In this document: piece by piece, positions 1-61,669 of the stretch
Layout: each line of letters opens with the position of its first letter
Numbering within the stretch: the stretch's first letter is position 1
Assembly: GCA_021372615.1 (NCBI GenBank)
Contig: JAJFUB010000027.1
Span: 1-61,669 of the forward strand
Direction: 5' to 3'
DNA length: 61,669 nucleotides
Source of the DNA: a bacterium
GTDB lineage: Bacteria > Armatimonadota > Zipacnadia > Zipacnadales > UBA11051
Position numbers and translations under genes: made by a program
Notes under the pieces: model-generated
Database searches by the model: none
Told to the model about the DNA's origin: nothing
What the model saw: the letters and a program-made list of their open reading frames with translations, nothing else

Positions 1-10
1 CGCCCCCCCC

Positions 11-106
11 CCGCGACCATCGCCCGCAGGAGCCGTTGTGGGAGCGATCACCGACCGCGACCATCGCCCGCAGCAGCCGTTGTGGGAGCGGTCACCGACC
101 GCGACC
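11..106. repeat. 44-bp tandem repeat, 2.2 copies
   Basis: Two 44-bp units (11-54 and 55-98) differ at two positions, and a third unit starts at 99-106. Each contains the core GAGCGRTCACCGACCGCGAC; in the second unit GCGGTC-ACC-GACCGC forms a 6-bp hairpin. The same core recurs at 7849-7869 inside mnmA and, degenerate, at 8317-8337 in front of mnmA. It lies directly upstream of the protease gene and is not needed to code for it. Confidence 0.9.
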
Positions 107-121
107 TGCCAGGAACACCAC

Positions 122-838
122 ATGACCGACGAGACCACCGCTGACCAGCCCGAGCCCCAGCCCCGTGCGCCCTCCTGGTTACCGGCCTTTGACTGGAAAG
201 GCGCCGTCATCCTCATCCTCGGCGTGGTCGCACTCACCATCGCCCACTACCACCCCGACCCGCTGGGCCTCGACCAGCGCTACCGGCTGTTCTCGTGGCA
301 TGCGCTCAACTTCCTGCTGCTGTTTGTGGTGCCGGTGCTGGTCATCAAGTTCGTCTTCCGCGAGCCTCTGGGCGACTACGGGCTGCAACTGGGCGACTGG
401 CGCACCTGGGGCAAGTGGCTCCTGCTGTTCCTGGTGGTGTTCATCCCCTGTGCGGCCATTGCGTCGCGTCTGCCGGATTTCGCCCACTATTATCCGCGCT
501 ATCGGGCGATGCTCTTTGACCACCGGCTGGTCTTCGCCTCCATGGCCGGGTGGCTGGTGTACTTCTGCGCCTGGGAGTTCTTCTTCCGCGGCTTCCTGCT
601 GTTCGGGCTGGGCAAGCGCATCGGGGCGCTGGCGATCTTCGTGCAGATGCTCCCCTTTGTGATGGCGCATTTCCCCAAGCCCGAGCTGGAATCGTGGGCC
701 GCGGTCATCGCCGGCGTCGCGCTGGGGCTGATGGCCTGGCGCGGCAAGTCGTTCGTCGGGACCTGGTTGCTGCACTGGCTTGCAGCCACGGCGATGGACC
801 TGTTCGTGGTCTTCTGGCCGCTGCTGCCTCCCAGGTAG
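122..838 (+). CDS. CPBP family intramembrane protease-like protein
   Basis: A 238-residue polytopic membrane protein of the CPBP (CAAX protease and bacteriocin-processing) family. Hydrophobic segments begin near residue 20. Motif 1 reads WEFFFRG at about residues 151-157 and a conserved His lies in MAHFPKPE near residue 183. In the usual EExxxR motif the first Glu is general base; here that position is Trp, so activity may be altered or lost, though Trp/Tyr variants do occur in this superfamily. I chose the ATG at 122 because AGGAA lies just upstream and the longer frame runs through the 44-bp repeat. The next gene starts 35 bp downstream on the same strand. The substrate is unknown. Confidence 0.8.
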   Translation: MTDETTADQPEPQPRAPSWLPAFDWKGAVILILGVVALTIAHYHPDPLGLDQRYRLFSWHALNFLLLFVVPVLVIKFVFREPLGDYGLQLGDWRTWGKWLLLFLVVFIPCAAIASRLPDFAHYYPRYRAMLFDHRLVFASMAGWLVYFCAWEFFFRGFLLFGLGKRIGALAIFVQMLPFVMAHFPKPELESWAAVIAGVALGLMAWRGKSFVGTWLLHWLAATAMDLFVVFWPLLPPR

Positions 839-873
839 TCCTGGCCGACACCTCGTTATCGGGAGTGTTCGTC

Positions 874-2178
874 ATGTGGCGTTTCTGCCTGCCGTGCCTG
901 CTGTGCGCAACGGTCGCCTGTGCCGCCGAGGCTGCCAACCCCTTCCCCCTCGGTGTCTACTGGCCGTGGGAGCGGGTGTGCGGCCATGCCCAGCGTCTCG
1001 GGATGGACAAGTGGCAACTGGTGGACCAGCGCCTGGCCGACATGCAGGCCCACCACGTGGACACCGTGTGGGTCGTGAACCTGAACATCAAGGACCTCGG
1101 GCCGCTGGCTGAGGCGTGCGTGGCCCACAAGATCAACCTGATCCCCGCCCTCGGCGAGCTGCACTACAGCCTCGAGTGGCGGCGCAACAACTGGGACTAC
1201 CTGGAGAAGCAGTCGAAGGCGGCCCTGGCCGCTGCCGGCGAGAGCCCGGCGGTGATCGCCTGGGCCCTGTGTGACGAGCCCCGCAAGCCCATCGTCGCCG
1301 AGATGGAGCAGTTCCGCGTCAAGTTCGGCGCATGGGGCGCCAAGCAGCCCGGGATCGTGGTCACGATGTGGCCCGACACGCCCACATATGCCCGCGAGAC
1401 GGGCTTCCCCCTCATCTGCACCGACATCTACCCGTTCTTCTCGGACAAGAACCCCAACGGCCCCAACCCCGCGAATGTCTCGCGCGGGTGGTACCGCCGG
1501 CAGGCGCAGATGACGGTCACCTCCGCCCTGGAGAACGGCAAGACCCCCTGGGTCATGCCGCAGATGTTCGCCGATGTCTGGGGGCCGTGGAAGTACGACG
1601 CAAAGGGTGACATGACGATCCTGCCGGGCGGGGTGATGCACTGGCGCGGACCGAGCGTCGGGGAGACGCGCTGGCAGATCTGGAGCGCTCTGGGCCTGGG
1701 CGCGCAGGGCGTGCTGTTCTATGTCCACGAATCGCCGGTCAAGGACAATGCCGACAAGCCGCCGTATGAGGGCAAGACGTTTCCTGAGAGCATGAAGGCG
1801 ACGGAGGAGAAGGCGCTGCACATGGCCGGCGGGCTGATCCACCCCGATGGCTCGGCCACGGCGCAGTATGGCGCTATGTCCGAGGCCTTTGCGCAGGTGC
1901 GCAAGCTGCTGCCGGCGCTGCAGGGAGCGAAGCCGGTGGACATGTGGCCGGTGCAGGTGAGTGCGCCGGGCTGGATCGGGTTGCTGCAGACCCCGGACAA
2001 GAAGCAGCTACTCGTGGTCGTCAATGACGACACTGACCAGGCGCGGGAGCTGAAGCTGACCGGTGAGGTGAAGGGGCTGCGCAGCCTGCGGACGGGGAAG
2101 GTCCTGAAGGCGGGCAAGGACGGAGCGGTCCTGCTGAAGCTTGAGCCGGGCGACGGAACGGTGCTGGAGGCGCGGTAG
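874..2178 (+). CDS. secreted TIM-barrel glycoside-hydrolase-like protein
   Basis: 434 residues with a signal peptide (about residues 1-18, ending ACAAEAA). The fold is inferred to be a (beta/alpha)8 barrel: FPLGVYWPWE near the N terminus, VVNLNIKDLG, then WALCDEPRKP at about residues 130-139, whose Glu sits like the acid/base of clan GH-A. LICTDIYPFF and GVLFYVHESP follow later on the barrel. The last ~80 residues look like a small beta-sandwich (LLVVVNDDTDQARELKL). It probably acts on an extracellular glycan; I cannot assign the GH family. The start at 874 has GGGAG about 10 nt upstream. It converges with the AMMECR1 gene across a hairpin at 2205-2229. Confidence 0.65.
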   Translation: MWRFCLPCLLCATVACAAEAANPFPLGVYWPWERVCGHAQRLGMDKWQLVDQRLADMQAHHVDTVWVVNLNIKDLGPLAEACVAHKINLIPALGELHYSLEWRRNNWDYLEKQSKAALAAAGESPAVIAWALCDEPRKPIVAEMEQFRVKFGAWGAKQPGIVVTMWPDTPTYARETGFPLICTDIYPFFSDKNPNGPNPANVSRGWYRRQAQMTVTSALENGKTPWVMPQMFADVWGPWKYDAKGDMTILPGGVMHWRGPSVGETRWQIWSALGLGAQGVLFYVHESPVKDNADKPPYEGKTFPESMKATEEKALHMAGGLIHPDGSATAQYGAMSEAFAQVRKLLPALQGAKPVDMWPVQVSAPGWIGLLQTPDKKQLLVVVNDDTDQARELKLTGEVKGLRSLRTGKVLKAGKDGAVLLKLEPGDGTVLEAR

Positions 2179-2204
2179 GCCATCACGCCCGCCGCTTCGC
2201 GGCA

Positions 2205-2229
2205 CCCCCTCTCCCACTGGGAGAGGGGG
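2205..2229. repeat. hairpin between convergent genes
   Basis: Eleven-bp perfect stem (CCCCCTCTCCC / GGGAGAGGGGG) with a 3-nt loop, followed by ACAGGGGGATGAGGGC. It belongs to the same repeat style as 61252-61311 at the other end of the window. It may act as a bidirectional terminator between the convergent genes, but there is no T-run. Confidence 0.7.
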
Positions 2230-2244
2230 ACAGGGGGATGAGGG

Positions 2245-2793
2245 CTACTTCTCCTCCCCAAACACCTCCGCCTCGAAGCACTCGATCTTCGTCGCGCTGT
2301 CTCTCCAGGCGTCCGAGGGCAGGCCGGCCTTCAGGCACGTATGCTCCAGGAACTCCTCACGGCCCCAGTTGTACTCCGTGGCGACCTGGGGCAGCAGCAG
2401 GCCGCGCCGGAAGCCTTGGCTCACGATGAGCCCGTGCCGCCCCACCTCGATGTCCTCGACGTCCCGCACCTCCGCGATGGGCGACATCACCGAGATCTCG
2501 AGCCGCAGGCCGGACACCTCAGCACACCGCACCGTGGGGAAGCGTGGGTCCTGCGTGGCGGCGGCGACGGCCATCTCGTGGACGGTCTCGATGAGCGGCA
2601 GGACGCCCTCGATGTGGCCGATGCAGCCGCGCAGGTCGCCGTCGGCGGTGTGGAGGGTCACGAAGGCGCCCTGGACGGAGGTCAGCATGGGGTCATCGGT
2701 CCGCAGGTCCGGGTCGGCGTCGCCGCAGCAGACGGCCCGGATAGACTGGCGGGCAACTTGCAGAAGACGCTGACGCTGCTGGTCGTTGAGCAT
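2245..2793 (-). CDS. AMMECR1 domain protein (AmmeMemoRadiSam system protein A-like)
   Basis: 182 residues, the normal length for a stand-alone AMMECR1 domain. The signature LRGCIG is at residues 54-59, followed by EISVMSPIAEV, HGLIVSQGFRRGLLLPQVA and the C-terminal WGREEFLEHTCLKAGLP. In bacteria this domain (protein A) usually accompanies a Memo-type dioxygenase-like protein B and a radical-SAM protein AmmeX; neither is in this window. The biochemical role is not settled. It lies 64 bp downstream of the DNA methyltransferase on the same strand, with a GGGGACAGACCCC-type repeat between them. Confidence 0.9.
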   Translation of the reverse strand: MLNDQQRQRLLQVARQSIRAVCCGDADPDLRTDDPMLTSVQGAFVTLHTADGDLRGCIGHIEGVLPLIETVHEMAVAAATQDPRFPTVRCAEVSGLRLEISVMSPIAEVRDVEDIEVGRHGLIVSQGFRRGLLLPQVATEYNWGREEFLEHTCLKAGLPSDAWRDSATKIECFEAEVFGEEK

Positions 2794-2826
2794 GATGCAC
2801 CTGCCGTTAGGTATTGCCCCGCAGAC

Positions 2827-2855
2827 GGGGACAGACCCCCTGCGGGGTCAGCCCC
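2827..2855. repeat. GGGGACAGACCCC / GGGGTCAGCCCC repeat
   Basis: Two half-palindromic modules, GGGGACAGACCCC and GGGGTCAGCCCC, joined by a CTGC spacer, lie just past the methyltransferase stop codon. The same modules occur as inverted copies inside the FAD oxidase gene at 52062-52163. Confidence 0.85.
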
Positions 2856-2857
2856 CT

Positions 2858-3880
2858 TCAGACCTTCTGGTGTATCAGTATGTACTGATGGTGCACGTTC
2901 GACACGAAGGCATTCGGCACGCCAAAGGGGTACAGGTTCTTGCTGTCCTGCAGCAGGATCGTGATGCCCTTGAGCGGCACGCCGACTTGCTCGATGCGCC
3001 GGGCCAGATCGGCATGGAAGAGCACGAAGTGCGGGCCGTGGCGGAAGTCTGAGACGATGACCGCCATGTACCGCTTCGGCTTGAGCACCCGCCCGCACTC
3101 GCGGAAGATGGCGGCGAGGCGGTCCAGGAACTCGTCGTAGTCGGTGACGTTCCCCAGGTCGCTCTGGTCCTCGCTGTACTTGGTCGGTAGATCCTTGCTC
3201 GTGCGCTCCGCCTCCACCTTCATCCCCCGCTTGTCCAGGATGCTCCAGTACGGCGGGCTGGTGACGATGAAGTCGAAGGAGGCCCCCGGGACTGTGCCGA
3301 GCGTGGCGAGTGCATCGCCCTGGATGACGGTCTGCCCGGGAGTCAGGTACGCCGGACACTCCTGTCCGGCCTCCTGCGCCATGCGCCCGACAGGAGTGTC
3401 GGGCGTACCGGACTGCGCCAGTCGCTCCCGGGCTATCTGCGCCCATTGCTCGATCAGCTCGACGCCCGTGCCCACCCGCCCGCTGTCGCGGCAGGCGACC
3501 AAGGTCGAGCCGCTGCCCAGGAAGGGGTCCATCACGGTCTCCCCGGCCTTGGTGAAGAAGCGGATGAGGCGCTCGACATCCCGCTCGGAGAAGGTGGCCG
3601 GGTGCAGCAGCTTGCGCTTGTCGCGGGGCGGAGCGATGGAGGTCATGTAGCTGGGGAAGAGCTGACCGAGCATGTCCTGAGCGCGCTCGTCGCCCCGGGT
3701 CTCGCGCAGCCAGGCGGCGAGGTCGGCGACGTCATCCAGGGCCCAGCCGGGAGGGGCGTCCGGGCTGTTCGCGCCCACGCGGTCCGGGTCGGCGCCGGCG
3801 CGAGTCCACCAGAAGCTCTTGGTCTCCATGAGCCACTCGCGGTTTGTCAGGTCGTTGAGCTTGTTCGTGTACTTGGCCAT
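2858..3880 (-). CDS. orphan site-specific DNA methyltransferase (N4/N6 type)
   Basis: 340 residues. The AdoMet site DPFLGSGST (motif I) is near residue 117, and the catalytic TSPPYWSIL (motif IV) near residue 205. Motif I thus comes before motif IV, although the HPATF...ERLI stretch before motif I is what ends beta-class enzymes, so the order looks permuted. It methylates an exocyclic amino group of adenine or cytosine; the recognition site cannot be read from sequence. No restriction nuclease is adjacent, so it is called orphan. The ATG at 3880 (MAKYTNKLNDL...) is preferred to the longer frame. Residues about 158-178 are encoded by an inserted pair of hairpins (3347-3408) between the two catalytic motifs. 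Confidence 0.88.
   Translation of the reverse strand: MAKYTNKLNDLTNREWLMETKSFWWTRAGADPDRVGANSPDAPPGWALDDVADLAAWLRETRGDERAQDMLGQLFPSYMTSIAPPRDKRKLLHPATFSERDVERLIRFFTKAGETVMDPFLGSGSTLVACRDSGRVGTGVELIEQWAQIARERLAQSGTPDTPVGRMAQEAGQECPAYLTPGQTVIQGDALATLGTVPGASFDFIVTSPPYWSILDKRGMKVEAERTSKDLPTKYSEDQSDLGNVTDYDEFLDRLAAIFRECGRVLKPKRYMAVIVSDFRHGPHFVLFHADLARRIEQVGVPLKGITILLQDSKNLYPFGVPNAFVSNVHHQYILIHQKV
3347..3408. repeat. inverted pair of 20-nt hairpins inside the methyltransferase gene
   Basis: The left arm is GTAC plus a 20-nt hairpin (8-bp stem GCCGGACA/TGTCCGGC, 4-nt loop) at 3347-3370. The right arm at 3385-3408 is the same element inverted, with stem GCCCGACA/TGTCGGGC. In the same orientation the copies differ only at two positions, which pair with each other, a compensatory change. 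The whole unit is in frame with the host gene. Confidence 0.92.
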
Positions 3881-3933
3881 GGCTGACGGGCCCGCTCCGG
3901 TGGGCGATTCGGCGGGAACTTGACGCTGGGCCG

Positions 3934-3962
3934 ATTGTAGCATAAGGTGACTCGCAGTCACA
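3934..3962 (-). promoter_or_regulatory. possible extended -10 promoter of the DNA methyltransferase
   Basis: On the minus strand TGCTACAAT (3934-3942) is an extended -10 element about 54 bp upstream of the methyltransferase ATG. A weak -35 (TGTGAC) lies 17 nt further upstream. The gap is shared with the divergent gene at 3998. Confidence 0.45.
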
Positions 3963-3997
3963 ACCGCCCCGGGCACGCAGTATGTGCGAGGTATGCC

Positions 3998-4474
3998 ATG
4001 CGCAGTCGGCGCGCGCTCATCGGTGTCAGTCTCCTGATCCTCCTGGCCCTCGCCGCAGGGACCGCGCACTTCCTGGGGCGCCCCCCGCTTTCCGACCAGC
4101 AGAAGATCTACGCCCTCGTCGTGCAGGCCCAGAAGGCGGTCGAGAACCACAGCTCTGCCGGGCTCACCCGGTTGCTCTCCCGCGACTACGTGGACAGCTA
4201 CGGCACCACGCGCCAGCAGCTCGTCGCCATGATCGTGCAGTGGATGCACGGGGGCGAGGAGGTGGTGGTGGTGCCCGAGATCACCGACCTGCAAATCCGG
4301 GAGCCCTTCGCCGACATGCACGTCCAGGTGCGCCTGTGGGAGGGGCGCGAGCCCGTGGGTCCGGGAGCGGAGTACGCCCTGGCGGTGCGCCTGCGCCGCG
4401 AGGGGCGGACGTGGAAGGTCATTACCGCCGACGGCTGGGCCGCGGCCCAGGGCGATGTCATGAACGACGAGTGA
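3998..4474 (+). CDS. membrane-anchored NTF2-like hypothetical protein
   Basis: 158 residues: one N-terminal transmembrane helix or uncleaved signal (about residues 5-24), then a soluble domain. The pattern of an N-terminal helix (KIYALVVQAQKAVENHSSAGLTRLLS), YVDSYG, a central strand-rich part (VVPEITDLQI, MHVQVRLWEG) and a C-terminal EGRTWKVITADGW is typical of NTF2/SnoaL-like folds, in which a small cone binds a ligand or another subunit. No catalytic residue can be named. The ATG at 3998 gives the cleaner start; an upstream ATG at 3947 is in frame. It ends about 45 bp before the argG promoter. Confidence 0.6.
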   Translation: MRSRRALIGVSLLILLALAAGTAHFLGRPPLSDQQKIYALVVQAQKAVENHSSAGLTRLLSRDYVDSYGTTRQQLVAMIVQWMHGGEEVVVVPEITDLQIREPFADMHVQVRLWEGREPVGPGAEYALAVRLRREGRTWKVITADGWAAAQGDVMNDE

Positions 4475-4517
4475 GGGTGGCCTTCGTCCGGAAGGCTTCC
4501 GCTGTCTCCGCCCGCCG

Positions 4518-4526
4518 TGCTATAAT
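4518..4526 (+). promoter_or_regulatory. argG extended -10 promoter
   Basis: TGCTATAAT is a perfect extended -10 element in otherwise very GC-rich DNA, 96 bp before the argG ATG. There is no good -35 hexamer, as expected for an extended -10 promoter. Transcription would start near 4533 and give a leader of about 90 nt. Confidence 0.7.
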
Positions 4527-4560
4527 GCAGCCAAGGGAGCTGTTGCAGCGTTCCCTGGCG

Positions 4561-4583
4561 GTCCTGACCGGTACGGTCAGGAC
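4561..4583 (+). promoter_or_regulatory. perfect inverted repeat in the argG leader
   Basis: GTCCTGACCG and its exact complement CGGTCAGGAC flank a 3-nt spacer, followed by TGTTCTTT. It lies between the predicted transcription start and the argG start codon. It could be an operator or a leader hairpin; it does not match the usual AT-rich ARG box. Confidence 0.6.
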
Positions 4584-4621
4584 TGTTCTTTCCGCGCAGT
4601 CTGCGCCAGGAGTGAGCCGCC

Positions 4622-5827
<1,206 letters not shown>

Positions 5828-5941
5828 GGGCGGGGGGGCGAAAAAGGCGGAACTCTGACCGTCACTTCCTGCGTCTATGTCCATAGTCCCGGACAGTCGC
5901 TAACGCTTCTTGACGAGCGTGGAGCACAGGAGGTAGACACG

Positions 5942-6280
5942 ATGAGCCGCAAGGTGCTGTTGGTCGCAGTCGTGCTGTTGCTGGTGATGGCCCTGCCGGC
6001 CTTCGCCCAGCAGGCCGGACAGGGCGAGCAGGGCGGGCAGCGAGGTTTCCGCCCCGGCATGATGGGGCCGATGATGATGGGCGGCGGCCAGACCCCGGTC
6101 ATGATGATCGCGGAAGGCAGCATCTACGTCATCTACATGGGGCAGTTGTCCATGTACAACGCCAAGACCCTTGAGCTGGTCAAGACCATTGCGCTGCCGA
6201 TGCCGCAGATGATGGGTGGTCCTGGCGGCCCGCCGGCTGCCGGCGGACAGGGCGGTCCGCCGCCCGCGCCGCCCGGTTAG
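5942..6280 (+). CDS. small secreted Met/Gly/Pro-rich protein
   Basis: 112 residues: a clear signal peptide (residues 1-22, ending PAFAQ), then Gln/Gly-rich sequence, a methionine-rich patch (GMMGPMMMGGG), a short hydrophobic core (MIAEGSIYVIYMGQLSMYNAKTL and following) and a Gly/Pro-rich tail. The core resembles one beta-propeller-like blade or a small membrane-associated strand pair. Met clusters can bind copper, but there is no copper gene nearby. A very strong Shine-Dalgarno (AGGAGGT, 5928-5934) sets the start, and a good terminator follows, so it is probably a real, well-expressed gene. Family not recognised. Confidence 0.75.
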   Translation: MSRKVLLVAVVLLLVMALPAFAQQAGQGEQGGQRGFRPGMMGPMMMGGGQTPVMMIAEGSIYVIYMGQLSMYNAKTLELVKTIALPMPQMMGGPGGPPAAGGQGGPPPAPPG

Positions 6281-6307
6281 CCCGAAGGCTGTTGCCGAGA
6301 AGCACCA

Positions 6308-6342
6308 GGCCCCGACCATGATGGTCGGGGCCTTTCTCTTTT
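6308..6342 (+). terminator. rho-independent terminator
   Basis: Ten-bp perfect stem GGCCCCGACC / GGTCGGGGCC with a 5-nt loop, followed by TTTCTCTTTT. It lies 28 bp after the stop of the small secreted protein and is the best terminator in the window. Confidence 0.88.
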
Positions 6343-6391
6343 GCTCCTCCGCACAGCCGCCCGTACGGCAGGCGGCCTCGCCTGCCAGGCC

Positions 6392-7108
6392 CTACAGCGG
6401 TTCCAGCGGCGCCACATTGCCACGGGTGATCCGCGGCGGGTCGGTGGGGGCGGCCCAGTGTGTCGCGTTGGCGATCACACGCAGTACCTGCTCGTGGTAG
6501 TAGACGGGGTATGTCTCGTGGCCGGGCTGGAAGTAGAAGATCTTGCCCTGCCCGCGCGTGTAGCAGCAGCCGCTGCGACAGACCTCGCCCCCGGGGAACC
6601 AACTGATGAACACGAGTTCGTCCGGCGCGGGGATGTCGAACGGCTCGCCGTACATCTCCTCGTGCTCGATCTCGAAGTACTCCGGCAGACCCTCGACGAT
6701 GCGGTGTCCGGGGGCCACGACCCACACCCGCGACTTCTCCCCCGCCTCCCGCCACTTGATCTGCCCGGTCGTGCCCATGAGCCTGCCGAAGAGCTTGCCC
6801 ACGCACGCGGAGTGCAGGAAGACGGCGCCCATGCCATCGAGGATGCGCTGGTGCACCCGGGCGACGATCTCGTCGCTGAAGTCGGCCTGCGCGATGTGGC
6901 ACCAGTAGACGAGCACATCGGTCTCGGCCAGCCGCGCCTCAGTCAGGCCGTGCTCAGGCTCGTCCTGGGTGGCGGTGCTGACCTGCAGGTCGGGGAAGCG
7001 GTGGAGGTAGTTGGCGATGGCCCCGTGGATGCCCTCGGGGTAGACCCTGGCGATGTGCTCACTCGTCTGCTCGTGACGGTTCTCGTTCCAGACCAGGACG
7101 CGGATCAT
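6392..7108 (-). CDS. ThuA-like domain protein
   Basis: 238 residues of the ThuA family, which has a class I glutamine-amidotransferase-like fold. Visible family features are [10 protein letters not shown] at the N terminus, [40 protein letters not shown], the [24 protein letters not shown] block and [18 protein letters not shown]. ThuA acts in trehalose or other disaccharide catabolism; related proteins occur widely in sugar-degrading bacteria, with the exact reaction unresolved. It is the last gene of the minus-strand block, 59 bp after mnmA, and converges with the small secreted protein. Confidence 0.88.
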
Positions 7109-7167
7109 CAGGGCACCTGCCTGCGGGAGATGGGCGCAGGTTCGCCACGGCGCGCCGCGGCCCCTGC

Positions 7168-8304
7168 TCAGGTAATCGTCCCGCCACCGAGAACATGGCC
7201 GTCGTCAGGGTCGTACAGCGTGAGGAGCTGCCCGGGGGCGGCCACCGCGGGGCGCTGCAGGGCGAGTCGCAGGCAGCGCGCGGCAGCCTCTGCCCGCTCC
7301 ACGCCGGCCGCGATGGGCTGCTGCCGGTAGCGCAGCATCGCCAGCACCGGCCGCCCGGTAAGAGCTTCCGGCCAGCCGCCCTCGGGCAGGTCGCACCAGT
7401 TCACGTCCTCGATCTCGACCTGCCCCCGGCACACGTCGCCATACTCGCCCACGACCAGTGTGCCGTCAGCGACCCGCTTCTCGATGACGTACATGCGTCG
7501 GCCGCTGCTCAAGCCGAGGCTCTTGCGCTGCCCGACCGTGTAGTGGTGTAGGCCGCGATGCTCGCCCAGGACGTGGCCCTCTCGATCCACGATGGGGCCG
7601 GGGGCGTCGGGCAGGTCGTGCCGTCGCAGGAAGTCACCATAGTGCCCGCGCGTGATGAAGCAGATGTCCTGGCTCTCGGCCGTCTCGGCGGTGGGCAGAC
7701 GCGCCTCGCGGGCCAGTTGCCGCACCTCGGCCTTCGTGTACTCCCCCACCGGCAGCCGCACATGGGGCAGTGTCGTCTGGTTGAGGTGGCTCAGGGCGTA
7801 GGACTGATCCTTCTCGGGGTCGCGGCCCGGCAACAGGAGGCAGCGGCCGGTCGCGGTCGGTGACCGCTCATACAGACGCGGCTCCTCGCAGTGGATGCGG
7901 GCGTGGTGGCCAGTGGCGATGCAGTCGGCGCCGATGGCCAGGGCCTGGCGCAGGAAGCGGCCGAACTTGAGGTGGCGGTTGCAGCACACGCAGGGGTTGG
8001 GGGTGCGACCGTCGGCGTACTCGCGCACGAACGGGGCAATGACGCTGTCGCGGAAGTCGGCGACGAAGTTCATCACATAGTGGTGAACGCCCAGGGCGTC
8101 GCACACGCCCCGTGCGCGCTGCACGCTGTCGAGCGAACAGCAGGGAGTGTGGGTGTCCAGGTCCGCCTCGACCTCGTCGGCGAAGAGCTTGAAGGTGACG
8201 CCCGTGACCGCGTACCCCTGCCGCTGCAGCAGCAACGCGGCGACGGAGCTGTCCACGCCGCCGCTCATGGCCACGAATACCTTGTGTGGTGGCGACTGGG
8301 TCAT
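7168..8304 (-). CDS. mnmA: tRNA-specific 2-thiouridylase MnmA
   Basis: Places sulfur at position 2 of uridine 34 in Lys, Glu and Gln tRNAs, using ATP and sulfur relayed from a cysteine desulfurase. 378 residues. PP-loop SGGVDSS at 14-20; first catalytic Cys in NPCVCCN near 107; [13 protein letters not shown]; second catalytic Cys in [13 protein letters not shown] near 214; a C-terminal beta-barrel ends the protein. The start at 8304 (MTQSPP) is preferred because the longer frame reads through a repeat copy. Residues about 145-152 (ERSPTAT region) come from the repeat core at 7849-7869, just before the [15 protein letters not shown] segment, an extra loop compared with ordinary MnmA. A cysteine desulfurase that could feed it is at 56994. 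Confidence 0.96.
7849..7869 (-). repeat. repeat core inserted in frame in mnmA
   Basis: On the minus strand this 21-nt segment matches the 44-bp tandem repeat core at 86-106 exactly. GCGGTC and GACCGC form a 6-bp stem. It encodes ERSPTAT within MnmA. A diverged copy lies at 8317-8337, upstream of the gene. Confidence 0.9.
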
Positions 8305-8518
8305 CGTTGCGGTTCTCGTCGCGGTCGGTGAGGGCTCGTACACCGGAGCTCCGGGGAAGGGCCGTTTCCCAGGGCCGTAGTGCGGGCTTCCAGCCCGCCA
8401 GAGAGGGGAAAGGGGGCGTCGGGTGACGGGGGCTTCCGCCCCCGCCTAGCATGAGCCGCGCCTCCGGCGCTGACGGCCCCGTTCCCGTCTTACCGTTCCC
8501 GCCTCACTGTTCCCGCCT
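8305..8518. other. intergenic region with several hairpins
   Basis: This 214-bp gap holds a diverged copy of the 44-bp-repeat core (8317-8337), a GCGGGCT/AGCCCGC hairpin (8382-8398), a CGGGGGC/GCCCCCG hairpin with a TTCC loop (8427-8444) and short TTCCCG-type repeats up to the metallophosphoesterase stop codon. No open frame or promoter stands out. Confidence 0.75.
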
Positions 8519-9382
8519 CTACAGATTCAGCCGCTTGACTTGCACGCTGAAGCTCTCGTCGGTGCATTCCACCAGCAGGTAGTGGTAGAAGCCGCCGCTG
8601 GGCGCCTCGGCGTACAGCGGGGCGCCGCCCCCGCCGCTGATGAAGTAGTGGACCCCATCACGCTGCTGGTGGTTGTAGAGATGCTCGTGGCCACTGAAGA
8701 CCGCGCTGACCTTCTGTCGGGCGAAGAGCATGTGCAGGCGGTCGCGGTAGTTGGGGTAGCGGTCCAGCGCGGAGCCTCGGTGGACGCTGACGGGGAACAG
8801 CGGCTGGTGCAACGTCACGAAGATGAACCGCGCCTGCGCCGCCGCGGTCAGGTCGGCGTTGAGCCACTGCCACTGTGTGCCGGTGATCTGCCCGTACTGA
8901 CCAGGCTGCTGGGAGTCGAGGATGATGACATGCACATTGCCGACGTTGAACGAGAAGTAGCGCCGGCCGAAGTACCGCTCGAACAGCGGGCTGCCGTCAT
9001 CGTGGTTGCCGATGGTCAGGGCCAGGGGGATGGGCGTCGGCTGCATCAGGGGAGCGATGGCCGCGAAGAAGCGCTGCCACTGCTGCTGAGTGGCGGCGAG
9101 GCCCTTGGCGCCGTCAATGTAGTCGCCCAGACCCATCACGAACTGGGGCTGCTCGACCGCCATGGCCCGGGCGATGCTGCTGGTGATGCGGAAGCGCGAG
9201 GCATCGCCGGCCGGCTGGCAGTCGCCGAAGACGCAGAAGGCCAGCCCCTGTCGGGTCGGCGCCAACTGGGGCTTCTGCCGGTTGATGGAGGACGGGAACT
9301 CGTCGGCCTGCAGCGCCAGCGGCAGGAGCAGGACGACCAGGGCAACAGTGATGCGGCGCAGCCGGCAAGGGTATCTCGGCAT
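8519..9382 (-). CDS. secreted calcineurin-like metallophosphoesterase
   Basis: 287 residues with an N-terminal signal peptide (VALVVLLLPLALQADE). The metallophosphatase motifs are in order: FGDCQ (metal ligand Asp), GLGDYID, IGNHDDG, FVTLHQPLF and SGHEHLYNH, giving the expected two-metal centre. It resembles purple-acid-phosphatase-like enzymes of the 3',5'-cAMP phosphodiesterase (CpdA) type but is exported, so it probably cleaves extracellular phosphate esters or phosphodiesters. It starts 22 bp after the HypE-like gene and is probably cotranscribed with it. Confidence 0.9.
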   Translation of the reverse strand: MPRYPCRLRRITVALVVLLLPLALQADEFPSSINRQKPQLAPTRQGLAFCVFGDCQPAGDASRFRITSSIARAMAVEQPQFVMGLGDYIDGAKGLAATQQQWQRFFAAIAPLMQPTPIPLALTIGNHDDGSPLFERYFGRRYFSFNVGNVHVIILDSQQPGQYGQITGTQWQWLNADLTAAAQARFIFVTLHQPLFPVSVHRGSALDRYPNYRDRLHMLFARQKVSAVFSGHEHLYNHQQRDGVHYFISGGGGAPLYAEAPSGGFYHYLLVECTDESFSVQVKRLNL

Positions 9383-9404
9383 TCGTCAGCGTCCCAGCGC
9401 GGGG

Positions 9405-10415
9405 TCAGAGGATCCGGGTGATCTCATCCTGGTCATAGCGCGGCATGGCCCGCGGGCGGCCGCGCTCCACAAGTATAACACCGTCCGCAGCCTCAGTGGC
9501 CGACCCGATCTGCGCGCAGGGCACACCCACGGCCGCGCACGCCGCCACGGCCCGGTCCACATCGTCCGCCGCCACCGCCGCCAGGAGCGAGCCGGAGGCG
9601 ATCAGGCCCAGCGGGTCAGCGCCGTACTCCGTGCACAGCCGCTGCCCCTCGGGCAGGATCGGGAGCCGCTCGGCCTCGATCCGCAGGCCCACACCGGAAG
9701 CCTCGGCCATCTCCCACAGCCCGGTCGCTACCCCACCCTCGGTGGGGTCGTGCAGGGCGTGGGGGCGCAGCGCCCCGCACAGCGCCCGGGCCTCGGGCAG
9801 GACCATGATCCCGGGATCGAGCAGCAGCCCCGCACAGCGGTCCAGGAAGGCGGGCTCGTACCCGCGCCCGAGCAGGTCCTCCCGCTTCTCGCGGGCAATG
9901 AGCGACACGCCCTCCAGCGGGAGGCCCTTGGTCAGCAGGATGGCGTCACCCGGGCGGGTCCCGTCGGGCCGCACGAGGGCGCCACGGGCAACCGTGCCGA
10001 GCATCTGCCCGATGAGGATCGGCCGGTCCAATCCGACCGTGATCTCCGTATGCCCGCCGATAAGGCTGATCCCCGTCGTGGCGCAGGCCTGGCGGAGCTG
10101 GGCGAAGATGTCCTCCACCCGCGCCTCGGTGGTGTGCTTCTCGGGCAGCAACGCCGTCACGAGCAGCCAGCGCGGCACGCCCCCGCTGGTGGCAAGGTCG
10201 TTGCTGTTCACCGCCACCAGGTAGTAGCCGATGGCGTCGGTGGCGAAGGTGATGGGATCGGTCTTGGTGAGGAGCAGCTCATCGTGGCCGAGGTCGAGGA
10301 CGGCCACATCGCGCCCCACGCCGGGGCCGATGACGACCTCCGGCGGCAGCTCAACCTGCGCCAGCAGGCGCGCCAACAGGGCGGCATCCAGTTTGCCCGG
10401 GGCCAGGGTCTTCAT
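9405..10415 (-). CDS. AIR synthase-related protein, HypE-like without the C-terminal Cys
   Basis: 336 residues of the PurM/HypE/SelD/ThiL superfamily. Present are VGRDVAVLDLG, the ATP-binding TKTDPITFATDAIGYYLVAVN, DLATSGGVPRW, IGGHTEIT and HALHDPTEGGVATGLWEMAEASG, all family landmarks. True HypE matures [NiFe] hydrogenase and ends in PRIC, its terminal Cys carrying the thiocarboxamide or cyanide. This protein ends DEITRIL, so that Cys is absent and hydrogenase maturation is unlikely. No hyp or hydrogenase gene is near. Its ATG overlaps the stop of the beta-helix gene (ATGA), so the two are translationally coupled. Actual substrate unknown. Confidence 0.85.
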   Translation of the reverse strand: MKTLAPGKLDAALLARLLAQVELPPEVVIGPGVGRDVAVLDLGHDELLLTKTDPITFATDAIGYYLVAVNSNDLATSGGVPRWLLVTALLPEKHTTEARVEDIFAQLRQACATTGISLIGGHTEITVGLDRPILIGQMLGTVARGALVRPDGTRPGDAILLTKGLPLEGVSLIAREKREDLLGRGYEPAFLDRCAGLLLDPGIMVLPEARALCGALRPHALHDPTEGGVATGLWEMAEASGVGLRIEAERLPILPEGQRLCTEYGADPLGLIASGSLLAAVAADDVDRAVAACAAVGVPCAQIGSATEAADGVILVERGRPRAMPRYDQDEITRIL

Positions 10416-12523
10416 CGCTGCTCAGGCGGACGCGGACCCACGTCCGACAGGTCAATTGGCACAAAGCCCAACGCGATGGCCGGCGAACCCTCGGCCAGCG
10501 TGAAGTCCGCATGGGCGGGATCGGCGCACTGCGGGTCGGCCACGACCGAGTGCAGTTCCAGCCCCATGCCGCGCAGTTGCGCCAGGCTCAGCTTCTCCTC
10601 GCCCTGTCTGGCGAACGGCGCGCCCGCGACGTCCCAGATCAGGTTCAGGTCGCTCTGCATGTTCGGCTCGGCGAGCTTGTGCCCGTAGCCGCCGATGTGG
10701 ATCGGCTGCCCGTCGCTCAAGATGATGTTGCGCTCGAAGGTCAGCGAGTTGTGCACCTCGCCCCGGCGCGAGAGCTGGACCATGCCCTCGCGCCCGAAGG
10801 CCCAGATGTTGTTGCGCACGATGTTCTCGCGGCCGTAGTGTTGGTGGAAGACCGTGCTGCTCGTATTGTAGCAGACGTTGTTCTCGATGAGGATGTGGCT
10901 GCTGCCCTCGTCGGGGTAGATCGCCCAGCCGCCGTAGTTCGACTTCTCGATGTCGTGGATCAGGTTGCCGCGCAGCACCGTGCCCGGCTGCACCCCGAGC
11001 GTATAGATGCCCCCCATGTCGCTCAGGATGCCCTTGCCCAGGTCGTGGATGTGGTTCTTCTCGATGTGGTTGTCGTGGCTGATGTTGTCGGCGAAGCCCC
11101 AGATCCAGCCGCACGAGATGCCCGTGTAGTAGAAGTCGTGGATGTGGTTGTGGCTGACGTTGTTGCCGAAGCTGTGCAGCATGGCCACGCCACAGGCACT
11201 CAGGTACACATGCCCGCCATCGTGGAGGTGGTTGTCGGTGAGCTGGTTGTGACCATTGCGCCAGGCGGGGTTGCCCTCGAAGTCTGCGCCGTCGAGCTTC
11301 AGCCCACCGGCGCCCAGGTCAGTGATCTCGCAGCCGACGATGCGGTTGGAGAAGCAACCCTCCTGCATGTCGAGCCCATACCCGCCGACGTGGGCGATGC
11401 GGCAGTTCTCGAACGCGCACTGCTCCGCGCCCTGGAGGACGACCGCGCCGGGCACATGGAACGCCGCCTGCGGCATCGCGGCGTACTCCTGGTAGGGGTC
11501 AGCTTCATTGGCGAGGACGAAGTGGCGGAAGGAGTCGCGCTGGCGCCACTGCTCTTCGGGGCGGTACGGGTCCACCCAGCGGCCGAAGCCGGTCGTGTCC
11601 CGCCAGTCGGTGTGCTCGAAGGCGAGCCCTTCGAAGCGCAGGCCGGTGACGGGCTTGCCGCCGTCGAGGTCGCCCTGCACGCGCAGCAACTGCTGCAACT
11701 GCGGGGCCACGACGGTGGTGTTCTCCGGCGTCTCGCCTTCAAGGGGAAGGTAGTAGAGCTTCCGCTCGACGGGGTCCAGGTACCACTCTCCGGGCTCGGT
11801 CAGCGCCTCGAAGACGTTCTCGACGTAGTACTTCGCTGGGGAGTTGTGCACATCGTCTTTGAGCACGAAGATGCTGCGGTGGCACGAGTGAACCCATCCG
11901 GTCTCAGGATAGAAGTAGTCTATCGGCATGCGTTCCTCGACCCAGAAGTGCATGACGATGACGTCAATGTCTGTATAGTTGCGCCACTGCTGGATGTCGC
12001 CCGCCTGGGCGCGGAACCGGTCGGCGCCCTCGAAGAGCTGCCCATCAGGCACATGCGGCGCCTCGGCCATCCAGAAGAAGCCTTCCTTAGGCAGTCGCGG
12101 TCGCATAGCCCGTCGGCCATTGACGAACAGGGAGCGGAACGTCTCCCCGTCCTCCAGCAGGGCCGAGACGTCCGCCACCCAGGCCCGGACGCCGTTGACT
12201 TCCGTCTCGCCCCAGCCGGTGATCTCGACGCCGCCGTCGAAGACCGGCTGCTCGCCCGGATAAGCCGCGTACGTCGTCGGCCCGCTGTCTTCGGGGCCGA
12301 ACTGCAGGGGCTTGCTCAGGCGGGTGCGCCCGCCGCGGATCCAGACCGTCAGCGGCCCGAGGCAGGCAGCGCTGCGCCGCAGGGCGCGCACCTTCTTCTG
12401 CGCCGCGCCAATGGTCGCCAGCGGACCGTCGGTCTTGTTGACGTTCGGCTCGGCCAGTCTGCCCGACCAGCCGTCGTTGCCGTCCGGCGACACGAACAGA
12501 TCCTGGGCGCCGAAGTCGGACAT
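10412..12523 (-). CDS. right-handed parallel beta-helix protein, GH141-like
   Basis: 703 residues from the ATG at 12523. The opening LFVSPDGNDGWSGRLAEPN, then DGPLATIGAAQKKVRAL and VFDGGVEITGW, and the later PbH1-type turns (FENCRIAHVGGYGLDM, IVGCEITDLGAGGLKL, LTDNHLHDGG, VSHNHIHDFYYTGISCGW, IEKNHIHDLGKGI, LRGNLIHDIEKS) define a long beta-helix. GH141 (alpha-fucosidase or xylanase) and related carbohydrate-active proteins have this layout, so a glycosidase or polysaccharide lyase is likely. There is no signal peptide at this start. It starts 14 bp after the HAD stop codon and overlaps the HypE-like gene. Confidence 0.82.
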   Translation of the reverse strand: MSDFGAQDLFVSPDGNDGWSGRLAEPNVNKTDGPLATIGAAQKKVRALRRSAACLGPLTVWIRGGRTRLSKPLQFGPEDSGPTTYAAYPGEQPVFDGGVEITGWGETEVNGVRAWVADVSALLEDGETFRSLFVNGRRAMRPRLPKEGFFWMAEAPHVPDGQLFEGADRFRAQAGDIQQWRNYTDIDVIVMHFWVEERMPIDYFYPETGWVHSCHRSIFVLKDDVHNSPAKYYVENVFEALTEPGEWYLDPVERKLYYLPLEGETPENTTVVAPQLQQLLRVQGDLDGGKPVTGLRFEGLAFEHTDWRDTTGFGRWVDPYRPEEQWRQRDSFRHFVLANEADPYQEYAAMPQAAFHVPGAVVLQGAEQCAFENCRIAHVGGYGLDMQEGCFSNRIVGCEITDLGAGGLKLDGADFEGNPAWRNGHNQLTDNHLHDGGHVYLSACGVAMLHSFGNNVSHNHIHDFYYTGISCGWIWGFADNISHDNHIEKNHIHDLGKGILSDMGGIYTLGVQPGTVLRGNLIHDIEKSNYGGWAIYPDEGSSHILIENNVCYNTSSTVFHQHYGRENIVRNNIWAFGREGMVQLSRRGEVHNSLTFERNIILSDGQPIHIGGYGHKLAEPNMQSDLNLIWDVAGAPFARQGEEKLSLAQLRGMGLELHSVVADPQCADPAHADFTLAEGSPAIALGFVPIDLSDVGPRPPEQR

Positions 12524-12537
12524 GGTGCGGTCTCCTC

Positions 12538-13206
12538 TCAGCCAGACGCCAACAAATCCTCCACAAACGCCGGCACATCCGCATAGGACGCCTCGGCTCC
12601 GAGATCGGCGAAGTGCTCGGCCGTGGCGCCGGTGGTGTAGACGCCCACGCCGCGGCTGCCCGCCGCGTGGGCGCACTCCACATCGCTGCGGTGGTCGCCG
12701 ACCATCACGGCCTGTCCGGGCGCGACCCCGAGCTGCGCCAGAGCAGCCAGCAGGTGCGCCGGATGGGGCTTGACGATGTCCACGTCATCCCGCGTCAGGC
12801 GCACGTCATGCGGCAGCGGGTGGCGCGCCAGCAGTTGCTCCACGCAGGCGCGGCAGTTGCGGGTGACGATGCCGATCTTCAGCCCCGCGTCGTGCAGGCG
12901 CTGGAGCGCCTCCGGCACGCCGGGATAGGGTGCGGCCAGCGCGCAGGTCTCCATCTCGACATCCACCAGCACCTGGGCGGCCTGGGAGGCGAACTCGTCG
13001 CGCCGGGCCGGGTCGTCCAGCTTCGCCGCGGCCGACTCGATCACTTCCAGGACATAGCGGTTCTCGCCCATGCCCTCTTCCCACAGGCCCCACTGGCGGA
13101 CCAGGTCATAGATGCGGCGGCGCATCTCGCCGAAGTCAATGTTGGTCTCGGCGAGCGTCCCGTCGAAGTCGAAGATGACGGCCCGGATGTTGGGTGGGTG
13201 GTCCAT
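12538..13206 (-). CDS. HAD-superfamily phosphatase
   Basis: 222 residues, cytosolic. Motif I FDFDGTLAE carries the nucleophile Asp13 and Asp15; motif II is IGIVTRN (residues ~112-118); motif III is the Lys of DIVKPHPAHL; motif IV is MVGDHRSDV. The helical cap between motifs I and II is of C1 type, as in phosphoglycolate phosphatase and beta-phosphoglucomutase. It probably removes phosphate from a small sugar or organic phosphate. It heads the run HAD, beta-helix, HypE-like, metallophosphoesterase, with spacings of 14, -4 and 22 bp. Confidence 0.92.
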   Translation of the reverse strand: MDHPPNIRAVIFDFDGTLAETNIDFGEMRRRIYDLVRQWGLWEEGMGENRYVLEVIESAAAKLDDPARRDEFASQAAQVLVDVEMETCALAAPYPGVPEALQRLHDAGLKIGIVTRNCRACVEQLLARHPLPHDVRLTRDDVDIVKPHPAHLLAALAQLGVAPGQAVMVGDHRSDVECAHAAGSRGVGVYTTGATAEHFADLGAEASYADVPAFVEDLLASG

Positions 13207-13271
13207 GGTCCAGTCTTAGCCAAAGGGCGACACGTAACGTGCCGCCCCTGGGATGGTCACAAGAGCCGACC

Positions 13272-16200
13272 CTACTGAACGCCTTGCAGGGCCCGCCGGA
13301 TCAGTTCCTGCTGCTGGCGCTGCTTGGCCTGGTAGCCGGCCAGATCGCCCTGCGCGAGGGCCTGCTGGGCCTGCCGATCCAGCTCCACAGCCTGCTCGAG
13401 CAGTTGCCTCACCGTGGACACGCCCGCACCGGCGACCGCGCCGGCGACCGGGGGCGGCGCCGGAGTGGCCGTGGCGCCCCCGCCCGCCGGGCGAGCGATG
13501 ACTGACGACGCCTCCTGGCCGAACATGCGCGCCAGGGCCTCGTTGAGCGTCGATGCATTCACGATCCTGTCGCCGTAGGCCATGACGACCAGCTTGAGCT
13601 GCGGCAGCGGGCTGTTGGGCGCCTCGAGGTAGAAGGGCTCCACATAGAGCAGCGCGCTGTTGATCGGGATGACCAGCAGGTTGCCGCGGATGATGCGCGA
13701 CTGTTGCTGACCCCACAGGGTGATGAGCTTGGAGATCTCCGCATCCTGCGAGATCAGGCTCTCCACCTGCATGGGCCCCGGCACCAGGGCCGCCTTCGAG
13801 AACTGGTAGACGACGAGTTGCCCGTAGTTCGGGGCGTCGCAGCGCCCGGCCATCCAGGCCACCATGTTCTTGTCGGCGCGCCCCGCCAGCGTGAAGGGCA
13901 CCATGAGCAGGAACTCCTGGTGGGTGTCCGGCTCGCTGGGCAGGCTCATGTTGACGTAGTACGGCTCCACTTCCCGCTGGCTGTTGGCGTACACTTCGGG
14001 CGGGATGGCCCACATGTCTTCCTTCTGGAAGAACGTCTGCGGGTTCTTCATGTGGTACTTGGAGTAGACCTCCGCCTGCACCCGGAAGAGCAGCGCCGGG
14101 TAGCGGATGTGCCGCTGCAACTCCGGGGCCATCTGCGCGAAGTCGCTGAAGAGCGTCGGGAAGACGTGCCGCCAGCACTCGACGACGGGGTCCTGGCGCT
14201 GGCCGGGCCCCGGGGGCATCACGTAGAACTGGGGCAGCCCGTCATAGGCGTCGGTGACGACCTTGACGGAGTTGCGCACATAGTTGGCGCCGAACCACGA
14301 GGTCCGCGCGGAATACGGGTACAGGTTGCTGGCAGTGTAGGCGTCGCTGATCCACTTGAGTTCGCCCCCGGAGACGACCAGGTAGGGATCAGGGTCGTAG
14401 CCCATGATCGGCGCCAGAGCCATCAGGCGCTCGGGCAGCGCGCGGTTGAACAACACGCGGCTCTCATGTGTGATGGAGGGTGTGAGCAGAATGGGCAGGT
14501 GGCGGAAGCGCACGAAGAAGCAGAAGCGCCGGAAGAAGCTCGAGAGCTGTACGTCGCCCTTGCCGGTGTAGCGGGTGGTGGCATTGCCCGCCGCCGGGCT
14601 GGTACCGGGGTCCACCTCGCCCTTCTCATCGCCCTGCGGAAAGTCGAACTCGAGTTCCTTGGTGTTGACGATGGCGTACGACACGTCAGCCGTGGCCGGG
14701 CGAGCGCTGCGCGAGCCACGCGCGCTCTGAGAAGCCGGCTGCTGCTGGCCCGCCGGTGACGGCGGTCCCTCCGGCCCCGGCTCGGAGGGCGGCGCCGCGG
14801 CAGGAGCCTTCTCAGGCTCGAACTGCTGCTCATACGAGGTGATGTACTCGATCAGTCGCGGGTGCAGGCTGGTGTAGTAGTACAGTTGCGGGCGCTTGAC
14901 CGAGAAGCCGACCGAGGACTCGGGCGGGAAGTCCTTCACCCAGTAGTTGGGCAGCCCGTCGCCCACGATCTCATTGACCGGCGCCATGCACAGCCCGTAG
15001 CCGTGGGTGTACAGCAGGTACTGGCTCACCCAGGTGGGCCGCACAATGCCCGAGTGATCCAGCTCGCGCGCCGCCAGCATGACCTGGCGCTCGCGCCCGT
15101 TCACCGTGTAGCGGTCTACATCCACGTCGCTGAACCGGTAGTAACTGCGCAACGCCTGCGTCTGCTGGAACGTCGTCTCCAGGGGCCGGTGGTCCCACAG
15201 GCGGATGTTCTCGAGCGTCTCGCGGTTCCGCACCAGGTGTTGGGTGGTGAGGGAGTTGAGCACCGTATGGGGCTGTGCCCTGACCGTGTCCAGCCCGTAG
15301 GCTTTGAGCGTAGCCGTGATGTTGTGGTTGATGTACGGCGTCTCCAGGCGAAGCTGGTCCGGGCGTACCACAAACTGCTGCACCATCGCCGGGTACATCC
15401 AGCCGCCCAGCAGGGACACCAGCAAGACAACCGCCAGCGCCCCCAGGGGGAGGTTGAAGCTACGCAGGCGCGTGCTGATGAACATGACGATGCCGGCCAC
15501 CGCCGCGAGCACCACGAGGGCGTACAGCACCGGCAGCCGCCCATGCACATCGGCGTACGAGGCGCCGGCGAACTCCTGGCCGCGGGTCGAGTACAGCAGG
15601 TTGTACCGCGCCAGCCAGTACGAGACCGCCTTGACCAGCAGAGCCAGGCCCAGCAGGCTCAGCACCTGCACCCGCGCCCGCGGGATGGCGTGCAAGGTGT
15701 TGCCGACCAGGCGAATCGACTCCTGGTAGACGTGCACCAGCACGGTCACGACCAGCGTGATGGCGACCGCGTAGAAGACCGACTGGACGAGGTAGTTGAG
15801 GAAGCCCAGGCGGAAGACGTAGAAGCCCACATCGAGCCCGAACAGGGCGTCGCGGTCGCCAAAGGCCCCGCCGTGGCGCAGCAGCAGCCACTCCCGCCAG
15901 CGCCCGGAGGCGACGATGCCGGCCATGACGGCGCCGGTGAGGGCGAAGATCAGCAGGCCGCGGTCGGCATACTGCTCGATCTGCTGGCGCTCCTCCTCGG
16001 GCAGCAGGCGCTTGCCGATCAGCGTCAGGTCAGCGGGCAGGGGCCGCCGCGCCAGGCGCAGGTTCCAGTACAGGAACACCAAGAACAGCGCGCCCAGCAG
16101 CAGGCCCAGCCAGACCCGCGTGCCCAGGATCGTCACGAACACCGGGGCCTGGCCCAGAGCCTGGTACCACAGGTAGTCCGTGTACATGATGAAGGCTTTC

Positions 16201-16286
16201 TGAATCAGAATGAGAGCGAAGACAGCTCCCATCCCGTACGCCATCAGTCTACTCGAACGAGTCACGCCATTCCTCCAGTCATACAC
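13272..16286 (-). CDS. UPF0182 family integral membrane protein
   Basis: 1004 residues, a typical length for UPF0182 (COG1615). The first ~330 residues hold about seven hydrophobic helices; a large soluble part follows with family-typical stretches: LETPYINHNITATLKAYGLD, LWDHRPLETTFQQ, YRFSDVDVDRYTV, FDFPQGDE, RILILTPSITHESRVLFNRALPER-like sequence, GYDPDPYLVV, YDGLPQFYVM and PALLFRVQAEVYSKYHM. Between about residues 485 and 540 there is a Pro/Ala/Ser-rich linker, and the C terminus is Gln/Ala-rich. Function is unknown; it is predicted to sit in the cytoplasmic membrane. It starts 32 bp after the nuclease-like gene and is probably cotranscribed with it. Confidence 0.93.
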   Translation of the reverse strand: MYDWRNGVTRSSRLMAYGMGAVFALILIQKAFIMYTDYLWYQALGQAPVFVTILGTRVWLGLLLGALFLVFLYWNLRLARRPLPADLTLIGKRLLPEEERQQIEQYADRGLLIFALTGAVMAGIVASGRWREWLLLRHGGAFGDRDALFGLDVGFYVFRLGFLNYLVQSVFYAVAITLVVTVLVHVYQESIRLVGNTLHAIPRARVQVLSLLGLALLVKAVSYWLARYNLLYSTRGQEFAGASYADVHGRLPVLYALVVLAAVAGIVMFISTRLRSFNLPLGALAVVLLVSLLGGWMYPAMVQQFVVRPDQLRLETPYINHNITATLKAYGLDTVRAQPHTVLNSLTTQHLVRNRETLENIRLWDHRPLETTFQQTQALRSYYRFSDVDVDRYTVNGRERQVMLAARELDHSGIVRPTWVSQYLLYTHGYGLCMAPVNEIVGDGLPNYWVKDFPPESSVGFSVKRPQLYYYTSLHPRLIEYITSYEQQFEPEKAPAAAPPSEPGPEGPPSPAGQQQPASQSARGSRSARPATADVSYAIVNTKELEFDFPQGDEKGEVDPGTSPAAGNATTRYTGKGDVQLSSFFRRFCFFVRFRHLPILLTPSITHESRVLFNRALPERLMALAPIMGYDPDPYLVVSGGELKWISDAYTASNLYPYSARTSWFGANYVRNSVKVVTDAYDGLPQFYVMPPGPGQRQDPVVECWRHVFPTLFSDFAQMAPELQRHIRYPALLFRVQAEVYSKYHMKNPQTFFQKEDMWAIPPEVYANSQREVEPYYVNMSLPSEPDTHQEFLLMVPFTLAGRADKNMVAWMAGRCDAPNYGQLVVYQFSKAALVPGPMQVESLISQDAEISKLITLWGQQQSRIIRGNLLVIPINSALLYVEPFYLEAPNSPLPQLKLVVMAYGDRIVNASTLNEALARMFGQEASSVIARPAGGGATATPAPPPVAGAVAGAGVSTVRQLLEQAVELDRQAQQALAQGDLAGYQAKQRQQQELIRRALQGVQ

Positions 16287-16318
16287 CCCGGGGGCGGACG
16301 AGGCCGTCTGCGGCCCGC

Positions 16319-16828
16319 CTACTCCTCCAGGTCCTCATTGTCCAGCAAGTCCGGCCCGGCGGGGAGGTCATCCAGTAGCTCCTGCAGCCGCGCGATCTCG
16401 GCGCGGTTCTGCCCGCCGGCTTCCACCTCATCATACAGTACCTGCGCCTCCGCCAACACCTCTTCGGCGACATAGATCGGCGCGTCGACCCGTAGGGCGA
16501 GGGCGATGGCATCGCTGGGGCGCGCGTCAATCTCCAGCGACCGCTCACCCGCTTGCAGGTTCAGCGTGGCATAGAAGGTGCTGTCGGCCAGCGCCGTGAC
16601 CGCCACGTGGTCCAGACGGGCGCCGAGTTCCTCGATGACGGCGCGCAGCAGATCGTGAGTCAGCGGGCGTGGGAAGTCCTGTCCCTGCAGTTGCGTGGCG
16701 ATGGCGTTGGCCTCAAAGGGGCCGATGCAGATCGGCAGCAGCCGGCGGACCTGCTCGTCGGCCAGCAGCACGAACGGCACCCGCCGCTGCGGGTCAACCC
16801 CCACCCGGTAGACTTGCATCCTGACCAT
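16319..16828 (-). CDS. bifunctional nuclease family protein (DUF151)
   Basis: 169 residues from the ATG at 16828; a TTG at 16843 is an alternative. The family core is clear: MQVYRVGVDPQRRVPFVLLADEQ..LLPICIGPFEANAIA, then RPLTHDLLRAVIEELG, STFYATLNLQ and the highly conserved DARPSDAIALALRVDAPIYVAEEVL. Some members have been reported to have combined DNase and RNase activity; for most bacterial members the role is unproven. The acidic C terminus (LLDNEDLEE) is normal for the family. The upstream gap to the HNH_repeat gene carries a hairpin. Confidence 0.92.
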   Translation of the reverse strand: MVRMQVYRVGVDPQRRVPFVLLADEQVRRLLPICIGPFEANAIATQLQGQDFPRPLTHDLLRAVIEELGARLDHVAVTALADSTFYATLNLQAGERSLEIDARPSDAIALALRVDAPIYVAEEVLAEAQVLYDEVEAGGQNRAEIARLQELLDDLPAGPDLLDNEDLEE

Positions 16829-16909
16829 GGCATACGTCTTCAACTTTCTCCCGGACGAATCCTGCCTGCCCCAGAGCGCTCCGCCGGGGACCGGCGGGGC
16901 GAACGCTCA

Positions 16910-16936
16910 GTAGGGCAGGCGATCTGCCTGCCCTAC
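16910..16936. repeat. GTAGGGCAGGC hairpin
   Basis: An 11-bp perfect stem (GTAGGGCAGGC / GCCTGCCCTAC) with a 5-nt loop, between the nuclease-like gene and the HNH_repeat gene. A second GC-rich palindromic stretch (16880-16905) precedes it. It resembles the other dispersed hairpin repeats and has no T-run. Confidence 0.75.
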
Positions 16937-16980
16937 CAGGGGGAAGCGTCATCTTGAGGGAGGTTTCGCCGTCCGCCGCG

Positions 16981-17769
16981 CTATCCCTGCACACTCTCGT
17001 CATACGCGATGCCGGCGGCGCGCACGGCCTCGGCCCAACTGCCGAAGTTCTCGGTGCGACAGGCGGCTTCCATCAGTCCGCGGTAGCCCAGCCGGCGCAT
17101 GTTGCCGTTGTGCACCGATTGTCCCTGTTCGTGCAGGCCGGAGATGGTGTGGATGATCTTCTCGCGGGTCCAGCGGTTGATCTTGCGGATCTGGTCGTAG
17201 TCCAGTCCGGCGGCGCGAATGGCTCCGCCCCAACTGCCAAAATAGCGGGGGCTGCTGGCGGCGGACACCAGCGCGCCGTGGTAACGCTTGGCGTCCTCGT
17301 GACTGAGCGACTCGCCGGCCTCGTGTAGCTCGCGGATGCGCTCACAGATGCGCTCGCGGTCCCAATACTCGTGCTTGCTGACCTCTTCGTAGTCAATCCC
17401 CGCGGCCTCGATGGCCTCGCGCCAACTGCCGAAGAAGCGGTCGCTGATGGCGACGACCACCAGGTACTGGTGGTTGCGCTTGGCGGCCGAGTGCGACAGG
17501 TCTTCACCGCTCGCGTGTAGCTGCCGGATGCGCTCGAGGATATGCTCCTTGGTCCACTTGCGCTTGCGGCGGCAGACTTCCTTGGGGTCCAGCCCCGCCT
17601 CGATGATCGCGTTGCGCCAACTACTGAAATACTCGGGCTTGTACGATGTGGTGACCATGCCACTGTAGCCCAGTTCGGCCATGCTGCGGGTGCTCAACGA
17701 GTGTCCTGCAGCGGCCAGAGTCCGGATGTCCTCCATGATCTTTTCCCGGGACCATTTCTTGCGGCTCAT
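16981..17769 (-). CDS. four-repeat HNH_repeat-type DNA-binding protein, no nuclease domain
   Basis: 262 residues made wholly of four ~64-residue repeats starting near residues 5, 69, 133 and 196. The consensus is W-(T/S/D)-(R/K)-E-(K/R)-I...I..L...G.(S/D)LS......(Y/H)..L(V/M)..A....FGSW..AI.AAGLDY..(V/I). This matches the homing-endonuclease-associated repeat (Pfam HNH_repeat), a homeodomain-like helical unit seen beside HNH and other homing nucleases. No HNH, GIY-YIG or LAGLIDADG motif is present, so it is probably a free-standing DNA-binding array, possibly a regulator. It has a consensus promoter (17958-17986), unusual here. The DNA target is unknown. Confidence 0.8.
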   Translation of the reverse strand: MSRKKWSREKIMEDIRTLAAAGHSLSTRSMAELGYSGMVTTSYKPEYFSSWRNAIIEAGLDPKEVCRRKRKWTKEHILERIRQLHASGEDLSHSAAKRNHQYLVVVAISDRFFGSWREAIEAAGIDYEEVSKHEYWDRERICERIRELHEAGESLSHEDAKRYHGALVSAASSPRYFGSWGGAIRAAGLDYDQIRKINRWTREKIIHTISGLHEQGQSVHNGNMRRLGYRGLMEAACRTENFGSWAEAVRAAGIAYDESVQG

Positions 17770-17870
17770 CTCAAACCTCCGTGGAATAGCAGCAACTCAG
17801 CAGCGTGGGCTGCTGATCTGGACGAGGTGTGGCGTTTGCTCGTCTGCTGTGGCCAAACTGCGAGGGCTGT

Positions 17871-17896
17871 GCCCTGGTGTGATCGGGCACCAGGGC
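17871..17896 (-). promoter_or_regulatory. leader hairpin of the HNH_repeat gene
   Basis: A perfect 9-bp stem (GCCCTGGTG / CACCAGGGC) with an 8-nt loop, about 100 nt before the start codon within the predicted leader. It may be an operator or an RNA structure. Confidence 0.5.
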
Positions 17897-17957
17897 GCGA
17901 CGAGGGAGCAATACGGTCACTGAGTGCGCCCCGACAGTCAGGTCAATAAACCTGAGA

Positions 17958-17986
17958 AATGTACCACAGCCGTCTGAGACTGTCAA
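17958..17986 (-). promoter_or_regulatory. consensus sigma-70 promoter of the HNH_repeat gene
   Basis: On the minus strand TTGACA (17981-17986) is followed by exactly 17 nt and TACATT (17958-17963). It points toward the gene starting at 17769 and would start transcription near 17951. It is the closest match to a housekeeping promoter that I found in the window. Confidence 0.8.
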
Positions 17987-18172
17987 CTGAACCTACGTGA
18001 CCCGTCTGCCTGCCTGTCTGCGATCACCTCCGCTCTCGTGACAGGTTCGCCGTCACACGCACTCCCGGACATGCACGCACCCGAGATGCGGCGCTGGCGT
18101 ATCAGTACACGAGGGGTATGACGCTCGTGCCTGGCGCGGGGTTCCTTCGTGCGAGCGAAGACGTCCGCGGGC

Positions 18173-19162
18173 TCAGAGGAACGCCTCGGCGATGGCCCGC
18201 AGGTTGGCCGTGGGCGTGGTCAGCGGCACGGCACACTCCGGCGCGACAATGTCCACCCCCGCCTCGCGCGCCTGGCGCACCGCCGTCCGCACGGCTTCCG
18301 GCGTGCCACGCAGCAACAGCTCCGGGTTGTTGAGGTTGCCCATCAGCGCGAGGCCTTCGCCGGCGAGCTGCCTCGCCGTCCCTGCCGGTACCTTGGACTC
18401 GAAGTGGAAGCAGGCGAGGCCGCTGCGCGCGATCAGGTTGATGCGGTCGGCGGTGTTGCCGCAGATGTGCAGGATCAGGGGCACGCGGCTCTCCCGTGCC
18501 AGACGGCAGTGCAGCGGCCACAGGAACTGCTCGTACATCGCGGCGGAGACCAGGTCGCCCGTGGCGTGGTCGGCCAGCGTGACCACATCGGCCCCCGCTT
18601 GCCGTTGAGCCTCGGCGAACAGCAACGGGACCCGCATGAGCGCCGCCAGGATGCGGTGCACCTCGGCGGGGTCGTCCAGAGTCAGCATCAGGAACTGCTG
18701 CACTCCGAACAGATGGTAGGCGAGCGTCCAGGGGCCGAAGACCTTCCCCACGAGGGCCACCTCGTCGCCATACCGTCCCTTCAGTCGGGCGAGAGCCTCC
18801 AGAATGACGCGCACCGGAGCGCGCTGGAGCAGGTCGTCGGGAATGACAATGTCCGCCGCCGTCCGGCACGGATGGGTGGTGGCGTCCGGCATCATGTCCC
18901 GTCGCCCCCAGTCCACCTCACACCCCAGGGCCGCTGCCTCGTGCTGGACCGAGAAGTATGGCATGGCTGTGTCGTAGCCGAGGATCTCGACACTGGTCGC
19001 CGCCAGCCCGGCCATGAGGTCGGGATCGAGGTGCGCCTCCGGGAAATGGCACCCACAGGCGTCCATGAGGCTCGTGGTGGCAGCGGACACGCAGTTGCCG
19101 ACGGCGGGCCGGTCGGTGGGCCGACGCTGCAGGGCCGCGAGGAAACGCTGTCGCGAGTTCAT
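18173..19162 (-). CDS. URO-D family protein, MtaA/CmuA methyltransferase type
   Basis: 329 residues from MNSRQRFL. The fold is the uroporphyrinogen-decarboxylase barrel, but the ILHICGNT motif near residue 231 and a Cys in APECAVP near residue 309 form the His-x-Cys...Cys zinc site of MtaA/MtbA/CmuA, which transfer methyl groups between a corrinoid protein and a thiol. The N-terminal (N/T)xRxRFLAAL..RPTDR(P) is shared with the other URO-D paralogues here. No corrinoid protein is adjacent, so the acceptor is unknown. It is the only paralogue in the window that keeps the full thiol-activating site. It lies downstream of the FN3 gene across a hairpin. Confidence 0.88.
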   Translation of the reverse strand: MNSRQRFLAALQRRPTDRPAVGNCVSAATTSLMDACGCHFPEAHLDPDLMAGLAATSVEILGYDTAMPYFSVQHEAAALGCEVDWGRRDMMPDATTHPCRTAADIVIPDDLLQRAPVRVILEALARLKGRYGDEVALVGKVFGPWTLAYHLFGVQQFLMLTLDDPAEVHRILAALMRVPLLFAEAQRQAGADVVTLADHATGDLVSAAMYEQFLWPLHCRLARESRVPLILHICGNTADRINLIARSGLACFHFESKVPAGTARQLAGEGLALMGNLNNPELLLRGTPEAVRTAVRQAREAGVDIVAPECAVPLTTPTANLRAIAEAFL

Positions 19163-19208
19163 GGGCCTAGGTTCGCTCCGGGGCCAGGCCAACCTGCACC
19201 CGTAAGCG

Positions 19209-19238
19209 ATGGGGCCGCCGGCAAGCCGGCGACCCCAT
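19209..19238 (-). terminator. hairpin after the FN3 repeat gene
   Basis: A long stem around ATGGGG..GCCGGC / GCCGGC..CCCCAT with one mismatch and a 2-4 nt loop, 24 bp past the stop codon of the FN3 gene. It lacks a T-run, so it may be a weak terminator or a dispersed hairpin repeat. Confidence 0.5.
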
Positions 19239-19261
19239 GCGGGGCGTGTTCGTCACACAAC

Positions 19262-22200
19262 CTACGGACTGGCCGTGGCGATGGTCGCGATGGGCGAGGT
19301 GGCGGTCTCCTGTCCGGACACGGCCACGGCCCGGACCCGGATCGTGCTCCCCGGTGGCAGGGAACCGATCCTGAGCTTGAGCTGCGCCTGGTAGCTGCCC
19401 TGCCCGGTCACCGCGGCGGTGCGAGCCGCCGGAGCGCCGTTGATGCTGTACTGGAGGTAGACGCTGCTACCGCCGGTTCCCGTCACGTCGGCGCTGAGGA
19501 CCAGGTCCTGGCCCACCAGCGCTGTCCCGGGCGTGTCGCTCAACTGCACCGACAGCGTCGCGGCGGCGGTGCTCAGGCTGCTGCTCTCGACGTCCGTGGA
19601 CGACGGGCTCGCGCTGCTGCTCGAGGAGGTGTTGTTGACCGGGATCGCCGAGACCTCTGCGGTGAACCCCGAGATCTGGTTGTAGCGACGATAGCGCATC
19701 TTGTAGTAGTAGCGGGTGCCATTGGTCAGCCCGCTGTCCACGTACGTCATCGGGTCGGTGGTGCCAGCGGCCGACACGATGATCGTCGGGGCCGCGGTGT
19801 AGGCGGTGGTGCCCGTGCGGCGGTAGATGTCGTACTGGCCGCCATAGCCGCCTTCGGTGGTCACGGTCGAGGTGGAGAACGACGGGGGCGGCGGCGGCGG
19901 GCCTACCTCGTCCTCGCTGTCGGAACGGTACCAGGTCAGCAAGAGCTGTCCGCCCGAATCGGCCGCTACGTCCGCGACCGTGAAGCTGGTCGGCGGATCG
20001 AAGGCCAGCACGTTGTTGTTCTCGGAGGCGCACTGGGCGGCAGTGCAGGCCTCGGACTCCTGGCCGCCGTTGGACACGGCTGTGATCGTGTACTCATACA
20101 GAACCAGGTCTATGGGCACCGTGGTGTCCGACCAGGAGTAGCTGGCGGCATTTGTCGCCGTCACCGTCCCGACCACACTCGGCGTCTGCGACACGTTGGC
20201 CATGCAGCGGTAGATGCGGTACGAGGCGACGTGGTCGCGCCCGATGCCGTCGTCACTGGATCGCGTCCAGGTCAGGTCAATGACCTTCCCGGTGTCATAC
20301 GGGTGGTCCACGGCGGTCAGACCGGACGGGGGCAGAACGGGGCGGTTGTCCACGGGCACGCCCGCTACCCTCGCGCTGGGCGCCGACGTTCCGGTCGCGC
20401 CGATCGCGACGGCCCAGCAGTAGTAGGTCTGGCCGGCGGTCAGGCCGCTGACCTGCGCTTCGTACCGCGCCGCCCGGGTGGCGACGACGGTGGCCCCGAA
20501 CGTGCCGGCCCCGGTGGTGCTGGTGGCCCAGAAGACCGTGTACTGCGTGACCTCGGGGTCGGCGGCGGTGTCGTCGGTCGAGGCGGCGAACGAGACCTTC
20601 AGAGAGGTCCCCGCGTCGCTCGGCCAGTCCTCGACCACGACGCCCGTGGGCGCGGCCGGCGGGGTGTTGTCCACTGGCACACCGATGGCGCTCGCCCGGG
20701 TGGACTCGTACTGGCCGTCGTACGCCGACACGCTGATGTTGTATGACGTGCCGGCGGTGAGCCCGGTCACCGTGTAGGCGTAGCTGGCCGACTTCGTCGC
20801 CGTGATCTCGCCGATGTATGTCGGGTCGGAGGCGTCGGCGGTGGCGACGACACCGGTCACGCTCTTGTAGACGAAGTACTTGGTCACATCGTTGATGCCC
20901 TTGCCGTCGTCGGCCGAGGCGTTGAAGGTCAGCCGCAGCGCCACCCCGTCGTCTCCGGCGACATCGGCCAGAGCCACGCTCTGCGGCGCCCCGGGCGGCA
21001 TGTTGTCCACCGGCGTGGCGTTCCCGCCGACCCGGGCTGACTCGTAGGCGCCGTCAAAGGCGGCGACCGTGATGTTGTAGGCCGTGCCCCGCGTCAGGCT
21101 GCCGATCGTGTAGGCGTAGCTGGCGGCGTCAGTCGCCGTGATGACCGCCACGCACACCGGGTCGGCCGTGTCGCTCGCGAGGCGCTTGTAGACGCGGTAT
21201 CTGCTGACATCGTTCGCGCCCGCACCGTCGTCGGCCGAGGCGTCGAAGGTGAGCGTGAGTGACGTCCCGGTGTCGCCCGGGGTATCCGCCACCACGACGT
21301 TGCGCGGCACGCCAGGTGGCAGGTTGTCCAGCGGCGTGCCGTTCGCGCCTACTCGAATGGACTCGTAGGTGCCGTCAAAGGCCGCCACCGAGATGCTGTA
21401 TGAGGTGCCCCGCGTCAGTCCGCCGACGGTGGAAGAGTAGCTGGCGGCCCCGGTCGCGGTGATGACCGCTACGCAGGTTGGGTCGGCAGTGTCACTCGCC
21501 AGGCGCTTGTACACGCGGTACCGCGTGACGTCCCTGGCGTTGGCCCCGTCATCGAGCGAGGCGTCGAAGGTCACGATCAGGGCCGTGCCGGCATCGCCGG
21601 GGACGTCCGCCACGACCACATTCCGCGGCGGGTCCGGGGCGATGTTGTCCGTCGGTACGCCGGAGACCCGCCCGGTCGGCGCCGACGAGCCCGTGGGAGC
21701 GACGGCGATCACCCAGAAGTAGTAGGTCTGCAGGGGCGTCAGGCCGGCGCACTTGGTCGCATACGTGGCCGAGCGCGTGGCCGTCACTTCCGCGACCTTG
21801 CTGCCCGCCGAGGTGGCGTCCGGCGCCTGGTAGATGTCGTACCGCGAGACCTCCCGGTCAGCGCTGGTGTCGTCGGTGGAGGCGTTGAAGGAGACGCGCA
21901 GCGCCGTGCCGTCATCATTCGGCCAGTCCACCACGGCCAGGCCCGTCGCGGGCGCCGGCAGGGTGTTGTCCAGAGGCGTGGCATCCCCGCCGACGCGAGC
22001 CGACTCGAAGGCCCCATCGTACGCGGCCACGGTGACGTTGTATGACACCCCGTTGGTCAGACCCGTGAGGTCATAGACATAGCTGCCCGCGCCGGTGGCG
22101 GTGATGACGGCCGCGCAGATCGGGTCGGCGGTGCTGCTGGTCGGCCGTCTGTAGATCCGGTAGCGCGTCACATCCTTGGCGCCGCTGCCGTCGTCCAGCG

Positions 22201-24607
22201 AGTTGTCGAAGGCGACCCGCAGGACGCCGCCGTCGTCATTGGGCACGTCCGCCACACGTACGTTCCGCGGCGCCCCCGGCGCCAGGTTGTCCAGCGGCGT
22301 GCCGTTCACGCTGACCCGCGTGGAGGTGAAGGTGCCGTCGTACGCCTCCACGCTGATGGTGTACACGAGGTTCCGCGTCAAGCCGCCGACGGTGTAGGAG
22401 TAGCTGGCGGCATTCGTCGCGGTGATGACGGCGACACAGGTCGGCTCGGCGGTGTCGGTGCCCAGGCGCCTGTAGACGCGGTATCGGTTCACATCATCGG
22501 CCCCGGCGCCATCGTCTGCCGAGGCGTTGAAGGTGAGCACCAGAGCCGTCCCGGCATCGTTGGGGGCGTCCGCGACCGCCACGTTCTGCGGCGGCCCGGG
22601 CGCCACGTTGTCCACCGGCGTACCGTTCGCGCTCACGCGTGCGGAGGCGTAGACGCCGTCAAAGGCCTCGACGAAGATGGTGTAGGTGGCGTTCCGGGTC
22701 AGGCCGCCGACCGTGTAGGAGTAGCTGGCGGCATTGGTCGCGGTGATGACCGCGATGCAGGTCGGCTCGGCCGTGTCGCTGGCTAGGCGCTTGTAGAGGC
22801 GGTAGCGAACGACGTCGTCGGCGCCTGTCCCATCGTCAGAGGAGGGCTGGAAGGTGACGTTCAGGGCCGTCCCGGCATCGGCCGGCGCATCGGTCACCGC
22901 CAGGTTCCGCGCCGGCCCCGGCGCCAGGTTGTCGAGCGGCACACCGTTCGCGCTCACCCGCGTGGACGTGAAGACCCCGTCAAAGGCCTCCACGAAGATG
23001 GTGTAGGTGACGTTGCGGGTCAGGCCGGTGACGGTGTACGAGTAGTTGGAGGCGTTGGTCGCGGTGATGACCGCGATGCAAGTCGGCTCGGCGGTGTCGG
23101 TGCCCAGGCGCTTGTAGACCCGGTACCGGTTCACGTCGTCGGCGCCGGTGCCGTCGTCGGAGGAGGCCTGGAAGGTGACGTTCAGGGCCGTCCCGGCGTC
23201 GCTCGGCGCATCGGTCACCGCCAGGTTCCGAGGCGGGCCCGGCGCCAGGTTGTCGAGCGGCACACCGTTCGCGCTCACCCGCGTGGACGTGAAGACGCCG
23301 TCAAAGGCCTCCACGAAGATGGTGTAGGTCGTGTTCCGCTTCAGCCCGGTGATGGTGTACGAGTAACTGGGGGCGTTCGTCGCCGTGATCACGGCGATAC
23401 AGGTCGGGTCGGTGGTGTCCGTGCCCAGGCGCTTGTAGACCCGGTAGCGGTTGACATCGTCGGCGCCGGTGCCATCGTCGGAGGAGGCCTGGAAGGCCAA
23501 CTGGAGCGCCGTTCCGGCGTCCCCCGCCACATCCGACACGGTCACATTGCGCGGAGCGCCGGGCGCCAGGTTGTCCACCGGCGTGCCGTTGGCGCTGACG
23601 CGCGTGGAAGTGTAGACGCCGTCAAAGGCCTCCACGAAGATGGTGTACGTCGTGTTCCGCTTCAGCCCGGTGACGGTGTAGGAGTAGCTGGACGCGTTGG
23701 TCGCGGTAATGACGGCGATGCAGGTCGGGGCCGTGGTGTCCGTGCCCAGGCGCTTGTAGACCCGGTAGCGGTTCACATCGTCGGCGCCGGTGCCGTCGTC
23801 CGAGGAGGGCTGGAAGGTGACGTTCAGGGCCGTCCCGGCGTCAGCCGCCACATCGGTGACCGCCAGGTTCCGCGGCGGGCCCGGCGCCAGGTTGTCGAGC
23901 GGCACACCGTTTGCGCTCACTCGCGTGGAGGCCGACGTGCCGTCGAAGGCGTCCACGAAGATCGTGTAGGTTGTGTTGCGCTTCAGCCCGGTGATCGTGT
24001 ACGCGTAGCTGGCGGCGTTGGTCGCCGTGATGACCGCAATGCAGGTCGGATCGGTGGTCTCGGTGCCCAGGCGCTTGTAGATCCGGTAGCGGTTGACATC
24101 ATCGGCGCCGGCGCCGTCGTCGGCCGAGGCGTTGAACGCCACCCGCAGCGCTGTCCCGGCATCGCCCGCCACGTCAGTCACCGCCAGGCTCTGGGGCGTC
24201 CCCGGCGGGGGGTTGTTGTTGACCGGGGTGGCATCGGCCGCGACTGCGCTGGACTCCGATACCCCATCGTAGGCCACGACGGAGATGTGGTAGGACACAC
24301 CAGCGGTCAGGCCGCCCAACGTGCAGGCGTAGCTGGCAGCGTTCGTCGCGGTGATGGTGTAGGCGCAGGTGCCCAGCCCGGTGCCGCTGGTCAGCCGCTT
24401 GTAGACGCGGTACCGGATGACGTCGTCGGCGCCCGCGCCATCGTCGGCCGAGGCGTTGAACGCGACGCGCAGAGCCGTCCCGGAATCGCCGGCAACGTCA
24501 GTCACTGCCAGGCTCTGTGGCGCCCCCGGGGCAGGATTGTCGGCCAGTGCGAAGCCGGCCAGCAAGAGGATGAAAGCGAGTGACACGGCGAATCTGTGTG
24601 ACCGCAT
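19262..24607 (-). CDS. giant secreted fibronectin type III repeat protein
   Basis: 1781 residues from the ATG at 24607, which starts a good signal peptide (about residues 1-22, ending AGFALAD). Fifteen FN3 domains follow, nearly all 107 residues, each with (L/A)PG.P..(L/V).V.D, (F/W).(A/P)S.DDG.GADDV.RYRVYKR, one Cys in most copies, ITATNAASY and RVS.NGTPLDN. A Ser-rich linker (near residue 1640) leads to a final ~100-residue Ig-like domain (LVGQDLVLSADVTGTGG). There is no LPXTG, PEP-CTERM or autotransporter signal. Such rods usually act as surface stalks, adhesins or spacers for carbohydrate binding. The longer frame to 24934 has no signal peptide and is not preferred. Confidence 0.93.
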   Translation of the reverse strand: MRSHRFAVSLAFILLLAGFALADNPAPGAPQSLAVTDVAGDSGTALRVAFNASADDGAGADDVIRYRVYKRLTSGTGLGTCAYTITATNAASYACTLGGLTAGVSYHISVVAYDGVSESSAVAADATPVNNNPPPGTPQSLAVTDVAGDAGTALRVAFNASADDGAGADDVNRYRIYKRLGTETTDPTCIAVITATNAASYAYTITGLKRNTTYTIFVDAFDGTSASTRVSANGVPLDNLAPGPPRNLAVTDVAADAGTALNVTFQPSSDDGTGADDVNRYRVYKRLGTDTTAPTCIAVITATNASSYSYTVTGLKRNTTYTIFVEAFDGVYTSTRVSANGTPVDNLAPGAPRNVTVSDVAGDAGTALQLAFQASSDDGTGADDVNRYRVYKRLGTDTTDPTCIAVITATNAPSYSYTITGLKRNTTYTIFVEAFDGVFTSTRVSANGVPLDNLAPGPPRNLAVTDAPSDAGTALNVTFQASSDDGTGADDVNRYRVYKRLGTDTAEPTCIAVITATNASNYSYTVTGLTRNVTYTIFVEAFDGVFTSTRVSANGVPLDNLAPGPARNLAVTDAPADAGTALNVTFQPSSDDGTGADDVVRYRLYKRLASDTAEPTCIAVITATNAASYSYTVGGLTRNATYTIFVEAFDGVYASARVSANGTPVDNVAPGPPQNVAVADAPNDAGTALVLTFNASADDGAGADDVNRYRVYRRLGTDTAEPTCVAVITATNAASYSYTVGGLTRNLVYTISVEAYDGTFTSTRVSVNGTPLDNLAPGAPRNVRVADVPNDDGGVLRVAFDNSLDDGSGAKDVTRYRIYRRPTSSTADPICAAVITATGAGSYVYDLTGLTNGVSYNVTVAAYDGAFESARVGGDATPLDNTLPAPATGLAVVDWPNDDGTALRVSFNASTDDTSADREVSRYDIYQAPDATSAGSKVAEVTATRSATYATKCAGLTPLQTYYFWVIAVAPTGSSAPTGRVSGVPTDNIAPDPPRNVVVADVPGDAGTALIVTFDASLDDGANARDVTRYRVYKRLASDTADPTCVAVITATGAASYSSTVGGLTRGTSYSISVAAFDGTYESIRVGANGTPLDNLPPGVPRNVVVADTPGDTGTSLTLTFDASADDGAGANDVSRYRVYKRLASDTADPVCVAVITATDAASYAYTIGSLTRGTAYNITVAAFDGAYESARVGGNATPVDNMPPGAPQSVALADVAGDDGVALRLTFNASADDGKGINDVTKYFVYKSVTGVVATADASDPTYIGEITATKSASYAYTVTGLTAGTSYNISVSAYDGQYESTRASAIGVPVDNTPPAAPTGVVVEDWPSDAGTSLKVSFAASTDDTAADPEVTQYTVFWATSTTGAGTFGATVVATRAARYEAQVSGLTAGQTYYCWAVAIGATGTSAPSARVAGVPVDNRPVLPPSGLTAVDHPYDTGKVIDLTWTRSSDDGIGRDHVASYRIYRCMANVSQTPSVVGTVTATNAASYSWSDTTVPIDLVLYEYTITAVSNGGQESEACTAAQCASENNNVLAFDPPTSFTVADVAADSGGQLLLTWYRSDSEDEVGPPPPPPSFSTSTVTTEGGYGGQYDIYRRTGTTAYTAAPTIIVSAAGTTDPMTYVDSGLTNGTRYYYKMRYRRYNQISGFTAEVSAIPVNNTSSSSSASPSSTDVESSSLSTAAATLSVQLSDTPGTALVGQDLVLSADVTGTGGSSVYLQYSINGAPAARTAAVTGQGSYQAQLKLRIGSLPPGSTIRVRAVAVSGQETATSPIATIATASP
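20346..24537. repeat. 321-bp tandem DNA repeat array encoding the FN3 domains
   Basis: The domain-boundary sequence (..GTTGTCC..) recurs near 20346, 20667, 21003, 21324, 21645, 21966, 22287, then about every 321 bp to 24213 and 24537. One interval is 336 bp. Units between about 22280 and 24210 are nearly identical at DNA level, which suggests recent expansion or gene conversion. Confidence 0.9.
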
Positions 24608-24815
24608 AGACCACCTCAGTAAGGGGTGCTCAAGAACAAGACTTGCGACAGCCCGAGCCTGGCGCCACGCGGCATCGGGACAGCCCAGGCACGAAGCTGC
24701 CGCTCGTGGTTTCTGACCGCCGGCAACGGCGAAATGTTCCGTCACAACCGCATCTTGTTGGCGTCCTGTCCCCCCGTGGGACGGGATGTTGCCACGAAGG
24801 CTCGCCCGGACCCCA
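24608..24815. other. gap before the FN3 gene
   Basis: 208 bp between the secreted glycosidase stop and the FN3 start. It has no clear promoter hexamers and no supported gene; the FN3 reading frame happens to stay open through it. Confidence 0.5.
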
Positions 24816-27563
24816 CTACAGGGCTGCCCGGGCCACCTCGTCAGCCGGTGGCTCGTCGCCGTCGTCCGTAAGCAGCAGTGCATCCAGGCGCGGGTTGACG
24901 GCGGCCGTGCCGCGCCCCTCCCGGGCCACCACACGGAACGTGAACGGGCCTTTGGGCAGTTTCAGGCGGATGGGCGCTCCCGGCGCCTCGCTCGTTGAGC
25001 CGCCGCCGCGGCCCGTCCAGTGCCATTTGTCCACCCCGATGCCGCAGTTGCCGATTGCCTTCCCGCCTTCGAGCGACAGCGGCTCGGGCGGCAGCCACAG
25101 GCCAAAGGACATATCGCCCCCGCCAGGATACATGACGCGCGACCACAGCGTCCACATGCCCTCGTGCGGGATGTCCACCTTGTACTCAGCGTACCACTCC
25201 TGGGCCCGGTCGAAACTCGGGTGCGCCGCGCAGACGACGAAGTCCCCGAAGGCGCCCGGCTCGGACACCCCGGCCTTGCTGCCGAGGGTCATCTGTCCCA
25301 CCAGCTTGCCGCTCTCGGCCTGGATCCACAGGCACTGCACCGGCCGATGGATGGCCTCGGCCGTCTCCAGCGCCGTCTGCAGTTGGGCCGCCGGCAGCGT
25401 CGAGATCAGCGCCAGTCGCCGGCTGCCCACATGCAGGCGCAGCTTGCCATTCAGTGCCTGGACAGGCACCGGCTGGCCGGCCACGTCCACCACGCGAAGC
25501 TGCTGCGGGGTCAACGGCAGGGCCAGGTCCGCCTCGCGGACATAGTGCCACAGAGTCGCGACGGAGCCGCCGCCCAGCGCCCCGATCGCCCCGCGCAAGT
25601 CATGACCGCCGGCGATGGTCGCTAAGGGCGTCACCGGCACGAAGTGGCGCTGCTTCCCGTCCACGACGAGTGCGAAGTCCCGGTCCTTCTCCTGCAGGCG
25701 CAGGCGGGTCTGCTCATCCACGCGCCGGTTCATGCGCAGGTCCTCGTAGGCTCCCACGATCTCCAGCACCCCGGGCGTCAGGGGGTGCTGCTCCATCTGG
25801 CCGAAGCCCGTCTCGAGCGAGATCGGGACATCGTGGCCCAGCGACTTGCACATCAGGTACTCGATCTCGTCCAGTTGCAGGCCGTCGGTGTTCTTCTGCT
25901 TGGGCCAGATCCCGAACCAGCCCAGCTCGCCCGGCATCATGTCTTCGCCGACGGACAGCATGTAGGCCACGGACTTGTTGATGTGCTCGCGCACGGTGGG
26001 CCACTTGTCAATCTGCGCCCCGGCCTGGATGGCCCCGTGCAGCGTGGCGAGGTAGACATCCACGGTGCTGCTGCGAGCGAAGGAGTGCCACAGCAGATGG
26101 GTCATGATCGTGCCCATATGGATGATCGGGCGCTTGGTGATCTTGCGCATCAGTGTCCCCTGGAAGTTGGAGACATAGGTGTTGAAGCGCGTACGGTCCA
26201 CGTCCTCGCCGCCGTCGAAGTAGATCATGTCGAAGCCACAGTTGTTGAAGATCGAGGCCAGGCGGCTGGTCGTTTCATCCAGTAGCGTTGTCTCCTGGTC
26301 CACGATGTAGCCGTTGATGCAGCCATCCACGCCATAGTGGCGGGCCTCGGTCCCGGACGCGTGGGCGGCGGCCTTCGTCCCCCACGCCCCGCGCTTGCAG
26401 CCCAGGAAAGTGTCGTAGACACCCTCGGGGCCGATGCTCTCGTACTGGATGATCTCATCATCCAGGATGACCTCGCGGTGCTTGGCCACCCCGCCCTCCC
26501 ACAGCTTCTGCGTGGCGACAGGGCTGCCAGGCCAATGACCTAGATCACCCGCCTTGATCTCGCTCTGGTCGGCCGTGATGCCGGCGGCGAGCGTCGTGCG
26601 ACGGTCCACCCAGAAGCGCCGGTCGGGTACGGGCGTGACGTACGCATCGGTCTTGCTGATCTTCGAGGCGAAGCAGTGCATGCCCACCTTGATGCCGGCG
26701 GCGTGCAGCTTATCCACGAAGGCCTTCAGCGCCTGCTCGTCGCGGAAGCGCGTCTCGTTGAACGTGTAGTGCCCCACGTGGCGGCACCAGGAACCCGAGC
26801 CCATCATGACCTGCCTGAAGCCCGTCAGCTTGCAGTACTCGATTATCTTCTCGGCGTCCTGCTCGCCCAGCGTCATGAACCAGTACGAGCCGCGCCGCAG
26901 TTCCGTGTCCTTGGCCGGCGTGCCGCTGGCGTCCTCGTTGGTCAGGAGCCCGAAGGCGTGCGAGGCCTCGCGCAGGATCGGCTTGAGCTGCGGGGTCGGG
27001 CAGACGATCAGGGCGCAAGCCGCCCCCTCGATCTTGGGCCCGGGAGCGTCCTGGGTCTGGGCGCGGAGGGTCGAGACACCCTTGCCCCGCGCCGCCCCGC
27101 AGTCCGCCTGGTGGTTGGCCGCCATCAGGCACACGGCGCGCTGCGCGTCATAGGCTGCGCTCAGGCGCCGGCCGACCTTCTCGGTGAGGTTGACGGGGAT
27201 CTGGCAGAGGGTCAGGCTCGTGGGCCGCTCGCCCGACACCCCGACGAGCTTGAGGACGAGCCAGTGAGCCGACGGTGTCACTTCATACGTCAGCTCCGTG
27301 CCCGTCTTGGCGAAGCCGAGGGTCAGCGTGTCGCCGGCCAACCGGGCCGACGAGCAGGGCCCGCTGCCCCTGGCGGTGCTGACCTGGGCGATGGGCAGAT
27401 TGGCCGCCGCCACGCACAGCTCGGCCCCGTCAGCGCCCTGCAGTGACTTCCAGAGGCCTTCGTCACTCAGCGTGACCGTGGCGGTGGGCGCCTTGATGAC
27501 GACATCGGCGGCGGCCAGCGAGGCAGCCGCCAGAAGGGCAACCAGCAGCGTAGTCCTGGACAT
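24816..27563 (-). CDS. large secreted TIM-barrel glycosidase-like protein
   Basis: 915 residues with a signal peptide (1-19, LLVALLAAASLAAAD). An N-terminal beta-sandwich (about 20-235) precedes a barrel: RGSYWFMTLGEQ, AEKIIEYCKLTGFRQVMMGSG, AFVDKLHAAGIKVGMHCF, and FDMIYFDGGEDVD, whose Asp lies at the strand end where clan GH-D and related enzymes carry a nucleophile. The C-terminal part has another beta-rich domain and a jelly-roll-like segment (YKVDIPHEGMWTLWSRVMYPGGGD) that resembles a carbohydrate-binding module. I infer an exported glycosidase related to GH36/GH101-type barrels; the family is uncertain. The gap of 208 bp to the FN3 gene has no clear promoter. Confidence 0.65.
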   Translation of the reverse strand: MSRTTLLVALLAAASLAAADVVIKAPTATVTLSDEGLWKSLQGADGAELCVAAANLPIAQVSTARGSGPCSSARLAGDTLTLGFAKTGTELTYEVTPSAHWLVLKLVGVSGERPTSLTLCQIPVNLTEKVGRRLSAAYDAQRAVCLMAANHQADCGAARGKGVSTLRAQTQDAPGPKIEGAACALIVCPTPQLKPILREASHAFGLLTNEDASGTPAKDTELRRGSYWFMTLGEQDAEKIIEYCKLTGFRQVMMGSGSWCRHVGHYTFNETRFRDEQALKAFVDKLHAAGIKVGMHCFASKISKTDAYVTPVPDRRFWVDRRTTLAAGITADQSEIKAGDLGHWPGSPVATQKLWEGGVAKHREVILDDEIIQYESIGPEGVYDTFLGCKRGAWGTKAAAHASGTEARHYGVDGCINGYIVDQETTLLDETTSRLASIFNNCGFDMIYFDGGEDVDRTRFNTYVSNFQGTLMRKITKRPIIHMGTIMTHLLWHSFARSSTVDVYLATLHGAIQAGAQIDKWPTVREHINKSVAYMLSVGEDMMPGELGWFGIWPKQKNTDGLQLDEIEYLMCKSLGHDVPISLETGFGQMEQHPLTPGVLEIVGAYEDLRMNRRVDEQTRLRLQEKDRDFALVVDGKQRHFVPVTPLATIAGGHDLRGAIGALGGGSVATLWHYVREADLALPLTPQQLRVVDVAGQPVPVQALNGKLRLHVGSRRLALISTLPAAQLQTALETAEAIHRPVQCLWIQAESGKLVGQMTLGSKAGVSEPGAFGDFVVCAAHPSFDRAQEWYAEYKVDIPHEGMWTLWSRVMYPGGGDMSFGLWLPPEPLSLEGGKAIGNCGIGVDKWHWTGRGGGSTSEAPGAPIRLKLPKGPFTFRVVAREGRGTAAVNPRLDALLLTDDGDEPPADEVARAAL

Positions 27564-27626
27564 GGGGGTCTCCTGGTAGAGGCTTGGGGGCCTTCAGGCC
27601 ATCCGGGCGTCACGCGCCCCGGGGCG

Positions 27627-28052
27627 TTAGGGCACGACGTTGATGGTCAGCGTCTGCGGATCCTGGACCTCGCCGCCCGGCCACCAGCGTCCGTACTGCA
27701 AGGTCACCACGACCTGCCCCTCCTGGGCGGCCTGCAGCAGGAAGTAGCGCGTGCCTCCCCCGCCGACCAGCCACGGGCTGGCGGCATCGGCCACATAGGT
27801 GTCGCCGGCGAGGGTCAGCCCCGCCTCGGGCACCCACGTGCAGTGCCACGTGAAGCCCGTGGTGGGGTTCTCATCCAGCGCGACCTCGACCGTCTCCCCA
27901 AGGGCGAGGTTGATGGTGCCACCCAGGCCGCCCCCATCCACGCGGACCGTGGCCTCGAATGGATCGTCGGACAGGTTAGCGTTCCCGCCACCGCCACAGC
28001 CGGCCAGACACATCCCCAGAGCAACGATGGCAGCAACCTTCAGGACCTTCAT
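27627..28052 (-). CDS. chagasin-family (I42) peptidase inhibitor lipoprotein
   Basis: 141 residues. A lipoprotein signal ends in the lipobox LAGC (Cys19), followed by a Gly-rich spacer. The mature part shows the three inhibitory loops of chagasin/I42 inhibitors: NPTTGFTW (canonical NPTTGFxW), GGGGTRYFLLQA (the GxxGxxxF-type loop) and YGRWWPG. These proteins block papain-like cysteine peptidases by wedging the loops into the active cleft. Anchored outside, it could guard against foreign or self cysteine proteases. It lies 27 bp downstream of the GHMP kinase gene on the same strand. Confidence 0.88.
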   Translation of the reverse strand: MKVLKVAAIVALGMCLAGCGGGGNANLSDDPFEATVRVDGGGLGGTINLALGETVEVALDENPTTGFTWHCTWVPEAGLTLAGDTYVADAASPWLVGGGGTRYFLLQAAQEGQVVVTLQYGRWWPGGEVQDPQTLTINVVP

Positions 28053-28079
28053 AGGCTTGCCTCCCTCCTGTAGGTGCAG

Positions 28080-29105
28080 CTACCAGATCAGCAGTCCCTG
28101 CTGGTCTACCGAGCAGTCGAAAATGCGGGCATCGGCGTCGCGCAACGCGGTACGCACGGCGTACTCGCGGTTGGGGGCGGCCATGAAGAGCATGGCCCCG
28201 CCGCCACCGGCGCCACACACCCGCCCGCCGGTGGCGCCGGCCTTCGTGGCGATATCGTAGAGCTGCTCAATCCGCTCGTTGGTCACTTCCGGGTGCAGTC
28301 GCTTGTGCTGTTCCCAGACATTCGACAGTAGCAGCCCGATCTCGGCGATCTCGCCGGCCGCCAGACGTTGCCGGATGTCCTGCGACAGGGCGCTCATGTT
28401 CTGCAGCGCCTCGACCACCCCGGGGCGGCCCTCCTCGAAGCCCTCGGCGACCGCGTCCAGGATGACCTTGGCGGGCCGGCTGATCCCCGAGAAGCACACC
28501 ACCATGCTCTTCTCCAACTCGGCCAGCCAGGCCGGAGGCATCAGCACATGGTTGACCTCCACATGCCAGCCCACGCTGTCGGGCCAGTACTTCATGAACT
28601 TCACCCCGCCACCGGTCACCGGCGAGTACTGGTCCTGCCAGCCATATGTCACCCCCAGGGCCACCGTCTCGCACTCCCGAGCCATCTCGGCCATCTCGTG
28701 GTCAGTCATGCCCCGGCCCGTCAGCGCGTCCAGCGCGGCGATGATGGAGGTGGTGATCGTGGACGAGGAGCCCAGTCCGGCGCCGGCCGGCATCTCCGAG
28801 TAGGTCGTCATCTCGATGCCGTGCTTGAGGTCGAAGCGCCGGATGATCTCCTGGGCCAGGCCCAGTTCACCATGTACGTCCAGTGCTGCGGGGTCAGGGA
28901 TCTCCACCCGCTTGTCGTCGCGGTCGGGGGCGTGCAGCACGATCCGCCGGTCGTAGCGCTGCACCAGGGTGCAGTAGATGTACTTGTTGATCGTGGCATT
29001 GACGATGGCGCCCCCGAAGGCCTGGCAAGCCGGGACGTAGTCCGTCATGCCCACGAAGTCGATGCGCAGCGGCGAGCGCACGTTGATGAACTGGCGCCGG
29101 TTCAT
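28080..29105 (-). CDS. GHMP family sugar kinase
   Basis: 341 residues from MNRRQFINVRSPLRIDF. The RSPLRIDFVG start, the ATP-binding PAGAGLGSSSTITTSIIAAL near residues 104-123 and the C-terminal VCGAGGGGAMLF motif fit the GHMP kinases, closest in style to D-glycero-D-manno-heptose 7-phosphate kinase (HddA) and related sugar kinases. It would phosphorylate a sugar or sugar phosphate with ATP. The usual GGGTD after the first strand is VGMTDY here, so the substrate may differ. It starts divergently from the M14 peptidase gene, leaving 149 bp for two promoters. Confidence 0.85.
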   Translation of the reverse strand: MNRRQFINVRSPLRIDFVGMTDYVPACQAFGGAIVNATINKYIYCTLVQRYDRRIVLHAPDRDDKRVEIPDPAALDVHGELGLAQEIIRRFDLKHGIEMTTYSEMPAGAGLGSSSTITTSIIAALDALTGRGMTDHEMAEMARECETVALGVTYGWQDQYSPVTGGGVKFMKYWPDSVGWHVEVNHVLMPPAWLAELEKSMVVCFSGISRPAKVILDAVAEGFEEGRPGVVEALQNMSALSQDIRQRLAAGEIAEIGLLLSNVWEQHKRLHPEVTNERIEQLYDIATKAGATGGRVCGAGGGGAMLFMAAPNREYAVRTALRDADARIFDCSVDQQGLLIW

Positions 29106-29254
29106 GTCCGCACTCCTGATGGCCTCAGGCGGCCGCTTTGCCCCCCGTGTGCTACTTCGGCGTCGGCTCCGGGAGTCCTTCCGCAAGAGGAGCAGCAGGC
29201 CCGCGCGGCGAAGCGGTCCTCACGCATCACCAGCTTCCCATGAGGCGAGACCAC

Positions 29255-30772
29255 ATGCCCGGCAAGCAACGCATCCTGCTGCTGTCCGACAGCCCCACCA
29301 ACCAGTTCGCCCAGCACCTGGCCCTGCTCTACCCCAACCGCGTCACCGCCCTGGATTTCACCACCGAGGGCCACAGCCTGTCGGTGCTACGCAAGTATGG
29401 CTATGTCGTGACGATGGTGACCCAGCGACGCAATCTCGACAAGCTGGACTACGCTGCCGTCCGGGACTTCGCCGCGGCCGGCGGCACGGTCGCGTCGTGT
29501 CTGGCGGAGTACGCCTACTTTCTGGGCGCCTCCCTGCGCAAGTCGGTTGTCCCCGAGGGCGACATGCCCGGCCTGCGCCTCTGCCGCCGCAGCGACCTCA
29601 CCGAGGGCTTCGAGGTCGGCGATGTGACCGCCTGGTTCGGCAAGGTCTCCGGCGCCGTCGGCAATGACAAGAACGAGAACCAGTACTACCAGCGGCAGAT
29701 CATGGGCCTGGAGGGGCGGGAGAACCTCAGCATCCTCGGCGTCTCGACCCTCAATGCCGGCGCAGTGCTGACGGAGGAGCGCGTGGGGCCCGGACGCATC
29801 ATGGCTCTGGACATGCTTAGCCCTAGAGAGCCGTTTTTCGACTCGTACGGCAGCACGTACAAGTACCTGTTTCTGGGCAACCTCATCGGCAGCACGGTCC
29901 ACTATGGCAAGCACTACCCGCGCAAGCTGCCCTATGGCGAGTTGCTCGTCCACATGCAGCAGTTGGCCGCCCGGCACAAGGCGCTGACCTACACCGAGGA
30001 GGGCCGGTGCAGCGACGGGCGGCCTCTGGCGAGCCTCAGTATCGGCGACCGGCGCAAGCCTGCCTTCCTGTTCTTCAACGGCATCCACGGCTGGGAATGG
30101 GAGGCCGGCTACGGCCTGCTGCACCTGATGGAACTGCTGGCCGAGGACCCACCTGAGGGCCTGTCGCTGCAGGACTTTTACCTCAAGGTCGTCCCGCAAC
30201 TGAACCCCTACGGCTACGACCACGACTTCCGCCACAACGCCAACGGTGTGGACGTGAACCGCAACTTCCCGTGCGGCTGGGAGGATTACGTCGGGGGCGA
30301 CGACGTCTATCAGCCCTGGGACTTCGATTACAAGGGCCCACTGCCCGCCTCGGAGCCCGAGACACAGATCGCCATGCGGCTGATGGAGGAGGTCGGGCCG
30401 GTGTGTCTGCTGGACTTCCACACGGCCCACTATATCTTCTGCAAGACCAGCCATGGCGACCGCAAGCTGATGAGCGCCATCCACCAGGATGTACGGCGCC
30501 GCTGGAAGAACCGCTACCTGACCCAGCGACCGTACTCGACCGAGTACCAGCAGGTCAACATGGACCGCGCGACGACCTTCGGCGACACGCCGCACCTGGT
30601 CTGCCAGGGCTCGCAGCAGGGCATCCCCGCCGCGATTCTCATCGAGATGTCCGGCAATCGCACCGGGGCGCACGCGCTGGTGATGAACACCGATACGGCG
30701 ATTGACATCTGCCTGTCTGCCATACAGAATGGGCTGCGGTGGGCAGCGGCACGACAGGACGCGAAGGCCTAG
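29255..30772 (+). CDS. M14 family zinc carboxypeptidase with an N-terminal ThuA/GATase-like domain
   Basis: 505 residues from the ATG at 29255, which has GAGGCGAG upstream; ATG at 29240 is possible. Residues ~5-230 form an alpha/beta domain (RILLLSDSPTNQFAQHLALLY) resembling glutamine-amidotransferase or ThuA folds. The peptidase follows: zinc ligands HGWE near residue 278, NPYGYDHDFRHNANGVDVNRNFP near 315-337 (substrate-binding Asn-Arg), DFHTAH near 388 with the third ligand His, and the catalytic Glu in LIEMSGN near 463. There is no signal peptide. Likely substrates are peptides or peptidoglycan-type amides. Confidence 0.85.
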   Translation: MPGKQRILLLSDSPTNQFAQHLALLYPNRVTALDFTTEGHSLSVLRKYGYVVTMVTQRRNLDKLDYAAVRDFAAAGGTVASCLAEYAYFLGASLRKSVVPEGDMPGLRLCRRSDLTEGFEVGDVTAWFGKVSGAVGNDKNENQYYQRQIMGLEGRENLSILGVSTLNAGAVLTEERVGPGRIMALDMLSPREPFFDSYGSTYKYLFLGNLIGSTVHYGKHYPRKLPYGELLVHMQQLAARHKALTYTEEGRCSDGRPLASLSIGDRRKPAFLFFNGIHGWEWEAGYGLLHLMELLAEDPPEGLSLQDFYLKVVPQLNPYGYDHDFRHNANGVDVNRNFPCGWEDYVGGDDVYQPWDFDYKGPLPASEPETQIAMRLMEEVGPVCLLDFHTAHYIFCKTSHGDRKLMSAIHQDVRRRWKNRYLTQRPYSTEYQQVNMDRATTFGDTPHLVCQGSQQGIPAAILIEMSGNRTGAHALVMNTDTAIDICLSAIQNGLRWAAARQDAKA

Positions 30773-30839
30773 CCTGCACTGCTGTCAGGCACTATCCCGG
30801 TCGCTCTCACACGCCGACTCGGGGAACGGGTGATCTGAG

Positions 30840-31607
30840 ATGAAGCTGAGTCTCCTCACATACCTGCTGGGCAAGGACATGGAGCTGTCCGAGGTGCTCG
30901 ACATCTGCCGGCACGCGGACATCCCGGGCGTGGAGTTCCGCGCCGAACTCGACCACAAGCACGGTGTCGAGCTGGAGCGCACCGCTGAGGAGCGCGCCGA
31001 GATCCGCGTGCGCTGCGCCGACGCCGGGGTGGCCGTCGCCTGCGTGGCCACCAGTTGCCGCTTCGAGTACCCCGAGGCCGCCAAGCGCCAGGAGGACATT
31101 GACCGCGCGAAGCGCTACGTGGACCTGGCGGCCGATGTCGGCGCCCCGCGCATCCGCGTCTTCGGCAACGCTTTCCCCGCTGAGGGGATCAGCAAGGCCG
31201 AAGTCGTGGAGAACGTGGGGGCGGCGTTGCGCAGCATCGCCGAGCACGGCGCCACCCGCGATGTGGATGTCTGCCTGGAGATGCACGGCGACTTCTACTG
31301 GTGGGAGCATACGCTCAACGCCGTGCGCCTCGCCGACCATCCCCGCGTGGGCATCGTGCACAACTGTGATCCGCGCGAGATGAAGTTCGGCCCCATCGCC
31401 AACTTCTACGAGCCGGTCAAGACACACATCCGCCACGTGCACATGCACGACCTGGAGAACGGCTACCCGTACGCGGCGCTGATGGCGATGCTCAAGCGGG
31501 ACGGCTACAGCGGCTACCTGTCGCTGGAAGCCAGCGCCAGCGAGGAGCCGCGGCGGGTCATCGCCATCTACGCCGAGCTGTTCCGCGCCTGGCTGGCCGC
31601 CCTCTAG
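30840..31607 (+). CDS. sugar phosphate isomerase/epimerase family protein
   Basis: 255 residues of the xylose-isomerase-like TIM barrel (PF01261). The metal- and substrate-site residues are visible: [11 protein letters not shown] near residue 144 (Glu), [11 protein letters not shown] near 172, [13 protein letters not shown] near 199-210 and [13 protein letters not shown] near 225 (Glu). Members isomerise or epimerise sugars and inositols in the cytosol. It stands 67 bp after the M14 gene and 53 bp before a glycosyltransferase. The substrate cannot be read from sequence. Confidence 0.88.
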
Positions 31608-31660
31608 CCGGCGTCTGTGCGAGACGGAGCCTCATACCACAGCCACACTTCGGAGCGCCC

Positions 31661-32371
31661 ATGACTGACGCAGCAACTGCCGCCAAGCCCACCGTGTGCG
31701 TCGTGCTCCCGGTCTACAACGAGCAGGAGACCATCGGGGAGATCCTGGCCCGCGTCTACGCCAGCCCCTTCCCCTCCGAGGTCATCGTCGTGGACGACGC
31801 CTCCACGGACGGCACGGGTGACTTGCTGGTTGAGCTGCAGAAGCAGTATGGCTTCACGCTGCTCTCCCACGAGCGCAACCAGGGCAAGGGCGCGGCCCTC
31901 CGCACCGGCTTCGCCGCAATCACCAAGGACCTTGTCATCATCCAGGACGCCGACTTGGAGTACGATCCGCACGATTACCCCACGGTGCTCGAGCCGCTGC
32001 TGGAGGGCAAGGCGGATGTCGTCTTCGGTAGCCGCTTCCTGGGCGGGCCGCACCGCGTGCTGTACTACTGGCACTCGGTGGCCAACCACTTCCTGACGAC
32101 CCTCTCGAACATGCTGACCAATCTGAACCTGTCGGACATGGAGGTCGGCTACAAGGCCTTCCGCCGGGAGATCCTCGACCGCATCCAGTTCAAGTCCAAC
32201 CGCTTCAACTTCGAGCCGGAGTTCACAGCCAAGGTCTCGCGGCTGCGCCTGCGCATCTACGAGACCCCCATCTCCTATTCAGGCCGCACCTACGAAGAGG
32301 GCAAGAAGATCGGCTGGCGCGACGCCGTGCAGGCGATCATCGCCATCATCCGCTACCGCTTCTTCAGGTAG
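31661..32371 (+). CDS. family 2 glycosyltransferase, dolichol-phosphate-mannose-synthase-like
   Basis: 236 residues, GT-A fold. [53 protein letters not shown] (the DxD-like metal site) and VFGSRFLGG are typical of DPM1/polyprenyl-phosphate sugar transferases. There is no C-terminal membrane anchor, only a short basic tail (IIRYRFFR). It would move a sugar from a nucleotide donor to a polyprenyl phosphate at the inner membrane face. Its stop lies 2 bp before the first dispersed GGCGCGATTCATCGCGCC repeat. Confidence 0.92.
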
Positions 32372-32372
32372 C

Positions 32373-32442
32373 GGCGCGATTCATCGCGCCGATCCCTGCC
32401 ATCACGCGCCTCCGGGGCGCGACAAATCGCGCCGCTACAGGA
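32373..32442. repeat. GGCGCGATTCATCGCGCC repeat and related hairpins
   Basis: The 18-nt core GGCGCGATTCATCGCGCC (32373-32390) is a near-palindrome and is identical to 55827-55844 inside the GH99-like gene. A related GGCGCGACAAATCGCGCCGC segment follows at about 32417-32436. A weaker relative (GGCGAGATTCATCTGCGC) precedes the intact URO-D gene near 33382. Confidence 0.85.
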
Positions 32443-32450
32443 GGCTTCTC

Positions 32451-32615
32451 GTGACCCCACGCGAACGCTTCGTCGCCGCCCTGAACCGCCAGCCGCTCAC
32501 GGGCCTCGTGCCCCACTTTGAGCTGGTCTTCTTCCTCACCATGGAGGCCTTCGGCAAGGTCCATCCGAGCCAGCGCAGCTATGGGCAGTGGGATGACAAG
32601 GTGTGTAACTACTGA
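32451..32615 (+). pseudogene. truncated 5' copy of the adjacent URO-D gene
   Basis: A GTG-started frame of 54 codons. Its first ~49 codons match the intact URO-D gene at 33423 at about 90 percent of DNA positions (MTPRERF.AALNR.PL.GLVPHFELVFFLTMEAFGKVHPS). After GGGCAGTGGGA the match ends, and the frame runs into unrelated AT-richer DNA (DDKVCNY) and stops. A GGAGG Shine-Dalgarno remains. It is probably a broken tandem duplicate. Confidence 0.9.
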
Positions 32616-32674
32616 GGTTTGGGTATGTAACGAAACACCCACGGCCTGTTTCCCTACTTGTACAAACCTCAGTA
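32610..32674. mobile_element. MITE-like element with 12-bp inverted ends
   Basis: TACTGAGGTTTG (32610-32621) and its exact complement CAAACCTCAGTA (32663-32674) flank 41 nt. If TA is read as a duplicated target, the element is 62 bp with 10-bp CTGAGGTTTG ends, in the style of IS630/Tc1-type miniature elements. It lies at the broken end of the URO-D fragment. There is no transposase here, so this is tentative. Confidence 0.45.
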
Positions 32675-32714
32675 AGAGAAGCGGCGACGGACGTCAGGGA
32701 AACGGGAAGAGACC

Positions 32715-33374
32715 ATGGCCAAGCCCAGCCTGGATGTGGCTGCCCACTATGAGTATCTCGCGGAGGCCTTTGCCGATCCAGACCGGCCGAAGATGGTCGA
32801 TCCGTTCCATGATCCGCCGAAGGTCGCAGCCTGGTTGGCGCAAGCGGATGGGCCTGAGTTCTGGGACACGGTCGGGGATGTGACCGGCAAGGCTGTTCTG
32901 GAGGTCGGCATCGGCACAGGCCGCGTTGCCCGGAAGATGCTGGATCGAGGCTGCGCAACGGTCACCGGTCTCGATGTCTCGCCGAGAACTCTGGCGCTGG
33001 CTAGAGCCAACCTGTGCGACGACCGGCGGGTGGATTATGTGCTTCAGGATGTCGTGGACTTCGTACGCCCGGACGCCTTCGACCTGGCCTACAGCGTCTG
33101 GACCTTCTTTCATGTTCAGGACAAGCAACGAGCACTGAGCAACATCGTGACCTCACTGAAGTCCTCGGGCCGCCTCGTGCTGTCACTCGAACAAACGCCC
33201 GAATGCCTGGATCATGGGACGCATCTGGTGCAGCAGTACCCGGTCGAGGCGGCGAGATACATCGCATGGCTGCGGGACTTGGATTGTGAGGTAGTACAGC
33301 CAGTGCCAGTGCCCGACAGGGAGCAAGAGTGTAACGCTCTCCTGACTACCATCGTCTCGGCGACTAAGCGGTGA
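32715..33374 (+). CDS. class I SAM-dependent methyltransferase
   Basis: 219 residues with a Rossmann methyltransferase core: VLEVGIGTGRVARKML (motif I, near residues 61-76), TGLDVSPRTLALAR (motif II acidic end) and FDLAYSVWTFFHVQDKQ. It uses AdoMet; the acceptor is unknown. Its codon use and G+C are visibly lower than those of the neighbours, and it sits in an ~800-bp patch between a broken and an intact URO-D copy, with the 12-bp inverted repeat just upstream. I infer acquisition by transfer or insertion. Shine-Dalgarno GGGAAGAG precedes the ATG. Confidence 0.88.
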   Translation: MAKPSLDVAAHYEYLAEAFADPDRPKMVDPFHDPPKVAAWLAQADGPEFWDTVGDVTGKAVLEVGIGTGRVARKMLDRGCATVTGLDVSPRTLALARANLCDDRRVDYVLQDVVDFVRPDAFDLAYSVWTFFHVQDKQRALSNIVTSLKSSGRLVLSLEQTPECLDHGTHLVQQYPVEAARYIAWLRDLDCEVVQPVPVPDREQECNALLTTIVSATKR

Positions 33375-33422
33375 AGCTGTCGGCGAGATTCATCTGCGCG
33401 CATCAGTCACGGAGACTCGACA

Positions 33423-34376
33423 ATGACCCCTCGCGAACGCTTCATCGCCGCCCTGAACCGCCATCCGCTTGCAGGCCTCGTGCCCCACTTCGAGCTGGTC
33501 TTCTTCCTGACGATGGAGGCCTTCGGCAAGGTCCATCCCAGCCACCGCGCCTATGGGCAGTGGGACCAGATGGAGGAGCAGGAGCGCGACCTGCACCTCC
33601 GGGACATGGCGGGCCTCCACGTGGCGACCGCGGAGCGCTACGAGCACAGTGCCATCTTCCTGCACCCGAACCCCGCGCGGCCCGAGGTCACGCGGCGCCT
33701 GATTGACGCGGTGCGGGAGCTGTCGGGGGATCGCTACTTCCTGATGATGCACGGGGACGCGACGTACGGGATTCCCAGCGGGAAGGGCATGACGGACTTC
33801 TCGTACCGGATGGTGGACGACCCGGCGGGGCTGAAGGCGGGGGCGCAGGCGATGGTGGACAACCAGATCCGCAACGCCGAGGCGCTCGCGGCCCACGGCG
33901 GCCTCGATGGCTTCGCGCTGTGTGCCGACTACTGCCTCAACACCGGGCCTTTCCTCAGCCCCGGCCAGTTCGCCGAGTTCGTCACCCCGTACCTGGCCCG
34001 GCTCATCCAGGCCGAACGCGACCTCGGCTTCCACGTCATCAAGCACACCGACGGCAACATCATGCCGATCCTGGACCAACTGGTGCAGTGCCGGCCCCAC
34101 GCCCTGCACTCGCTAGACCCCCAGGCCGGCGTGGACCTCGCCGAGGTGAAGCGCCTGTATGGCGACCAGGTCTGCCTGATCGGCAACGTCAACTGCGGCC
34201 TGATGGACACAGGCACGGAGGACGAGGTGCGGGAGAGCTGCCGCTACGCCCTCAAGCACGGCATGCCCGGCGGCGGCTACATCTTCTCGACCAGCAACTG
34301 CATCTACACAGGCATGCGCCTGTCGCGCTACGAGCTGATGCTGGATATATGGCGCGCCGAGGGCCTCTACGCATAA
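33423..34376 (+). CDS. URO-D family protein, HxD variant
   Basis: 317 residues beginning MTPRERFIAALNRHP. Same fold as the MtaA-like protein at 18173, but the metal motif reads IKHTDGNIMPIL near residue 207: His-x-Asp instead of His-x-Cys, and the later stretch CLIGNVNCG carries the only nearby Cys. The porphyrin-binding Arg set of true HemE is not evident. It is therefore unlikely to be a classical decarboxylase or zinc-thiol methyltransferase; related uncharacterised proteins are common in bacteria rich in glycan and methoxylated-compound catabolism. It is followed by a glycosidase-like gene. Confidence 0.85.
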   Translation: MTPRERFIAALNRHPLAGLVPHFELVFFLTMEAFGKVHPSHRAYGQWDQMEEQERDLHLRDMAGLHVATAERYEHSAIFLHPNPARPEVTRRLIDAVRELSGDRYFLMMHGDATYGIPSGKGMTDFSYRMVDDPAGLKAGAQAMVDNQIRNAEALAAHGGLDGFALCADYCLNTGPFLSPGQFAEFVTPYLARLIQAERDLGFHVIKHTDGNIMPILDQLVQCRPHALHSLDPQAGVDLAEVKRLYGDQVCLIGNVNCGLMDTGTEDEVRESCRYALKHGMPGGGYIFSTSNCIYTGMRLSRYELMLDIWRAEGLYA

Positions 34377-34382
34377 GCCGTT

Positions 34383-34414
34383 GCCGTTACTGGGACCGCG
34401 GGCATCCTGCCCGC
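34383..34414. repeat. 32-nt dispersed hairpin repeat
   Basis: GCCGTTACTGGGACCGCGGG and the 12 nt after it are identical to 59483-59514. GCGGGCA/TGCCCGC forms a 7-bp stem with a TCC loop. It lies between the URO-D and glycosidase genes, next to short GCCGTT/GCCGCT hexamer repeats. Confidence 0.9.
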
Positions 34415-34453
34415 AGCCGCTGCCGCTGGCCGTTACCCACGGGAGTTGATACC

Positions 34454-35488
34454 ATGCGCCTCACCCTCCCCCTCCTCATCCTCGCCTCCCTCCCCCTCCA
34501 CGCCGACGGCCTGCAGTGGCGCGGCGTCTGGGAGTGGTCGCTACCCAAGAAGACCGAGGCCGATCTCGTCCGCATCGCCGACAGCGCCCAGGCCCTGGGC
34601 TTCAACGCGCTGATGATGTACCCGCCCCCCGCGCTGATCGGGTTCATGCGCGACCAGTGCCACCAGCGCGGGATCAAGCTCTACTACTCCACCGTGTTCT
34701 CGTACAGCAGGCCGGAGTGGGCACAGGTGATCCTGCCCGAGGAGAAGGAGCGGGCGGCCCAGGCGCTCCCTGAAGACTACATGTACGGCGGACGCCCGGT
34801 GGAACGCGGCGAGGTCTTCACGAGCCGCCTGCCGTGCTACAACCAGCCCGAGGCGCGCGAGTACTTCCGCCAGATGGTCAGCAAGTTCGCGCAGCTTCCC
34901 GTGGACGGCCTCGCCTTCGACGCTGCCGGCTTTCAGAACTACCGCCGCTGCTACTGCCCGGTGTGCCAGGCGCAGGTCGCGGCCTATCTCCGCGCCTACC
35001 CCAGCACGACTGACCGCTACGCCGGCGACGTCGTGGCGGAGTGGACGCTGGTCAGCTTCATCAACGACATGGCCGCCGTCACACGCCAGACGAACCCGCA
35101 ACTGGACCTGACGATCCATATCTACCCGTGGTTCAGCCCCCGCCCCTACTATGGCCACGGAACCGACATAGATGTCGTCGGCCAGACGGTCTCGTGGTTC
35201 TTCCGCCCCCACTGGTCGCTGGAGCGCGTGCAGAGCCTGACGGAGCAGCTCGTGCGCGACCAGCACCGCTGCTACCGCGACCACTGCGCCGCGCCGTTCA
35301 TCGGCTTCGATGCCCGCCAGCAGCGCAACTACCGCTCCAGCCGGCGGATCCACCGGGAGCTGCAGATCGTCAAGCGGAGCGGCGCGCAGGCGCTGCATGT
35401 GGCCGAGTTGGGCTATCTGCTACACAAGCCGCTGATCGCGCAGGCCGTGGCGGAGGAGCTGGGCGGCAGCTACCGCGCGGACCGCTGA
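34454..35488 (+). CDS. secreted glycoside-hydrolase-like TIM-barrel protein
   Basis: 344 residues with a signal peptide (MRLTLPLLILASLPLHADG). WRGVWEWSLPKK, LGFNALMMYPPP, CHQRGIKLYYSTVFSYS, EAREYFRQMVSKFAQLPVDGLAFDAAGFQNY and LDLTIHIYPWFSP suggest a barrel like those in COG1649/GHL10-type hydrolases. A CYCPVC pair near residue 160 may bind a metal or form disulfides. Polysaccharide hydrolysis is inferred; the catalytic residues are not certain. The next gene starts 12 bp downstream. Confidence 0.6.
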   Translation: MRLTLPLLILASLPLHADGLQWRGVWEWSLPKKTEADLVRIADSAQALGFNALMMYPPPALIGFMRDQCHQRGIKLYYSTVFSYSRPEWAQVILPEEKERAAQALPEDYMYGGRPVERGEVFTSRLPCYNQPEAREYFRQMVSKFAQLPVDGLAFDAAGFQNYRRCYCPVCQAQVAAYLRAYPSTTDRYAGDVVAEWTLVSFINDMAAVTRQTNPQLDLTIHIYPWFSPRPYYGHGTDIDVVGQTVSWFFRPHWSLERVQSLTEQLVRDQHRCYRDHCAAPFIGFDARQQRNYRSSRRIHRELQIVKRSGAQALHVAELGYLLHKPLIAQAVAEELGGSYRADR

Positions 35489-35500
35489 GAGGGAGCCCCC

Positions 35501-36721
35501 ATGAGCCTGCAAGCCGGCGCCCGGCAAGCGCCTCTGAACCTGCCCGACGGCCCCACCACGACGGATGGCACCTCCCTGGCGGTGCGCGTGCTGGTGCTGG
35601 ACGACGGGCAGACGCGACTGGCGCTGGTGTCGTTGACAGTCATCTGCCTGCGCCGCGAAGAGGCCGACCTCATCCGCGCCGCGGTGGCGGAGGCCGCCGC
35701 TGTCCCGGCGCCCCATATCCTCATCGCCTGCACGCATGTCCACAGCGGCCCGTGGGCGGTCTACTCGGGCGAGCCGCCCGTGCGGGCGGAGTTGGCCGAA
35801 TGCCTGGCCCGGGCCGCCGCGGAGGCCGCGCGGCAGGCCCTGCCGCTCCAGCCTGCCACGCTCGGTGTCGCGACGAGCCACCTGCCGGGTGTCTCGCGCG
35901 TGCGCCGGGTGCTGCGCCGCGATGGCAGCGTCATCACGCTCCGCCGGGCCTGGCCGCAGTTCTGGGGCTGGGCCACGGACCCCGAGACCGTCGGTCCCGA
36001 GGAGCCGCTCGATGACCTGCTGACCGTCCTCCGTGTCGAGGGCGTGAACGGGACACCCCTTGCCGCCGTCGCGCACTTCACCGCCCACCCCATCCCCGAC
36101 TTCCTCGGCTATGCGGCTGACCTCGTGGAGCGCACGCACCCCGGCGTGCCCTGTCTGCTCCTCAATGGCTGCCAGGGCACGGTGGACACCCCCTTCGAGG
36201 TCCCCCTGCGCGGCCGCACGCAGGCCGACCAGTTGCCGATCCTGGGCGACATCCTGGGGTATCGCGTCCTCGAGCAGATCGCGCGGGCGGAGACCTCGCC
36301 GGATGTGCCCCTCGGCGTGGCCTCGCAGGAGGTCTTCCTCCCGGCGCACCCGCACGTGCTGCGGAACGCCGCCGCGCGCGCGAACATCTGGCCGCGCCTG
36401 GCGGCCGAGGGGGGCTTCCACACGCTGCTGCAGGCGCTGCGGCTGGGCGACCTGGCGCTGGTGGCCATCCCGGGCGAGCCGCAGCTCAGCTTCGGCGCCC
36501 GTCTGGCCGAGGTCTCGCCCTTCCCGCTCACGCGCGCGGTGGGGCTTGCCAATGACGAGTGCGGCTACATGCTCTGGCCCGAAAGCCGCGCCCGCGGGGG
36601 CTACGAGGCCGACCCGGAGGGCTATGCCGTGACGGACGAAGGGGCGCTACAGATTCTCCTCGACACCGCCCGGGAGGCCCTGACGCAACTCCAGGCGGCA
36701 GGGCAACCGCGCACCTCGTAG
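35501..36721 (+). CDS. neutral ceramidase-like protein 1
   Basis: 406 residues matching the N-terminal catalytic-type domain of neutral/alkaline non-lysosomal ceramidase. ACTHVHSGPWA near residue 76-86 carries the metal-ligand histidines (family HTHSGP), AVAHFTAHP is a second His-rich site, and CLLLNGCQGTVDTPF fits the GxxGD/N stretch. The usual N-terminal DITPP segment is reduced to QAPLNLPDG. There is no signal peptide and no C-terminal Ig-like domain. True members cleave the amide of ceramide; for such short bacterial paralogues the substrate is unproven. Confidence 0.82.
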   Translation: MSLQAGARQAPLNLPDGPTTTDGTSLAVRVLVLDDGQTRLALVSLTVICLRREEADLIRAAVAEAAAVPAPHILIACTHVHSGPWAVYSGEPPVRAELAECLARAAAEAARQALPLQPATLGVATSHLPGVSRVRRVLRRDGSVITLRRAWPQFWGWATDPETVGPEEPLDDLLTVLRVEGVNGTPLAAVAHFTAHPIPDFLGYAADLVERTHPGVPCLLLNGCQGTVDTPFEVPLRGRTQADQLPILGDILGYRVLEQIARAETSPDVPLGVASQEVFLPAHPHVLRNAAARANIWPRLAAEGGFHTLLQALRLGDLALVAIPGEPQLSFGARLAEVSPFPLTRAVGLANDECGYMLWPESRARGGYEADPEGYAVTDEGALQILLDTAREALTQLQAAGQPRTS

Positions 36722-36782
36722 CAGGTCTCCCCCTCCCCCGGAGCGAACTGCCTGACCGCATTCCGACTTGGAGAGGGTTTCT

Positions 36783-38093
36783 ATGTCTGAGCTTATGGTC
36801 GGCGCTGCCGAGAGCGTCATCACTCCGCCCGTGGGCACTGCCCTGGCGGGCTACTTCACCCCCCGCATCTCCGAGGGCGTCATCTACGATCTGAAGGCCA
36901 AGGCCGTCATCGCCGGAGAGGGCGACCAGGCCGTGGGGATCGTCGCCTGCGATGTGATCGGCCCGCCGGCTGATCTGGTGCAGCCGGCGCGTGAGGTCTT
37001 CGAGCAGGCCACCGGCATCCCCGGCAACCGGCTACTGATCTGCGGCACCCATACCCATACCGGCCCGGAGGTCCGCCGGGGCCGGCTCATCCCCGTCAAT
37101 GAGGACTACCTCGCAGGCCTGCCCGCACGCATCGCCGCGGCGGCCATCGAGGCCGCGGGCAACCGCCGCCCGTGCGCGCTGCGCATCGGGACCGATCACG
37201 AGGAGGGCCTGGCCTACAACCGCCGCTTCCGTATGCGCGACGGCTCCGAGCAGTTCGGCCCCGGCCCGGACCTGGACCACCTGGCCGGCGTGGCCGGGCC
37301 GACTGACCCCGAGCTGGGTGTGCTGGCGTTTGCCGAAGAGGGGCACGACCCCTTCGCCGTCATCGTCAACTACTCGCTGCACATTGACGTGACCAGCGGC
37401 AACCTGATCTCCGCCGACTACCCCGCGGTCATCACCGAGACCATCCGCGCCGCCTACGGCCCCGACACCATCGTGCTGTTCGTCAATGGCGCGTGTGGCA
37501 ACATCAACCACGTCCCCTATCTGATGGACCGGCCCTGGCCGCTGAAGGGTAATGCGAAGTCCACACAGATCGGCCGCGCCCTGGGCGGCAAGGCGCTCAA
37601 CATCGCCGAGAAGGCGCTGCCCAGCGTGGACCAGACAGTAGACGTCGAGGGCGAGATCCTCGATGTCCCCTTCTTCGACTGGCCGGACGTAGTCGAGAAG
37701 CGTGTGGCGGAGGCCCGGTCCAAGCCCGAGCCGAACTTCTTTGAGAAGACGCTACTGGCGTGGTACGAGGACTGGGACCCGCGGGGGTCGCGGCCCGTCG
37801 AGACGCAGGTCGTGCGCTTCGGCGATGCCGTGTTCTGTTCGGCCCCGGGGGAGCTGTTCGTGGAATGGGGCTTGCAGATGAAGCAGTGGTCGCCCTTCCC
37901 GTTCACCTTCGTCGCCGAGCTGGCCAACGACAGCGTCGGCTACATCCCCACCTATGAGGCATTCCGGCGCGGCGGCTATGAGACCACGCCTGTGGTCAGC
38001 GTCAAGCTCACGCCGGCCCTGGGGCAACTCGTCACGGATGCCGACTTCCGATCCTGTCAGAAGCTCTGGCGGCGCCGGGCGACGAGCAAGTAG
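36783..38093 (+). CDS. neutral ceramidase-like protein 2
   Basis: 436 residues from the ATG at 36783, chosen for GGAGAGG upstream. The start MVGAAESVITPPVGTALAGY is the standard ceramidase N terminus, ICGTHTHTGPEVRRG near 85-99 holds the zinc histidines, VNYSLHIDVTSGN and LFVNGACGNINHVPY follow, and VRFGDAVFCSAPGELFVEWG ends the domain. It is a diverged paralogue of the gene just upstream; the gap is 61 bp. Predicted to be a cytosolic amidohydrolase-like enzyme. An acyl-CoA ligase follows 14 bp later, which could activate a released fatty acid. Confidence 0.88.
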   Translation: MSELMVGAAESVITPPVGTALAGYFTPRISEGVIYDLKAKAVIAGEGDQAVGIVACDVIGPPADLVQPAREVFEQATGIPGNRLLICGTHTHTGPEVRRGRLIPVNEDYLAGLPARIAAAAIEAAGNRRPCALRIGTDHEEGLAYNRRFRMRDGSEQFGPGPDLDHLAGVAGPTDPELGVLAFAEEGHDPFAVIVNYSLHIDVTSGNLISADYPAVITETIRAAYGPDTIVLFVNGACGNINHVPYLMDRPWPLKGNAKSTQIGRALGGKALNIAEKALPSVDQTVDVEGEILDVPFFDWPDVVEKRVAEARSKPEPNFFEKTLLAWYEDWDPRGSRPVETQVVRFGDAVFCSAPGELFVEWGLQMKQWSPFPFTFVAELANDSVGYIPTYEAFRRGGYETTPVVSVKLTPALGQLVTDADFRSCQKLWRRRATSK

Positions 38094-38107
38094 GCGCGAT
38101 GGTTCCC

Positions 38108-39886
38108 ATGGACGAGAGCAACGCGCTGACACTCATTGACATGTTGCGGTGCAGCGCCCGGGCGCATCACGACAGCCCGGCGCTGTCCTCCTGGCACGAC
38201 GGGACATGGCAGACCATCGCCTACGGCGAGCTGTGGGACCTGGTCCGACGGTTCGGCCAAGGGCTGCGTAGTCTGGGCGTCAAGCCCGGGGACCGCGTGG
38301 CTGTGGCCGCGGAGAGTTCGCCGCACTGGGTCATCGCCGACTTCGGCATCCTCGCGGCCGGGGCGATCAATACCGCCATGTTCCCCAGTCTCCCCCCGGC
38401 GCAGATGGAGTACATCCTCGCCGACAGCGGCGCCTGGCTCATTCTCGTCGGCGACGCCCAACTGCTGCAGAAGGCGCTGACCATCCGCGAGAACATGCCG
38501 GACCTGCAGATCGTCCTGCTGGACGGCGAGCCGCCCGAGGGCGCCGACGTGCTGTCCTTCGAGCATGTCGTCGAGAGGGCGGGGCCGGAGGTGGAGAACC
38601 CCCTGCCCGCCCGGCCGACGGACCTGGCCTCGCTCATCTACACCAGCGGCACGACGGGTCGGCAGAAGGGCGTCATGCTGACCCACCGCAACCTCGTGGC
38701 CAATGTCGAGCAGTGCCAGGCGGTGCTGATGTTCCAGCCCGACGATGTGCTGCTCTCGGTCCTCCCGCTCAACCATGTCTTCGAGCGCACGGCCGACTGC
38801 TACCTGCCGCTCAGTTGCGGGGCGCATGTGTACTACTGCGGCAGTCTCCGCCGCCTGCGCGAGCATCTGCCGCAGGTCCGCCCCACCTACTTCATCCTGG
38901 TCCCGCGCTTTCTGGAAGCGCTCCATGACGCCCTCGTGGACCGCATCGAGAAGGCGCCTCCGTGGCGCCGGAGTCTGATCGCCTGGGGCATGGCCGTCGG
39001 CCGGCGACGGTTGCGGCATCTGCTGGCCCATGGCACGGTCCCGCCCCACGTCGCTGCCGAGTACCGCCTGGCCGACCGCGTCGTGCTGCGCAAGATCCGT
39101 GAGGCCATCGGCCTGGACCGCTGCAAGGACGCGGTCTCCGGGGCGGCGGCGCTGCCGAGGCACCTCAACGAGTTTTTCCAGTCGCTCGGACTTGAGGTGC
39201 TGGAGGGTTACGGGCTCACGGAGGCAGCGCCCGTGGTTGCTGTGAATCGCCCTGGTGCAGTGACGGTCGGCACCGTCGGCCCACCGCTGCCGGGCGTGGA
39301 GGTGGCGCTGGGCGAACACGACGAGGTCCTCGTCCGTGGCCCCAACGTGATGGTGGGCTACTACAAGCTGCCGGAGGAGACCGACGCGGCCCTCGATGCC
39401 GAGGGATGGCTGCACACCGGCGATGTGGGCGCGATGCGCGGGGATTGCCTGTGCATCACCGACCGCCTCAAGGACCTGCTGGTGCTGACCAACGGCAAGA
39501 ACGTGGCGCCCCAGCCCATCGAGATGCAGTTGTGCACCAGCCCGTACGTCACCCAGGCGGTCGTGCTCGGCGATTCGGAGAGCTACGCGACGGCGCTGAT
39601 CGTGCCCGCCTTCGCGCGCCTGCGCCACTGGGCGCAGACGCAGCGTCTGTCGCTGCCCGACACGCCCGAAGAGACCATTGCCCACCAGGCCGTGCAGGAC
39701 CTCATCCGCCACGAGGTCCGCCGCCTGACGGCACACCTGGCCGACTTCGAGAAGATCCGCGACCTCCGACTGCTGACGCAGGACTTCACCGTGGAGGGTG
39801 GCGAACTCACTCCCACCCTGAAGGTCAAGCGACGGGTCGTCCTGCAGACTCACCAGGCGCTGATTGCCGACATGTACGGGCGGTGA
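38108..39886 (+). CDS. AMP-forming long-chain acyl-CoA ligase
   Basis: 592 residues of the ANL superfamily; an ATG at 38099 is an alternative. It couples a fatty acid to CoA through an acyl-adenylate. Core motifs: YTSGTTGRQKGVMLTHRN near 177-194 (ATP P-loop), LPLNHVFERTADCY, EGYGLTEAAPVVAVN near 370 and GWLHTGDVGAM...DRLKDLLVLTNGKNVAPQPIE near 432-460. The sequence style matches bacterial long-chain ligases (FadD15-like). It starts 14 bp after the second ceramidase-like gene and 3 bp before the nitrilase gene, so these are probably one transcript. Confidence 0.93.
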   Translation: MDESNALTLIDMLRCSARAHHDSPALSSWHDGTWQTIAYGELWDLVRRFGQGLRSLGVKPGDRVAVAAESSPHWVIADFGILAAGAINTAMFPSLPPAQMEYILADSGAWLILVGDAQLLQKALTIRENMPDLQIVLLDGEPPEGADVLSFEHVVERAGPEVENPLPARPTDLASLIYTSGTTGRQKGVMLTHRNLVANVEQCQAVLMFQPDDVLLSVLPLNHVFERTADCYLPLSCGAHVYYCGSLRRLREHLPQVRPTYFILVPRFLEALHDALVDRIEKAPPWRRSLIAWGMAVGRRRLRHLLAHGTVPPHVAAEYRLADRVVLRKIREAIGLDRCKDAVSGAAALPRHLNEFFQSLGLEVLEGYGLTEAAPVVAVNRPGAVTVGTVGPPLPGVEVALGEHDEVLVRGPNVMVGYYKLPEETDAALDAEGWLHTGDVGAMRGDCLCITDRLKDLLVLTNGKNVAPQPIEMQLCTSPYVTQAVVLGDSESYATALIVPAFARLRHWAQTQRLSLPDTPEETIAHQAVQDLIRHEVRRLTAHLADFEKIRDLRLLTQDFTVEGGELTPTLKVKRRVVLQTHQALIADMYGR

Positions 39887-39889
39887 TCC

Positions 39890-40756
39890 GTGAAAGACCT
39901 CACGATCGCGGCGATCCAGACGAACGCCCCGCTGGGGGCAGTGGAGCAGAACCTGGCGAACCATGTCCGCCTGGCGCACGAGGCCGCCGATGCCGGCGCC
40001 GAGTTGATCTGCTTCCCGGAGTTGGGGATCACGGGCCACTGGTGCGCGGGCGCAGTCTGGGCCGCCGCCGAGCCCGTGCCCGACGGTCCCAGCACGCGCC
40101 GTCTGCTGGACCTGGCCGCCGAGCGCGAGGTCTTCATCAGCTTCGGCCTGGCCGAACGCGATCGCGGGATTGCGTACAACACGCAGGTGGTCGTCGGCCC
40201 GGCCGGCCTGGTCGGCAAGCAGCGCAAACTGCACATGTCCGCCGACGAGTACTTCCACTTCCGCACCGGCGCCGAGGTCGTCGTGCTCGACCTGGGCAAG
40301 TGCGTGCTCGGCCTCGGCATCTGCTATGACAACATGTTCCCCGAGGTGGCGCGCATCGCGGCGCTCCGGGGCGCCGAAGTGTACCTAATGCCCCACGCCG
40401 CGCGCTGCGGCAGTTGGCCGAACACTGCCCGCCGCCAGGCCCAACGCATCTCTCCCCTCAAGACCGTCTGGCGCAAGTGCTACACTGCCCGGGCGTACGA
40501 CAACGGCATGTTCGTCATCGCCAACAACCAGGTCGGCCACGCCGGTGATGAGCCCGAGACCAACCACGCCGGCGGCATCCTCGTCTTCGACCCCAACGGC
40601 GACGTGATCGCCGAGTCGCAGACCCAGCGCTTCACCGAAGAGATGGTCGTGGCGCGGCTGAAGGCTCGAGCCTACGAGGCCCGGCGCACCGGCTGCTGCT
40701 TCAACCTACAGACCCGGCGCCCGGAGATCTACGGCGACCTGTGCACGGGAGACTGA
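39890..40756 (+). CDS. carbon-nitrogen hydrolase (nitrilase superfamily)
   Basis: 288 residues from a GTG. The catalytic triad is visible: Glu in ICFPELGITG near residue 44, Lys in KQRKLHMSADEY near 112, and Cys in GLGICYDNMFPE near 145. The family hydrolyses amides such as N-carbamoyl compounds or omega-amides. RRTGCCFNLQTRRPEIYGDL at the C terminus is normal for carbamoylputrescine- or ureidopropionase-like members. It starts 3 bp after the acyl-CoA ligase and is followed by a GH5 gene after 4 bp. Confidence 0.93.
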   Translation: MKDLTIAAIQTNAPLGAVEQNLANHVRLAHEAADAGAELICFPELGITGHWCAGAVWAAAEPVPDGPSTRRLLDLAAEREVFISFGLAERDRGIAYNTQVVVGPAGLVGKQRKLHMSADEYFHFRTGAEVVVLDLGKCVLGLGICYDNMFPEVARIAALRGAEVYLMPHAARCGSWPNTARRQAQRISPLKTVWRKCYTARAYDNGMFVIANNQVGHAGDEPETNHAGGILVFDPNGDVIAESQTQRFTEEMVVARLKARAYEARRTGCCFNLQTRRPEIYGDLCTGD

Positions 40757-40760
40757 CGCG

Positions 40761-41885
40761 ATGGCGCGGCTACTCGTAGTGGCCTTGCTGCTGCTGCCCG
40801 TGGCCACGGCGCTGGCCCAGCCCTACGGCCTGCACGTGGATGAGGAAGGCCGCCTGCTCAAGGACGGCAAGCCCTACCGCGGCTACGGCGTCAACTGGTA
40901 CGATGTCTTCCTGAAGCTGCTCGCCGACAAGAACTGGACGGGCTACGATAGCGGCTTCCAGCAACTGGCCGCTGCGAAGGTACCTTTCGTGCGCTTCATC
41001 GCCTGCGGTTTCTGGCCCAAAGACGCCCGGCTCTACCTCGACGACCCGACCGAGTTCTTCCGCCGCCTGGATCTCATCGTGAGGTCTGCCGAACAGCATG
41101 GCGTCGGTCTCATTCCCTCTCTGTTCTGGCACACGCCGACTGTCTGCGACCTCGTCGGGGAGACCTGCGACCAGTGGGGGAACCCACAGAGCAGGACCCA
41201 GGAGTACATGCGCCGCTACGTGCGTGACGTTGTGACCCGCTACCAGGATTCCCCGGCGATCTGGGCCTGGGAGTTCGCCAACGAGTACAACCTGGGGGCG
41301 AACCTGCCCAACGCGAGGGAGCACCGTCCGGCGGTCTGGCCCAACCTCGGCACCGCCGTTGCCCGCTCTGAGAAGGACGAGTGGACCTACGAGATCATCC
41401 GCACCGTCTTCGCCCCCTTCGGCCAGGAGGTGCGCAAGTACGACCCCTACCGCGCCCTCAGCTCAGGAGACAGTGTCGTCCGCGCTGGTGCGTGGCACAA
41501 CTGGACAGAGAAGACGTGGGGGCCGGACACGCTCGAGCAGCAGATCGAGATGACGATCGCCGACAACCCCGCGCCGGTTGACCTCGTCAGCGTTCACATC
41601 TACCCCAGCGCCCTCCCGCAGTTGCCGATGGCGGTCCAGGCAGCGAAGCGCATGCGCAAGCCGCTCTTCGTCGGCGAGTTCGGCGCCCCCGGGCCGCCGG
41701 AGAAGAGCGAGGCGCCCTTCCGGGAGCTGCTCAAGGCCCTGGAGGACCAGGGCGTGCCGCTGGCCGCCCTGTGGACCTTCGGCGGCAACCAGAAGGACAC
41801 GTATACGGTGACCGTCGAGGGGGACCGCGCCTATCAGTTGCAGTCCCTGACCGAGGCCAATGCACGCCTGCAAGGCACGCCGTGA
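40761..41885 (+). CDS. secreted GH5-like glycoside hydrolase
   Basis: 374 residues with a signal peptide (ARLLVVALLLLPVATALA). It has the clan GH-A barrel: VNWYDVF, VPFVRFIACGFWP, the acid/base Glu in AWEFANEYNLG near residue 175, VSVHIYPS and the nucleophile in FVGEFGAPG near residue 306, then LWTFGG. The family includes cellulases and beta-mannanases. It would act outside the inner membrane on beta-linked glycans. Gaps of 4 bp upstream and 11 bp downstream place it in an operon with the nitrilase and creatininase-like genes. Confidence 0.88.
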   Translation: MARLLVVALLLLPVATALAQPYGLHVDEEGRLLKDGKPYRGYGVNWYDVFLKLLADKNWTGYDSGFQQLAAAKVPFVRFIACGFWPKDARLYLDDPTEFFRRLDLIVRSAEQHGVGLIPSLFWHTPTVCDLVGETCDQWGNPQSRTQEYMRRYVRDVVTRYQDSPAIWAWEFANEYNLGANLPNAREHRPAVWPNLGTAVARSEKDEWTYEIIRTVFAPFGQEVRKYDPYRALSSGDSVVRAGAWHNWTEKTWGPDTLEQQIEMTIADNPAPVDLVSVHIYPSALPQLPMAVQAAKRMRKPLFVGEFGAPGPPEKSEAPFRELLKALEDQGVPLAALWTFGGNQKDTYTVTVEGDRAYQLQSLTEANARLQGTP

Positions 41886-41896
41886 GAGGAGTTACC

Positions 41897-42589
41897 ATGC
41901 CCAGGGTCCGCTACGAAGAGATGCTCCCGCACGAACTCGATGCGGCCGTAGCCGCCTTCCCGGTGGCCTACTGTGCCTTCGGCTCGCTCGAATGGCACGG
42001 CCAGCATCTGCCGCTGGGCAATGACACGCTCAAGGCCGACACCCTCCTGCGCATGACCGCCGAGAAGTACGGCGGGGTGGTGGTGCCGCCGACCTACTGG
42101 GGGTTCCTGGAGCCCTGGCACCCCTGGACGTCGTCCGGACTGGGTGCGACCATCACCGAACTGCTCTATCGCCGCATCTTCGAGTGTCTCGTCGAGGTCG
42201 GCTTCCGAGCCGTGATCGGTGTGACCGGCCACGACGTGGACCCTCAGCGCGCGGCGATCCAGAAGGCCGTGGAGGCCATCAAGGAGAACACTGGCGCAAC
42301 CGGCTTCGCGATGGAGGAGGGCGACTTCTACGACCTCACCCAGGACAGGATGGACCACGCGGCCCACTGGGAGACATCGCTGCTGATGTACCTGCGCCCG
42401 GAGCTGGTGGACCTATCGCGGATCGCCGGCGAGGATCTGACGACCGACGAGGGCCGCAGGGCGGCCGGCATCTTCGGCAAGGACCCGCGCCAGTTCGCCT
42501 CCCGCGAGCTGGGCGAGACCATCGCCAACGCCATCGTGGACTTCATCGGCCACAAGGCGCAGGAGCTGCTGGCCGAACTCGTCCGTTAG
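41897..42589 (+). CDS. creatininase family amidohydrolase
   Basis: 230 residues. The metal ligands of the creatininase fold are visible: [16 protein letters not shown] near residues 31-46 (Glu and His), [10 protein letters not shown] where the usual GHGGN is reduced to GHD, and [17 protein letters not shown] (HAGxxETS equivalent). Family members cleave cyclic amides (creatinine) or act on N-formyl and tetrahydropterin-like compounds (MftE, FAPy deformylase). The altered GHD site makes creatinine an unlikely substrate. It lies 11 bp after the GH5 gene and 46 bp before a URO-D gene. Confidence 0.86.
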
Positions 42590-42635
42590 CCGTTCCCGAT
42601 TCCAGATTCGCGATACCCGTACCCCGGAGCCTCCC

Positions 42636-43910
42636 ATGACCCCTCGCGAACGTTTTCTCGCCATCGCCAAGCACCAGCCCGTAGACCGCATGCCGTATGC
42701 CTTTGGCGGTCCGCGCGCCTCGACCTTCGCCGCCTGGCGCAAGCAGGGCCTGAGTGAAGAGCAGCAGCGCAACTGGCACATCTTCACCGGCGCCGACGGC
42801 GGCATGGGCCTCGGCAAGCTCTACTGCGGCCCGGTCCCGCCCATGGAAGAAGTGGTCATCAAGGAGGAGGGCAACTACCGCTGGTGGCGCGACCACTGGG
42901 GCGTGTTGCGCAAGGACGCCATCAAGCAGCCCACCGATGGTTTTGTGACGCGCAGCTACATCGAGCACTTCGTCAAGGACCGGGCCACGTGGGAGGAGAT
43001 GAAGACCCACTTCGACCCGCACTCGCCCGAACGCACCGGCCCGGGCGGCGATGGCGCCCCGCTGACGGACCTGAACCCCAACAAGTACCGCCACGTCGGC
43101 GACGGCCCCGGGTGGCAGGCGTATGTCGAGCAGGCCAATGCCAGCGAGTACCCCGTCGGCCTCACGGTGCCCTTCCTGTACTGGACGCTGCGCGACATGT
43201 GCGGCTTCGAGGGCCTCTCCATGATGTTCTACGACCAGCCCAAGCTCATCCACGAGATGATGGAGTACTGGACCTGGTTCGTCATGGAGCTGCTGGAGGA
43301 GCCGCTGTCGCACATCACGGTGGATCACATCATCCTCAACGAGGACATGGCCTACAAGGGCCAGTCCATGATCTCTCCGGCCCACATGCGCGAGTTCATG
43401 CTGCCGCGCTACAAGCGCCTCTACACGTTCCTGAAGGAGAAGGGCGTCGCAGTCGTAGACATGGACTCCGACGGCTACAACGGGCAGATCCTGCCGGTCA
43501 TGTACCCCGGAGCGATTGACGGCATCCAGCCCATTGAGATCGCCGCCGGCAACGACCCCGAGGTCATCCTGCGCGAGAACCCCGGCATCTACATCCAGGG
43601 CGGCATTGACAAGCGCGAGCTACGCTTCGACAAGGCCCGGGCCCGCGTGGAGGTCGCCCGGCGCTACAAGGTCGCACGCGAGTACGGCGGCTACATCCCC
43701 ACCGTGGACCACGGCGTCCCGCCGGATATCCCCCTGCGCACGTTCCTGTACATGGTGGAGCTGCTCAAGGGCTTTGCCGACGATGAGGACCTCGACACAT
43801 ACGAGCCGCCGTGCGAGCTGGAGCAGCAACTGGGCCCCATCGAGGAGATGTTCGACCCGCGCCAGGCCATCGCCGCCGCCTATGGCATGGACGACGGCCC
43901 GGAGGGCTGA
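42636..43910 (+). CDS. URO-D family protein, DxD variant
   Basis: 424 residues beginning [21 protein letters not shown], longer than the other URO-D paralogues. The barrel is recognisable ([43 protein letters not shown]), but the metal motif is [15 protein letters not shown] near residue 273-287, with Asp-Ser-Asp in place of His-x-Cys. This form is frequent among uncharacterised URO-D-like proteins. Substrate unknown. It follows the creatininase-like gene closely. Confidence 0.86.
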
Positions 43911-43954
43911 CGTAGGAGCGCCAGCTTCCAGCTGGCAGTCGTGAGGAGGCGCCC

Positions 43955-45106
43955 ATGTGGCAATGGCTGACAGCAACCACACTCCTGATGGGAGTGGCCG
44001 TCCTGCCCGCCCTGTCTCGCGAAGACGACGTCCCCCTGCCTGACCTCGGACAGACGTGGGTGGAGATCGGCGGCCAGACCTACGGGGCGAAGCCTGACGC
44101 CACCGGCCCGATTGGCGGCGGGCCCGGCTACACGAGGATCGTGACCGACGGCCAGCACAAGGTGAAGACCCCCGAGGAGCTGGTCGCGGCTCTGGCCAAG
44201 GCGCAGGCGGGAGAGGTCGTGTTCATTGACCCGCAGGCGGAGCTGGACTTCACCACACTGGTCTATGCCGAGAAGCTCACGCTGAAGGTCCCCGGGGGCG
44301 TGACCATCGCGAGCAACCGGGGGCAGGACGGCTCACCGGGCGCCCTGCTCTACACTGACGCCTTCCAGACGCGCCCGCTGTTCACGGTCCTGGGTCCCGA
44401 CGTCCGCTTCACGGGCCTGCGCCTGCGCGGGCCGGACCCCAAGCGTCGGATGGATCACCACCGCCGCTCCTTCAGCAGCGGGCGCGAAGCCAAAGACGCG
44501 AGTGCGTACTACTACGCCTTCCCGGTCTCCGAGGGGATCTTCACCGACCAGCCCGGTCTGGAAGTGGACAACTGCGAACTGTCGGGCTTCAGCCACGCCG
44601 CGCTCATGCTCTCCGCCGGCGACCGCCATCACATCCACCACAACTACATCCATCACAACCAGTATCACGGGTTGGGCTACGGTGTGGACCACGGCTACGG
44701 GGCGAACTCGGTGTCGCTCATCGAGGACAACATCTTCGACTACAACCGCCATTCCATCGCCGGGACGGGCAAGCCCGGCAACGCCTACGAAGCGAGCAAC
44801 AACGTCGAGATGGGCCACGCGAACGGCCACTACTTCGACATGCACGGCGGGAGCGACCGCGGGGACGGCACGACCGTCGCCGGGGACTGGATGAAGGTCC
44901 ACCACAACACCTTCATGCTCTCCGAACAGGCCACGATCGTCATCCGTGGCGTGCCCCAGCAGCAGGCTGACATCCACCACAACTGGTTCGCTCATACAGC
45001 AGTCAGTGGCCCTGTCCGCCCCTGGCCCGTCGGTGGCGAGACACACGTGACCTGCCACGACAACGCCTACGGCCGCGACAAGCCGGCCGTGCTGGCGACG
45101 CAGTAG
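43955..45106 (+). CDS. secreted parallel beta-helix protein (pectate-lyase-like fold)
   Basis: 383 residues with a signal peptide (residues 1-21). Beta-helix rungs are clear in TLKVPGGVTIASNRG, FTGLRLRGPD, VDNCELSGFSHAALML, HHIHHNYIHHNQYHGLGY, SLIEDNIFDYNRHSIAG and VHHNTFMLSEQATIVIRG. The His-rich rungs and an RG near the end suggest a polysaccharide lyase or a related hydrolase, but I cannot place catalytic residues with confidence. A CCAGCTTCCAGCTGG hairpin repeat precedes it near 43920. Confidence 0.8.
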   Translation: MWQWLTATTLLMGVAVLPALSREDDVPLPDLGQTWVEIGGQTYGAKPDATGPIGGGPGYTRIVTDGQHKVKTPEELVAALAKAQAGEVVFIDPQAELDFTTLVYAEKLTLKVPGGVTIASNRGQDGSPGALLYTDAFQTRPLFTVLGPDVRFTGLRLRGPDPKRRMDHHRRSFSSGREAKDASAYYYAFPVSEGIFTDQPGLEVDNCELSGFSHAALMLSAGDRHHIHHNYIHHNQYHGLGYGVDHGYGANSVSLIEDNIFDYNRHSIAGTGKPGNAYEASNNVEMGHANGHYFDMHGGSDRGDGTTVAGDWMKVHHNTFMLSEQATIVIRGVPQQQADIHHNWFAHTAVSGPVRPWPVGGETHVTCHDNAYGRDKPAVLATQ

Positions 45107-45115
45107 GAGCACACG

Positions 45116-45979
45116 ATGGCCGGCTGGGCCTGCGTCCTGACACTCGATCAAACGCGGCAGCCTGTTCAGGGCAGCGCCGAGGCCCTCGTTGCCGCCATCG
45201 GCAACGCCGCCGACCTCCGTATCGCCACCGCCTTCCGCCACAATGAGCACATTGACACGCTGTCCGACAGCGCCGAGCTCATCGAGGAAGTCGCGGAGTT
45301 CGGCGTCACGTACCTCGTGGACAACCGCTGGGCCGCAGGCATCATGAGCCTGCGCCAGCCGGTGGAGCTGCCGCACGGCTTCGGCGAGCGCCCCTCGATG
45401 TCGTTCTTCATGTACAACCAGAACGGCGAGCAGGCCATCGCCCGGCCATACCTGGACGGCCAACCCACGAGCGGCACGCGCGGGCCGTCCACCCCGGCCG
45501 CACCAGAGAACATGCCCCGCTACCATGCGTTCGACAACTGGGATGCAGAGACCAACGCCCCCAGTCATAACTTCACCTATGACTTCGACGTCTTCCGCTA
45601 CCGCGTGCGGGATGACTGGCAACAGGTGCAAGGCGAGGAGTTGGTCGAGGCCTTCCGCGGCGGTTGCGCGCTCAAGATCGGCGTCAGCGGGCTGTGCGAT
45701 GATCTGGCGCTTGATGGAGAGACGCCCCTCCCCCACGAGGTGTTCGTGCAGACCGGCTCAGCCTACTACTACACCGAGCAGCACCTGTTGATGGTCGGCT
45801 CGCATCCTGTGGTCCGGGTGCGGCCCGCCATCCCGATGCGCTACGCCACCGGCAACTGGGACTTCGGCTGGCTCTTCGCGCGGACCGACGGCCACGTCGT
45901 CTACCGCCGCTGCGACCCCTACACGCTGCGCTTCGCCGACCGGACGTTCCGCCGCCCGGTCCGGTGGTTCGCAAGGTAA
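45116..45979 (+). CDS. conserved-looking protein of unknown function
   Basis: 287 residues, no signal peptide or membrane helix, and I do not recognise the family. Visible features are SAEALVAAIGNAADLRIATAF near the N terminus, TYLVDNRWAAGIMSLRQPVELP, SMSFFMYNQNGEQAIARPYLDG, a Trp/Tyr-rich centre (YHAFDNWDAE, YDFDVFRYRVRDDW) and a C-terminal TGSAYYYTEQHLLMVGSHPVVRVRP. The beta-rich, aromatic content suggests a sandwich fold. It lies 9 bp after the beta-helix gene, so it is probably cotranscribed with it. Codon use matches its neighbours. Confidence 0.6.
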   Translation: MAGWACVLTLDQTRQPVQGSAEALVAAIGNAADLRIATAFRHNEHIDTLSDSAELIEEVAEFGVTYLVDNRWAAGIMSLRQPVELPHGFGERPSMSFFMYNQNGEQAIARPYLDGQPTSGTRGPSTPAAPENMPRYHAFDNWDAETNAPSHNFTYDFDVFRYRVRDDWQQVQGEELVEAFRGGCALKIGVSGLCDDLALDGETPLPHEVFVQTGSAYYYTEQHLLMVGSHPVVRVRPAIPMRYATGNWDFGWLFARTDGHVVYRRCDPYTLRFADRTFRRPVRWFAR

Positions 45980-46043
45980 TCTGAAGGGGTGGAGGTATGC
46001 GACGCAGAAGGGACGAAGTTGTACCACTCACGGAGACAACATC

Positions 46044-46262
46044 ATGCCCAGCCGCGTGACGATCAAGATCCCTGAACCGCTGTACGTGCGCCTGAAGAGG
46101 ATCATCGAGGGCACCGGCTTCTCCAGCGTGACGGAGTTCGTCGTCTACGTCCTGCGCGACCTGGCGGCTGCGCATGATGCCCGCGGAGGCTCCGCCGAAC
46201 CCACAGAGGCCGAGATGCGCGTCATCATCGAGCGCCTCAAGGCCCTCGGCTACCTGGACTAA
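46044..46262 (+). CDS. ribbon-helix-helix protein (CopG/MetJ-like)
   Basis: 72 residues. RVTIKIPEPLYVRLKRII is the DNA-contacting strand plus first helix, and SSVTEFVVYVLRDLAAAH is the second helix of an RHH dimer. The C terminus TEAEMRVIIERLKALGYLD is a helical tail. It probably represses or modulates a nearby gene, but no toxin partner is adjacent. It converges with the heparinase-like gene, 4 bp away. Confidence 0.85.
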   Translation: MPSRVTIKIPEPLYVRLKRIIEGTGFSSVTEFVVYVLRDLAAAHDARGGSAEPTEAEMRVIIERLKALGYLD

Positions 46263-46266
46263 CACG

Positions 46267-49200
46267 CTACGGCGCCGTCAGCTTCGCCACGGTCCCATCG
46301 GCCGCGGCGGCCAGCACCCCTTCCCCGGTGGCGATCAGGCCTGTCACAGCCGCCGGCGCTACCTCGCACTGACCGACCACCTTGCCCGTCACCGCCTCCA
46401 TGGCCCACGCCCGCCCTCGCTTCGTGCCGACCCACACGACCTCCTGGCCACCCAGCTTGCCCACCGCCAGCGCCGTGACCTTGTCCCCCACCACCTGGCA
46501 CCACTGCGTCTCCAGGCCGATCCACTCGTTCCTGGGCGCTGCCGCGCAGCGATAGGCGATGACGGCCCCCATATCCGTCGCGCCATAGCCCCACGGGAAG
46601 CCCGCGGCCGGCTGCCACGAGGTCAAGTGCAGGTGGCACCCGGTCCGGCGCACGCCGCTCGTCCCGGCGTTGGGCCCGTGCGCCCAGAAGGCGTACAAGT
46701 ACTTGTCGGTGCCCAGCAGCATCTGCGGGTGGCCGGAGCCGAACAGGTCGGTCAGCAGGGCGCAGTGCGGCCGGTCAATGTTCATCCCGTAGTGCTTCTC
46801 GGGGTTGTAGTCCGTCGGCAGGATCACCTGGCCGGCGGCGTCGAACACCAGCGCGACGGGGTAGCTGTAGTTGAACAGGGCCAGGATGTCGTCCCGCCCG
46901 TCGCCGTTGACATCGGCGATGTCGCCCGACTGGAAGTCGCCCACGATCATCTTGCGCCAGTAGCGCAGGTACTTCTCCCACTTCACCCGGCCCGTGCGAT
47001 CCAGGCAGTGCACGTAGTTCGCTCCGACGATGATCTCCGGCTGCTCGTCGTGCTCGAGGTCGGCGATCCGCACCCAGTCCACCGCCGGCGGTGCGTAGCT
47101 GGCCGTGGCCGTCTTGCACCGGAAGCGCCACAGCTCCTTGCCATCATCATCCAGCGCGTACACCTGCTCGTCGTCGCACCCGGCGACGATCTCCAGGCGC
47201 GGGTCGTTGTCCAGGTTGCCCACGTCGAGCGCCCGGCAAGCCTGTGGCAGCCGGAACTGCCACAGCAGCTTGCCGTCGGCCGTGCTGCAGCTCACCCCCG
47301 CGGGTCCATACCCCACCCACTCGTCCTTGCCATCACCATTGACGTCGGCCACCCGCAGCCCGTGCAGCGCCTGAGCCAGCTTTGCCGTGCATGCCGTCAC
47401 GCCGAACGCCGCAGCCGGGGCCGGGGCCGCGCTCTGGGGCTGAGCCAGCGCTCGCAGGTCGGCACACACCGCCGCCAGGGCCGGCTGGGCCTGCAGTTCC
47501 CGCAGCGCCGCCTGCAGTTCATCACGCAGCGGCGGCGCCTGGTCGAGCGCCGCCTCACTCTCCCCGGCCCGCAGCAGGCCGATGAAGCCGAGCGTCTCAC
47601 CGGCCTTCAGATCGGCCGCCAGGTCCTCCTGCAACACCGTGGCCTGCGGCGTCGCGTGGCGGTACCACATCTGCCACTCTTCCGCGTTCTGGTACGGCTC
47701 CTGCACGACATCCATGCTGGCGCCGGGAGTGAAGACGATGTCACAGGCCTTCCCCGCCTGCTTGAGGCGCAGGCGGTCCGGCTGCAGGGCGTAGTCGCCC
47801 AGCCCACGGAAGCTCCGCCGCACCACATACCGCCCCGGCTCGCGGGCAATGACCCGATCGGCCACGATGAAGCTGGCCCCCCGATGCCAGATGATCGTGC
47901 GCTCCCAGTCCGCCCCGGAGTAACCGCTGAACACGGTCTGGCACAGGCTGTAGCGCGGCCCCTCAACGAACTGCTTCAGCTTCGCCTCGTGGACGCGATA
48001 CGATACCTGCCCGTCGCGCATGATGTACAGGCCCGAATGGTCCTTGATGCCGCGCTCGGCGTACGTGTGATCCACCAGCCACATGCGGCCCTGGGCGGTG
48101 AAGTTGACGATCGTGTTGACGTCCTCGTGCATGTGGCCGGCCGGGCCGTCGGGGTATCCCTCCAGACTCCCGAACTTCCCTGCTCCGTCGAGCAGCAGGT
48201 ACTGGTCCTCGGGCTTGAGGCCCGAGCGGAAGACGATCTTGTTGAACCACTCGTCACCGACGCCCTCGTTCGGGCACGTCACGAACTCCTTGCTGCCTTC
48301 GCCCTTGCGCAGCGTTTGCTTGACGATCGCGAACCGCTTCATGCCGATCCAGTCGGTCGGCTCCTGCGGCGTGACGCTCAAGTCCACCGGCAGGCTCTTC
48401 TGGAAGATGCGCAGCCCGCAGGCCGCCGGCAGGAACTCCCGGGAGGCCCAGGCGAGCTTCGGGTCGCGGGTGAACCACGCCACGGGCGCAATCGCCTCGA
48501 AGAACTCGGGATGCACAAGCGAGGGCGAGTCCCCGAAGCCGGTGGCCAGCCCGAGGTTGTTGACACAGCACTGGGCGATGAACTCGGCGTACGTGCGCGC
48601 GATGCCCAGATCGAAGAAACGCAAGTCGCGCGCCCCGCAGGCATACAGCATGGTGCTGTGCGGGCAGTAATTCAGGTAACCCGAGGCGTCTTCGAGGATC
48701 TGGTGGCTGTGGCACTGCCCGGCGAAGGTCGCCCGTGCCACGCTCATCCAATACGCGGTGTCGGGCAACTGGTAGTACTTGTCGAAGTACTGCCACGCCC
48801 GAAAGCTCATGGCGGCGGAGCTGGTGCCGTGGTTCTCATCCACGACCTGCACGAAGCCCTGCTTCACCAGTTCGTGCACAGCCCGCTTCTCGGGCCCCAC
48901 CCGCGCATCGGCCAGCAGCGCGTTGGCAATCGCCAGCCGGTCCTCGTCGCTCCACACCGGCAGCTCCTCCAGCACATCCCACATCGGCGTCAGCACGCTG
49001 GCGACGCCCTCCTGCTCCGGCCCCGTCGCGGGCCGGGTCAGCAGCGCCCGGTTGGCGTCCACGAGCTGCTTCATCAGCGGCGGCAGGTCGGCGTTGCCGG
49101 TGCGCAGCCACGTGTCGCCGAGGCGAGCGAGTGCGGCCATCAGGCTCAGGAAGTTGCCCCCCTGGCTGGCGATGAGGCGCCCCTGCTCGTCCATGAAGCC

Positions 49201-49848
49201 TCCCGCCTGCAGGAACGTGCGGAAGTACGTGAGGTCGCTGTATTGCGGTTGGCGCTTGGAGCCGGCGGCGTCCGGCGGCGGGGGAAAAAAGCGGAGTGTG
49301 ACAGGGGTGAACTTCACCTCATTGACGGGCTGCGGGAGCACGACCTCGCCACGGGGCGGCACGTGCCTGGACAGGAAGCCCTGCACTGCCAGTCGCACAC
49401 CTGCCTCGTCCGATCCCGCCAGCTCCAGCACGTTCACGCCGGTGGCGAAGGGGTCGTGCACCGTGCGGACGACGCTGCCGCCGGGGCCGGGGAACAGGGA
49501 GTCTTCAGCGACGTAGCCCTGTCCCCACAGCACCGCCAGCAGACGATTGGTGTTGACATTGCCCAGCGCCACGAGGTGGCGCTTCCCGGCCCGCGCCAGG
49601 TCAAGCGCCCAGTGCTCGGAGACCAGATCGGTGTCGCGGATGGTCTCGGGCTTCGCGCCATGCGTCGCCAGCGCCGCGGCCAGCTCCTCCCCCACTGGGC
49701 GCAGGCCCTCGGGGCACACGATGGCGCACCGGGCCTGCCCGCCGACGATCAGTTCGGTCCGCGGGACCAGGGGCTTGAGCTGCGTGATGGGCTGGGCCTG
49801 CGCGGGCAGGCAGGCCAACAACGTCACCAACGCCAGGAAGCTCCGCAT
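46267..49848 (-). CDS. secreted heparinase II/III-like protein fused to a beta-propeller
   Basis: 1193 residues with a signal peptide (MRSFLALVTLLACLPAQAQ). After an N-terminal ~170-residue alpha/beta domain comes a long alpha-helical toroid (about 200-530), then a beta-sandwich with DGPAGHMHEDVNTIVNFTAQGRMWLVDHTY, the His-rich segment of heparinase II/III-type lyases, and RRSFRGLGDYALQPDRL. From about 800 to the end it forms a propeller: ADVNGDGKDEW near 834 and ADVNGDGRDDILALF near 978 are FG-GAP Ca-binding loops, with PQQ-like GKLLWQFRLP, GKELWRFRC and GRVKWEKYL blades. It probably binds and cleaves an acidic polysaccharide outside the cell. Convergent with the RHH gene. Confidence 0.8.
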   Translation of the reverse strand: MRSFLALVTLLACLPAQAQPITQLKPLVPRTELIVGGQARCAIVCPEGLRPVGEELAAALATHGAKPETIRDTDLVSEHWALDLARAGKRHLVALGNVNTNRLLAVLWGQGYVAEDSLFPGPGGSVVRTVHDPFATGVNVLELAGSDEAGVRLAVQGFLSRHVPPRGEVVLPQPVNEVKFTPVTLRFFPPPPDAAGSKRQPQYSDLTYFRTFLQAGGFMDEQGRLIASQGGNFLSLMAALARLGDTWLRTGNADLPPLMKQLVDANRALLTRPATGPEQEGVASVLTPMWDVLEELPVWSDEDRLAIANALLADARVGPEKRAVHELVKQGFVQVVDENHGTSSAAMSFRAWQYFDKYYQLPDTAYWMSVARATFAGQCHSHQILEDASGYLNYCPHSTMLYACGARDLRFFDLGIARTYAEFIAQCCVNNLGLATGFGDSPSLVHPEFFEAIAPVAWFTRDPKLAWASREFLPAACGLRIFQKSLPVDLSVTPQEPTDWIGMKRFAIVKQTLRKGEGSKEFVTCPNEGVGDEWFNKIVFRSGLKPEDQYLLLDGAGKFGSLEGYPDGPAGHMHEDVNTIVNFTAQGRMWLVDHTYAERGIKDHSGLYIMRDGQVSYRVHEAKLKQFVEGPRYSLCQTVFSGYSGADWERTIIWHRGASFIVADRVIAREPGRYVVRRSFRGLGDYALQPDRLRLKQAGKACDIVFTPGASMDVVQEPYQNAEEWQMWYRHATPQATVLQEDLAADLKAGETLGFIGLLRAGESEAALDQAPPLRDELQAALRELQAQPALAAVCADLRALAQPQSAAPAPAAAFGVTACTAKLAQALHGLRVADVNGDGKDEWVGYGPAGVSCSTADGKLLWQFRLPQACRALDVGNLDNDPRLEIVAGCDDEQVYALDDDGKELWRFRCKTATASYAPPAVDWVRIADLEHDEQPEIIVGANYVHCLDRTGRVKWEKYLRYWRKMIVGDFQSGDIADVNGDGRDDILALFNYSYPVALVFDAAGQVILPTDYNPEKHYGMNIDRPHCALLTDLFGSGHPQMLLGTDKYLYAFWAHGPNAGTSGVRRTGCHLHLTSWQPAAGFPWGYGATDMGAVIAYRCAAAPRNEWIGLETQWCQVVGDKVTALAVGKLGGQEVVWVGTKRGRAWAMEAVTGKVVGQCEVAPAAVTGLIATGEGVLAAAADGTVAKLTAP

Positions 49849-49888
49849 GGCACGCCTCCGCCCCCCTCGATTCCCGATTCCCGATTCC

Positions 49889-50665
49889 CTACTTCGGCTT
49901 CTTCATCTCCGGCGTCCAGAGCTGGTCTCGCGTCACGCCCACGCTCTCGAGGACATCCATCATGTGGTGGATGCCGTCGAGGCTGTTGATGTCGTGGGCG
50001 TCCGTCGAGACGCTGATCTTCACCCCGCGCTGGGCGATGCTCGCGATGTAGTGCCGGTAGGACTCGCGGAAGGCCTCGCCATACTGGGCCGCGGTGAAGA
50101 AGGCCGAGTGGTTCGCCTCGATGGCGGTGCCATGGGCTAGCGCTGCGTCGGCGATCTCCCGGGCGTGCCAGTCAGGGATCTGTCCCATGTCCGTCAGCCA
50201 CTCCATCGGCCCGCCCGGCTTGAACTCCCCGGCCCCGAACCACCACGGATGCACCAGCACGTCCACCAGCGGGTTGGCGATGACTTGCAGCATCAGTTGG
50301 TGCTGCAGATCGATGATTGCGGACTTGTCCGGCTCGCTGAAGTATGACGTGTGCGGCCCGCCGATCACGGTCTCAAAGCCGCCCTGGGCCAACTGCTCGC
50401 GGTCAATGGACACCGCCCCCGTGTCCTTGTTGATGACATTGACCTCGACCCCGAAGTAGATCTTCATCCGGCTGTTGATCTGGGCGAGGTCCTGCTTGAT
50501 CAAGTCGTGCTTGGGCAGGAACTCGGGGGCGTTGAGGTGGTCGGTGATGGCGATGGCCTCGAGGCCAAGACCCTCGCAGCGCTCCACGAGCGCGGGGACG
50601 GTCATGGTCTCATTGGCACAGCGCAGATACGTGGTGTGAATGTGGAAGTCGAACGGTGCGGGCAT
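49889..50665 (-). CDS. PHP domain metal-dependent phosphoesterase-like protein
   Basis: 258 residues from MPAPFDFHIHT. The PHP motifs are present: FDFHIHTTYL (motif I), AITDHLNA (motif II), VEVNVI, VLVHPWWFG, AIEANHSAF and the terminal VSTDAHDINSL (motif IV), which together bind a cluster of metals. Related enzymes include histidinol phosphatase and polymerase-associated PHP domains. It would hydrolyse a phosphoester; the substrate is unknown. It lies 40 bp before the heparinase-like gene start and 129 bp after the FAD oxidase stop codon. Confidence 0.9.
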   Translation of the reverse strand: MPAPFDFHIHTTYLRCANETMTVPALVERCEGLGLEAIAITDHLNAPEFLPKHDLIKQDLAQINSRMKIYFGVEVNVINKDTGAVSIDREQLAQGGFETVIGGPHTSYFSEPDKSAIIDLQHQLMLQVIANPLVDVLVHPWWFGAGEFKPGGPMEWLTDMGQIPDWHAREIADAALAHGTAIEANHSAFFTAAQYGEAFRESYRHYIASIAQRGVKISVSTDAHDINSLDGIHHMMDVLESVGVTRDQLWTPEMKKPK

Positions 50666-50794
50666 TGTGTCTCCTTGCGTGTCAGGGCGGGGTGTCGGCA
50701 CAGCCGACGGGGCCCCGCCGTCTGGGATAGGTACAGGGCGCGACAAAGGGCGGGGGCGCCGTCGCCTGCACCGACGCCCCGCCCTGGCATGGGC

Positions 50795-52408
50795 CTACAT
50801 CCGTCCGGGGATCATGTTCCCGGGGTTCAGAATCCAGTTCGGGTCCAACACTTGCTTCACCGCGGCGATCTGGCGCAGGCCGTCCTCGCCGTACATGATC
50901 TGCAGGTACGGCACGTTCCGGCCGTTCACCTCGGCCGTCTTCTTGCCGAGGCCGTGCTCGGCGGAGATGGTCCCGCCCAGCGCCGCGGCCTGCTGCGCCA
51001 GCCCGGCATACAGCCGCTGGGCCACGGTCAGCTCTTCGGTGTTGCGCGCCAGGAAGTTGAAGTGCAGGTGGTAGTTGCCCAGGTGCCCCCAGGTGGCGGT
51101 GTGCTCGCCCTCATGGGGGAACTGCGCGCGGAAGGAGTCGGCGGCCTCGATGCTGAGTGCCAGCAGCTTCGGGAACTGCTCGGCGGGCACGGCAAAGTCG
51201 GTGCCGAGCTTGTAGCTCCCCTGCCGCCGCAGGTAGGCGTTCACGCCGTCGGGCAGCGAATGCCGGAAGTCCTTCTGCTCCTGGCGCTCGGCGGCATCCT
51301 CGGCGAACCAGTCCTGCGCGACGTGGTTCTCCTCGAGCGCCACCAGCAGCGCCTCGGCGTCGTCCATGCTCCCGGCGATCTCGGTGTAGATCGCGGCGGC
51401 ATAGTTGCCGCGCACGGTCGGGTGCTGCATGAAGTTCAGGGCGTGCCCGTCAAAGTACTCGATGGACAGCACTGGCAGCCCCTCCGCCTTGGCCTGCCGC
51501 AGGTCCGCCACGAAGCCGAAGGCGTCCTCCAGGCTGCTGAAGAAGGCGATCTCGGCGATGATCTCCCTGTCCAGGCGCGCCAGCTTCAGCCGCGCCTGCG
51601 TAACGACCCCCAGAATGCCTTCGGCTCCCACGAACAGGTCCACCAGGTCCATGTCCGGGGCGGCGTAGAGCCCGGCGGCGTTCTTCACGGCCGGCATGGG
51701 ATAGGTCGGTATGGGGATGTCCAGGTCGCGGCCGCCCACGGCGAAGCGCAGGCGGCCGTCGCGCGCCGTGACGTCGCCGCGCTCCACGGTCAGCGGCTCA
51801 CCTGTCGGCAGCACCAACTCCAGGGCCTCAACCCACTGCCGCGTCGCGCCATAGTGGAAGGTCCGCGCCCCCGAGGCATTGGTGGCGATGCTGCCCCCCA
51901 GCGTCGCGGTGCGCTCGGTGGGATCGGGCGGGTAGATCACTCCGGCCGGCAGCATCCCCCCCAACAACTCCAGCGTGAGCCCCGTCGGCGCCACCGCCTC
52001 CAACCGTTCCTCATCAAGCAGGATGCTGTACGTCCGCCCGAACTGCTCGTGCTCGACACGTGGGGGGTCTGTCCCCGCAGAGGGCTGACCCCGCAGGGCC
52101 TCCCCCTCGGGGTCAGCCCCCTGCGCGAGCGGCGCCGCCGCTCTCTCCGGGGACAGACCCCTGGCTTCTCGCATCTCCGCGGTGCTCAGCACCCAGCCCC
52201 CGCCGGTCGCTACCCGCCCGCCCGTCAGGCCGGTGCCCCCGCCCGAGGTGGTGACAGATACGCCCCGCGCGTTGGCATCGCGCAGCAACTGTGCGACGTC
52301 GTCCACGTTCTCGGGGAAATACACCGCCTCGACACCGGCGGCGTGGAAGGCCCCGCCCTCGTCGGTCTCAAACTCCGCTATGGCGTCTGCGTCTTGTTTG
52401 ACCAGCAT
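50795..52408 (-). CDS. FAD-linked oxidase, GlcD/D-lactate dehydrogenase-like
   Basis: 537 residues. The PCMH-type FAD domain reads VYFPENVDDVAQLLRDANARG, TTSGGGTGLTGGRV (pyrophosphate loop near 55-68), YPPDPTERTATLGGSIATNASGART and FVGAEGILGVVTQARLKL; the C-terminal substrate domain ends GHLGNYHLHFNF, GGTISAEHGLGKKT and LDPNWILNPGNMIPGR. It would oxidise a 2-hydroxy acid such as glycolate or D-lactate. Residues about 80-115 (SPERAAAPLAQ...GTDPP) are encoded by inserted repeats at 52062-52163 and interrupt the segment after VLSTAEM. The start overlaps the M48 stop (TAATG). Confidence 0.93.
   Translation of the reverse strand: MLVKQDADAIAEFETDEGGAFHAAGVEAVYFPENVDDVAQLLRDANARGVSVTTSGGGTGLTGGRVATGGGWVLSTAEMREARGLSPERAAAPLAQGADPEGEALRGQPSAGTDPPRVEHEQFGRTYSILLDEERLEAVAPTGLTLELLGGMLPAGVIYPPDPTERTATLGGSIATNASGARTFHYGATRQWVEALELVLPTGEPLTVERGDVTARDGRLRFAVGGRDLDIPIPTYPMPAVKNAAGLYAAPDMDLVDLFVGAEGILGVVTQARLKLARLDREIIAEIAFFSSLEDAFGFVADLRQAKAEGLPVLSIEYFDGHALNFMQHPTVRGNYAAAIYTEIAGSMDDAEALLVALEENHVAQDWFAEDAAERQEQKDFRHSLPDGVNAYLRRQGSYKLGTDFAVPAEQFPKLLALSIEAADSFRAQFPHEGEHTATWGHLGNYHLHFNFLARNTEELTVAQRLYAGLAQQAAALGGTISAEHGLGKKTAEVNGRNVPYLQIMYGEDGLRQIAAVKQVLDPNWILNPGNMIPGRM
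52062..52163. repeat. inverted GGGGTCTGTCCCC-type repeats inside the FAD oxidase gene
   Basis: The left arm (about 52062-52097) holds GGGGTCTGTCCCCGCAG and GGGCTGACCCCGC; the right arm (about 52102-52163) holds GGGGTCAGCCCCCTGCG and GGGGACAGACCCC, with a GGCGCCGCC palindrome between. The modules match 2827-2855. The whole insertion keeps the oxidase in frame. Confidence 0.9.
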
Positions 52409-54069
52409 TAGCCTGACAACACCATTCCCATCCCGAACAGTATGCCGAACGCCGCGACGGCCAGCACCAAAACCGTGCCCCAGAACTTCATGGCCCAGTT
52501 GTGGCAGGTGTGCGTCGTGCCATCGGGCAGTTGGACCTTCCACAGTTCCAGATAGGGGATCGGGTAGCGCCGGTACCAGCCGCGCATCACCACATCCTGC
52601 CCGATGAAGCTCTCCGCGCGGAAGAGGCCGAACAGGAACTCCAGGAGGCGTAGCGGCTGCCGGTAGTCGGTGGTCATGAAGCCGCTGCCATCGTGGATGA
52701 CGAGGTCCTCACTCCAGTAGAGCCCCGGGATGCCGCGCCCGATGACCTTGCCCCGCAGCGTCACCGGCTTGCAGCGAATGTGCGACACTTTGACCTCGCC
52801 CACCACGTCGGCGATTCGGGCCGACGGGAACTCCTGCTTGGGGTAGGCGAACCCAAGGCGGACCAGGTTGCACAGGGCCCAGCCGGCCACAGCCACCGCT
52901 CCGACCAGATACCAGCTCTCCTCCTTGACCCCTGTCATGGTCAGGGCCCCGATGCCCGCCACGAGGAACCCCAGCAGGGGCAGGTAGTTGAACAGCAGGT
53001 CGGTGGCGAAGTCGTCCCAGTAGCTCTCCGGCTTGGTGTCGGGCAGGTCGTACATGGGCCGCTGCCCGATCGCCGTCGCCAGCCGGTCCAGGTGCCCCAG
53101 GCGCTTGGCCGGCAGCGGGTGTGAGGACGATAGCTCGGCCACCGTGGCCCAGGGGTTCCACAGGTCCCAGCGCATCGCGTTCAGCGCCGTCCGGTGGTCG
53201 TACGACCGGGTGCTCTCCTGGTATCCACCGGCCACCGCCAGGGCCATGGAGCTGCCGTACTTGGGGTCGAAGATGCCCATCATCTTCGCGCCCCCGGCCG
53301 CCACCACGGACACCTCCGCCTGCTTCTTCTTGTCGGCCACCGCCGGGGCCGTGCGCGCCAGGCCGTAGGCGATCTTCACCAGCGCCGAGGCCAGCGCATT
53401 CGGGTTGCGGGTGACGACGGCCGAGTACTGATCGGCGTAGTACTCGCGCACGCGCGACAGGAACAGCACGATGTACTCGCTGATCAGATACGCGATGTAC
53501 GAGGCAATCGCCACGGCCACGATGGCCCCGGCGTTCTTGCCCCGGCCGCGCCCGGCCCGGATGCCGAACCGATAGATGATGTACAGCACCAGCGGCACCG
53601 TCGCCGCCACCGTCATCACCACGAAGTCCCAGTGGGCAATGTGCCCCAGCTCGTGCGCCATGACCGCCTCGGTCTCGGCCTCGTCGCACATCTCCACCAG
53701 CCCGCGCGTCAGCACCAGCCGCGCATCGCTCGGCCAGTGGCCGAAGCAGAAGGCATTGGGGTTGCCGTCCTCGATGATCCCGAACCGCGGGACGGGCAGC
53801 CGCCGCTGCAAGCACATCTCGCGCAGTCTGCTGCCCAGCTGCGGACTCACCGTCTCCGGCGCGACCCAGTTGATCTTCAGGATCCACTGCAGGATTGTCG
53901 GCGAGATGGCGAACTGCAGCGCCGACATGCCGATGGCGATGCCCAGCGCCAGCGGCAGGGCCGTGGCGGTGGGCAGATCGGCGGCGTACAGCGCCGCCAC
54001 CAGTACGGCAAACAACAGCCCGAACAGCACGCCCAGAACGGCAAACGAGCGAAACGCGAGGTTGAGCAC
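52408..54069 (-). CDS. M48 family membrane metallopeptidase
   Basis: 553 residues from a GTG at 54069, chosen because AAGGAGGG (54075-54082) sits just upstream. Two N-terminal helices, then FCFGHWPSDARLVLTRGLVE, the zinc site HELGHIAHWD near 138-147, two more helices, and REYYADQYSAVVT with the third ligand Glu. A C-terminal part (about 370-553) carries more membrane helices and a small soluble domain (LRGKVIGRGIPGLYW) unlike HtpX. M48 enzymes cleave misfolded membrane proteins. The stop and the next gene's ATG share one base, so the oxidase is translationally coupled. Confidence 0.9.
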   Translation of the reverse strand: MLNLAFRSFAVLGVLFGLLFAVLVAALYAADLPTATALPLALGIAIGMSALQFAISPTILQWILKINWVAPETVSPQLGSRLREMCLQRRLPVPRFGIIEDGNPNAFCFGHWPSDARLVLTRGLVEMCDEAETEAVMAHELGHIAHWDFVVMTVAATVPLVLYIIYRFGIRAGRGRGKNAGAIVAVAIASYIAYLISEYIVLFLSRVREYYADQYSAVVTRNPNALASALVKIAYGLARTAPAVADKKKQAEVSVVAAGGAKMMGIFDPKYGSSMALAVAGGYQESTRSYDHRTALNAMRWDLWNPWATVAELSSSHPLPAKRLGHLDRLATAIGQRPMYDLPDTKPESYWDDFATDLLFNYLPLLGFLVAGIGALTMTGVKEESWYLVGAVAVAGWALCNLVRLGFAYPKQEFPSARIADVVGEVKVSHIRCKPVTLRGKVIGRGIPGLYWSEDLVIHDGSGFMTTDYRQPLRLLEFLFGLFRAESFIGQDVVMRGWYRRYPIPYLELWKVQLPDGTTHTCHNWAMKFWGTVLVLAVAAFGILFGMGMVLSG

Positions 54070-54083
54070 CTCGGCCCTCCTTC

Positions 54084-56693
54084 TCAGGGCACGATCCGCA
54101 CGTAGTCCAGCGCCACCGCTGCTCCCGCCACATCGGTCGGGTCCAGCCGCAGCCCCCTCAGATAGCCCTCCCACCCCGGCGCCTGGCTCAGGTCGAGCCG
54201 GTACTCGTGGACGGCCCCATCTGCGACTATGTCGAATGACAGACTGTGTTCTACAGTGAGCTTGCGCAGGCTGGTGCGCCACCAGAGCCGCCCCTGCTTG
54301 CCTGCTGATGCCGCCAGCCCGATCAGCGCCGTCTTGTACGGCCGCGTGTCCAGCATCGTGTCGCCGCCAAACATCGCGGGCTGGTCGCTGTCGGTACGGC
54401 CGGTAAGCTGCCCGTCGAGGATGCGCAGCACGCTCATGCCCATCGCCGACGTCCAGGTCTCCTTGGTGTCAAACTCCCAGGTCCGGGGCGGCGCCGGATA
54501 GGAGCGGTCATACGGCCCCATTCCCACCTCCCCCGGCAGCACCAACCGCGTGTCGTGGAGGGGCCGGCTACCAGCCGGCCCGCCGTCACCGGCGCTGGCC
54601 GCCACCCCCGTCGCCGCCGCCAGCGCATCGAGCCACCGCGTCCCCTCCGGCCGGCAGGGCTCGAGCCCCGGTGTGCCGTTCCAGTCCCCCGCGATCACCA
54701 CCGGCAGGGCCAGGCTGTCGGGGCGTCGGCCTCGCAGCAGCGCGATCCGCAGCAGCATCTGCAGACGCTCGGGCGTCAGGTCGGCCTGCCACGCCGGCTG
54801 CAGGCACAGCACGTGGGGCACTTGCCGCTGCGTGGCGTCCTCCCAGGCTTCCAGCACGGGCTGGCACGCCGCCACGAGGTCCTCGGTATGCAGGTCGGCC
54901 GCTGCCACATAGCCTGCCGTCTGCAGCAGTTCTGCAGACGCCATGTTCAGCGGCATGCACGCCACCAGCGCCACCGCACCCTCGGCCGCCACGGCCCGCA
55001 GGTCGCTCAGGCCCCACCCCTCGCGGCCCCGCTGCAGGGCCTGTCCCACGAGCAGCACAGGCTTGCCCTGGTGGCGCAGGTAGTTCGGCTGGGCCATGAT
55101 CGGCGCCAACTCGGCCAGCAACTCTCGCGCGGCGTCGGCGGTCGGCACCGGGTCGGTCCAGCGCAGGCACAGCCCGGCTTGCCGCGCCAGCCGCGACCCC
55201 AGGAAGGCGTCCAGCACCCTCCCCTCGTCCTTGCGCACGTCCACGATGAAGCCGCTCAGGCCGTGCTCCAGCCCCCACTTCACCTGCCAGTCCACGACCT
55301 CGGGGTCGAGGGCATAGTCGCCCAGGTACGGTCGCCGGTACAGCATCCGGTCCAGGATCGCCGGGCCCATGCCTGGCGGCGGTGGCTCGTGCAGGTGCGC
55401 GTACAGCGGCTGCGCACCCTTCGCCGTCGGCGCCGGCACACGCTCGGCCACCGGGATGCCGGACGCCGGAGCCGGCTCCAGTCGCAGGTCCTCCTGCAGC
55501 GTCCGGTCGCCGTAGTCGGCCCGCAGGTGCACCGTGCCCGGGCCGGACGCCTTCGCCAGCCACGTCACGGGCTCGGGCACACCGTGCGGCAGGCGCTCGA
55601 CCACCGAGACGCCGTCCGGAATGGAGATACTGTCATCGGCGGTCACGCTGACGCGGATTGGTCGCGCCTCCACGCCACCCTCGTTCTGTAGCACCCACAC
55701 GAACCGGAAGGCCCGCCCCGCCTCGATGGCGGGCTCCACCGGCCCCGCGAACGCCGTGCGCAGGTCCGCCGGCCCTTGCGGCGCATTGCTCAGCCGCAGG
55801 TCGTGGACCAATACCTCCGGCGTAGTGGCGCGATTCATCGCGCCTTCAGCCCCCACTGCCAGCGCCAACCCGGCCAGGTCCCCGTTCCACGACTCCTCAT
55901 CGCTGCAATGCATGTTGTAGGTGTGCCGCCCCGGCCGCAGGGCCAGCGTCGGGCCGTGCAGACCGCGCTGCACGGTCGTGGCCCACTGCAGTTGCATGGA
56001 CACAGGGTCGCGCACGGTCAACTCGAGGCTCAGCCACTCGTAGCGGTACGTCGGTACCGCCAGGGGCGGCGAAGCCAGCACGACGTCGCGATCCATCAGC
56101 CGCATCTGCGTGCCATCCACCCCGGGGCGCAGCACCGCTACCCCCAGCACCGGTAGCCACTGCCCGGCCTGGGCGGGGTTGTCGAACTGCCACTGGGCCT
56201 GGCCCGTTGGCTCCGCGTCCGGCCCCACCAGGCGCACGGTGCGCAGCCGCAGTTGCAGCCCGGGCGGCCCCATGAGGCGCAGCCCCGTCACAGTCCGCAG
56301 GTTCTGCCAGTGCGGCAGCAGGCGCAGATCATGGTTCTGCCCGTCAGCGGGGACCTGCACCGGGAGGGCCCCCTGCCAGCCCGTCGCTGCCCCCGTGCGG
56401 CTCTCGCCCTGCCACACCAGGTGGATCGGCCCGGCGCTGCGGACGCTCAGCGAGAGCTCGATGGTCTGGAAGGCCTGCGTGGGGACTTCCAGGGCCGGCG
56501 AGCGCAGCGACACGCCCTCATCCGAGCCCGGCCACAGCGTGCCCTCAGCGCTCGTCTGCGGCATGGAGGTGGCTTCATCGCGCCAGCCGGCCAGCCCCTT
56601 GGCGAAGTCCCATGACGCCAGCGTCTTCGCAGGCGCCAGGCTGCAGATGCAAGCGATCAGGGCCACGATCAGCAATGGGATCCGCATGGGCAT
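54084..56693 (-). CDS. secreted GH99-like protein with N-terminal beta-sandwich domains
   Basis: About 869 residues. ATGs at 56711 and 56687 are alternatives; the signal peptide is IPLLIVALIACICSLAPAKT. Two or more beta-sandwich or lectin-like domains fill about residues 25-400. Then QPLYAHLHEPPPPGMGPAIL, YLGDYALDPEVVDWQVKWGLEHGLSGFIVDVRKDEG and the LAPIMAQPNYLRHQGKPVLLVG stretch fit the barrel of GH99-like/WbsX-type proteins. Two dispersed repeats are read in frame: GAMNRATT (55827-55844) and GGPAGSRPL (54557-54589). A jelly-roll-like C terminus follows. Glycan cleavage outside the cell is inferred. Confidence 0.65.
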   Translation of the reverse strand: MPMRIPLLIVALIACICSLAPAKTLASWDFAKGLAGWRDEATSMPQTSAEGTLWPGSDEGVSLRSPALEVPTQAFQTIELSLSVRSAGPIHLVWQGESRTGAATGWQGALPVQVPADGQNHDLRLLPHWQNLRTVTGLRLMGPPGLQLRLRTVRLVGPDAEPTGQAQWQFDNPAQAGQWLPVLGVAVLRPGVDGTQMRLMDRDVVLASPPLAVPTYRYEWLSLELTVRDPVSMQLQWATTVQRGLHGPTLALRPGRHTYNMHCSDEESWNGDLAGLALAVGAEGAMNRATTPEVLVHDLRLSNAPQGPADLRTAFAGPVEPAIEAGRAFRFVWVLQNEGGVEARPIRVSVTADDSISIPDGVSVVERLPHGVPEPVTWLAKASGPGTVHLRADYGDRTLQEDLRLEPAPASGIPVAERVPAPTAKGAQPLYAHLHEPPPPGMGPAILDRMLYRRPYLGDYALDPEVVDWQVKWGLEHGLSGFIVDVRKDEGRVLDAFLGSRLARQAGLCLRWTDPVPTADAARELLAELAPIMAQPNYLRHQGKPVLLVGQALQRGREGWGLSDLRAVAAEGAVALVACMPLNMASAELLQTAGYVAAADLHTEDLVAACQPVLEAWEDATQRQVPHVLCLQPAWQADLTPERLQMLLRIALLRGRRPDSLALPVVIAGDWNGTPGLEPCRPEGTRWLDALAAATGVAASAGDGGPAGSRPLHDTRLVLPGEVGMGPYDRSYPAPPRTWEFDTKETWTSAMGMSVLRILDGQLTGRTDSDQPAMFGGDTMLDTRPYKTALIGLAASAGKQGRLWWRTSLRKLTVEHSLSFDIVADGAVHEYRLDLSQAPGWEGYLRGLRLDPTDVAGAAVALDYVRIVP
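54557..54589. repeat. GGGGCCGGCT hairpin repeat in the GH99-like gene
   Basis: A 33-nt segment built on GGCCGGCT/AGCCGGCC differs from 59458-59490 at only two positions. It is read in frame as part of the GH99-like protein. Confidence 0.9.
55827..55844. repeat. GGCGCGATTCATCGCGCC repeat in the GH99-like gene
   Basis: Identical over 18 nt to 32373-32390, where it is intergenic. Here it encodes EGAMNRA in frame. Confidence 0.9.
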
Positions 56694-56850
56694 GAAGATC
56701 TGGTTCCGCATCAGAATCACATCAGTGCCGGCGTCCCGCCGGCCCAGGCCCCTCTCCACTCCCGTTCCCTATCGGCCGCCCCAATCCCTCCGCCCGCGGG
56801 AAGAACCCCTCCGCCCATGGCCGGCGAGACGCCGGCACTGGGCGGAGGTA

Positions 56851-56911
56851 TGCCTCCCGCCTCCCGCCTCCCGCCTCCCCAATCCCCAATCCCCAATCCC
56901 CGATCCCGCCT
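56851..56911. repeat. short tandem repeats upstream of the cysteine desulfurase gene
   Basis: About four CCTCCCG units run into three AATCCCC units and then CGATCCCGCCTCCCC. The 280-bp gap (56694-56993) also holds a GCCGGCG/CGCCGGC palindrome near 56823-56840 and the promoter below. Confidence 0.8.
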
Positions 56912-56924
56912 CCCCGACAAACGT

Positions 56925-56954
56925 TTGACTCCAACTGCATAACCTGCTTATGAT
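56925..56954 (+). promoter_or_regulatory. probable promoter of the cysteine desulfurase operon
   Basis: TTGACT (56925-56930), an 18-nt spacer and TATGAT (56949-56954), about 40 bp before the ATG at 56994. It lies in the only AT-richer stretch of the gap. Confidence 0.65.
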
Positions 56955-56993
56955 TAGGCACCCAACCGACGCACCATGAGGCGAGGACACGGG

Positions 56994-58169
56994 ATGATCT
57001 ATCTCGACCATTCAGCAACCACCAAGGTTGATCCCGAAGTGCTGGAGCAGATGCTCCCCTTCTTGCAGGACCAGTTCGGCAACCCCAGCAGCGTCTACCG
57101 CCTGGCGGGTCAATCGCGTGCAGCCATGGACCGGGCGCGCGAGCAGGTTGCCGCGCTCATCAACGCCGACCCGCGCGAGATCATCTTCACCGGCGGCGGC
57201 TCCGAAGCAGACAACCTGGCCATCAAGGGCTATGCCTGGGCCCACCAGGACAAGGGCAAGCATCTGATCACCTGCGCCATCGAGCACCACGCCGTCTTGC
57301 ACGCCTGCGAGCGCCTGCAGAAGATGGGCTTCGAGGTCACCACGCTGTGCGTGGACCAGCACGGCATGGTGGACCCCCAGCAGGTGGCCGAGGCCATTCG
57401 CGACGACACGCTCCTGGTGACGATCATGCACGCCAACAACGAGGTCGGCACGGTCGAGCCGGTCGAGGAGATCGCGGCGCTGTGCCACGAGCGCGGTGTG
57501 GCCTTCCACACCGACGGCGTGCAGTCGTTGGGCCGCATCCCCATTGACGTCAAACAGATGGGCGCGGACATGATGGCCTTCTCGGCCCACAAGATCTACG
57601 GCCCCAAGGGCGTGGGGGTGCTGTACCTGAAGAAGAGCACGCGGGTCTGGCCGGTCATTGACGGCGGCGCCCAGGAGCGCGGTATCCGTTCGGGCACCGA
57701 GAACGTCGCCGGCATCGTCGGCATGGGCCAGGCTTGCGAGCTGCTCAGCCGCCGCATGGACGAGGACAATGCCCGCATCTTCGCGCTGCGCGAGCGCCTC
57801 AAGCAGGGCATCACGGACCGCATCGAGTACCTGCTGTACACCGGCCACCCCGAGCAGCGCCTGCCCAACATCGCCAGCTTCTGCTTCCGCTACATCGAGG
57901 GTGAGGGCATCCTGCTGAGCCTGGACGCCTACGACATCTGCGCCTCCTCGGGCTCGGCCTGCACCTCGGGTAGCCTCGACCCCAGCCACTGCCTGATGGC
58001 CATGGGCTTCCCCCATGCCATCGCCCATGGCAGCTTGCGCCTCAGCCTCGGCCGCGAGAACACCGAGACCGAAATAGACCGCGTCGTCGAGGTCCTGCCG
58101 GGCATCATCCAGCGTCTGCGCGAGATGTCGCCCCTGTACGGTGACGCCCGCCGCAACGGGGAGGTCTAG
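56994..58169 (+). CDS. cysteine desulfurase, NifS/IscS family
   Basis: 391 residues from MIYLDHSATTKVD. A pyridoxal-phosphate enzyme that takes sulfur from cysteine and passes it on as a persulfide for Fe-S clusters or thiolated tRNA. Landmarks: FGNPSSVYRLAGQSR, IFTGGGSEADNLAIKG, TCAIEHHAVLH, HANNEVGTVEP, FSAHKIYGPKGVG (PLP Lys about residue 199), GTENVAGIVGMG and SSGSACTSGSLDPSHCL (active Cys about residue 322). No iscU or iscR is adjacent. It could supply sulfur to the MnmA at 7168. A lipoprotein gene follows after 5 bp. GAGGACACGG before the ATG supports this start. Confidence 0.95.
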   Translation: MIYLDHSATTKVDPEVLEQMLPFLQDQFGNPSSVYRLAGQSRAAMDRAREQVAALINADPREIIFTGGGSEADNLAIKGYAWAHQDKGKHLITCAIEHHAVLHACERLQKMGFEVTTLCVDQHGMVDPQQVAEAIRDDTLLVTIMHANNEVGTVEPVEEIAALCHERGVAFHTDGVQSLGRIPIDVKQMGADMMAFSAHKIYGPKGVGVLYLKKSTRVWPVIDGGAQERGIRSGTENVAGIVGMGQACELLSRRMDEDNARIFALRERLKQGITDRIEYLLYTGHPEQRLPNIASFCFRYIEGEGILLSLDAYDICASSGSACTSGSLDPSHCLMAMGFPHAIAHGSLRLSLGRENTETEIDRVVEVLPGIIQRLREMSPLYGDARRNGEV

Positions 58170-58174
58170 CCCCC

Positions 58175-58642
58175 GTGGCCCGGCTGCTGCCCCTGGGCGC
58201 TATGCTCCTGCTGCCCCTGCTCGCCGGCTGCGGCTCGGGTTCGGGTACGGTGACGGACGGGACGACGTACTTCGTGGTGTCCCGGCCGGCATCTGCCGAC
58301 AGTGACTCCTATCTCCTGCCGCTGACGGACCCGGACGACATCGCCCACGCCCGCGCTCTGATCGCCGATCGCGCGGCCGCAGGGGCGCAGATCGTCGTCG
58401 CCCGCATCGAGCGCGGCAGCAGCGACGGCCTGACGGACAACCGCGACCTGCTCAACGAGGGCCGCCGCTGGTCGTGGCACGTCAGTGAGTTCCTGGGCTT
58501 CGCCGAGGCCACCATCGAGATCCTGGACGGCAACCCCAGCTACGTCGAGGCCAACCTGGACGAGTGGATGCGTATCACCGGGGGCGAGATCGGCTTCTGG
58601 AGCTACACCGTCACGCGCGAAGTCAGTCCCTCGGAGCTATGA
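58175..58642 (+). CDS. lipoprotein with a BP74-like domain
   Basis: 155 residues from a GTG. The signal ends in the lipobox LAGC (Cys at residue 19). The mature protein reads TYFVVSRPASADSDSYLLPLTDPDDIAHARAL, then RRWSWHVSEFLGFAEATIEILDGNPSYVEANLDEW and GFWSYTVTREV. That pattern (DPxxIAxAR, WSxHxxP/S, E.CD..P.yVE..ldew) matches the N-terminal domain of the calmodulin-binding protein BP74, also seen in bacterial proteins of unknown role. It sits 5 bp after the cysteine desulfurase and overlaps the acetyltransferase gene by 4 nt. Confidence 0.72.
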   Translation: MARLLPLGAMLLLPLLAGCGSGSGTVTDGTTYFVVSRPASADSDSYLLPLTDPDDIAHARALIADRAAAGAQIVVARIERGSSDGLTDNRDLLNEGRRWSWHVSEFLGFAEATIEILDGNPSYVEANLDEWMRITGGEIGFWSYTVTREVSPSEL

Positions 58643-59415
58643 CCCGGCCGATGAGCACTCCTGACCAGCCCTCCGTCACCGCGGCCGACATCGTCGCCGG
58701 CCTCCGCGACCTCGGCCTGGCCCTCGGCGACCTCGTACAGGTCCACTCATCTCTCAGCGCCTTCGGGTACGTCGAGGGTGGCGTGGATACGGTCGTGGAT
58801 GCCTTACTGGAAGCCGTCGGCCCCGAGGGTACGGTGATGGTGCCGACCTTCAACCACGGCGCCGTCGACATCTTCGACCTGGACACCAGCCCCTCCACCA
58901 ACGGGGCGATCACCGAGGCACTCCGTCGCCGCCCGGAGGCCCACCGCAGCCTACACCCGACCCATCCGACCGCCGCCATCGGCCCGCTCGCCCAGTTGCT
59001 GACGCGCGACCACCTCGCCGCCGGCACCTTCGGCCTGATCTCACCCCTGGGTAAGCTCGCAGCGATGGGCGGCAAGGTCCTGCTGCTGGGCGTGGGGATG
59101 AACGTGAACACGATGGCACACCTGGGGGAGACGCTGTACGGTGTGCCGTGCTTCATTGAGGGTTGGCCGCGCCGCCTGGTGGACATGCAGGGCCGCATCG
59201 TCCCGGCGGTGGGCCTCTACTGGCGCAACGGCCCGTGCCGCGTCGAATGGGACGCGCTCGAACAGGCTCTCCGCACCCGCAGCCTCATCCGCGACGGGCG
59301 CATCGGTAACGCTGAGACCCACCTGATGCCGGGCGCCGAAGTCCTCGGCGCCACGGTCCGCCTCTGCCAGCAACTCTGCCCGACCTGCGAGACCCGCCCC
59401 CGCATCGTCGAGTAG
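58639..59415 (+). CDS. aminoglycoside N(3)-acetyltransferase-like protein
   Basis: 258 residues, starting in an ATGA overlap with the lipoprotein gene. The AAC(3)/YokD fold is shown by LALGDLVQVHSSLSAFG, GTVMVPTF, ALRRRPEAHRSLHPTHPTAAIG (catalytic His region), LGKLAAMGGKVLLLGVGMNVNTMAHLGE and a final Cys-containing CQQLCPTCE. Family enzymes move acetyl from acetyl-CoA to an amine of an aminoglycoside, but many chromosomal members do not give resistance and act on other amines. The setting gives no hint of antibiotic resistance. Confidence 0.9.
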   Translation: MTRPMSTPDQPSVTAADIVAGLRDLGLALGDLVQVHSSLSAFGYVEGGVDTVVDALLEAVGPEGTVMVPTFNHGAVDIFDLDTSPSTNGAITEALRRRPEAHRSLHPTHPTAAIGPLAQLLTRDHLAAGTFGLISPLGKLAAMGGKVLLLGVGMNVNTMAHLGETLYGVPCFIEGWPRRLVDMQGRIVPAVGLYWRNGPCRVEWDALEQALRTRSLIRDGRIGNAETHLMPGAEVLGATVRLCQQLCPTCETRPRIVE

Positions 59416-59457
59416 CGGGCACCGCGACCAGGCCGTCGCCGTTGGGCCGTCGCCGTT

Positions 59458-59548
59458 GGAGGGGCCGGCTATCAGCCGGCCCGCCGTTACTGGGACCGCG
59501 GGCATCCTGCCCGCGAGCCGTAGCCGTAGCCGTAGCCGTTGCCGTTCC
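59458..59548. repeat. composite repeat: two hairpins plus GCCGTA/GCCGTT hexamers
   Basis: The first hairpin (59458-59490) matches 54557-54589; the second (59483-59514) is identical to 34383-34414; CCGTAGCCGTAGCCGTAGCC and related hexamers run to about 59548. It fills most of the gap before the YfhO/GH20 fusion stop codon. Confidence 0.9.
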
Positions 59549-59556
59549 GCCTCCCC

Positions 59557-61669
59557 CTACAGCGCCTTCTCCGGCAGCTTCTCCGCCTGCACCGCCGCCT
59601 CCAGCGCCGCCATCGTCTTCTGCATCTCCTCCCGCCCCTTCTGCGCCCGGAAGACGATCCCACCGTCGGCCGGCCAGCCGCCCGGCACGCACCGTCCGCC
59701 CCCGGCCTCCAGGATCGAGCGGTCGAACATCTTCTCGATCTGCGTGTAGTCCCCGGCCAAGCGCCTCAGCCCGTCCAGCACCGGCTGCAGCTTCGCCGGC
59801 CGCTCCGCCGGCGGCAATGCCCCAAGCTGCGGCCACAGTTCCACAAGCTGCTTCGTGAGCAGGACCCGCCGCGCCAGCGTGTCGTGGATGTGCACATCAT
59901 GGGCCATGAAGTCCAGCGTCACCGTGTTGCGCGTGGCGAGCTTCCGCAACTCCGCGATGGCCGCATCGGCCCGTGCGCAGAACCCCTGCAGCCGCTGCGC
60001 CTCCGCCGCCAGGTCCGGCTTCGCGGCCAGCGCCTCCGCCGTCTTGGCCAGCGGCACGGCCAGCATCTCCTCGAGCACGCGGTTGTTGCTCCAGAAGCCC
60101 TGCTCCTTGCGCTGGCCATACGGCTCGTGCATGGCCTGCAGCACGGCTGCGTCCAGGCCATCCGGAGCGGCTGCGGGTGGCACCCCGAACCACTGCCGCG
60201 CAAACCGCCAGCGGAAGTCGCCGGCGTCCGACGCCGCCGAGTTCCACCCGCACTGCCCGCTGAACACCACGCCATACAGGTTCAACTCGAAGATGTTCCG
60301 CCCGCCCCAGATGCCGTGCACCCACGTGCAGGTGCACTCGCCCGGCACCTGCCGTGCGACACCGGCCGCGAGGAACCCGCTGATGTTGCCGAAGGTGTTG
60401 TTCCAATCATCGCCACCGTTGTAGTACCGCGTCACAGCCGGCGTGGCCCATGTGTTGGCAAACCCCTCCTCCTGCAGCCGTCGCAGCGTGGGGTAGCTCG
60501 ATTGGTTCCCGTAGTGCCAGTCGAACACGACGATGTCCTTGGCCAGCTTGTCTTTCGCCTCGTCGGTGTAGCCCTGCTCGTGCCACCAGATCATCATCCC
60601 GCGCTTGCGGTCGGCGAGCATCTGGTGGATCTTCATCATGTGCTCGGCGTACAGCCCCGGCTTGCCAACCGCCTCGGCGCGCGCCTTGCACTGGTCGCAC
60701 TTGGCGAAGCCATGCCCGAATTCATCGCCCCCGACATGGATCGCGTCGGCGCACGGGAACGCCTGCAGCAGTTCATCGAACAGGTCGCCGAGGAACGTGA
60801 AGGTCTCGGGGTTGCTGGAGCAGTAGACGTCCCCGCTCTCCTGCAGATGCTTCAACTCCGGATGGGACAGTACGCTCCCCGAGTGCCCGAGCGTCTGCTG
60901 CTGGGGCACCAGGCGCATGCCATGCTGCATGGCGTACTCACTCAGCAGCTTGCCCTTCTCGATGGTGAAGCCATTGCGCCCCTTGAGGGCCAGGAAGGGG
61001 TACTTCTCATAGAAGAACCCCGCCCCCTCGAAGTAAGGCATGATGTAGTTGATCTTCACGGCGGCCAACTCACGAATGACGCGCTTCCAGTACTCCACAT
61101 CCACGACCTGGAACGCCCCCTGGTCAATGGCGACCATCACCAGCCGCCTGGGGATATCGGGCCAATCCACCACCTCACAAGCCGGAGCCGTGGCCGTAGC
61201 CGTTCCCCCTCCCTTCAGGGAGGGGGCAGGGGGTAGGACGCCGTTGCCGTTCCCCTCTCCGGAGCGCAGCGCAGCGGAGCGAGGGAGAGGGGTAGGGGTG
61301 AGGACGCCGTTCGCCCGCCGCCCCACAATCCGCTCCACGCACAGCAGCATCAGCGGCAGCCACATCGGCACTGCCCGCACCGTCGGCAGCAGCATCCAGC
61401 CCACCATGAACCCACACAGCAGGAAGGGCATCACGCCGACCAGCGCCGCCGTGCGCCGCAGGTGCAGCGCCCGGAGGAACAGGAACATGAACCAGCCGCC
61501 CATCTGCAGCGACAGCAGCGCCGCCCAGCCGAAGGCGTGCTCCGGGGGCATCAGCATGAAGAGCCAGGTCTCGGGGTAGAAGCAGGCCGATTGGTTGTTG
61601 GCCACAAACGGCATGCCGCAGTTGGTGTACGGGTTCCACAGGGGGATGGTGTTCTGACGCAGTTGCTCA
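59557..61669 (-). CDS. YfhO-like fragment fused in frame to a GH20-like domain (5' end outside)
   Basis: The frame stays open to the window edge, so the N terminus is missing. The first residues, NTIPLWNPYTNCGMPFVANNQSACFYPE plus two or three membrane helices, match the N-terminal loop and helices of YfhO-type membrane proteins, normally 800 or more residues with a dozen helices. At 61205-61311 the frame crosses two repeat hairpins (residues like TPTPLP and GNGNG), then enters a GH20-like barrel: VEYWKRVIRELAAVKINYI, LVPQQQTLGHSG, the catalytic AIHVGGDEFGHG pair and WWHEQGY. It is read as a beta-hexosaminidase-type domain. It may be a real rearrangement or an assembly joint. Confidence 0.75.
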   Translation of the reverse strand, partial: EQLRQNTIPLWNPYTNCGMPFVANNQSACFYPETWLFMLMPPEHAFGWAALLSLQMGGWFMFLFLRALHLRRTAALVGVMPFLLCGFMVGWMLLPTVRAVPMWLPLMLLCVERIVGRRANGVLTPTPLPRSAALRSGEGNGNGVLPPAPSLKGGGTATATAPACEVVDWPDIPRRLVMVAIDQGAFQVVDVEYWKRVIRELAAVKINYIMPYFEGAGFFYEKYPFLALKGRNGFTIEKGKLLSEYAMQHGMRLVPQQQTLGHSGSVLSHPELKHLQESGDVYCSSNPETFTFLGDLFDELLQAFPCADAIHVGGDEFGHGFAKCDQCKARAEAVGKPGLYAEHMMKIHQMLADRKRGMMIWWHEQGYTDEAKDKLAKDIVVFDWHYGNQSSYPTLRRLQEEGFANTWATPAVTRYYNGGDDWNNTFGNISGFLAAGVARQVPGECTCTWVHGIWGGRNIFELNLYGVVFSGQCGWNSAASDAGDFRWRFARQWFGVPPAAAPDGLDAAVLQAMHEPYGQRKEQGFWSNNRVLEEMLAVPLAKTAEALAAKPDLAAEAQRLQGFCARADAAIAELRKLATRNTVTLDFMAHDVHIHDTLARRVLLTKQLVELWPQLGALPPAERPAKLQPVLDGLRRLAGDYTQIEKMFDRSILEAGGGRCVPGGWPADGGIVFRAQKGREEMQKTMAALEAAVQAEKLPEKAL
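61205..61311. repeat. two hairpin-plus-GGACGCCGTT repeats at the fusion joint
   Basis: The first unit is CCCCCTCCCT/AGGGAGGGGG (61205-61226) ending GGACGCCGTT at 61245; the second is CCCCTCTCC/GGAGAGGGG (61252-61292) ending GGACGCCGTT at 61311. They separate the YfhO and GH20-like parts of the frame. The second unit resembles 2205-2229. Confidence 0.88.

Follow-up and report, generated by a model that had tools for sequence, protein, structure and literature searches.

The repeat family PF18780 (HNH_repeat, the homing endonuclease associated repeat) is named for homing nucleases, and in several proteins it is joined to another DNA-acting domain. A Halolamina protein (P0004) carries five repeats and an HNH nuclease domain, the latter just under the Pfam cut-off; an HNH endonuclease of the phylum Armatimonadota (L063) has two repeats and an HNH domain; and a Brevibacillus plasmid protein (P0002), annotated as 'helix-turn-helix transcriptional regulator', bears PF18780-type repeats and an additional HTH_3 domain. 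Repeats standing alone are also on record: WP_011222312.1 (P0003), encoded by plasmid pHMA133 of Haloarcula marismortui and annotated as hypothetical, has 238 aa and consists of four PF18780 repeats only. The family is widespread, yet the literature searched mentions it once, in passing, and there we found no functional study of PF18780 and no described function for the free-standing form.

Here we analysed a gene for such a free-standing array, located in a stretch of 61,669 nucleotides (hereafter the window) from a bacterium of the Armatimonadota. Its 262-aa product has the repeat in common with the above proteins, in four copies, but lacks the HNH domain of the Halolamina protein and of L063 and the HTH_3 domain of the Brevibacillus protein. 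It differs from the Haloarcula protein, which is plasmid-borne and made of other repeats (about 28% identity). Because of the Haloarcula example and of many relatives within the phylum, the free-standing array is not novel: it is an already known kind of protein, and not unique. What is new is the genomic context of the four-repeat gene, namely a conserved block and vertical inheritance.

The protein and its repeats

The gene lies at positions 16981..17769 of the window on the minus strand, where an ATG opens a frame of 262 aa with a single terminal stop; the plus strand of the same interval is broken by stop codons. Pfam recognised PF18780 in four separate stretches (E 1.9e-21, 76.6 bits against a curated cut-off of 26) and no other family above its curated cut-off. 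Nuclease domains (HNH, LAGLIDADG, GIY-YIG etc.) were absent above cut-off with both Pfam and NCBIfam, and NCBIfam gave no family above its cut-off. A preliminary description, made from the letters alone, had presented the protein as four HNH_repeat units of about 64 residues and nothing else, with no nuclease motif, and these points were all borne out; it had named no strand. Sequence search of the PDB and the PADLOC search returned no match, and the PHROGs match, phrog_22655 (E 4.5e-24), is annotated as of unknown function. Since the profile match is accompanied by orthologous loci of identical layout, the gene is not a chance ORF. A profile search of the genome showed it to encode the sole PF18780 protein present.

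The repeats start at W6, W72, W136 and W200, with spacings of 66, 64 and 64, that is a period of 64-66 aa, within the range of about 54-66 aa that defines tandem PF18780 units. All on the minus strand, repeat 1 covers aa 6-71 (17557..17754), repeat 2 aa 72-135 (17365..17556), repeat 3 aa 136-199 (17173..17364) and repeat 4 aa 200-262 (16984..17172). The ending FGSW..AI.AAG(L/I)DY, previously ascribed to all of them, is found in repeats 2 and 3 and with small variations (AVRAAGIAY) in repeat 4, and does not hold for repeat 1 (FSSWRNAIIEAGLDP). A pI of 9.05 and a net charge of +5 (+8 to +31 in orthologues) are compatible with DNA binding, as had been anticipated.

In the AlphaFold2 model, built from five sequences, every repeat is confidently helical: the protein forms four four-helix units and has one short helix in a linker (mean pLDDT 85). 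How the units are arranged is uncertain because pTM was 0.51. From a 20-row alignment, one repeat alone was modelled with a pLDDT of 84, and here helices 2 and 3 were fused into a single helix. Foldseek and VIA-align searches of solved structures, with the whole protein and with a single repeat, gave no solid fold match. Weak resemblances, with Z at most 4.2, were to TetR-type DNA-binding domains and a ribosomal protein; since ribosomal proteins are among these matches, RNA binding is a possibility as well.

The four repeats were compared within and between repeat positions among ten orthologues. Within a position identity was about 0.70, and between positions it did not exceed 0.52. For the predicted helix 2, turn and helix 3, identity was 0.83, 0.77 and 0.88 within positions versus 0.22, 0.19 and 0.29 between them, the corresponding values being 0.56 versus 0.48 for helix 1 and 0.72 versus 0.60 for helix 4. 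The slot-specific helix 2-3 segments are aa 27-42 (TRSMAELGYSGMVTTS), 93-108 (HSAAKRNHQYLVVVAI), 157-172 (HEDAKRYHGALVSAAS) and 221-236 (NGNMRRLGYRGLMEAA) in repeats 1 to 4. Position 31 of the repeat frame is S, Q, G and R in repeats 1 to 4, and position 35 is T, V, S and E, each about 0.95 conserved. HMMs specific for each slot showed that the order of the repeats is kept in other families; in G042, for example, slots 1-2-3 were recognised. The residues proposed earlier to encode target choice do differ among repeats, and are nearly fixed per repeat position across genera, which lends that proposal genuine support. Slot-specific conservation of this kind would be expected of an array whose repeats read distinct, unchanging parts of a single target. 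It is no proof of target reading, because a fixed protein partner would give an identical pattern.

Profile search found PF18780 in 104 of 291 Armatimonadota genomes, in both free-standing and fused proteins. G198 has, like L063, a nuclease-fused member, L067 shows six recognised repeats and no partner domain, and nuclease-free relatives occur throughout the phylum. DNA binding is supported by association, in that the fusion partners (HNH, HTH_3, N6/N4 DNA methylase) are DNA-acting. The methylase (L011:67-1686) bears one C-terminal HNH_repeat, and several genomes of the phylum have ORFs near its length, of 588-601 aa, in which PF18780 is matched. Genome G272 (L064) contains several frames with PF18780, of which two are adjacent and one has an extra non-repeat C-terminal region. 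No relative was found in the phage collection, and viral contigs gave partial matches only, one being a one-repeat phage protein. On viral contig L058 (3989-4309), a 106-aa protein combines a single HNH_repeat with a small cysteine-containing tail (CSYPNCTGVHHAGGMCQKH), and the related contig L057 has a match in an equivalent gene neighbourhood.

A fixed place ahead of the PF02577 gene

Downstream of the repeat gene, and on the same minus strand, come a bifunctional nuclease domain gene (PF02577, 16319..16843), a UPF0182 protein gene (PF03699, 13272..16286), a HAD hydrolase gene (12538..13206) and, conserved further downstream, the gene of an AIR-synthase-related kinase, presumably ThiL-like (9405..10415). 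The repeat gene was present in 7/7 genomes of its own family, with 68-75% identity for the six relatives aligned, and the whole block is found again in f1, f3 and f6, families of the same order. At least its first genes are kept in f7 and f8, which belong to other orders of the class, again with the repeat gene before PF02577. Three orders, and many genera, carry one intact copy in this fixed slot. A two-repeat version occupies it in genera g5 and g16, and a three-repeat version in G042 (f8). Relatives in f9 and f10 are four-repeat proteins too, but in a different gene context.

In 19 order-mates without the repeat gene, PF02577 still adjoins UPF0182, so the slot is clean. No mobility of the repeat gene was seen across the families compared, though absences occur, and its absence from several families of the order makes it dispensable. 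Pairwise dN/dS was 0.04-0.22, using pairs with unsaturated (finite) dS only, values that are rough because dS is high. Distances between repeat proteins track those between UPF0182 proteins (Mantel r 0.66, p 2e-4). We conclude from these sequence comparisons that the gene is vertically inherited and under purifying selection, and the domestication proposed at the outset agrees with the conserved synteny, the low dN/dS and the co-inheritance. Long retention of the gene at the head of one operon suggests the conversion of a component of selfish DNA into a gene regulator.

Two further repeated elements of the window can be mentioned. Upstream of the URO-D gene, a 1890-aa ORF (19262-24934, minus strand) contains many repeats of roughly 90-100 residues, fibronectin-like by eye. 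Between the repeat gene and the PF02577 gene lies a REP-like palindrome, GGGCAGGC-N(2-8)-GCCTGCCC (16913-16933), which is expanded genome-wide (96 sites vs 0 for the reversed control). Its dispersed form, GGGCAGGC-N-GCCTGCCC, was considered as a target of the repeat protein and rejected: there are 96 copies here and 0-4 in gene-bearing members of the family, and 32 copies in G028, from another family, where no repeat gene was found.

Promoter and leader

A sigma-70-like promoter, TTGACA - 17 nt (ending TGG) - TACATT, is found at 17958..17986 (minus strand), and such a promoter was present in 14/14 repeat-gene leaders examined, mostly as TTGAC[AT] - 17 nt with TG before the -10. The sites used in these 14 leaders lie about 115-260 nt upstream of the start codon. 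In 14/17 loci checked that lack the repeat gene, the PF02577 gene is itself immediately preceded by a similar promoter. This equivalence indicates that the repeat gene, the first same-strand gene behind the conserved promoter, is probably the first gene of a PF02577-UPF0182 operon and presumably co-transcribed with it.

Between promoter and start codon, 11/14 gene-bearing leaders have a terminator-like hairpin followed by a T-run, against 2.6 expected from dinucleotide shuffles; among leaders without the gene the figure is 2/14, against 0.6 expected. In many cases the stem is fixed: CCTGYC-N-GRCAGG with a T-run occurs in 11/18 gene-bearing leaders vs 0/19 leaders without the gene (Fisher p 4e-5, uncorrected for kinship), p-values here being optimistic because the species are related. 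This hairpin was noticed by inspection in the same leaders that were later counted, so that only G021, G026 and G040, which lay outside the motif-finding set and carry it as well, are out-of-sample. It occurs in families f3 and f6 and in some members of f1, and among seven f3/f6 leaders the twelve stem columns are invariant and the T-run is conserved, while loop and flanks differ. Genomes contain a relaxed pattern only about 1-5 times, in many cases just once, namely in the repeat-gene leader.

The CCTGYC hairpin was not found in the leaders of the window, G001, G003, G005, G030, G041 and G042, and for this reason cannot be a universal target. In its place the window has an unrelated hairpin, GCCCTGGTG-N8-CACCAGGGC (17871..17896, minus strand; -18.9 kcal/mol, z -3.4), with no T-run, where orthologues have the terminator-like one. 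No operator words shared by the upstream regions rose above shuffled sequence, the promoter being the sole motif common to all leaders, and no Rfam family was matched. The REP-like palindrome and the leader hairpins of relatives share a CCTGCC half-site, which is probably a coincidence.

Possible roles and comparison with known systems

The reading that we prefer, and to which we give about an even chance, is that of a domesticated, nuclease-free, sequence-specific nucleic-acid-binding protein controlling its own operon. The four-repeat array would bind one fixed nucleic-acid sequence, DNA or perhaps RNA, each repeat being a small helical unit that contacts the target through helix 2-turn-helix 3. 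Aligned along the site, the four repeats would each read a different piece of it. A regulator would in this way be encoded at the head of the operon that it controls (repeat protein, bifunctional nuclease, UPF0182, HAD, ThiL-like), and its likely point of action would be the leader, between the sigma-70-like promoter and the start codon. There it may set the amount of transcription entering the operon; autoregulation and its sign are inferred, as are DNA (or RNA) binding, co-transcription and the identity of the target. Of the two roles suggested in the preliminary description, regulator or anti-recombination factor, it is the former that finds indirect support, from the head position in an operon-like block and the conserved leader hairpin of relatives. 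Against self-regulation, four unlike repeats have no obvious fit to an inverted repeat.

The protein might instead be a domesticated sequence-specific DNA-binding protein acting elsewhere, on a distant regulon or in chromosome organisation, and merely sited at the operon head. The protein evidence (PF18780, slot conservation, DNA-acting fusion partners) is identical for this explanation and for self-regulation, and the leaders share no operator, several of them, that of the window included, being without the hairpin. The hairpin is nevertheless tied to the presence of the repeat gene (0/19 without it) and nearly unique in the genome, which points to local control, and we consider distant action rather unlikely. 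Local control could also bypass the repeat protein: a strong promoter, a hairpin with T-run and then the gene form the classic layout of transcription attenuation, which here might depend on a leader peptide, on a metabolite or on general termination; the absence of any Rfam match was counted on this side. But loci without the repeat gene lack the hairpin as well, although promoter and rest of the operon remain, and an attenuator under such other control, with no role for the repeat protein, seems unlikely.

Two explanations closer to homing itself fare worse. Anti-homing or anti-recombination activity, by masking the target sites of mobile nucleases, draws on the repeat shared with homing nucleases and nothing more. 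The genome holds no other PF18780 protein, hence no homing nuclease with such repeats, no homing element, phage or recombination gene adjoins the repeat gene, and neither PADLOC nor the phage collection offered a counterpart; we regard this role as very improbable. A homing endonuclease remnant that lost its nuclease and is now decaying would account for the family name and for the nuclease-fused members in the phylum (L063, G198). It is hardly credible in view of a dN/dS of 0.04-0.22, of the single intact copy that many genera of three orders keep in a fixed slot, of slot-specific residues that are almost invariant and of nuclease-free relatives throughout the phylum.

Returning to the self-regulating DNA- or RNA-binding protein, a narrower version can be proposed, which we hold to be doubtful: a homing-nuclease repeat turned into a stand-alone autogenous regulator, with a code of one unit per subsite in helix 2-3 and a dedicated leader hairpin serving as DNA operator or RNA attenuator. 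Were it true, modular proteins that recognise nucleic acids would gain a new class, and so would attenuation control. The preferred reading, if true, would already show clearly the recruitment of a homing-endonuclease module by its host as regulator. With its slot-by-slot conservation, no nuclease and a candidate target in its own leader, the array makes questions of binding and of unit code tractable.

Among solved DNA-binding folds, the TetR-type domain offers an analogy only: a long helix, a helix-turn-helix and a further helix are also present in the predicted repeat, and repeat 2 aligned with 2hyt over 53 residues (Z 4.2, 3.5 A), a weak match. Homology found no support in profile comparison (hhalign probability 1%), and the single-repeat structure search listed no TetR chain. 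TALE and PUF proteins are modular repeat binders. The array of like units is common to them and to the protein described here, in which the slot-specific residues are, from sequence, candidates for contact with the target; fold, unit length and code of the PF18780 array may all differ from theirs.
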